From Actinomycetota bacterium (lineage in GTDB: Bacteria; Actinomycetota; Actinomycetes; Nanopelagicales; Nanopelagicaceae), in contig CANBVR010000013.1 of assembly GCA_947372965.1 (NCBI GenBank), forward strand, positions 1-34,922: DNA of 34,922 nucleotides, given 5' to 3'. The position numbers and the translations under genes were made by a program. Below, in pieces: positions 1 through 34,922 of the stretch. The notes below the pieces were generated by a model. The model did not search any database and was not told where the DNA came from. It saw only the letters and a program-made list of their open reading frames with translations. The stretch's first letter is position 1; every line of letters begins with the position of its first letter.

Positions 1-614
1 CGCTCAATCAACTCAGCAATATTCTTCTTGGTATCAGAGAGAAGGTCCAAAATTTTCAAATCAGATATCAACCCGGACTTCACTACCTCTGCCATGCCAG
101 CCTTGTAATCACGGCTTGGCAAAGTAGAAAGAAATGATAAATCAATGAAAACACCTTTGGGTGAGTAGAAAGCTCCAACTAAATTTTTCCCATGACTTGT
201 ATTCAATCCCGTTTTGCCGCCGATTGCAGCATCTACCATTCCAGCAATTGAAGTTGGAAATGCATACCAAGAGATACCTCTCAACCAACTTGCCGCAGCG
301 AAGCCGGCGATGTCAGTTGTAGCCCCGCCACCGATTCCCACTATTGCATCTGTTCGGGTTAACCCAACCTGGGCTGCTTTATCCCAAATTTTTTCCAAAA
401 CAGCGACACTTTTCGCAGACTCCCCTTGCGGTAAATGCAAAAAGGAAACCTCTTGATTAGAAACTTTATTTAACTCTAACGAGTTAGCAATCTCTTCTGG
501 AGCCAGAACGAGAACTTTGTTGTGCAAAGAGAGAATTCTTTCAAATTCTTTCGCCCATGAGATATCTATTTCAACATCGTATGAATGCTCTGCATTTATC
601 GTTATGCGGCTCAT
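1..614 (-). CDS. aroB: 3-dehydroquinate synthase, 3' end cut by window edge
   Basis: Shikimate pathway step 2: converts DAHP to 3-dehydroquinate using NAD+ and a divalent metal in the cytoplasm. About 204 N-terminal residues are visible, read from an ATG at 614; the C-terminal part lies beyond base 1. The NAD-binding GGGATTD motif is at about residues 95-101, followed by a typical FPTS...DAAIGGKTG segment with a Lys near 134, a GKNLVGAFY stretch and AEVVKSGLI, whose Glu is expected to be a metal ligand. The two metal-binding His residues would be in the missing part. The ATG overlaps the aroK stop (ATGA), so it is probably co-translated with aroK. The N-terminus is a little divergent, but the family assignment is secure. 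Confidence 0.95.
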   Translation of the reverse strand, partial: MSRITINAEHSYDVEIDISWAKEFERILSLHNKVLVLAPEEIANSLELNKVSNQEVSFLHLPQGESAKSVAVLEKIWDKAAQVGLTRTDAIVGIGGGATTDIAGFAAASWLRGISWYAFPTSIAGMVDAAIGGKTGLNTSHGKNLVGAFYSPKGVFIDLSFLSTLPSRDYKAGMAEVVKSGLISDLKILDLLSDTKKNIAELIE

Positions 615-1123
615 CTATAAGACTCCAATTTCTCAACTATCTCTTCTGCTACCTCGGCCGGTTTACGGTTATCAGTATTGACTGTGATCGTGGCCAGAGA
701 CTCATAGATTGGTCTGCGATTCTCCATAAGTGCAATCCACTGCTGTCTTGGGTTCATTGTTAAAAGCGGACGGTCCTTATTAAAACCAACCCGTGGCGCC
801 GCATTAGAAATCGAAACATCAAGGAACACGATTGGTCTTCCACTAGCGGTCAATGCAGTTCTGGCTTGCTCATTTAAAATGCTACCGCCACCCAAGGCTA
901 GAATCGATCCGGCTTCCCTAAGGGCTTCAAGTACGACAATCAATTCTTCCTTGCGGAAAAATTCTTCACCGTCCTCTAAAAAAATATCCGAAATACTCTT
1001 TGCGCATCTCTTTTCGATCAAGAGATCGGTATCTAGTACAGGTTTATCGGTCAATTTAGCGAGTGATCTGGCAACCGATGATTTTCCAGCCCCGGGAGGA
1101 CCAATCAAGATTGCATTGGCCAT
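611..1123 (-). CDS. aroK: shikimate kinase
   Basis: Phosphorylates shikimate at the 3-hydroxyl using ATP, step 5 of the shikimate pathway. It has 170 residues, normal for the family. The P-loop GPPGAGKS is at residues 8-15, the Mg/shikimate-binding DTD at 31-33, the GGGS shikimate-binding loop near 78-81, and a lid-like NKDRPLL follows. The ATG at 1121-1123 shares one base with the aroC stop TAA (TAATG), and its own TGA overlaps the aroB start. This places it in the middle of a tightly coupled aroC-aroK-aroB run, the usual actinobacterial order. Confidence 0.97.
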   Translation of the reverse strand: MANAILIGPPGAGKSSVARSLAKLTDKPVLDTDLLIEKRCAKSISDIFLEDGEEFFRKEELIVVLEALREAGSILALGGGSILNEQARTALTASGRPIVFLDVSISNAAPRVGFNKDRPLLTMNPRQQWIALMENRRPIYESLATITVNTDNRKPAEVAEEIVEKLESYR

Positions 1124-2307
1124 TAACTAATGACCAGAGAATCTAGATAGCTCTTATAGTTGCGCGTAACTTCTTCGACGCTATCTCCACCGAATTTCTC
1201 AAGAACAACATCTGCTAATACAAGAGCAACCATCGCCTCTGCAACGATCCCCGCGGCAGGCACAGCGCAAACATCAGAACGCTGATTTATCGCCTTGGCG
1301 CTTTCGCCCGTGGCAACATCTATCGTGTCAAGGGCGCGTGGAACAGTGGAAATTGGTTTCATCGCAGCACGAACTCGAAGAACTTCCCCGTTACTTATTC
1401 CGCCTTCTGTACCACCAGCTCTTCCAGTCCTTCGAGTGATTTCCCCATTGGAATTTTTTTCAATTTCATCATGGGCTACCGAACCACGTCGCTTGGCAGA
1501 TTCAAATCCATCCCCAAGTTCAACGCCTTTGATTGCTTGAATTCCCATAAGAGCCGCCGCCAATTTTGAATCTAATCTGCGGTCCCAATGAGTATGTGAA
1601 CCGAGTCCGACGGGAAGCCCGTAGGCAATCACCTCGACCACGCCCCCAAGGGTGTCACCATCTGAATGTGCCGCTTCTATTTCTGCAACCATCTTTGAAC
1701 TTAATGCGGAATCAAAAGAGCGAACTGGGTCGGCATCGATTTTCTCGCGATCGTTAGCCACGGGTAAAGCGCTATTACTTTGTGCTTGAATCGATCCGAT
1801 TCCAACCACGTGACTAATGATTTCAATTCCGATTGCTTGCTTCAAAAAAGCTCTGGCAATTGCACCAAGGGCAACTCTTGCAGCAGTCTCTCTTGCACTG
1901 GCACGTTCTAGAATTGGTCTTGCATCATCAAAAGCATACTTTTGCATCCCAGCCAGATCGGCGTGGCCCGGCCGTGGCCTTGTAAGCGGTGCGTTTCTTC
2001 CTAACTCAGCAAGTTCAGATTGATCAACAACTTCCGGGGCCATAACTTTTGACCACTTTGGCCATTCCGAATTTGCAATCTCAATTGCGATTGGACCGCC
2101 CTGTGTTCTTCCGTGCCTTACGCCTCCAAGAATAGAGACTAGATCCGCTTCAAAATTCTGTCTCGCACCTCGACCAAACCCAAGACGTCGACGCTTCAAA
2201 TCAACATCGATCATCTCTTTAGAAATTTCGATATGGGCAGGCATTCCCTCAAGGATCGCACTTAGCGCAGGTCCATGTGACTCTCCTGCTGTTAACCAAC
2301 GAATCAC
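1123..2307 (-). CDS. aroC: chorismate synthase
   Basis: Last shikimate step: FMNH2-dependent trans-elimination of phosphate from EPSP to give chorismate. It has 394 residues, full length. Family signatures are the N-terminal GESHGPAL, the [12 protein letters not shown] segment, [13 protein letters not shown], the [18 protein letters not shown] helix, GGVVEV, and C-terminal [14 protein letters not shown] with [10 protein letters not shown]. It begins with GTG at 2305-2307; no in-frame ATG lies nearby, and the [12 protein letters not shown] start fits the family. It sits downstream of the prepilin-peptidase gene after a 70-base spacer that contains a possible promoter, so the aroCKB segment may have its own transcript. 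Confidence 0.97.
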
Positions 2308-2329
2308 TTAAAACCCCGTAATCATCTCG

Positions 2330-2358
2330 AATCTATGGTGCTTATTCTTGCAGATCAA
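2330..2358 (-). promoter_or_regulatory. possible sigma-70 type promoter for aroC-aroK-aroB
   Basis: On the minus strand TTGATC (2353-2358) and TAGATT (2330-2335) are separated by 17 bases in the 70-base gap upstream of aroC. Each hexamer matches the consensus at four of six positions. This is one of the few gaps on the minus strand with room for a promoter, but a match of this quality can occur by chance. Confidence 0.3.
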
Positions 2359-2377
2359 GCGAGTACTTTGCGCGAAA

Positions 2378-2860
2378 TTAGGCCCTACACACAGAGAGAT
2401 ATCCGATAAGGATTGATGGCGCAAAGGCCACCGTTCCCCTCATCCCGAAAGCCGCTCTACCTAAGCGAAGATTTGGAATCGAGCAAAATATCCCAACACA
2501 TAGAGCAATGAAAATGAAGGCCTCGAACTGTAAAAGAGAAGAGATGCCAATTGCCAGAATTCCAACAAGCTTGATATCTCCCGAACCCAAGAATGGCAAT
2601 CTCAATAAGCCAAATGCAAATATGGTCAGAAAGAAGAAGATACCGTCATAGGTAAAGCCTTGAAAGATTTGCAAAGCCAAAATCGGGAGAAGTTCGACAT
2701 TTGGAATCACTCGAAAGGTCAGATCCGCGATGCAAATACGAAGACCAAAATAGATAATTGCCAGCACATAGGCATTTCCGTGAAGAGCCACATCCTGAGG
2801 GTATCTAACAGAGAAAATATCAGAGTTAGAAGCCTTATCTAGTTCTCTTGGGATCCCCAA
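2378..2860 (-). CDS. A24-family prepilin-type leader peptidase (short form)
   Basis: Predicted integral-membrane aspartyl peptidase of the type IV prepilin/TadV class. The two catalytic Asp motifs are visible: D46 in ADLTFRVIPN and D95 in GSGDIKL (the GxGDxK motif), followed by several hydrophobic segments and FAPSI near the end. It lacks the N-methyltransferase domain of long PilD proteins, as usual in actinobacteria. The start is uncertain. The TTG at 2860 overlaps aroE by 22 bases; a GTG at 2791 (residue 24) would give a protein starting just before the first membrane helix. It lies between aroE and aroC, a conserved actinobacterial position (the location of Rv2551c in M. tuberculosis). 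No pilin gene is in the window, so the substrate is unknown. Confidence 0.85.
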   Translation of the reverse strand: MGIPRELDKASNSDIFSVRYPQDVALHGNAYVLAIIYFGLRICIADLTFRVIPNVELLPILALQIFQGFTYDGIFFFLTIFAFGLLRLPFLGSGDIKLVGILAIGISSLLQFEAFIFIALCVGIFCSIPNLRLGRAAFGMRGTVAFAPSILIGYLSVCRA

Positions 2861-3636
2861 GCTTCTACAAGCAGTAGTTTTCGCATTACATCAAAATCGA
2901 AATCTACCCCTGTCATCAAATTGATTTGATGCAGTGCTTGTTCAACTAATAGATCAATTCCAGAGATTACTTCGCCACCTAGCTCCTGCCATTTCTTTGC
3001 CAATTGCGTTGGCCATGGCGCATAGAGACATTCCAAAAGCGCGCCATTTGTATTTGAGATAGTTGGAGCAAATGGATCCATAACACCTTTTGGAACTGTA
3101 CTCACAACAAAGTCGTATTTCTCTAGATCACCGGATAATGGCAGAAAATTAAGTTCTAAATCCCCAGCTGCGATTGATAAGGAATCTTCTCTTGCTTTAC
3201 TTCGAATCATGACATCTACACAAGTGTCATGACCCTCTAACGCTCCAATCGCAGCGCGCGCCGTTCCGCCACCACCAATGATCGCTACCTGGGAGCCTTT
3301 ACTTAAATTGATTAAACTTTTGAACGCTAAGAAATCAGTCGAGAGTGCTCGCCAATGGCCACCACTTTGTATCAAAGTATTAACTGACCTAATTCGCGTT
3401 GAAATTGGATCAATATCTGAAATCATTTCAAACGGAGCTTCCTTAAGTGGCATCGTCAGCGAAAATCCATTCCAATTCTCACTAGATGCCTTCTCGAAAA
3501 AATCCGGAAAACCCTTCAAATCAATTTCGATTGCAGAGTAATCCCCCTCTAAGCCAAGGATTTCGTAAGCCTTTCTATGAATCAAAGGAGATAACGAATG
3601 TGAAATCGGTGATCCTAGGACAGCTGCTTTAATCAC
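2839..3636 (-). CDS. aroE: shikimate 5-dehydrogenase
   Basis: NADPH-dependent reduction of 3-dehydroshikimate to shikimate. It has 265 residues. The shikimate-binding PISHSLSP is near residue 10, TMPLKEA carries the catalytic Lys, and STDF has the partner Asp. The NADP-binding loop IGGGGTARA is near 120, and the C-terminal LVEQALHQ supplies the conserved Gln. The start is GTG (3634-3636), which forms GTGA with the mltG stop, a 4-base overlap that suggests coupling. The first residues (IKAAVLGSPISHS) match the family, so no ATG alternative is needed. Confidence 0.95.
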   Translation of the reverse strand: MIKAAVLGSPISHSLSPLIHRKAYEILGLEGDYSAIEIDLKGFPDFFEKASSENWNGFSLTMPLKEAPFEMISDIDPISTRIRSVNTLIQSGGHWRALSTDFLAFKSLINLSKGSQVAIIGGGGTARAAIGALEGHDTCVDVMIRSKAREDSLSIAAGDLELNFLPLSGDLEKYDFVVSTVPKGVMDPFAPTISNTNGALLECLYAPWPTQLAKKWQELGGEVISGIDLLVEQALHQINLMTGVDFDFDVMRKLLLVEAWGSQEN

Positions 3637-4643
3637 TTGAAAACTCCATTAGCAACATTGTTATTAAACTCAGTATTCCATTTCGAGAACTCTGAAAAAG
3701 AATTTGTAAATCTCGTGTCGCCCGGCTTTACGGTTATGAAGTAAAGCCAATCCCCTTTCATCGGATGAAGGGTGGCCTTTATTGCCGACGGGCCAGCTAT
3801 CGATATTGGGGTCGGAGGCAAGCCTTGATTGCGATAGGTGTTGTAAGGCGAAGAAATCTGAGTCGATTTATTGGAAAGGGCAATTTTGCCTCTGAGTCCT
3901 GCAGCATATTGGACCGTTGAATTGAGTTGGAGTGGCATACCTATTGCAAGACGATTGAAAATAACTTGCGCAACTCTTTCGTAACTATTTGAATCTCCTT
4001 CAATTTGCACCATCGAAGCGATTATCAATAATTGATAAGGTGAGTATTTCCCTTTTGCCGCCAATAGGGAGGCAAATTCCGTACTGGATGAAAATCGCGA
4101 AACCATAGCTGAAACTGCATCAACTAGCTTGGTATTCCTTGGAAAACTATAGTTCGCTGGATAAGTAACTCCCTCAAGATTCGAGACTTTCGGATCGAAT
4201 GGGTTCTTTATTGAAGAAAGCCCCGCATATTTTGAGTCAATATGACTATTTGATTTTAGAATTTTTAAAACATCAGAAAGCGTGTTGCCTTCTATTACCT
4301 TTACCGAATTTATAACTCGCTTCTGATCCAATAATTCTGCGATCGCTAGACGGGATGTTATGTGGGTATGTATTAAATGCACACCAGGCGAAATCCCTTG
4401 CGCGATTTTATTCGAGGTGAAATCCTTGATAAATACCGAACTTTTCTTAATGACGCCAAACGCCACTAGATCATTAGCAATTCGGGTTCCCGACGCACCA
4501 TCAGATATTTCAAAATTTATCTCTTTGTGAGGTTGCCCAACCGGAAAATCGTCGTGAGGCATAACCAGTCGAACCAAGCCAACTAGAATTAGCCCGACGC
4601 CAGCGATCAGTGCAAATCTTTTATCTTTGGCAAGATTCTTCAT
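3633..4643 (-). CDS. mltG: endolytic murein transglycosylase MltG (YceG-like)
   Basis: Membrane-anchored lytic transglycosylase that cuts nascent peptidoglycan strands. One N-terminal helix (about residues 10-28) is followed by an extracytoplasmic YceG domain. Family marks are LEGVTYPANYSFP near 157, the catalytic-region IASMVQIEGDS near 208-218, VIFNRL, and GMPLQLNSTVQYAAG. In the usual VEKE motif the first Glu is Gln here (Q213), while the second acidic residue is kept (E215). I start it at the ATG at 4643, which overlaps the ruvX TGA by one base (TGATG); a TTG directly upstream is a less likely start. The ruvX-mltG-aroE order is conserved in actinobacteria. Confidence 0.93.
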   Translation of the reverse strand: MKNLAKDKRFALIAGVGLILVGLVRLVMPHDDFPVGQPHKEINFEISDGASGTRIANDLVAFGVIKKSSVFIKDFTSNKIAQGISPGVHLIHTHITSRLAIAELLDQKRVINSVKVIEGNTLSDVLKILKSNSHIDSKYAGLSSIKNPFDPKVSNLEGVTYPANYSFPRNTKLVDAVSAMVSRFSSSTEFASLLAAKGKYSPYQLLIIASMVQIEGDSNSYERVAQVIFNRLAIGMPLQLNSTVQYAAGLRGKIALSNKSTQISSPYNTYRNQGLPPTPISIAGPSAIKATLHPMKGDWLYFITVKPGDTRFTNSFSEFSKWNTEFNNNVANGVFK

Positions 4644-5089
4644 CAAAGCAACCGATTCAATGGCTGACCCTGTATGCGTTCTTGATTAAGCGAGCTTTCT
4701 AAAATTGCTGCAGCGGCTACCTGATCTACGCTTTTTCTAGCTTCGCGAGAATCTTTACCTTGATCTCTTAAGGTACGGCTTGCACTCACGGTTGTTAAAC
4801 GTTCATCGACTCCGTAAATTGGGACCGTCGTAATTGCTCTTATTTGCTCTACAAACTGCGCAACGCCAATTTCCTTTGCGCTTGGTTGGCCTGAAAGATG
4901 TTTCGGTTGACCTACAACGATGTAAATGGGTTGATATTCATCAAAAATTTTTTCAAGTTCTTGAACTAATGCAGTTGAATCATTCACTAAAGTCGTGAGT
5001 GGTGTGGCCAAGACTCCTGATGGATCACTGATTGCAACTCCGATTCGTACATCCCCAAAATCGAAAGCTATTCTGCGACCAGGTTTCAT
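4643..5089 (-). CDS. ruvX: RuvX/YqgF-type RNase H-fold nuclease
   Basis: Predicted Holliday-junction resolvase-like nuclease, also linked to pre-16S rRNA 5'-end maturation in E. coli (YqgF). It has 148 residues. RNase H-fold acidic sites are visible: Asp in AFDFGDVRIGVAISD, IVVGQPKHLSG with the family's conserved GxP loop, and the Asp-Glu of YGVDERLTT. A final Asp in the SVDQVAAAAIL helix completes the set. The ATG (5087-5089) directly abuts the alaS stop (TAAATG), so it is read as a coupled downstream cistron of alaS. Confidence 0.93.
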   Translation of the reverse strand: MKPGRRIAFDFGDVRIGVAISDPSGVLATPLTTLVNDSTALVQELEKIFDEYQPIYIVVGQPKHLSGQPSAKEIGVAQFVEQIRAITTVPIYGVDERLTTVSASRTLRDQGKDSREARKSVDQVAAAAILESSLNQERIQGQPLNRLL

Positions 5090-7774
5090 TTAAGCGCTCG
5101 CAAGCGAGCCAATAGCCTTTAAAATCTCATCTAGCGCCGAATTTATTAGCGATTGATTGGCTCCGCCACCTTGCGCAAAATCATCCTTACCACCGCCACC
5201 GCCGCCAAGAATTTCTGACCCAATTTTCACTAGACCGCCGGCTTTAACGCCCGTTGCGTTGGCTTCTTTACTTGCTGCAACGACTAGGTTCGCTCTTTCT
5301 GCGCCAGCAGAGGCAAGAATTACAACTCCGCTATTAATTTTTGATCTTAAATCCGATGCAATGACACGCAAATCATCACCCGAAATTCCAGAATCCAAAT
5401 TAGCGCTAATGACTTCTAGGGACCCAATCTTCATTTTCGTACTCAAAAGTGAAGAAGCGTTCGCAATTGCTTGTGTCGTGCGAACCGTCGCAAGCTCTTT
5501 TTCAACAGTTTTCAATCGATCGATTAAATCTGAAATGCGTTCCGGGAGTTCTTCAACCCGGGCGCCCTTTATTAATTCAGTAAGAGAATCGAGCAAAATA
5601 TGCTCTCGTGCTAAAAAGTTGTAGGCATCATTACCAACAAGGGCTTCTACTCTGCGTACGCCAGCACCTACTGATGCTTCGCTTAGTAACTTAACGACGC
5701 CGAGCTCTCCTGAATTTGATACGTGCGTTCCACCACAAAGTTCGTGAGCCCAATCTCCAACACTTACTACTCGTACTTGATCACCATATTTTTCGCCAAA
5801 TAAGGCCATCGCTCCCATAGCTTTAGCTTCGGGTTGGGTCATAACCGATGCGGTAACTTGTAAATTATTTAAAAGTAGCGTGTTTACGCGGCCCTCAACT
5901 TCACTTAAAACTGATGAAGGAACGGCTCCGGTTGCTGGAAAATCAAATCGGAATCGGCCAGGTGAATTTTCCGAACCAGCTTGTGTTGCAGTCTCCCCAA
6001 GAGCTTCGCGAAAGGCTTTGTGCACCATATGTGTTGCAGTGTGAGCTCTAGAGATAGCCATTCTGCGTTCTCGGTCAATTGCGGCAAGAACGCCCTGATC
6101 AACCTTTGCCGCGCCTGAGATGATCTGCCCACGGTGAACAAACAGTCCAGGAACTGGTGATTGAACATCGTCAATTTCAATAACTGCCCCATTGGCCAAT
6201 GTAATTAATCCACCATCTGGAAGTTGACCACCGCCTTGCGAATAAAACGGTGTCCGATCCAAAATAATCTCGACATCGGCTCCAGTAGTGGCTTCGACAA
6301 CTTCTTTGCCATCAACCATGATTGCCTTCAATTTGCCTTCAGAAGACATCTCTTCATATCCCGTAAATTGTGTAGCGCCAACCGAATCTAGGATCCTTCT
6401 GTACTCACTGACATCCGTATGGCCAGTTTTCTTGGCACGAGCATCGGCTTTCGCTCTATCTTTCTGCTCCTTCATAAGTCGACGAAAGCCATCTTCATCA
6501 ACTGATAAACCTTGCTCTGCAGCCATTTCCAAAGTTAAGTCGAACGGGAAGCCATATGTGTCGTGAAGTTTAAAGGCGGTATCGCCCGCCAATTTTGTGG
6601 TTGCCGTCTTCTTTAGAGAACTCGCAGCAGTATCAAAGATCTGCGTTCCACTTTTCAATGTGGCAAGGAAAGATTCTTCTTCATTTTCAGATACAGCAAT
6701 GATCCGGTCTGCTGCTTCTACCAACTCTGGATATTGTGGTCCCATCGCACCAATGGAGGCGAGAACCAATTCGCGCGCAGTCGGATCACCGGCTCCTAGA
6801 ATCCGCATGTTTCTAATAGTCCTTCGCATCATCCGGCGTAATACATAACTTCTTCCTTCGTTACCTGGAAGAACTCCATCGCCAATAAGCATCATCGAAG
6901 TTCTCGCATGATCGGCAATTACACGTAGAGCTATATCGCTCTTCGGGTTTGAACCGTACTTGACTCCAGTGAGCTCAGTAGCTTTATTGAGAATTTGCAT
7001 AGTTGTGTCAATTTCATAAATATTCTCAACTCCCTGCAAGAGAGCAGCTGTTCTCTCTAAACCAAGACCCGTGTCAATATTTTTTGCTGGAAGCTCGCCA
7101 AGAATCGGATAGTCATCTTTTCCGCTTCCAACTCCTCGAATATTTTGCATGAAGACCAAATTCCAAATTTCAAGGTAGCGATTTTCATCAGCGATTGGAC
7201 CGCCTTCTTTTCCATACTCAGCACCGCGGTCGTAATAAATCTCAGAACATGGACCGCATGGGCCAGGAACTCCCATGGACCAGAAATTATCTTCCATCCC
7301 TCTTCGCTGAATTCGATCTTTAGGGACTCCCACAACTCGATGCCAAATATCAGCAGCTTCATCATCATTTTGAAAAACGGTAACCCATAATTTCTCTGGA
7401 GCAAATCCATAGCCCCCATCACTTGTTGGCTTTGTCAGCAACTCCCAAGCGAGTGTTATGGCGCCTTCTTTAAAATAATCGCCGAAAGAAAAATTTCCAC
7501 ACATTTGAAAGAACGAAGCATGGCGAGTTGTCTTTCCAACTTCATCAATATCTAAAGTACGAACGCATTTTTGAACTGATGTTGCTCTCTTATATGGTGG
7601 AGTGATTTCACCTAAAAAGAAGGGTTTAAAGGGAACCATTCCAGCGTTCACCAGTAAGAGATTTGGATCGTCAGCGATAAGCGAGGCCGAAGGCACCACT
7701 GTATGAGTTAGACCTTGACTATTCCCAGATTCGAAAAATTTGAGCCAGCGTGATCTTATTTCTGCGGAATTCAC
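5090..7774 (-). CDS. alaS: alanyl-tRNA synthetase
   Basis: Charges tRNA-Ala and edits mischarged Ser/Gly. It is full length at 894 residues. The class II catalytic core is N-terminal ([24 protein letters not shown]), with the tRNA-recognition helix [13 protein letters not shown] in the middle. The editing domain has HTATH at 578-582 and C680 in CGGTH as its metal site. The C-Ala domain ends in a Gly-rich [15 protein letters not shown]. The start is GTG (7772-7774). An upstream GAGGAG lies within the 3' end of the DUF948 gene, only 4 bases separate the two genes, and the downstream ruvX abuts it. Confidence 0.98.
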
Positions 7775-7778
7775 GCGC

Positions 7779-8162
7779 TTACTCGTACTCCTCGTCAGAT
7801 ACTTTGCTGCGCTTGGACTTACCCGCGCTCTTCTTCAACTTGCTGGCGCCTATTAGTGCACCTGCAACTTTCATCGCCATCTTATTGTTATCAAGGAAAC
7901 TCTCGGTGGAAGCCGTTACTTTTGTCGTTAGCTCTTCGGCAGACTTCGTAATCCTATTAATACTATGCAATGGTCCATTTACCAAGGCAACTGTTGTGGT
8001 GACTTCCTCTAAAAGAGGGTTAACTTCACTCGAAACGGATTTAAGCGTAGCGCTAGCCTCATCAACCAAGCGACCTACGCGGACTATCGCATAGGCAATC
8101 GCCAAAGCAATTACAGCCAATGAAGATGCTGCAATTATTGTTGCTATACCGCCTGGACCCAT
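7779..8162 (-). CDS. DUF948 domain membrane protein
   Basis: A 127-residue protein with one N-terminal transmembrane helix (about residues 6-28), a helical region rich in Ser/Thr/Val/Glu likely to form a coiled coil (about 30-95), and a basic then acidic tail ([13 protein letters not shown]...DEEYE). This is the DUF948 layout, and a DUF948 gene just upstream of alaS is usual in actinobacteria. Function is unknown. The family is thought of as a membrane-tethered helical protein of general-stress or envelope type, but nothing in the sequence shows a catalytic site. It starts with ATG at 8162, 26 bases after the protease gene. Confidence 0.85.
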
Positions 8163-8188
8163 GTGTTTAGCCTACCCGAAGGCTGCTT

Positions 8189-10435
8189 CTATTGGCCGTC
8201 AAATAGCGGAATTGCAACTTGCGGACGCAGATGACTCTTATGAGCAACGACGGCCGCCGAGTGATATTCCTCAATCTTAGCCAGATTTGCTGATGAGCCA
8301 TAAGGCCTACCATCTACGACAGGGCCCATCTCTGCGTTCATTACCGCTATGACATCGTCACCAGAAATGGTCTTATAAGTTTCAAGGGCATGGGCCAGCG
8401 CCAACACTTTCTCGCGATTATCTCTGAGTACGATCTCTGCTCGCGAGAGTAAGCCGCTTAGGTTATTCTCAATGCGATCTGCCAATGCCATTCGAAGTTC
8501 TTTAGATCCATCATCCTTGCCTTTTGCGCCACCGGGAGCTCCAACTTCATTTCTCCGATTTGAAGCGTGGGAAGAAATAGTCTGACCCATTCCCCAATGG
8601 CCTTCCATAAAACTCGCGATAGTGGTCGCGCTTTCCAAATCACCAGAGACGCCCGAAGAGTTATCACCATCAAAGAACATGCGCTCGCCGGCAAGAGATG
8701 CAAGTGAGACCAAGATGTCAGCTTCATATTCAGTTCGCCATCTGGTGAATTGATCATCTGGTGGAATGCTTGCAACCATACCTAGGTAATCCGAACCCTT
8801 TTCGATTGTAGCCAAATCAATTGTCATGTGTTGTCGAACGAGATAAGCCATCACAGCGTGGCAGGCTTCGTGAACTGCAACAGCATGTCGCTCGCGATCA
8901 ATATATTCAACATCTTCAGCCGGACCCAAGTCCTTCAATTGCTTAGCCTTGATTACATCGCTCCAAGAGATTGCTGTGCGACCATTTCTAATTGCCATGA
9001 TAAGCGCTTCGTTGATCGTGTCTTTAATTGTCGCGCCAGTTGCGTAAGGCGTAATCGTTGCTAACTTATCAATCTCTTCAGTAGATAATGAATGAGAAAC
9101 CTTTGCAAGATACCCCTCATAAGTGCGAATCCGTCCGGCTTTACTTGGATAACCCACGCGATACATTCGATCGATTCGACCAGGGCGCAGAAGAGCTTCA
9201 TCTAGCGCCTCTGGCATATTGGTCGCCATGACTACCAGAATTCGGTATTTCGGTGGATTCTTTGGGCGCATTCCAAGAGCTCTACGAACAATGCGATTGA
9301 AGAATCCTCGTGGTTTCTTAAGTCCCGAAAGTTCAGTAAGTAGCGCTTGCAAAGTTCCCATTCCGCCGCCACCTGAACCCATTGCACTATTTGCAACAAA
9401 TGATTCCCGACTTAGAAGATATTTACTATTTCCAGATAGATAATCTCCGCCATGGCATGCCGTAGAAGATAGAGCAGAACTCCCCGAATTCATTCGTCCG
9501 GTAGATGTGGCTATCCCACGATTTCCAAGTGAATCGGCTTCATCAAAGAAGACAACGACGCCACCATAACGAAGGGCAAGCTTTCGCAACTTTCGAAAGA
9601 GCGATTTCACTTTTAAAACTCCGACACCAAAGAACATATTGTTAAAAGCACCTGGATCTACGAATACAAAGGGTTTTCCTGTCTCTCCGGCCATGGACTC
9701 CGCCATAAGAGTTTTTCCAGTACCGGGAGGTCCCCAAAGAAGAATTCCACCAGGAACATATCCACCGTGTTGCTCAATTAGTTGAGGTGATTCTAAGAAT
9801 AGAAGATTTTCCCGAATGCGATTTAGTACGTGGTCCTGACCCCAAACATCGGAAAATCTAGTTCTAATGTCATCAGGGAAATAGGTATCTATTCCACCCT
9901 TACTTAGAAACCAAAACATCGCGAAAAATTGGATGAGAATGAAAAAGACAGCGAAGAGTAGTTGACCCAACATTGGAAGGGCGCTCCAAATAACTTTTGG
10001 AGCTAGGAAAAGTGCGCGAACAGGAGTCTCCTTATAGATCGCACCAAGTACAACAGCGAGAAGAGCGATAAAAAGAAGAACCTTTATAACCCGACTTAAC
10101 CTATAGCGATTCCAATCGCTAAGGCGATGCAACTGACGATCTACGAAAGAAAAGTAGCGCTGCCAAAACCCATGATATGGGGAAAGAATTTCAGACAGTG
10201 CAAAATGGAGTTGTCTAATAACCTCCACAGCAACAAGTAGAAAAATCCACCACTTGCTCTGTGATATTTGAACACAACCATCCCAAAAAGAGAGAATTGG
10301 ATTGTCTGCTAGCGCCGCCCAAACTAATACAAGATAAACGAGTGAAAAGAGCCCAAGGAACTTGGTTCTATCGAAGGCCGAAAGGTGAATTCGGACCTTA
10401 CGATCACTATCTCGCAAGCGACTCTGGTCACTCAT
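8189..10435 (-). CDS. FtsH-like membrane AAA+/M41 zinc metalloprotease with four TM helices
   Basis: A 748-residue ATP-dependent membrane protease resembling FtsH. Four hydrophobic helices are predicted (about 24-42, 62-80, 115-134, 155-178) where classical FtsH has two and a periplasmic domain. The AAA+ module has Walker A GPPGTGKT (235-242), pore loop FFGVG (268-272), Walker B VVVFFDEAD (293-301) and a sensor/arginine-finger region with ATNMP and RPGRIDR (404-423). The M41 site is HEACH (522-526), with the third ligand Asp599 in SGDLESAT; the 73-residue spacing is close to that of FtsH. A Ser/Gly-rich insert (about 306-357) sits between Walker B and the second half of the AAA domain. The C-terminal ~110 residues continue beyond the metal ligand. 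The ATG overlaps the lipoprotein stop (ATGA). All catalytic residues are kept, so it is probably active. It could be a housekeeping FtsH substitute or a paralogue; the window cannot decide. Confidence 0.88.
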   Translation of the reverse strand: MSDQSRLRDSDRKVRIHLSAFDRTKFLGLFSLVYLVLVWAALADNPILSFWDGCVQISQSKWWIFLLVAVEVIRQLHFALSEILSPYHGFWQRYFSFVDRQLHRLSDWNRYRLSRVIKVLLFIALLAVVLGAIYKETPVRALFLAPKVIWSALPMLGQLLFAVFFILIQFFAMFWFLSKGGIDTYFPDDIRTRFSDVWGQDHVLNRIRENLLFLESPQLIEQHGGYVPGGILLWGPPGTGKTLMAESMAGETGKPFVFVDPGAFNNMFFGVGVLKVKSLFRKLRKLALRYGGVVVFFDEADSLGNRGIATSTGRMNSGSSALSSTACHGGDYLSGNSKYLLSRESFVANSAMGSGGGGMGTLQALLTELSGLKKPRGFFNRIVRRALGMRPKNPPKYRILVVMATNMPEALDEALLRPGRIDRMYRVGYPSKAGRIRTYEGYLAKVSHSLSTEEIDKLATITPYATGATIKDTINEALIMAIRNGRTAISWSDVIKAKQLKDLGPAEDVEYIDRERHAVAVHEACHAVMAYLVRQHMTIDLATIEKGSDYLGMVASIPPDDQFTRWRTEYEADILVSLASLAGERMFFDGDNSSGVSGDLESATTIASFMEGHWGMGQTISSHASNRRNEVGAPGGAKGKDDGSKELRMALADRIENNLSGLLSRAEIVLRDNREKVLALAHALETYKTISGDDVIAVMNAEMGPVVDGRPYGSSANLAKIEEYHSAAVVAHKSHLRPQVAIPLFDGQ

Positions 10436-11082
10436 CTATTTCCCCTTACAGTGAATGAATCTGCGATCTTTTTCAAAATTGCCTTGTGCGTGTTGTACCA
10501 ACTTGTCTTAGCCCTAATCATAAGAAAATAAATTCGAGATCGATCATCAGAGACTAAAGCCGTTTGGGAAATCGTTTGTGAAACCTTATCGCTTCCAGTT
10601 ACGGAGTAAAGGGATTGGACTCCCCTTGCGCCTTTCTGCACATTTTCAAGATCGTCGAGCAATTCCCACTGTGGAATATTTGAAGCAGATCCACCTAGCC
10701 AGCTAGTTAGAGGAAAGACCAAATCACGAAGCCAATTATAAGAAACCGAGTTCATTTCATCGCCATTTAGATCGCGCACTCGCAAATAGACGATTGCATC
10801 CTTTGGGGCATTTACCGAAAGGACCTCGGAAGGCGATACTCCTGAAGAGTAAGAATATGCTTCTTGAAAGACAACTGCTTGCGCTCTTGCCTTTGCAACC
10901 AAAGAAGTTGATTGCATCTCTCGATTATGAATCGCGCTCTCGGAAATTCTGTTCCAACCTTTGGGAATGGCGACGAAAGTTCCTGCACTTTTACTACCTG
11001 AATATATTTGTGAACTTGAACATGATGTCAGCGCAATAATCCCGATAAGGGACAGGGGAATAAATTGTTGCTTGCGAACCAT
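10432..11082 (-). CDS. predicted lipoprotein, translationally coupled to the FtsH-like protease
   Basis: A 216-residue protein with a lipoprotein signal: basic MVRKQQ, a hydrophobic core and lipobox LTSC with Cys21. It should be anchored to the outer face of the cytoplasmic membrane. The mature part has a PKGWNRIS segment and a C-terminal SRIYFLMIRAK...ADSFTVRG pattern. This reminds me of PsbP/Mog1-fold actinobacterial lipoproteins, but that is only a guess by pattern. It starts with ATG at 11082, 18 bases after aspS, with AGGAGAG upstream. Its stop overlaps the start of the protease gene by 4 bases, so the two are likely made together; a substrate or adaptor relationship is possible. No known family is firmly recognised. 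Confidence 0.8.
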   Translation of the reverse strand: MVRKQQFIPLSLIGIIALTSCSSSQIYSGSKSAGTFVAIPKGWNRISESAIHNREMQSTSLVAKARAQAVVFQEAYSYSSGVSPSEVLSVNAPKDAIVYLRVRDLNGDEMNSVSYNWLRDLVFPLTSWLGGSASNIPQWELLDDLENVQKGARGVQSLYSVTGSDKVSQTISQTALVSDDRSRIYFLMIRAKTSWYNTHKAILKKIADSFTVRGNR

Positions 11083-11100
11083 AATAGAAAGAATTCTCTC

Positions 11101-12870
11101 CTATTTATCTTCGCTTGTCTTGGCCTTCTCCGGGACATAATCAACGCCAGCCTCTTTGCGCTGTGGCGCTGTGATTGGTGTAGGGGCTCCAGTCAATGGA
11201 TCGCCACCACTTGCTGTCTTTGGGAAAGCAATTACTTCACGAATTGAATCGGCTCCAGCAAGGAGAGCACAAAGTCGATCGAGACCGAGCGCAATTCCAC
11301 CATGTGGTGGGGGTCCGTAGTTAAAAGCCTCTAGTAGGAATCCAAATTTACTTTCCGCTTCGGCCTTCGAGAGTCCAATGGTGTCAAAGACTCTTGCTTG
11401 AATATTTCTATCATGGATTCGAATTGAGCCTCCACCCAACTCAGTACCATTTAGAACGATGTCATAAGCATAGGCAAGGGCCGAGGCTGGATCCTTATCG
11501 AAAGTATCTGTGAATTCTGGCTTCGGTCCGGTAAATGGATGGTGAACCGCAGTCCAACCACTATTTGAATCGGTAGAATCAACTTGTTCAAACATTGGCG
11601 CATCAACAACCCACAAAAACTTCCAATCGCCATCTTTAATGAGATTGCAACGTCGACCAATCTCAAGGCGAACTGCTCCCAAAAGGTTAAGCGAAGAAAT
11701 TCTCTCCCCAGCAGCAAAAAATATTGCATCGCCAGGTGCAGCTCCTACGTGCGCTGCGATTCCAGAACTCTCACTCTCTGACAAATTCTTCGCAACTGGT
11801 CCACCCAAGGTTCCATCTTCATTAACCAAGATGTAAGCAAGGCCCTTTGCGCCACGCGCCTTAGCCCAATCTTGCCAAGCATCTAATTCGCGCCGGGCAG
11901 AAGAAGCTCCTCCAGGCATAACTACTGCTCCGACATAATCTGATTGGAAAACTCGGAATGTGGTCTCTTTAAAATAAGTCGTGACATCTACTAATTCGTT
12001 ACCGAAGCGCATATCAGGCTTATCTGAACCAAAACGCCGCATTGCTTCCCAATATGTCATGCGCAGAATTGGTTGGGGAATATCGTAGTTAACAGCCTTC
12101 TTAAAGACTCGAGTCAAAATCTTCTCTGCTACCTTCAAAATATCCTCTTGATCTACGAAGGACATTTCTATATCAAGTTGCGTGAACTCTGGCTGACGAT
12201 CGGCACGAAAATCTTCGTCACGAAAACAACGAGCGATTTGGTAATACCGTTCCATACCAGCCACCATCAGAAGTTGCTTGAACAACTGTGGTGATTGAGG
12301 AAGTGCATACCAGCTTCCAGGCTGAAGCCGCACTGGTACTAAGAAATCGCGAGCTCCTTCCGGAGTAGAACGAGTTAGGTAGGGAGTTTCGATCTCCAAG
12401 AAATCCTCTTCGTACATAACGCTTCGAATCTCAGATGTAACTTTAGAACGTAAACGTAAATTGCGAGCCGGACCTTCTCGGCGCAAATCTAAGTAGCGGT
12501 ACTTAAGACGTACCTCTTCGCTGATATTTCCAACATCACCACTGTCGACTGGGAAAGGCAGCGGAGCAGCTTCTGAAAGTACTTCAAGAGCATCGCAAAT
12601 AATTTCAATCTCGCCAGTTGCAATATTAGAATTTTCATTCCCGCTTGGGCGCAATCGGACAGTTCCGGTAATTACCAAGCACCATTCTGCTCGTAATGAC
12701 CCGGCTAGCTTTTCGTCATTGATAACAACCTGGGCGATTCCTGATGAATCACGAAAATCTATGAATGCAACTCCGCCATGGTCCCGACGGCGAGAAACCC
12801 AGCCAGCGAGTACAACCTTACTTCCCACATCCTTTTTGGAGAGAGATCCGGCATCATGCGTTCTAATCAT
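11101..12870 (-). CDS. aspS: aspartyl-tRNA synthetase, probably non-discriminating
   Basis: Bacterial-type class II AspRS of 589 residues. It has an N-terminal OB anticodon-binding domain ([19 protein letters not shown]), catalytic motif 2 ([19 protein letters not shown]), a GAD insert (about 290-400) and motif 3 ([13 protein letters not shown]) followed by REVIAFPKT. Residue 31 is His in RRDHGG and a Gly follows in RPSGNEN (G77). As I recall from work on Pseudomonas AspRS, these residues (H31 and G82 there) mark enzymes that also charge tRNA-Asn, which would require GatCAB. It starts with ATG at 12870 with GGAG nine bases upstream. hisS lies 36 bases upstream in the same orientation. Confidence 0.97.
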
Positions 12871-12906
12871 CTAAACAGACTCCATAATTTTTAATAGTTG
12901 CGGTTT

Positions 12907-14160
12907 CTAGATTGCAAACTCTTGGGCTAGGGCGCTAAGTCTAACTTCTTTTGACTGCCCTGATTTCATATCCTTTAGCGCGCAAATCCCCGATGAGATC
13001 TCCCCATCACCAATTACTACAGCAAATTTTGCGCCACTCTTATCAGCTGCTTTCATCGAACCTTTAAGCGCTCGATCGCCATAAGCCATATCTGCCGAAA
13101 TTCCCGCATTTCGCAAATCATTTAACAATTTGACAACGTAATCCTTGTTTTCTTCTCCGAGTGAAATCAAGAAAAGATCGAGAGAATTTGAATCATTCTC
13201 GCCAGGGAGCAACCCTTCGGCCTCGCAGGCTAAGAGGATGCGGTCAATGCCCAGACCAAATCCAATTCCAGAAATATCACTGCCGCCAAGTTCGGCCATT
13301 AGTCCGTCGTAGCGTCCGCCACCACCAATTCCAGATTGAGCACCTAATTTGTCCGAGACAAATTCAAATGTTGTACCTGTGTAATAGTCCAAACCCCGCA
13401 CCATTCTCGGATTGACCGTAAAGGCAATTTCAAGGTTACCCAGAAGTTCCTGCACCTTTGAAAAGCTCTTTGCACTCTCCATAGATAGGTAATCTAGTAA
13501 CAGCGGGGCCTTGGCCATTTGAGAAATAATCTCTTCGCGCTTATCGTCAAATAACCGCAGCGGGTTGATCGCTGCTCGTTTTTGGGTAGCCTCATCGAGA
13601 TCCAATTTCGAAATAAAATCAACCAAATCTTTTCGATGAGCTGACCTACTTGCGCTATCGCCAAGTGAAGTAATGTCTAGTCGATAACTTAAACCAAGCT
13701 TCTTGAATGCTCGATCGGCAACCGCAATAACTTCAACGTCTAATTCGGGAGAAGGTAGTCCAATAGCTTCAATACCAAGTTGATAAAATTGACGGTATCT
13801 CCCAGCTTGTGGTCTTTCTGCGCGGAAGAAAGGACCGGAATACCAAACCTTCACCGGCAAAGTTCCTTTATCAAGATTGTATTGAATGACACTGCGCATT
13901 ACTCCAGCAGTACCTTCTGGTCGCAGCGTTATTGATCTTCCGCCACGATCTTCAAAGGTGTACATCTCTTTAGAAACCACATCGGTAGATTCGCCAACTC
14001 CACGCTTGAATAATTCGGTCTCTTCGAATACTGGCAATTCCATCAATTCATAGCCCGATAATCGCGCGGCAGAAATCAGTGTTTCGCGAATAAATTCAAA
14101 ATTCTTCGACCTGGGCGGGTAATACTCACTTACTCCCTTTGGAGCTTGAATCTCGTTCAT
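12907..14160 (-). CDS. hisS: histidyl-tRNA synthetase
   Basis: Class II HisRS, about 417 residues. Visible marks are the motif 2 region (LRPEGTAGVMRS, then FRAERPQAGRYRQFYQLG), the histidine-binding RGLDYYTGT, GGGGRYDGL and motif 3 (GFGLGIDRIL). The C-terminal anticodon-binding domain begins around residue 325. The ATG at 14158-14160 follows a GGGGGAG sequence and overlaps the stop of the metallo-hydrolase gene (TGATG). A GTG one codon upstream is the alternative start. The hydrolase-hisS pairing is common in actinobacteria. Confidence 0.97.
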   Translation of the reverse strand: MNEIQAPKGVSEYYPPRSKNFEFIRETLISAARLSGYELMELPVFEETELFKRGVGESTDVVSKEMYTFEDRGGRSITLRPEGTAGVMRSVIQYNLDKGTLPVKVWYSGPFFRAERPQAGRYRQFYQLGIEAIGLPSPELDVEVIAVADRAFKKLGLSYRLDITSLGDSASRSAHRKDLVDFISKLDLDEATQKRAAINPLRLFDDKREEIISQMAKAPLLLDYLSMESAKSFSKVQELLGNLEIAFTVNPRMVRGLDYYTGTTFEFVSDKLGAQSGIGGGGRYDGLMAELGGSDISGIGFGLGIDRILLACEAEGLLPGENDSNSLDLFLISLGEENKDYVVKLLNDLRNAGISADMAYGDRALKGSMKAADKSGAKFAVVIGDGEISSGICALKDMKSGQSKEVRLSALAQEFAI

Positions 14161-14861
14161 CACTCCCCCTTTATCGCTTTACTGTTTAAAAAAGTTTCTT
14201 GGAGATACGGATTACTCCTGCGCTCCCGTCCAATTGTAGTTTGTGGACCGTGTCCAGGTAGGACAATTAACTCATCATCTAGTGGCAGTATTTTATTACG
14301 CAGGGAATTGCGCATTTCCTGCGCAGATCCCGTAGGCATATCCGTGCGTCCTATCCCCCCAGCAAAAAGCACATCGCCAGAAATCAAATACGCGCCATCC
14401 ACATTAAACATCGCCGACCCTGCTGTATGTCCGGGGGCGTGACTCACCTCTATTTTGAAACCGGCAATTTCAAAGCTCTCTAAGTCTTTTAGTTCTCGTA
14501 CCTCTTGGGGTTCAGTAAAGCTAGTAACTCCAAGTTCAGACATAATTTGCGCACTCATTCCCCCAGCTTGAAGGGCTCTAAATGGGTCAAGAAGTAGGCG
14601 ACGGTCAATCGAATGAATTAGAGCTGGGATTTGGTATTCAGAACAGAATGGAACAACTGAAAAAGTGTGATCAAGATGGCCATGAGTGATCAATGAGGCA
14701 ATTGGTTTGAGATTATTTCTATTGATGACTTCTTTAATTGCACCCATCAAATTTGGATTTGCGATTCCCGGATCAACTATGAAACATTCCGAATTCCTTT
14801 TAGGCGCAAAAATCCAGCAATTTGTTTGGAAATAGGGGGCGACCACGACCTCAAGAAGCAC
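14160..14861 (-). CDS. metallo-beta-lactamase-fold hydrolase (glyoxalase II-like)
   Basis: A 233-residue cytoplasmic hydrolase with the complete dinuclear metal set: THGHLDH at 59-65, PGHTAGS near 145, SGDVLFAGGIGR (bridging Asp) near 160 and VLPGHGP near 204. This is the glyoxalase II/hydroxyacylglutathione-hydrolase-like subgroup, but actinobacteria lack glutathione, so the substrate is unknown. The start is GTG at 14861, with a textbook AGGAGGT five bases before it. An ATG four bases further upstream is out of frame and opens only a 4-codon ORF. It is the first gene of the minus-strand run into hisS and is divergent from the DUF349 gene. Confidence 0.9.
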   Translation of the reverse strand: MLLEVVVAPYFQTNCWIFAPKRNSECFIVDPGIANPNLMGAIKEVINRNNLKPIASLITHGHLDHTFSVVPFCSEYQIPALIHSIDRRLLLDPFRALQAGGMSAQIMSELGVTSFTEPQEVRELKDLESFEIAGFKIEVSHAPGHTAGSAMFNVDGAYLISGDVLFAGGIGRTDMPTGSAQEMRNSLRNKILPLDDELIVLPGHGPQTTIGRERRSNPYLQETFLNSKAIKGE

Positions 14862-14866
14862 TCATG

Positions 14867-14873
14867 ACCTCCT
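14867..14873 (-). promoter_or_regulatory. strong Shine-Dalgarno that decides the GTG start of the metallo-hydrolase
   Basis: AGGAGGT on the minus strand is followed by five bases and then GTG (14861-14859). The nearer ATG at 14865 is too close to the site and ends after four codons, so the GTG is the start. Confidence 0.75.
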
Positions 14874-15017
14874 TTTATGCAGCGCCCCATGCGCAAAAAA
14901 CCAACGACTTTTCTCAAAAGCGTGGTTCAGGGTACCTTTATCCAGTACAAACTTCGCGGTTATTCAAGCCCTAGGGTTATGAGTCGCCACTTAGTACCGA
15001 AATTCCATAACGTCAGA

Positions 15018-15032
15018 TTCGCAATTTGCGAA
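15018..15032. repeat. perfect 15-base palindrome, candidate operator
   Basis: TTCGCAA and TTGCGAA form 7-base inverted arms around a single central T, 28 bases upstream of the DUF349 start codon. Its size and symmetry fit a dimeric repressor site, but no cognate regulator is visible in the window. Confidence 0.5.
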
Positions 15033-15060
15033 TTGATCGCGCAACCGAGGAGAAAAGTTC

Positions 15061-16380
15061 ATGGATATTAAGCCAAATGAAGTAGCACTTAACGCCAATA
15101 CAAATTTGAGTGCAGCCTCTGCCCTAATTGGTGATCCAGCTCAATTCGGTCGCGTCGCAGAAGATGGAACGGTTTTTGTGAAAGTAAACGGTAGCGAACG
15201 CGCTGTCGGCTCATACCCAGGAAAGACATCAGAAGAGGCCTTGGCTTACTTTGTTCGCAAGTTCGAATCTGTCGCCTCAGAGGTGGCACTCTTGGCAGCT
15301 CGTATTAAGAGTGGCGCAATGGTGCCTTCTGATGCGCTTGAAGCTGTAAATAAATTACGTGAGCAGGTAACAAATCTAAATGGAGTCGGAGACCTCGCAA
15401 CCCTCGCGGCTTCCGTAGAGCAGATTCCATCACTCATCGAAGACCATAGGGCGGCATATCAAGAACGTAAAGATTTGGAAGCTGCTGTACGCGAAGCAAA
15501 GCGCGCGACTTCCCTTATTGCAAAAGAAAAGTTAGTTGCCGAAGCAGAGAGTCTTGCAATGTCGGAGAGTTGGAAGGTTACTTCCGAACGCCTAAAGGTT
15601 TTATTGGAAGAATGGAAAGCTGCACCACGTTTAGATAAAGCAACCGATGGCGAACTATGGAAGCGATTCTCTTCATCACGTAATAAGTTCGACAAACGTC
15701 GTCGCACCCATTTTGCTTCCCTTGAATCACTACAAGGTGAAGTAGCCGTTAAGAAGGAAGCGATCGTAAAGCAAGCCGAATTACTTGCGAACTCAAAGGA
15801 ATGGCTTCCAACTGCTCATAAGTTCAAAGAGCTCATGGATGCTTGGAAATCTTCAGGTCGTGGGAAGCAGAACGTTGATGCAAAGCTTTGGGCGAGATTT
15901 AAAGCCGCACAAGATCAGTTCTTTGCCGCCAAGAACGCAGACCTTGATAAGCGACAAGTAACCATGGCCGCCAACCTTCTGAAACGAGAAGAATTAATTA
16001 CTAAATTTGAAGCCCTGCTTCCAATATCAGATCTTCAAACTGCCAAGAAGGAGTTTCGCAAGTTGATGGAGCAATGGCAGAGAGTTGGAATGACCGAGCG
16101 ATCAAAGCGGGCTTCCCTAGATAGCCGTTTAGAAAAGGTCGAAAATGCGCTTCACGAATTGGTTGAGGAGCAAAATCGCCGTACAGATCCAACAGCAATC
16201 GCGCGAGCCAATGATGTTGTTAAGGGGTTGGAAGAGGCTATTTCGAATTATGAAGCCCAGGCACAAAAAGCCGAAGTCGCTGGAAATTCTGCAAAGGCAA
16301 CTGTTGCGCGCGAAGCTGCGGCTGCACGCCGAATCTGGCTGGAAGAAGCCAAAAAGGGTTTGTCGGACTTTAATAAGTAG
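15061..16380 (+). CDS. DUF349 repeat protein
   Basis: A 439-residue, almost wholly helical, charged protein on the opposite strand to its neighbours. After an N-terminal segment (about 1-65), which contains a small beta region (FGRVAEDGTVFVKVNGSERAVG), there are at least three DUF349-type units at about 165-225, 240-300 and 315-370. Each has the pattern W..t..k.L...W+..., then LW.rF...... (for example SWKVTSERLKVLLEEWK, then LWKRF; EWLPTAHKFKELMDAWK, then LWARF). Function is unknown. In actinobacteria a DUF349 gene convergent with relA is common. The ATG at 15061 has GAGGAG eight bases upstream. Its stop lies 3 bases from the relA stop, and no hairpin terminator is evident between the two. 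Confidence 0.88.
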   Translation: MDIKPNEVALNANTNLSAASALIGDPAQFGRVAEDGTVFVKVNGSERAVGSYPGKTSEEALAYFVRKFESVASEVALLAARIKSGAMVPSDALEAVNKLREQVTNLNGVGDLATLAASVEQIPSLIEDHRAAYQERKDLEAAVREAKRATSLIAKEKLVAEAESLAMSESWKVTSERLKVLLEEWKAAPRLDKATDGELWKRFSSSRNKFDKRRRTHFASLESLQGEVAVKKEAIVKQAELLANSKEWLPTAHKFKELMDAWKSSGRGKQNVDAKLWARFKAAQDQFFAAKNADLDKRQVTMAANLLKREELITKFEALLPISDLQTAKKEFRKLMEQWQRVGMTERSKRASLDSRLEKVENALHELVEEQNRRTDPTAIARANDVVKGLEEAISNYEAQAQKAEVAGNSAKATVAREAAAARRIWLEEAKKGLSDFNK

Positions 16381-16383
16381 TTT

Positions 16384-18558
16384 TTAATTGTTGGTAATTC
16401 GATAGACGTCATAGACGCCCTCGATATTGCGAACTGAAGAGAGAACTGCATCCAAATGAGATGCATCAGCCATTTCAAAGGTAAATCTTGAAATTGCGGT
16501 TCGATCTTTAGAGGTGCTAACTGAAGCATTCAATATGTTTACGTGTTGATCTGAGAGTGTGCGCGTTACATCCGAGAGAAGCCGAGCTCGATCTAGCGCC
16601 TCTACCTGGATATTTACAAGGAAAAGCGTCTTTGCCGATAGATTCCACTTAACTTCAACCATGCGGTCACCTTGGTTCAATTTCAAATCTGTAATATTCA
16701 CGCAATCAGATCTATGAACCGAGACGCCACTTCCGCGAGTAATAAATCCAATAATTTCATCGCCCGGTACGGGAGTACAGCACCTAGCTAATTTCACGAG
16801 AACATCGTCAGCGCCTTCGACATCAATTCCAGAAGTGCTCCGTCGTACATGCTCGATCGTGCCAACATTTGAGATCACATGACTTTCTATTTCGGCATCG
16901 GCTTCTTCGGTCGAGTGCGATGAGACCAATTTTTCGATTACGAATTGCGCACTTATATGGCCATTACCGACCGCGGCATACATAGACTCAATATCTGGAT
17001 AATGCAGATCGTGGGACAGTTCTAGAAAGGCTTGACCTGCGAAGATCTTTTGCAACGGTAAGCCTGCCTTGCGCATCTGGCGTCCAATAGATTCTCTTCC
17101 AGCGTCGATCGCCTCCTCTTTTCGCTCCTTTGAAAACCAAGCCTTGATTTTTGAGCGTGCTCTCGGCGAATGAACAAAGTTCAACCAATCTCGACTTGGC
17201 GCAGCAGATGGACTCTTATTCGTAACAACTTCTACTACGTCACCATTTGCCAACGTTGACTCAAGTGGAACGAGCTTTCCATTCACCTTTGCACCAACAC
17301 ACCTATTTCCTACTTCGGTATGAACGGTGTAGGCAAAATCAATCGGTGTCGAACCTGCAGGAAGTGCAATAACACTTCCCTTAGGGGTGAAGACAAAGAC
17401 TTCGGGGGTACGTAAGTCATATCGCAAGGTATCTAAAAATTCACCGACATCCTCGGTTTCTTGCTGCCATTCGTGTAATTGCTTGAGCCATAGAACTTCC
17501 GGCTTATCGGTTGAAGAATCCTTAGTTGTACCTTGCTTATATTTCCAGTGCGCTGCAATTCCATACTCAGCTCGGTTGTGCATATCAAAGGTACGAATTT
17601 GGATCTCGACGGCTTTTCCATTAGGTCCGATAACTGTTGTATGTAGTGATTGATAGAGATTAAATTTCGGCATTGCAATGTAATCTTTGAAGCGACCAGG
17701 AATTGGACTCCATCTGGCGTGAATTGCTCCCAATACTGCGTAGCAATCTCTTACATTCTCAACCAAAACTCGAATTCCAACCAGGTCATAAATTTCATCA
17801 AATTCTCGCCCTCGTACGACCATCTTTTGATAAACGCTATAGAGATGCTTTTGTCGACCCATTACATTTGCATCTATGCCGTCTACTAACAGGTCGGATT
17901 GGACCTGATCAATAACCTCTTTGGTTAGCGCCGAGCGCGATGGATTTCGCTCCAAAACAAGACGCTCGATCTCTTCATACTTTTTTGGCTCGAGAGTCTT
18001 AAAGGAGAGATCTTCTAGCTCCCACTTTATTGCTGACATTCCTAAACGGTTTGCTAAAGGAGCATAAATATCTAGCGTCTCGCGCGCTTTTCGAATTGCA
18101 GAGTCACTTGATACGAACTTCCATGTACGAGCATTGTGTAACCTGTCAGCAAGTTTTATAACTAAAACCCTAATATCCTTTGACATTGCAATAACCATTT
18201 TGCGAAGCGTCTCTGCCTCCGCGGTAGGCCCGTAAGTCAACTTATCTAACTTTGTAACCCCATCAACAAGTCCTGCAACTTCTGCACCGAAATCCTTTTT
18301 GAGCGACGGTAACGAATATTTTGTATCTTCAATGGTGTCGTGCAACAGAGCAGCAATTACTGTAGAAAGGTCCAAGCCAATATCTGCCAGAATCTCAGCG
18401 ACAGCAACTGGATGGGTTATGTATTCTTCGCCAGATTTGCGCAGTTGTCCTTCGTGAGCAGATTTAGCTGTTTCAAAGGCGCGTTCAAGTTCAGCAATCG
18501 AAGCCTCCGGATGATGTCCGCGGACTTTTGCAGCAAGATCAATAAGGAGCGAGTCCAT
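16384..18558 (-). CDS. relA: bifunctional (p)ppGpp synthetase/hydrolase (Rel)
   Basis: Long RSH enzyme of the stringent response, 724 residues. The HD hydrolase domain is N-terminal, with H50 and HDTIED at 73-78. The synthetase domain contains RFKDYIAMPK, YQSLHTTVIG and EIQIRT. The RFKD loop is of the RxKD type found in bifunctional Rel, not the ExDD type of synthesis-only RelA. A TGS domain (VFVFTPKGSVIALPAGS), a zinc-finger-like CCTPVPGDEIIGF and a C-terminal ACT domain complete it. It starts with ATG at 18558, 39 bases downstream of secF; the apt gene usually found between secF and relA is absent. Confidence 0.97.
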   Translation of the reverse strand: MDSLLIDLAAKVRGHHPEASIAELERAFETAKSAHEGQLRKSGEEYITHPVAVAEILADIGLDLSTVIAALLHDTIEDTKYSLPSLKKDFGAEVAGLVDGVTKLDKLTYGPTAEAETLRKMVIAMSKDIRVLVIKLADRLHNARTWKFVSSDSAIRKARETLDIYAPLANRLGMSAIKWELEDLSFKTLEPKKYEEIERLVLERNPSRSALTKEVIDQVQSDLLVDGIDANVMGRQKHLYSVYQKMVVRGREFDEIYDLVGIRVLVENVRDCYAVLGAIHARWSPIPGRFKDYIAMPKFNLYQSLHTTVIGPNGKAVEIQIRTFDMHNRAEYGIAAHWKYKQGTTKDSSTDKPEVLWLKQLHEWQQETEDVGEFLDTLRYDLRTPEVFVFTPKGSVIALPAGSTPIDFAYTVHTEVGNRCVGAKVNGKLVPLESTLANGDVVEVVTNKSPSAAPSRDWLNFVHSPRARSKIKAWFSKERKEEAIDAGRESIGRQMRKAGLPLQKIFAGQAFLELSHDLHYPDIESMYAAVGNGHISAQFVIEKLVSSHSTEEADAEIESHVISNVGTIEHVRRSTSGIDVEGADDVLVKLARCCTPVPGDEIIGFITRGSGVSVHRSDCVNITDLKLNQGDRMVEVKWNLSAKTLFLVNIQVEALDRARLLSDVTRTLSDQHVNILNASVSTSKDRTAISRFTFEMADASHLDAVLSSVRNIEGVYDVYRITNN

Positions 18559-18597
18559 ACCTTTATGCTCTCTTATGCGATCTTAAGGAAATTCTTT

Positions 18598-19680
18598 TTA
18601 GCGATGTTTACGTTTTGGTTGATTTCTTGGACCACGAGCCCAAGAACTCTTATCGGAACTACCTGATTCCAAGAGCACTTCACTCTTCTTTTCTGAGACG
18701 ATTCCAACCGAACCAGGTGCAAGATGTGAATGTTGACTGATGCGCTTACTTAGCGCCTTCATGGCAGGTTCACGCTCGCGAAGCTGGGCCAAAATCGGCG
18801 TTGCAACGAAGATCGATGAATATGTTCCAGTTGCCAATCCAACAAAGAGTGCAAGTGAAAGATCCTTAAGGGTTCCCGCTCCGAGTAATCCGGCGCCAAC
18901 AAACAAAATTGAAGCGACTGGTAGAAGCGCGATGAGAGAGGTATTAAAGGAACGAACCAAAGTTTGATTTACTGCCAAATTGGCTGCGCCTGAATAAGTG
19001 ATACGGCCAGTTATCGCAATGTTCTTGGTGTTCTCACGAACCTTATCGAAAACAACAACTGTGTCGTAAAGTGAATATCCAAGGATTGTTAAGAAACCAA
19101 TCACAGTTGCAGGCGTTACATCAAATCCTACAAGTGCATAAATACCAACGGTAATGAAGACGTCGTGTACAACCGCAACGATCGCAGCGATTGCCATTTT
19201 TGGTTCAAAAGCCATCGTTAGAAAGAGCATCACAACCAGAATGAATCCGATTAGTCCGTATAAAGCTTTCTTAGTAATTTCCTTGCCCCATGAAGGCCCA
19301 ATTAATTGAGTATCAATCGACTCAATTGGAACGTTAAATGAAGAGGCTAATGAAGTTTTTACGGCATCAAATGAGGTGAGGGTTCCAGTTTGAATTCGAA
19401 CTTTTGAAGTTCCAATCTTCTGAACAACAGTCTCTCCTGTAATCCCCGCAGTTGTGATCGCTGCACGAGCATCTGCGATAGTTGCTCCAGCTTTGGTGAT
19501 GGTGAATTCGGAACCACCCTTAAATTCAATACCAAGGTGGAGACCTTGAACTCCAAGAGCTACGGCAGAGAGAATTATCAAGATACCCGAGAAGGCATAC
19601 CAGCGGCGTCGCTTACCGATGAAATCAATAGAAGTTTCGCCGCGATAGAGACGGCCGCCAATACCTGAAAGTGATGACAT
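18598..19680 (-). CDS. secF: protein translocase subunit SecF
   Basis: Membrane partner of SecD that helps complete protein export using the proton-motive force. It has 360 residues with one N-terminal helix after SIDFIGKRRRW, an extracytoplasmic P1 region with LGIEFKGGSEF, and five further helices. Conserved membrane motifs include AIVAVVHDVFITVGIYAL and TILGYSLYDTVVVFDKVREN. The tail is basic (RNQPKRKHR). The ATG directly abuts the secD stop (TAAATG), consistent with coupled synthesis of an equimolar pair. Confidence 0.97.
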   Translation of the reverse strand: MSSLSGIGGRLYRGETSIDFIGKRRRWYAFSGILIILSAVALGVQGLHLGIEFKGGSEFTITKAGATIADARAAITTAGITGETVVQKIGTSKVRIQTGTLTSFDAVKTSLASSFNVPIESIDTQLIGPSWGKEITKKALYGLIGFILVVMLFLTMAFEPKMAIAAIVAVVHDVFITVGIYALVGFDVTPATVIGFLTILGYSLYDTVVVFDKVRENTKNIAITGRITYSGAANLAVNQTLVRSFNTSLIALLPVASILFVGAGLLGAGTLKDLSLALFVGLATGTYSSIFVATPILAQLREREPAMKALSKRISQHSHLAPGSVGIVSEKKSEVLLESGSSDKSSWARGPRNQPKRKHR

Positions 19681-21210
19681 TTACTTAACTTCCTTTCCGG
19701 TAACAATTCCTAAACTTTTTGCCGAGAATCCAGAGAGCGCTGCGCCATTTTGGAAGAATGGAACGTGAGCCAAGAGAGTGACAAAAGGTTTCGTAAATAC
19801 AAACACGACAATTAGGTCAACAAAGGTAGTCAGCCCCAAAGTAAAGGCGAAACCTCGAACTCCGCCAACAGCGAAGAAGTAGAGCAAGATCGCAGCGATC
19901 AGTGAAACCATATCCGCGACAATAATTGTGTGACGTGCACGAGCCCAGCCCGTTTCAACTGCCGAACGCAGAGTTCGACCCTCTCGAACTTCATCGCGAA
20001 GGCGCTCGAAATACACGATGAACGAGTCAGCTGTAATACCAACGGAAACAATTGCGCCAGCGATTCCAGCGAGAGTTAGCGTGAAGCCGATCCACTTTCC
20101 AAGGAGAAGGAATGAGAGGTAAGTGATTGCACCGGCAACAATAAGTGAACCTACGGTGACAACTCCAAGGCCCTTGTAATAAAGAAGTGAATAAAGGAGA
20201 ACTAGGAATAATCCCAATGCACCAGCAAGCAGTCCGGCATGCAATTGATCCGAACCAAGTGTTGGTGAAACTTGAAGAACTTCGCCTTGGTTGAAGGCAA
20301 GTGGTAGCGCACCATACTTAAGAACATTTGCAAGATCAGATGCATCAGTTTGTGTGAAGTTACCTGTGATTTGAGCTGATCCACCGGTAATTGCTTCGTT
20401 AATTCTCGGCGCAGATACAACTAGACCATCTAGAACAATTGCAACTTGGTTCTGAGGCGCGGCTAGTTTCGTAACAGATTGCGTAAGAGCTCCGAACTTT
20501 GAAGTTCCTTCACCGTTGAAACTTAGAAGAACGTACCAACCTGAAGCACCTTGTTGATCGATGGCGGCACTTGCTTTGGAAACCATATTTCCAAGTACTT
20601 GTGCGGGAGCCAAAATATATTTAGTAGTACCGGTTCGATTACAAGAAACCACCGCAAGATCAGGTGATTCAGTCGAGCCGCCTTGCAGGTTTGATTTCTT
20701 GGTGCAATCAAGAGCCGCATACTTTGCATTTAAATCTGGTGACACTCCATTTGGAAGTGTTGCAGTCTTTGTGTCAGCTGCAGCGGTTGTTGCATTTGGC
20801 GCACCCTCAACCAAGACTTGGCGGAAACGCAGTTCGGCAGTTTGGCCTACGAGTTGAACGATTCTTTGACCGGTCTGACCAGGAACTGAAATTACAATTT
20901 GACGATTTGTTCCAGAGCCTTGTGCAGAAACTTCGCTCTCAGCAACACCTAGCGAGTTAACGCGCTGTCTAATAATAGAAACAGCTTGATCGATCGCTTC
21001 AGTTGTAACTTTTCCACCTTCACTTGCGCGAGGCGTAAGTGTCACGCTCGTTCCACCACGAAGGTCTAGACCTAATTTAACTTTCGTTGCTCCTTGGATA
21101 AATGCAAGGGCCGTAAAAGCAATGAGGGTTACTAGGAGGATTGCCAGAGTACGACCCGGACGGCCAGCGGTCTTAATCGGCTTACTTGGATTAGATGAAG
21201 TTACAGACAT
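19681..21210 (-). CDS. secD: protein translocase subunit SecD
   Basis: SecDF partner, 509 residues. The first helix (about 22-40) is followed by the GLDLRGGTSVTL signature, a large extracytoplasmic P1 domain rich in Ser/Thr/Gly/Ala (to about 320) and five helices at the C-terminus containing GSLIVAGAITYL, ITADSFIVYFERLRDE and a basic GRTLRSAVETGW loop. It starts with ATG at 21210, 11 bases after ruvB. In most actinobacteria yajC separates ruvB and secD; it is missing here. Confidence 0.97.
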   Translation of the reverse strand: MSVTSSNPSKPIKTAGRPGRTLAILLVTLIAFTALAFIQGATKVKLGLDLRGGTSVTLTPRASEGGKVTTEAIDQAVSIIRQRVNSLGVAESEVSAQGSGTNRQIVISVPGQTGQRIVQLVGQTAELRFRQVLVEGAPNATTAAADTKTATLPNGVSPDLNAKYAALDCTKKSNLQGGSTESPDLAVVSCNRTGTTKYILAPAQVLGNMVSKASAAIDQQGASGWYVLLSFNGEGTSKFGALTQSVTKLAAPQNQVAIVLDGLVVSAPRINEAITGGSAQITGNFTQTDASDLANVLKYGALPLAFNQGEVLQVSPTLGSDQLHAGLLAGALGLFLVLLYSLLYYKGLGVVTVGSLIVAGAITYLSFLLLGKWIGFTLTLAGIAGAIVSVGITADSFIVYFERLRDEVREGRTLRSAVETGWARARHTIIVADMVSLIAAILLYFFAVGGVRGFAFTLGLTTFVDLIVVFVFTKPFVTLLAHVPFFQNGAALSGFSAKSLGIVTGKEVK

Positions 21211-21221
21211 AAGAACGCAGT

Positions 21222-22280
21222 CTAGGCATCAAGAGCAGGTGTGTCGAAAAGGCCAGCCAGATTCGGGTTCCCAATCGGAGCTTTTCGCCCTAAATGCTCA
21301 AAACCTGCTGGGGTTGCAATCCGGCCCCTTGGAGTACGTGAGATGAATCCCATTCGGACCAGAAAGGGCTCAGCTAACGACTCAATTGTTTCCGATTCCT
21401 CACCAATAGCCATCGCTAAAGTCGAGATTCCAACCGGTCCCCCATTGAAACGATTAACTAAGGCATCTAGAACATTGATATCTAAACGGTCTAGACCGAT
21501 TCGATCAACCTCGTACATTTCAAGGGCGGCCTGCGCCTCATTCAAATTAACTTTTCCATCACCATGAACTTGGGCGTAATCACGAACTCGCCGCAATAAT
21601 CTATTTGCAACGCGCGGGGTACCTCGAGATCTCGAACCAAGTTCAATTACAGCATCTTTTGAAATCTCGACATCCATCAACTTAGCGCTTCGTTCAACAA
21701 TTGTTGCGATTTCATTATTTTCATAAAAATCTAACTGAGCCGTAAAACCAAAACGATCTCGTAAAGGGCTAGGTAATAAACCCGCGCGAGTTGTGGCCCC
21801 TATAAGTGTGAAATGAGGAAGATCAAGTGGAATAGAAGTTGCACCTGCCCCCTTCCCCACGATTACATCTACTCTGAAATCTTCCATGGCCAAATAAAGA
21901 AGTTCCTCGGCTGGTCTGGACATTCGATGAATTTCATCAAGAAAAAGAATTTCACCTTCAGTCAAAGAGGAGAGTATCGAAGCCAAATCACCAGCATGTT
22001 GTATAGCTGGACCACTTGTGATTCGAATCGGCGCTCCCATTTCCTCGGCAATGATCATCGCCAGAGTTGTTTTCCCAAGACCTGGCGGGCCCGAAAGTAA
22101 GACGTGATCGGCAGGTGAATTGCGATTTCGGGCTGCTTTCAAAAGCAGGTCGAGTTGCTTGGAAACGCGTTCTTGCCCAACGAACTCACCCAAACTCTTT
22201 GGACGAAGTGCAAGTTCTGCAAGACGTTCCGCATTGTCAGAATTCGAATCAACCAAACGATCTTCAAACTCGCTCATCAT
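21222..22280 (-). CDS. ruvB: Holliday junction branch-migration ATPase RuvB
   Basis: AAA+ motor of the RuvAB complex that drives Holliday-junction migration. It has 352 residues. Walker A GPPGLGKT is at 64-71, Walker B is LFLDEIHRM, and sensor 1 is in [13 protein letters not shown]-terminal winged-helix domain contains [10 protein letters not shown] and the SRTPRGR tail. The ATG at 22280 overlaps the ruvA stop (ATGA); a second ATG follows immediately and is an equally possible start. It lies downstream of ruvC and ruvA in the standard order. Confidence 0.98.
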
Positions 22281-22876
22281 GAACTTCCTCGAATTTGCAG
22301 CGCCAGTTTCAAGATCTCTGAAATTGTCTTGCTGTCGAGATTCAAACTCTTATCACGCGATAATTCTTCAACTCTCTGCTCTGACTCTCTTGAAGAATAA
22401 CCAAGTGAAACAAGGGCGCTTGTGAGTTGAGTTCTCCAATGAGCTTGACCGGGTGTTGATACTCCTTGGAGATCAAGAGAGGCCATTTTCTCTTTCAATT
22501 CCAATATCGTGCGCGCTGCACCTTTCTTACCTAATCCAGGGATTCGTTCAAGCGCCCCTGAATTTCCAGAAATTATCGCGGTAGAGATTTCCTTGGGATC
22601 GTAAATTGAAAGTGCGCTCTGGGCTACTTTTGGTCCAATTCCACTTACAGTCTGCAAAAGTTCAAAGCAATCTCTGGATTGCGAATTTTCAAAACCATAA
22701 AGCGTTAGAGAATCCTCTCGAACAACAAGAGTTGTGGCTATCTCTGCATGCGTTCCTACAAGTAAAGAGGCAGCAAAGCGAGCGGGAAGAAGAACCAAGA
22801 TGCCGATACCACCAACTTCAATGACAGCTGAGTTGAGTGTGGAGTGTTTGACGATTCCGCTTAGCGATGCAATCAA
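22277..22876 (-). CDS. ruvA: Holliday junction-binding subunit RuvA
   Basis: Tetrameric junction-binding partner of RuvB, 199 residues. It has an N-terminal OB fold ([11 protein letters not shown]), helix-hairpin-helix motifs ([13 protein letters not shown] and [17 protein letters not shown]) and a C-terminal RuvB-contact domain with [12 protein letters not shown]. The start is TTG (22874-22876), immediately after the ruvC TAA. No in-frame ATG or GTG gives the conserved MIASL beginning, so TTG is convincing. Its stop overlaps the ruvB start. Confidence 0.96.
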
Positions 22877-23422
22877 TTACTTCCCCACCTTCTTCACTCG
22901 CGCTATACGGGCTTTTTCCTTTACTAGCCCCGCAGCAATTCTTGCATTGCCTGATCCACGCCAATGATGGCAGATTGCAAGCGCCAAGGCGTCTGTACTG
23001 TCGACTGGTTTTGGTATTTCTTTTAGGCCAAGCAGTTTTGCAACCATAGTGGCCACTTGTTTCTTATCAGCACGCCCTGATCCAGTGACAGCTGCTTTGA
23101 CCTCGCTCGGAGTATGCATAGCAACAGGGATGCCCTTTCGTGCAGCAATCAAGAGCGCGATCCCTGCCGCCTGGCCAGTAGCCATTGCGGTACGAACATT
23201 GAGTTGTGAGAAAACTCTTTCAACAGCAACAACATCAGGTTTATATTGATCAATCCACTTAATTAGTTCTCTTTCGAGTTCCAAAAGACGTTGATCTAAA
23301 GTTGCATCTACATCAGTTTGGATTACGCCAACACCGATCATCACCAACTTCTGCGGTGAAGTGCTTTCGACAATTCCAAGGCCGCATCTAGTTAAACCTG
23401 GATCGACCCCAAGAACGCGCAT
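22877..23422 (-). CDS. ruvC: Holliday junction endonuclease RuvC
   Basis: Resolvase that cuts junctions processed by RuvAB. It has 181 residues. The four acidic catalytic residues are present: D7 ([10 protein letters not shown]), E68 (VAVERVF), D141 and D144 ([12 protein letters not shown]). The basic SGRADKKQV region for DNA contact precedes the last pair. The ATG at 23422 directly abuts the yebC TAA, and the TAA abuts the ruvA TTG, so yebC-ruvC-ruvA-ruvB forms one tightly packed unit. Confidence 0.97.
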
Positions 23423-24172
23423 TTAAAGGCTCGCCATTACCTCATCTGATACATCAAAATTTCCATAAACGTTTTGCACATCATCGAGTTCTTCGATGGC
23501 ATCAATTAATTCGAAAACTTTCTTTGCACCTTCTGCGTCTAATGGGACCGAAATAGATGGCAGGAATGAGGTATCAGCAGATTCATAGTCAATTCCAGCA
23601 CCTTGGAGTGCGGTACGGACTGCAACTAAATCAGCCGCTTCGCTGACCACTTCAAAAGATTCACCCAAATCATTAACTTCTTCCGCGCCTGCATCCAGAA
23701 CTTGCTCAAGAATTTGATCTTCGGTGACACCATTTGCCTTGGAAACAATAATTACGCCTTTACGATTGAACATATATGAAACTGAACCAGGGTCAGCCAT
23801 ATTGCCACCATTTCGAGTTACAGCTACTCGAACTTCCGAGGCAGCGCGGTTTCGGTTATCCGAGAGACATTCGATCATTAGCGCCACGCCATTTGGGCCA
23901 TAGCCCTCGTACATAATTGTCTGATAATCAGCGCCACCTGATTCAAGTCCAGCTCCGCGCTTAACTGCGCGATCGATATTGTCAGCCGGAACAGAATTCT
24001 TCTTAGCCTTGGCGATCGCATCAAATAAAGTTGGGTTTCCGGCAAGATCAGGACCGCCATTTCTGGCAGCTACTTCAATGCCCTTAATAAACTTGGCAAA
24101 GTTCTTTGCTCGGCGTGAGTCAATAATCGCCTTCTTATGCTTGGTCGTTGCCCACTTGGAATGGCCTGACAC
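23423..24172 (-). CDS. yebC: YebC/TACO1-family protein
   Basis: A 249-residue protein with the family beginning [20 protein letters not shown] and the core [19 protein letters not shown], plus an acidic C-terminal half. The family was described as transcriptional regulators, and newer work links YebC/TACO1 proteins to translation of difficult proline-rich stretches. The start is GTG at 24172, supported by AGGAGGT six bases upstream (24179-24185). It lies upstream of ruvC in the usual order. Confidence 0.95.
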
Positions 24173-24202
24173 GATCCAACCTCCTACTGCCGTTCAAATC
24201 TG

Positions 24203-24221
24203 GAAGATAGACCTTATCTTC
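24203..24221 (-). other. small inverted repeat in the pdxT-yebC spacer
   Basis: Arms GAAGATA and TATCTTC (7 bases each, only two G-C pairs) around a 5-base loop lie in the 70-base gap upstream of yebC. No T-run follows on the minus strand, so it does not look like an intrinsic terminator; it could be a leader hairpin or chance. Confidence 0.3.
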
Positions 24222-24242
24222 AGAGCTAAATCTTAGCGCTCT

Positions 24243-24842
24243 TTACTTCTGTGCTTTGGAACAAATTTGATCTATAAAGTACTTGTGCACTCGAAAATCC
24301 CCTGAAATTTCGGGATGAAACGAGGTGGCAAAGACGTTGCCCTGACGAACGGCCACTGGATGAGAAAGGTTTGAGACCTGAACGCTTGCAAGAATTTCGA
24401 CCTCTGGCCCGTGACTTTCCACCCAAGGTGCTCGGATGAAAACTGCTCTAACTGGTCCACCTTCGATACCTTTGAAATCCAAATCTGATTCAAAGGAATC
24501 AACTTGTTTGCCGAAAGCATTGCGGCGTACCACGATATCCAAGCCACCAAATGAATCTTGGCCGCTAGCTGGATCAATAATTTCCCGACTTAACAAAATC
24601 ATTCCGGCGCATGATCCATATACCGGCATTCCAGAGGAAATTCGATCCCTTATTAGTTCAAAGAGTCCGAAGGTCTTCGCTAACTTGCTAATGGTTGTCG
24701 ATTCGCCACCAGGAATAATAAGGGCATCTACTTGTGAAATTTCATCGTGTCTCTTCACCGCAAGACCGGTTACACCACAATTCTCCAACGAAAGTAGGTG
24801 CTCGCGGAAATCTCCTTGGAGCGCGAGTACTCCAACTTTCAT
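24243..24842 (-). CDS. pdxT: pyridoxal 5'-phosphate synthase, glutaminase subunit PdxT
   Basis: Class I glutamine amidotransferase that supplies ammonia to PdxS for vitamin B6 synthesis. It has 199 residues. VGVLALQGDFREH is at the start, PGGESTT near 45-50, nucleophile Cys78 in YGSCAGM, and the catalytic His176/Glu178 pair in SFHPEISGD. It starts with ATG at 24842, 35 bases downstream of pdxS, so the two subunits are probably co-transcribed. Confidence 0.97.
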   Translation of the reverse strand: MKVGVLALQGDFREHLLSLENCGVTGLAVKRHDEISQVDALIIPGGESTTISKLAKTFGLFELIRDRISSGMPVYGSCAGMILLSREIIDPASGQDSFGGLDIVVRRNAFGKQVDSFESDLDFKGIEGGPVRAVFIRAPWVESHGPEVEILASVQVSNLSHPVAVRQGNVFATSFHPEISGDFRVHKYFIDQICSKAQK

Positions 24843-24877
24843 TTCTCAAACATTTCGGAGAGATCCTTAAAGATTAA

Positions 24878-25777
24878 TTACCAGCCGCGCTCAGCTAAAC
24901 GATGAGGTACTGGAATGTCAGCAACGTTAATTCCCACCATCGCTTCGCCTAAACCACGAGAAGCATCAGCAACAATCTTGGGGTCGGTGTAATAAGTAGT
25001 TGCCTTAACAACTGCTGCCGCCCGCTTAGCTGGATCGCCAGACTTGAAAATTCCAGAACCGACAAATACGCCATCTGCTCCTAGTTGCATCATCATCGCT
25101 GCATCTGCAGGAGTAGCTATTCCGCCAGCAGTGAAAAGAACGACTGGAAGTTTTCCAGTTGCGGCAACCTCTTTGACTAACGCGTAAGGTGCTTGTAACT
25201 CCTTTGCAGCTACATAAAGTTCGTCCTCGCGCATTGAAGTTAGGCGGCGAATCTCTGAGCCAATTTTGCGCATATGCGTTGTAGCGTTCGAGACATCTCC
25301 CGTTCCAGCCTCACCCTTTGATCGAATCATTGCCGCGCCTTCATTAATGCGTCGCAAGGCTTCGCCCAAATTAGTTGCACCACATACGAAAGGAATTGTG
25401 AACTTCCACTTATCAATGTGGTGCTCATAATCTGCGGGAGTTAGAACTTCTGACTCATCGATGTAATCAACCTTTAAACTTTCGATTACTTGAGCTTCAG
25501 CAAAGTGGCCGATTCGAACTTTAGCCATTACTGGAATTGAGACGGCGGCTTGAATTGCTTCGATCATGTCTGGATCAGACATTCGAGATACGCCACCTTG
25601 AGCACGAATATCTGCTGGTACTCGCTCCAACGCCATAACTGCAACAGCGCCAGCATCTTCAGCAATCTTTGCCTGTTCAACATTGACGACATCCATGATG
25701 ACGCCACCTTTAAGCATTTCAGCCATACCGCGCTTTACGCGAGCGGTGCCAACTTCATTACTTGAGTTCTGTGACAT
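24878..25777 (-). CDS. pdxS: pyridoxal 5'-phosphate synthase, synthase subunit PdxS
   Basis: Builds PLP from ribose 5-phosphate, glyceraldehyde 3-phosphate and PdxT-derived ammonia. It has 299 residues, a TIM barrel. Visible residues are D29 (GGVIMDVVN), Schiff-base Lys86 (VMAKVRIGH) and Lys154 ([10 protein letters not shown]), plus [17 protein letters not shown]. The ATG at 25777 has AGGAG five bases upstream (25783-25787), a strong ribosome site consistent with an abundant 12-mer enzyme. A 55-base gap separates it from the DUF3048 gene and may hold its promoter. Confidence 0.98.
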
Positions 25778-25832
25778 CTTCTCTCCTGTTAAACCATAGG
25801 TTGGTGAATACTAAAAAAGGCAGGCCCTGAGT

Positions 25833-26849
25833 CTACTTTGACTTGACCGGTGCTGGCGCCGGAAGGGTAAAGATCGGATCCTTATCAATGAGCGCAATCC
25901 AGATCTGTCCCGTTGCGAAATTCACATTTGAGCCATCTGGCAAGGTCCAAGTAGTTCCAGATAATGAATCCGGCCGATTCCAGTTGGCAGCGATTGCTTT
26001 GCCATCTCGCAATATGTATCCGGTTCCGCTTCCGACGGTATTGCTAAATGGCGTAATACCACCAACTTTGTCATGATATTCCGAATCAGTAATCGATACT
26101 TTTTGAATGACGAATGTGGGCGAACCAAGTTGGCCCCCTGTTTCATCCACATCTTGTGTTCCAGAATAATTAAGCAACCAACGCTTCTGATCCTTTGACC
26201 AAATAACCTCATACCTTGATGAAGGCCACGAAATTTTGGCGCTAACTATCTCAGCACCGGTATCTGGGCCCTTTCCAAATTTCCATCCGACTTCTTTAAC
26301 TGTGTCGATACTCTTGCCCTCAATTTTCATGGCTTTCTGCAATAGAGCACTTGGGTAGAGAAACATGTTTGTTGGTTCGAAGCGAGTTGTATCGCGAAAA
26401 TAGATCGATGGCGGTTCAACTTCCGCACTCAAGTTGTAAAGATTAGCCTGTGAAATTTTTGGGAGGAGTTTGTGCTGCGCACCACTGAAAGCAAAACCCA
26501 CTTTTCCATACTGAGCCAAAATCTCTAGATCGCTAATGCGTGCAGATCTAACTGGGCCAATCGTTGGTGGCAATTTATTGCTGTAAATGGCAGCAAGTCT
26601 GGTCAATCCACCTTCAACTTGTTCTATATAAACAACATCCGCCTGGCTTAGGCCAACTTGTGGGTGAGCATCAGGGGTGTCATCTATTTTTACTGCAAGT
26701 ACTGGTCCATTTTCTCCGGGTAAATTTGTCAGCAAATTTCTTACCGTTGATTTTCCAACAATTGATTTCACCAATTTGGTCGGGGATGCACAAGCAGTCA
26801 AAGTTAGAACACTTGCAAGGCCAATAACTACGACGTTTGTTTTTTTCAT
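25833..26849 (-). CDS. DUF3048 lipoprotein
   Basis: A 338-residue predicted lipoprotein with basic MKKTN, a hydrophobic core and lipobox LTAC with Cys20. The mature part matches DUF3048 (YerB-like): ENGPVLAVKIDDTPDAHPQVG, ADVVYIEQVEGGLTRLAAIYS, GPVRSARISDLEI and FAFSGAQHKLL, with a C-terminal domain containing GTGYILRDGKA and TWTLPDGSNVNF. It should sit on the outside of the cytoplasmic membrane; the biochemical role of the family is unknown. I start it at the ATG at 26849; a TTG one codon earlier is possible. It follows the LemA-like gene by about 15 bases in the same orientation. Confidence 0.9.
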   Translation of the reverse strand: MKKTNVVVIGLASVLTLTACASPTKLVKSIVGKSTVRNLLTNLPGENGPVLAVKIDDTPDAHPQVGLSQADVVYIEQVEGGLTRLAAIYSNKLPPTIGPVRSARISDLEILAQYGKVGFAFSGAQHKLLPKISQANLYNLSAEVEPPSIYFRDTTRFEPTNMFLYPSALLQKAMKIEGKSIDTVKEVGWKFGKGPDTGAEIVSAKISWPSSRYEVIWSKDQKRWLLNYSGTQDVDETGGQLGSPTFVIQKVSITDSEYHDKVGGITPFSNTVGSGTGYILRDGKAIAANWNRPDSLSGTTWTLPDGSNVNFATGQIWIALIDKDPIFTLPAPAPVKSK

Positions 26850-26864
26850 CAAATTAAAGTCTAA

Positions 26865-27371
26865 TTAAAGAATGTCATCTTCGAACGAATACCGCATTGG
26901 CAGTGGCGCATGGCCAGCCAGCCTAAAAATTCTAAAGAGCGGTCGAGTTCGAAGCGCCCTGGCGCTCATTACAGCTTCCGTATGAATTGTGATGCCAACA
27001 GAAATCTTTTCAGTAATACGAGTTAATTCTTCAAGTAATTGCGGATCGAGCCCCGTTGGGTTCTCGTTCTCCTCTATTCTTAAAAGTTTAAGTGATTGAG
27101 AAAGTGAGCTTTCTGCCTCACTTCGCTCGACGATATTTGCTTCGCGCGCTTGGTAGGCAGAAGCCGTAAGTAACAAACTAGTAGCAGGGTCTAAATCGTT
27201 TGAATGCGAAATTTCGAGGGCGATCGCTGCGCGTCTTTGTAGAAGTGCATCCAAATGTTCCCAAGAAGTTTCTACACGGTGGTGTAATCGATCAAGGCGC
27301 GATGCTAGAAAAGAGAGATACCAAGTAGCCACCAGAGCTAGGAATACAACTAAGAGAATTGATTTAATCAT
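26865..27371 (-). CDS. LemA-like membrane protein of a conserved actinobacterial family
   Basis: A 168-residue protein with one N-terminal transmembrane helix (about 3-22). A helical region follows with LDRLHHRVETSWEHLDALLQ and RRAAIALEIS, which resembles the LemA motif. The conserved-looking tail reads HTEAVMSARALRTRP then FRLAGHAPLPM and ends SFEDDIL. From memory, the same block occurs in actinobacterial proteins at this locus, in some species fused to or next to a NUDIX domain (the pimA-adjacent gene of M. tuberculosis). No NUDIX motif is present here. The ATG overlaps the end of pimA by 8 bases. Function is unknown; the tie to pimA is positional only. Confidence 0.75.
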   Translation of the reverse strand: MIKSILLVVFLALVATWYLSFLASRLDRLHHRVETSWEHLDALLQRRAAIALEISHSNDLDPATSLLLTASAYQAREANIVERSEAESSLSQSLKLLRIEENENPTGLDPQLLEELTRITEKISVGITIHTEAVMSARALRTRPLFRIFRLAGHAPLPMRYSFEDDIL

Positions 27372-28536
27372 TCGCCCGCTTCCTATTCCAACGTCTACCT
27401 TCGGATGCTAGTTTAACTCCATCGTTACCGACTAGCGCCATTTCATATACTGAAAGAATCTGATCACCAACCACTTCCCAATCGAAGGATTTTGCTTTCT
27501 CGCGACCAGCAATAGCAAGCGCCAAGCGCTTCTCGTCATTTCCAAGCAGATCAATTACTACTTTGGCGAGTTCTGAACTATCTTCAGATTTGAATAGCGC
27601 TCCAGCTGCACCTTGCGATAGTAGAGCCTTGAACGCAGGAAGATCACTCGCAACCAAAGACGTTCCACATGTCATCGCCTCGGCGAGAATAATTCCAAAT
27701 GACTCTCCCCCGGTATTTGGCGCCACATACATAGAGATTGATTTGAAAAATGCCACCTTCTCTTCCTCTGTGAGTCTTCCGAGAAATGTAAGATGCTTTC
27801 TCACATCTAGTGGAATCTTTTTCGATACCGACTCGATATCACCTGGCCCAGCGACCAAGAATTTTGCATCTGGAAAAGCTTTTACAATTTTAGGAATTGC
27901 TCCTAGGAATACATCTAAACCTTTTCGAGATTCTTCAAAGCGCCCGAGAAAGCCAATTGTATTTGGCCCAGACCACTCTGAATTGGATTCAATACCGTCG
28001 AACTTTCCGGAATAAATCCCATTCGGGATAACAACCGCCTCGGTATGGAAGCGATCTTTAAGCGTTTCACGAGCAGTCTCACTGACTGCAATTTTGGCCG
28101 AAATTCGTTCTACAAGTGGATCCAAAATTGTTCCAATGGCATTAAGCGTTTTTTGCTTATTTGTTGCGGCATGAAAGGTCGCAACTATTGAACCCTCGGC
28201 CGCCCATCCTGCGAGTACCGACAAAGATGGAATCGCTGGCTCATGCAAATGCAAAACATCAAAATCATTAGCGGCAATCCACTGCTTGACCCGAGAGGAG
28301 GCAAGTGGACCGAAAATTACTCTAGCTACAGCGCCGTTAAATGGAATGGCTACTGGTCGTCCCGCTGAAACCAACCACGGCTCAGTGACAAGTGATTCAT
28401 CACTTACTGGAGCTAGCACTGAAACTTCGTGGCCATGACTTATCAACCATTCAGCAAGTTCTTTGATATGGATGCCAACTCCACCTGGCGTATCCCACCC
28501 ATATGGACAAACAATGCCAACCTTTAATTTTCTCAT
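27364..28536 (-). CDS. pimA: PimA-type phosphatidylinositol mannosyltransferase (GT4)
   Basis: A 390-residue GT-B glycosyltransferase that probably adds the first mannose from GDP-mannose to phosphatidylinositol at the inner face of the membrane. The N-terminal VGIVCPYGWDTPGGVGIHI, HLHEPAIPSLSVLAG and the PimA-like AIPFNGAVARVIFGP support this. The donor-binding domain has GFLGRFEESRKGLDV and the E-x7-E type segment GESFGIILAEAM. The ATG overlaps the stop of the acyltransferase gene (ATGA). The order pgsA-acyltransferase-pimA is diagnostic of actinobacteria that make PI mannosides; another GT4 acceptor cannot be excluded. Confidence 0.92.
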   Translation of the reverse strand: MRKLKVGIVCPYGWDTPGGVGIHIKELAEWLISHGHEVSVLAPVSDESLVTEPWLVSAGRPVAIPFNGAVARVIFGPLASSRVKQWIAANDFDVLHLHEPAIPSLSVLAGWAAEGSIVATFHAATNKQKTLNAIGTILDPLVERISAKIAVSETARETLKDRFHTEAVVIPNGIYSGKFDGIESNSEWSGPNTIGFLGRFEESRKGLDVFLGAIPKIVKAFPDAKFLVAGPGDIESVSKKIPLDVRKHLTFLGRLTEEEKVAFFKSISMYVAPNTGGESFGIILAEAMTCGTSLVASDLPAFKALLSQGAAGALFKSEDSSELAKVVIDLLGNDEKRLALAIAGREKAKSFDWEVVGDQILSVYEMALVGNDGVKLASEGRRWNRKRAND

Positions 28537-29423
28537 GTTAAATCACGCTCAACATAATCGCCATCAATCCAAATTCTTTGGAGCATATGCCAGTCGGATG
28601 GTGATTTCGCGATCTGCTTGGCAAAACGATCTGCAACAACTTGAGACATCGCTGAAGTCTTTTCACCTGTCGATCCAGTTGTAGGTACTTCAACCTCTCC
28701 CTCAAAAATAATTCTGATCCCAGCAAGTTCATATTTTACAAAGGCGGTGATAAGTGGGGCGCCAGTTTGAATCGAAAGTAAGGCCGGGCCTGCTGGTACT
28801 TTTGCGGGAAAACCCGCAAATTCAACTTGAACACCAGACTTGGTCAGGTCTCTATCCGCAACCAAAGCAACCAATTTTCCTTGCCGAAGGCGTTGGGCAA
28901 GTACTGCCACTGCTCGAGAATTCAAATCTAAAACTTCCATACCAATTGCTTCTCGGTAGGCTAAAAATTTGTTGAATAGTTTCTCCGGCCTTAGATGTTC
29001 TGCCACTGTCGTAAGTGGAATTCCGGTCGCGCAGAAGTATGCACCCGCATGGTCCCAATTACCGGCGTGCGGCAAGGCAACAATTACACCTCGTCCATCT
29101 CTGACTGGGTCACGTAGAAAATGTTCGTTTTCAACAACCGTTGTCGAGATGATTCGCTCTCTACTCCAAAATGGGAACCGAAAAGTGTCGCACCAATATC
29201 TAAGATAAGAACGCATCCCCATCTTTGTTAGCTCTTCTAGCTCGGAAAGATTTAATTCCGGTTTAATTCGACCATAGTTTGATCTCAAACGTTGAATTTG
29301 CTTTCCATTTTTTTTATACAGAAAATCGGCAAATCTATCGCCAAGTCCATAGGCAACTTTTTCTGGCAACAACCGAAGTATTTGCCAGGCCAAGCTATAA
29401 CCCCAATAAATGATCGTCTGCAT
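28533..29423 (-). CDS. patA: phosphatidylinositol mannoside acyltransferase (LPLAT family)
   Basis: Acyltransferase of the lipid A/LPLAT family that in mycobacteria acylates the mannose of PIM. It has 296 residues from the ATG at 29423. A membrane-associating N-terminus (IIYWGYSLAWQILRLLP) leads to the catalytic HX4D motif HAGNWD at 119-124, with GVIVALPHAGN before it and VALVADRDL after it. A longer reading from 29495 would place 24 atypical residues antisense-free inside pgsA. The ATG at 29423 overlaps the pgsA TAA by one base (TAATG) and is far more likely. The gene symbol is assigned by locus and motif. Confidence 0.92.
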   Translation of the reverse strand: MQTIIYWGYSLAWQILRLLPEKVAYGLGDRFADFLYKKNGKQIQRLRSNYGRIKPELNLSELEELTKMGMRSYLRYWCDTFRFPFWSRERIISTTVVENEHFLRDPVRDGRGVIVALPHAGNWDHAGAYFCATGIPLTTVAEHLRPEKLFNKFLAYREAIGMEVLDLNSRAVAVLAQRLRQGKLVALVADRDLTKSGVQVEFAGFPAKVPAGPALLSIQTGAPLITAFVKYELAGIRIIFEGEVEVPTTGSTGEKTSAMSQVVADRFAKQIAKSPSDWHMLQRIWIDGDYVERDLT

Positions 29424-30019
29424 TAATTTGCCGCTCGATAGACAATTGCCAACCGTTGCAACACCGTAAATGAACTTGCAAGAGCAAGAAGCCAAATACC
29501 AATAGCAAGGGCAGAGGAAAAACCAAACGCGGTAAGAGTTGTTGCCAGCAAGATAATGGCAAGTCGCTCAGTGCGCTCGGCTAATCCTCCATTGCAAACA
29601 ATTCCGACTGCCTCTGCTCGCGCCTTTACATAAGAAACCAAGAAGCTGGCGACGATCGCTATCAACATCACGGGAATTAGCCCATCGTTACGTCGAATTA
29701 GGTAGATAAGTATTGTTCCGAGCACTGCGCTATCAGTAACTCGATCAAGTGTTGAATCCAACAGAGCGCCGAAGGCAGTTCCCCCATTTGGCGAAAGCCT
29801 GGCTAGGGTTCCGTCAAGTAAATCAAAGAGTACGAAAAAAATTATCAGCGCAGTTCCAGAGAGAAATTGCCCTGATGGAAAGAAAACTAGTGCTGCAAGA
29901 ACTGTAAGAAATGAACCAGTGATTGTTACGACATTGGCAGTTATGCCAAGACGGATCAGACCACGGCAGAGTGGGGTAATCAGTCGAGTGACCGGGGCGC
30001 GTAATGAACCTTGTAGCAT
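29423..30019 (-). CDS. pgsA: phosphatidylinositol-phosphate synthase (CDP-alcohol phosphatidyltransferase)
   Basis: Joins CDP-diacylglycerol and inositol phosphate in the membrane to make PI-phosphate, the PIM precursor. From the ATG at 30019 it has 198 residues, normal for the family. The CDP-alcohol signature DLLDG..AR (D66, D69) through GALLDSTLD (D88, D92) is complete, with about six helices. The frame is open upstream to 30178, but the N-terminus TRLITPLCRGLIRLG should start about 10 residues in, and the upstream extension would cover the plus-strand EF-G-like gene. An ATG at 30028 is the near alternative. The 3' end overlaps the acyltransferase start. Confidence 0.9.
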   Translation of the reverse strand: MLQGSLRAPVTRLITPLCRGLIRLGITANVVTITGSFLTVLAALVFFPSGQFLSGTALIIFFVLFDLLDGTLARLSPNGGTAFGALLDSTLDRVTDSAVLGTILIYLIRRNDGLIPVMLIAIVASFLVSYVKARAEAVGIVCNGGLAERTERLAIILLATTLTAFGFSSALAIGIWLLALASSFTVLQRLAIVYRAAN

Positions 30020-30038
30020 CGTTCCCATCGTAGGCTTG

Positions 30039-30635
30039 GTGATTGTGAGCGACCTAATCTTCCCATCAATTACGCCCAATTTGCGGGTATCAATTGTGGG
30101 CATTGGGGCCGAGCCCCTCGGTAAATTTCTGGGGATCTCCCCGAGCGTCATGGAAGAGAGTGATTGTGCGATCTTCATTGTTGACTCTAATAATGGAGTC
30201 GCTCCAGAAGACCAGGAGATGTGGAGTAGAGCCCGTGAGCTTTACATACCCTCTTTAGTTGCCATCACAAATATCGCGAGCAGTGAAATTGATTTTGATG
30301 ACATGAGTGCCATTGCAGGAAGGCTTTTGGATCCAGTCATTACACCCTTTTTGGTTCTTCACGCAGAAGATGGTTCGCCGACTGCATTGATTGAATTGGA
30401 TTCACTGAAGTTGATTGATTATTCAAATGGATCACGAGTTGAAAAGGAATCTGATCCAGAGCACAAGGTTTTGGTTTTTGAATTTAGAAAAGAATATTTG
30501 GAAGCCATCGAAGAATTCGGTCCAGATTCATTTACAACGGCCTTAACATTCCCAGCTATCCCCGTGGTCCCAGAGATCGGCCTAGGAAAATTCGAGATTC
30601 TGGATTATTTAAGTAAATTACCAAGCCGCGGCTAG
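30039..30635 (+). CDS. EF-G-like degenerate GTPase-domain protein
   Basis: About 198 residues on the plus strand, opposite to all close neighbours. It reads like the second half of an elongation factor G GTP-binding domain. A strand pair (IVSDLIF...LRVSIVGIGAEP) sits where EF-G has GITI...INIIDTPGH, then SDCAIFIVDSNNGVAPEDQE, IPSLVAITNIA where NKMD (G4) should be, a G'-like stretch with LIELDSLKLIDYS, and a terminal GLGKFEILDYLSKLPS matching EF-G's LLDAVVDYLPSP. There is no P-loop, and the DTPG and NKxD motifs are lost, so GTP binding is doubtful. The start is unsure: GTG 30039, TTG 30036 or GTG 30045; a longer frame to 29919 runs antisense to pgsA. The stop overlaps the end of the HIT gene by 18 bases. 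It could be a conserved pseudo-GTPase or a decaying gene; the open frame favours the former. Confidence 0.65.
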   Translation: MIVSDLIFPSITPNLRVSIVGIGAEPLGKFLGISPSVMEESDCAIFIVDSNNGVAPEDQEMWSRARELYIPSLVAITNIASSEIDFDDMSAIAGRLLDPVITPFLVLHAEDGSPTALIELDSLKLIDYSNGSRVEKESDPEHKVLVFEFRKEYLEAIEEFGPDSFTTALTFPAIPVVPEIGLGKFEILDYLSKLPSRG

Positions 30636-31148
30636 GGCCGCGCGGGTCTCCATCAAAAGTTGAGGCATGACCTTGGTCTTGCCAATAAGTGGCATGAAGT
30701 TCGCATCGCCAAACCAACGTGGGATCACATGTTGATGAATATGCCCAGCAACCCCTGCGCCGGAAACTTCACCTTGATTCATACCAAGATTGAAGCCACC
30801 AGCCTTTGAAACTTTGCGAAGGGTTGTCATCGCATGTGCAGTTAGCGAAAATATTTCGTTTCTTTCAGATTCCGTTAACTCTGTTAGATCGGAGACATGA
30901 CGGTTTGCGCAAATTAGTAAATGTCCGGCGTTATACGGATATAAATTCATAACTACATAAGCTTCTTTGCCCCGATAGACGATCAAACCTTCTTCGTCGG
31001 AAAGAGTGATGACTCGACAAAATGGACATTCAATATCGTTTCCTGGAAGTGGTCGATTCTCCCCTGACAAATAGCTCATTCGATGTGGGGCCCATAAACG
31101 TTGCCACTCATCAGGCATGCCGGCTCCGCCAGTTATCGCCTGGTCCAT
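30618..31148 (-). CDS. HIT-family hydrolase/AP4A phosphorylase-like
   Basis: A 176-residue protein of the histidine-triad superfamily with HIHQHVIPRW at 136-145, the NLYPYNAGHLLI segment near 68-79, and CPFC (41-44), which together with downstream His residues may bind zinc. The close similarity in layout to the actinobacterial AP4A phosphorylase (the Rv2613c type: QRLWAPHRMSYL, LSDEEGL.V.RG, GDANFMPLIGKTKVMPQLL) supports a dinucleoside-polyphosphate role. The ATG is 2 bases from the thrS stop. The gene converges with the plus-strand EF-G-like gene, the 3' ends overlapping. Confidence 0.92.
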   Translation of the reverse strand: MDQAITGGAGMPDEWQRLWAPHRMSYLSGENRPLPGNDIECPFCRVITLSDEEGLIVYRGKEAYVVMNLYPYNAGHLLICANRHVSDLTELTESERNEIFSLTAHAMTTLRKVSKAGGFNLGMNQGEVSGAGVAGHIHQHVIPRWFGDANFMPLIGKTKVMPQLLMETRAALAAAW

Positions 31149-31150
31149 AA

Positions 31151-33142
31151 TTAGACTTGTTCGCGATTCTTGATGGATTTTAAAACAAGTGCAATGGCGT
31201 CATCAATTGCAACTCCATTTTGTTGCTCGCCATCTCGAAATCTAAAGGAAACTGCTCCAGAATTTTGATCCTCTTCGCCGGCGATCATCATGAATGGGAT
31301 CTTCTCTATCTGCGCGTTTCGGACCTTCTTCTGCATACGATCATCAGAAGAATCAATATCCACTCTGATTCCTGCTTGGCGCATCTTGGTTACAACTTCA
31401 TTTAAATACGGAATGAAACCATCAGCAACAGGAATTGCGCGAACTTGAACTGGTGCTAGCCATGGAGGAAATGCTCCCGCATAGTGTTCAGTCAGAACAC
31501 CAAAGAAACGTTCAATCGATCCAAAGAGAGCTCGGTGGATCATTACTGGCCTTTGTCGTGAACCATCCGATGCGACATATTCGAGATCAAATCTTTGCGG
31601 TAATTGGAAATCAACTTGAATTGTAGACATCTGCCAGGTTCGACCAATCGCGTCTTTGGCCTGGACGGAGATCTTCGGACCATAAAAAGCAGCGCCTTCT
31701 GGGTCAAGAACCAATTCTAAATTCTGTTTGGTAGCTGCAACTCGAAGCGCCTCTGTTGCTTCCTCCCAGTCCTTATCTTCGCCGACCGATTTGGCTGGAT
31801 TGCGAGTTGAAAGTTCTAAATAGAAATCTTCAAGTCCGTAGTCACGAAGCAAATTGAGAACGAAGGTCAACAAACTATCCAATTCACCAAGCATCTGATC
31901 TTTTGTGCAATAAATGTGAGCATCATCTTGGGTGAAACCGCGAGCTCTGGTTAATCCGTGAATTACACCTGACTTCTCATAGCGATAAACCGTACCGAAT
32001 TCGAAGAGACGAAGTGGAAGCTCACGATAGGAACGCGATGATGACTTGTAGATCAAATTGTGAAACGGGCAATTCATAGGCTTCATGTAATACTTTTGAC
32101 CCGCGCGCTTTACAGTTCCGTCGGCATGAAACTCTTCATCCATGACCATTGGCGGGTACATACCTTCTGAATACCAATCAAGGTGTCCGGAAGTTTCAAA
32201 GAGCGCAGCTTTAGTTAAGTGCGGTGAATAAACGAATTGATAGTTCTCTGCTTCGTGTCGAATACGTGAGTAATCCTCCATCGCACGACGAATGATTCCG
32301 CCCTTTGGATGAAAGACTGCCAAACCAGAACCAACTTCTTCTGGGAATGAAAATAAATCCAACTCTTGACCTAGTCGCCTGTGATCGCGCTTTTCGGCTT
32401 CGGCCAATAAATTCAAGTAGTCATCTAGACGTTCTTGTGAAGGCCAAGCTGTACCGTAGATGCGTTGCAGCATCGGGTTCTTTTCAGAGCCGCGCCAATA
32501 AGCCGCAGCGGTGCGCATCAATTTAAATGCAGGAATATGTTTGGTTGAAGGAAGATGCGGTCCGCGACAAAGGTCGCTCCATGCCGGTTGCCGATCTCTA
32601 CCCAAGTTGTCGTAAATAGTTAATTCAGCGCCACCAACTTCAACGTTTGAACCATCATCACTTGAACCGCTCTTGAGTCCAATCAATTCGCACTTATATG
32701 GCTCGGATTTCAATTCGAGCAGAGCATCCGCTTCAGTTACAACGCGGCGGCGAAAGCGCTGTCCTGCTTTGATGATCTTGCGCATTGCAGATTCAAGTTT
32801 GATCAGATCATCTGGAGTGAATGGCTTTTCTGGATCAAAGTCATAATAGAAGCCATCGGTAACTGGTGGTCCGATTCCTAGCTTGGTCTGCGGAAATACT
32901 TCTTGCACAGCTTGGGCTAAAACGTGAGCGCTAGAGTGGCGAAGAACTGCCAAGCCTTCAGGAGAATCAATACTTACCGACTCAACGAGATCACCATCTT
33001 TAAGCTCGGTCCATAGATCGCGAAGCTCACCGTTTACCTTACAAACAACAACTTCGCTCTTCTCGGCAAAGATCTGGGTTGGGCGCTGATCAGATTCGAT
33101 CGTCGATGAAACGCCATCAACGGTGACTTTGATCTGTGACAT
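31151..33142 (-). CDS. thrS: threonyl-tRNA synthetase
   Basis: Class II ThrRS of 663 residues. An N-terminal TGS domain (1-60) is followed by the editing/second domain with [11 protein letters not shown] (HxxxH) and TDGFYYDFD, then the catalytic core with [11 protein letters not shown] (zinc Cys), [25 protein letters not shown] and [17 protein letters not shown]-terminal anticodon-binding domain begins near 565. It starts with ATG at 33142, 4 bases from the pabBC stop, so probably co-transcribed with it. I see no T-box leader; the 4-base spacer leaves no room for one. Confidence 0.98.
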
Positions 33143-33146
33143 ACCT

Positions 33147-34868
33147 CTAGCCTACCGAATTCAGCGCTAAGAATTGGCGCAATTTGACCGCCCAGACCTT
33201 CGACAATTCATCCATTGCAAGAACTCGCCCGTCAATACTCTCGACCGGATGTGCCAAACGTAAACTTGAAAGTGCGAAGGCATGGGTAACCATTCGTAAA
33301 TCATCGAGAGAGATAGCGCCTTCAATTGCTAGCCCAGCTTCAATCATCTTCTGCCTAATTATTCCCGGTAATAGACCAGCAGATATTGGCGGCGTGATCC
33401 AAAGATCATCAATTCTAAAAACATAGTTCGAGACCGCACCCTCAGTAAGTTCGTTGTGTGAGTTCACGATTAGCGCTTCATCGAAACCCCGAGACCGTGC
33501 GTTGCTCAAAATCTCTAAGTTTTCCGTGTACGGATATCTCTTGTGCTGGGAAGCAAGCACGTCACGATCAATCCGCATTGTCACGACCTTCGCAGGTGAA
33601 CGTGGATCAACGTAAGGAATTAATGAGGCACTAAAATTCTCTCCGAAATGCATTCGTAAACGACCCAAACGAACTCGAGCAAGAGAACCAATTTTTGATT
33701 TAATCTCCTGATCACTGGGAATTTCAATACCGAGATCTTTGCCGCTCCTTCGCGCTCGATCGAGGTGTTCAGACAGAAGCAAAACTTCCCCATCTTCAAC
33801 CCGTAAAGTTTCAAAGATGCCCGAGCCGTATGGCCATTCATCCTCGCGCATTCCACCGGCTATGCTAATTAACTTATTCGCCTTGAGTTCAGTCTCCTTC
33901 CATTCACTCTTTGCTTCGCTGCCCCAAGTGATTCCAGCCCCGGTTCCAAATTTGATTAAGTTATTTTCGCGCCAGAATATTCGAATCGCCACACTTAATC
34001 TCGCTTCATCTCCGTGAATCCATCCCAGAGCACCGCAATAAGGTCCACGAAGATGTGGTTCTTGGCTTTTAATGACTTTAAGTGCTGAGGATTTTGGCGT
34101 TCCACTTATAGAACCGGCAGGGAGAAGGCTCTCAAAAATTTCAACCCAAGAAACTCCAGGACGTAATTTTCCAAATATATCCGATACCAAATGCTCTAAA
34201 CCTGGATGAATCTCTCTGCGAAGCAAAGCTCCAGCTTCGACACTTTCACAGATTCTTCCAAAATCATTTCGCATCAAATCAACAATCATGATGTTTTCAC
34301 TCTCGTCCTTGGCGCCGAAAACCTCATCAGAGTTAGTTACTCGTCTAGTTCCCTTTATGGGGCTGGTCTTAATTAACTCGCCTTTGCGTTCCAGGAAAAG
34401 TTCTGGAGATGCTGACGCGATCTCAATCTCTGGAAGTTTCAAATATGATGACTGTGGCGCCGGATTTGCAACTAATAACTTGGCAAATAATGGGGCCAGA
34501 GATTTGCCTTCAAATTCGGATGTCAATATTCGACAGGCGTTGACCTGATAGACCTCACCTTTTTCAATTTCTTGGCGTATGGATTCAACATATTTGCAAT
34601 ACTGACTCTCGTTTAATGAACTGTGCCAAGTTCCTGAAATTCCCAACCATCTATCTTTTGATGGAAAGGCAACGCTATGAGAAATGGTTGCAAACTTTGC
34701 AAAGGTCTTCTTTCCTTCAAATGTCGTCGAGACCGCCCAGAAACCACCATCAGATAATTTCGCAGCGTCATCAGTTATCTCAACAAGATCGGTCGCCAAA
34801 AGACCATCCATCCAGAACCATGGTTCGACCTCATCAATCACGGAGAGAACGCTAGTAGTCGGAAGCAT
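33147..34868 (-). CDS. pabBC: fused aminodeoxychorismate synthase component I and aminodeoxychorismate lyase
   Basis: A 573-residue two-domain protein for folate precursor synthesis. Residues 1 to about 335 are a chorismate-utilising domain (PabB) with [17 protein letters not shown] at 170-176, and [16 protein letters not shown]. From about 345 ([19 protein letters not shown]) a class IV PLP aminotransferase-fold domain (PabC) follows, with the likely PLP Lys in [11 protein letters not shown] and the [12 protein letters not shown] segment. Together they would turn chorismate plus ammonia into p-aminobenzoate, with the glutaminase PabA encoded elsewhere. The ATG at 34868 has no obvious Shine-Dalgarno. 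The PabB part lacks much of the usual N-terminal extension. Confidence 0.92.
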
Positions 34869-34922
34869 TTACCAAGCGATTTGAACTTAGATTTCACGCT
34901 TTGGCAGAAAATAGCCCTGTGC

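Follow-up and report, generated by a model that had tools for sequence, protein, structure and literature searches.

Introduction

The closest described relative of the protease examined here is FtsH, represented by the equivalog model TIGR01241. An AAA+ ATPase followed by an M41 peptidase, Walker A and B motifs, arginine fingers, an FxG pore loop, a zinc site made up of HExxH plus Asp, and an N-terminal membrane anchor are common to FtsH and to the proteins that we refer to as family A. FtsH is given one or two N-terminal transmembrane helices and is described as encoded by a single gene in most bacteria (PMC9020784). The periplasmic domain of E. coli FtsH is put at about 75 residues, and HflK is described as contacting this outer domain (PMC12067869).

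The window, a 34,922-nt stretch of an actinobacterial contig, encodes a member of family A. Where FtsH has two helices, four are predicted in this protein; it lacks an outer domain, carries two inserts in its AAA+ part, and has a lipoprotein partner of its own. Among the papers listed in literature searches that covered chiefly open-access articles, none dealt with an M41 protease that has four helices or is paired with a lipoprotein, and the pair of family A and its lipoprotein may be undescribed. Judged by sequence comparison, the existence of the family and of its pairing can be regarded as close to certain.

An intact M41 protease between aspS and alaS

The gene order in the window is hisS, aspS, a lipoprotein ORF, the protease, a DUF948 protein and alaS, with the synthetase names assigned by reading the translations. 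The sequence-only reading had placed the protease at an aspS-alaS locus, and both genes do flank it, with the lipoprotein-like ORF and the DUF948 protein lying in between. The ORF boundaries, strand and length given there were also correct (Table 1).

The window protease matched Peptidase_M41 (PF01434) at 91.2 bits and AAA at 85.4 bits, exceeding the Pfam cut-offs of 29.9 and 21.2, respectively. Against the FtsH equivalog TIGR01241 it scored 251.1 bits, below the cut-off of 600, and no NCBIfam model cut-off was reached by the window protease, by its relative from locus L052 or by the window's partner protein. Its translation contains GPPGTGKT, MFFGVG, FFDEAD, RPGRIDR, HEACH and Asp599. In the ATPase part, P236-T242, M267, F268, G270, D298, E299, D301, N406, R417, R420 and R423 were invariant across all 49 family A rows, as were the zinc-site residues H522, E523, H526 and D599, the last of which we take to be the third zinc ligand from its role in FtsH. 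The intact Walker A and B motifs, arginine-finger region, pore loop and M41 zinc site noted from the window alone were thus all recovered in the translation, with their key residues kept in 49 of 49 rows.

The other 48 family A rows were 47–84% identical to the window protease, and pN was 0.12–0.15 against a pS of 0.76–0.80 in three comparisons; because pS was saturated, no dN/dS ratio is given for the protease or its partner. With 48 relatives in this identity range and pN far below pS, the window ORF is, on comparative grounds, not a chance reading frame. Comparison of the translations shows that the ATPase and protease motifs are intact and under purifying selection. The window protease is M41-like in parts, and its chemistry is presumably M41-like too.

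Table 1. Features of the protease-lipoprotein pair in the window, and loci of the related family B
Feature	Position	Strand	Basis
Family A gene, predicted four-helix AAA+/M41 membrane protease, 748 aa	8189..10435	(-)	ORF and translation; Pfam M41 and AAA
Predicted helix 1, residues 26-44	10304..10360	(-)	Hydropathy
Predicted helix 2, residues 63-81, weakest	10193..10249	(-)	Hydropathy
Predicted helix 3, residues 116-134	10034..10090	(-)	Hydropathy
Predicted helix 4, residues 159-177	9905..9961	(-)	Hydropathy
Walker A GPPGTGKT, residues 235-242	9710..9733	(-)	Translation; 236-242 invariant 49/49
Pore loop MFFGVG, residues 267-272	9620..9637	(-)	Translation; M267, F268, G270 invariant 49/49
Walker B VVFFDEAD, residues 294-301	9533..9556	(-)	Translation; D298, E299, D301 invariant 49/49
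Insert 1 region, residues 307-362	9350..9517	(-)	Length vs FtsH-type rows; Cys327 and Gly329 invariant in family A
Insert 2 region, residues 371-397	9245..9325	(-)	Length vs FtsH-type rows
Arginine-finger region LLRPGRIDR, residues 415-423	9167..9193	(-)	R417, R420, R423 invariant 49/49
Zinc motif HEACH, residues 522-526	8858..8872	(-)	H522, E523, H526 invariant 49/49
Asp599, presumed third zinc ligand	8639..8641	(-)	Invariant 49/49 rows
PsbP-like lipoprotein partner gene, 216 aa	10432..11082	(-)	ORF; partner profile; PF01789 weakly
Partner lipobox LTSC, residues 18-21	11020..11031	(-)	Pattern match; Cys21 column invariant 48/48 rows
Family B, second M41 family with both AAA+ inserts	L040-L050, e.g. 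L045:7486-9504		

Membrane part and AAA+ inserts

Hydropathy analysis gave four hydrophobic segments in the N-terminal part of the window protease, whereas the same script run on E. coli FtsH as a control gave two, far apart. The second segment is where the count of four could fail: it may be only an amphipathic or surface helix, leaving three membrane helices, and of the 49 family A rows only 28 have a best 19-residue Kyte-Doolittle mean of at least 1.4 there, and 46 one of at least 1.0. Its octanol-scale energy was favourable in all 49 rows, however, and the mean net charges (+3.5 at the N-terminus, -0.8 in loop 1, +4.3 in loop 2 and +0.1 in loop 3) predict both protein ends inside, consistent with four helices, so we regard a three-helix form as very unlikely. 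The predicted outer loops are about 16–18 and 22–24 residues long, too short for a domain, and the window protease therefore appears to have no outer domain of the FtsH type; none of its four Pfam matches was to an outer-domain family. The initial description of four N-terminal helices without an obvious extracytoplasmic domain agrees with this topology. As a separate observation, the family A proteins at L052, L153, L174 and L057 are extended at the C-terminus by a long stretch containing two additional hydrophobic segments; in these proteins the chain may thus re-enter the membrane after the protease domain.

The ATPase part contains two inserts, whose lengths were measured by alignment columns. 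Asp301 and Leu366 are separated by 64 residues in the window protease, within a range of 58–107 residues in 31 family A rows and compared with 23–26 in 43 of 43 FtsH-type rows; in 11 rows of a second family, family B, the spacing was 51–72. Between Leu366 and Asn406 the spacing was 38–39 residues in A, 49 in B and 18 in the FtsH type, and this second insert, which precedes sensor 1, adds about 21 residues. Both inserts were found in 31/31 A rows and 11/11 B rows and in 0/43 FtsH-type rows. All 49 A rows carry the Cys and Gly of insert 1 unchanged, and 9 of 10 B rows retain them. An insert of about 50 residues after Walker B had been noted earlier; it is present, but its size is smaller, at about 40 extra residues relative to FtsH. 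In FtsH, the corresponding stretch holds the second pore loop, and from this position insert 1 may face the channel.

Placement of family A apart from FtsH

Two trees were computed with the insert columns left out. The first contained 85 rows, restricted to those with the RPGR.DR motif, and separated family A, family B and the FtsH type into three groups (SH-aLRT 100, 100 and 99). The second contained 69 rows: it left out 12 of the 31 A rows, 3 of the 11 B rows and 11 of the 43 FtsH-type rows, and added six rows that the RPGR.DR filter had dropped and four A rows from other classes. Support in this tree was 100/100 for A, 100/100 for B, and 99/95 for A plus B against the rest, and the rows labelled FtsH-type were not a single group once six divergent rows (label D) were included. 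In these trees, family A stood apart from the FtsH rows of the same genomes, of E. coli, of a cyanobacterium and of Chloroflexi. Because the branches leading to A and B are both long and join each other, a sister relationship of the two is less secure than the separateness of A; the two inserts common to both, having been excluded from the trees, give independent support to the sister relationship. The second tree also contained a very divergent M41 group (L071, L078 and L245, from Gemmataceae, Singulisphaera and Myxococcaceae) with a stem length of 2.5 and support of 100/100.

Across the four FtsH features tested, namely the TIGR01241 cut-off, helix number, the outer domain and a place in the FtsH group, the window protease agreed with FtsH in none. 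These comparisons support the view that family A is a distinct branch of membrane M41 proteases and not an FtsH ortholog. Such a branch, with putatively different substrate access, had been suggested by the sequence-only reading, which named placement inside the FtsH clade with only two real membrane helices, or absence of the four-helix form from relatives, as evidence to the contrary; family A instead formed a group of its own (100/100) outside that clade, and the four-helix form was present in relatives.

Family B, the nearest group in the trees, resembles A in carrying both inserts with the insert 1 Cys in 9/10 rows, and no FtsH outer domain was seen in it. It differs in having at most two N-terminal segments (one or two by the same hydropathy script), Glu in place of the Walker B Asp in 10 of 11 rows, an mshB neighbourhood, and no match to the PsbP-like partner in 11 B loci. 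An MshB-type ORF lay just upstream of B in five of the six loci searched for the motif, and the two such ORFs that were scored exceeded the MshB cut-off. In L047, a DUF6113 protein comes next after the family B gene. Family B occurred in 61 of 296 class genomes, three of which (G141, G161 and G320) also carry A, ruling out that A and B are mutually exclusive.

Coexistence with canonical FtsH

A family search of the window's 1.27-Mb assembly detected one M41 domain. The best AAA match, however, lay at a contig end (L002:811-1806, G000:C41) and corresponded to the beginning of a normal ftsH (332 codons), preceded by an ORF that by eye resembles hpt. The M41 half is absent from that contig, which is why the M41 search missed the canonical gene; because the contig end truncates ftsH, such a search gives a count of one M41 gene although the genome has at least two. 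This finding rules out the window protease as the genome's only FtsH, and it answers the earlier question of whether a second FtsH is encoded in the same genome. Among 20 named genomes reached through loci, all 11 that carry family A also had an M41 match of 236.6–248.4 bits, far exceeding the family A matches of the same search. The ftsH start in the window's genome, taken together with FtsH-strength matches in other carriers, indicates that the window protease is an addition to FtsH.

A lipoprotein encoded next to the protease

The gene directly upstream of the protease gene overlaps it by 4 nt and encodes a protein with a hydrophobic signal peptide and a lipobox Cys, features of a bacterial lipoprotein with predicted lipidation. 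This neighbour, like the second insert and family B, was absent from the earlier description of the window. No Pfam family matched the window's partner at E 0.001, and its match to PsbP (PF01789) was weak, at 19.4 bits against a cut-off of 23.5. Among 48 partner members, 22 matched PF01789 at E up to 1 (best 1.8e-5), each match being weak alone, and the four best solved-structure matches of the partner profile were PsbP or photosynthetic NDH lumenal subunits, again weak at E 0.068 to 1.1. The partners thus bear a weak likeness to PsbP and PsbP-like proteins; those found here are lipoproteins. Many partners contain a late Cys pair (as in RCSxxCY), in place of which the window's partner has RAKTSWY, so that a possible disulfide would be missing there.

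The association of the two genes was assessed with a partner profile built from 34 own-family partner ORFs and run over 5201 ORFs of A loci, a set that includes overlapping loci and spurious ORFs. All ORFs below E 1e-3 were partners in A loci, and the next match had an E of 2. A partner was present in 68 of 72 non-identical A loci, and in the other four the protease ORF is cut at a contig end. When a wider partner profile was applied to 296 class genomes, 45 had a partner (E 1e-8 or better), all of them among the 48 protease carriers; none was found in the 248 genomes of the class sample that lack the protease. By match coordinates the partner was adjacent and on the same strand in 44 of the 45, and use of the full ORF in G309 brought this to 45/45. 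Of the 46 class genomes that could be assessed, 45 had it directly upstream of the protease, and the partner gene came first in the pair in all loci read. The three class carriers without a partner were G043 and G257, at contig ends, and G320 (L264), where no partner match was found in 18 kb.

The 20 loci from other classes gave a comparable picture: 15 had a partner match directly upstream, two were cut by contig ends (L272 and L286), two had another lipoprotein, and one (L277, G415) had a protease with no partner match in the stretch read. G320 and L277 may represent a lone form of the protease or may have a still more divergent partner. In the two loci with another lipoprotein, which belong to one family group of another class, the partner slot (L273:6264-7430 and L284:4805-5917) is occupied by a PDZ-TPR protein with a lipobox-like N-terminus; the PDZ_2 matches of these replacements had E-values of 9.9e-6, just below the cut-off, and 6.2e-7, over the cut-off.

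Evolution is much faster in the partner than in the protease, with a pN of 0.36–0.39 compared with 0.12–0.15. Together with strict pairing and adjacency, which suit a substrate as well as a receptor, this fast evolution could be explained if the lipoprotein were a dedicated substrate or signal, in other words if the protease removed it or its mislocalised precursor and its level reported the envelope state. The gene order, with the partner first, favours neither role. Replacement by an unrelated PDZ-TPR lipoprotein suits a binding role better, and we consider the substrate explanation rather unlikely.

Distribution and genomic context

Family A was present in 21 of the 27 genomes of the window's genus, the window's own included, as a fragment in G001 and split over two contigs in G013; two of the six genomes that lack it have a completeness of 98% and 99%. 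When the class was sampled evenly, 48 of 296 genomes, from six family groups, carried it (E 1e-150 or better), and a phylum sample of 396 genomes contained, in addition to the window, 20 carriers from other classes. A scan of named genomes with two peptide patterns yielded at least 13 family A loci (L057-L069) among 80 of 238 confirmed stretches, and the carriers among the matches listed include Planobispora rosea, Phytohabitans maris, Pseudonocardia terrae, Frankia gtarii and Acidimicrobiia MAGs. A MAG titled Bifidobacterium breve groups with the window's family in the tree, and its title is probably wrong.

The pair is located between aspS and DUF948-alaS in the genus of the window and in several related genera. 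In L176, L177, L178 and L182, a rarA-type gene is located between the pair and alaS; the assignment is based on a 220-bit MgsA_C match in L182, RarA-type model matches below cut-offs in L178, and a BLAST cluster for L176 and L177. The earlier suggestion that many actinobacteria carry rarA in this interval instead does not hold for these relatives, several of which have a rarA-type gene alongside the protease. Replacement of rarA by family A was likewise ruled out: the alaS-adjacent FtsH/M41-like candidates in L177, L178 and L182 lack HExxH and are rarA-type. Elsewhere the pair occupies different sites. In L169-L171, L062, L063 and L065, which belong to the window's family by tree or identity, the stretch read shows neither aspS nor alaS near it, and the same holds for families f17 and f18. 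Conservation of the locus, which had been raised as a check, was seen in the genus and several related genera.

Searching 14 own-family genomes for aspS gave 13 aspS regions without family A, and in 11 of these aspS, DUF948 and alaS follow in direct succession. Of the other two, L212 ends after DUF948, and in L210 the space between aspS and alaS contains short ORFs without a match. BLAST clustering of 31 loci placed the protease in all 31 and the partner in 29, the exceptions being L064, where it is a fragment at a contig end, and L067, where it is too divergent. Clusters spanning 23, 23 and 17 loci were antisense ORFs over the protease, as judged by example coordinates, and the widest remaining clusters were ABC-transporter-like (9 loci), kinase-like (8) and alaS (8). 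A third conserved neighbour was thus rejected, no gene beyond the pair occurring in more than 9 of 31 loci apart from the antisense ORFs. Kept together at different sites and absent from intact ones, the two genes behave as one unit, being relocated or lost jointly.

These patterns bear on whether the protease is just a second FtsH that has diverged while keeping an overlapping role in quality control, next to a lipoprotein that is only co-transcribed and has no functional coupling to it. The catalytic parts are all FtsH-like, and among the own-family genomes listed in the class sample 9 of 28 have family A and 19 of 28 lack it, so that the gene is not essential there. The pairing nevertheless survives relocation and spans classes, and the partner was never found without the protease in 296 genomes, which makes an uncoupled second FtsH unlikely.

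Proposed function

We propose that the pair is a lineage-specific two-part membrane protease, in which a second M41 enzyme is functionally coupled to an outer-face lipoprotein, and assign this reading a probability of roughly 55%. In this proposal, the family A protease would form a hexameric ring facing the cytosol, its pore loop would pull substrates in by an ATP-driven mechanism, and the M41 site would cut them in a zinc-dependent manner. Because the protease lacks the outer domain of FtsH, the lipoprotein on the outer face is proposed to supply the role of that domain in trans, acting as a receptor or regulator that would choose which membrane or exported proteins enter, while insert 1 may line the route to the protease chamber. 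HflK/C and prohibitins are separate membrane-linked partners of an M41 protease, a logic comparable to the role proposed here. Unlike these, the lipoprotein is small, shows no SPFH likeness in Pfam and is encoded beside the protease, and its binding to the protease is putative.

Against the two-part reading stand, at the level of sequence, the two genomes without a partner (G320 and that of L277), the faster evolution of the partner and the weakness of each PsbP match. More tentatively, with the odds somewhat against it, the system could be a split protease made up of an exchangeable outer lipoprotein (PsbP-like mostly, PDZ-TPR in at least two genomes), a four-helix platform and a Cys-bearing extension at the second pore loop. 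The strongest indication that the slot serves a binding module is the exchange of the PsbP-like protein for a PDZ-TPR protein, seen in two genomes from a single family group.

The pairing of protease and lipoprotein suggests a two-part machine that would remove membrane proteins. Family A represents a second branch of M41 proteases, one that comes with a defined partner; some close relatives have it, and others lack it at a site that is otherwise intact. Little is known about how membrane AAA+ proteases select their substrates at the outer face, and an enzyme that has no outer domain of its own but is paired with a separate lipoprotein would make this question directly testable.
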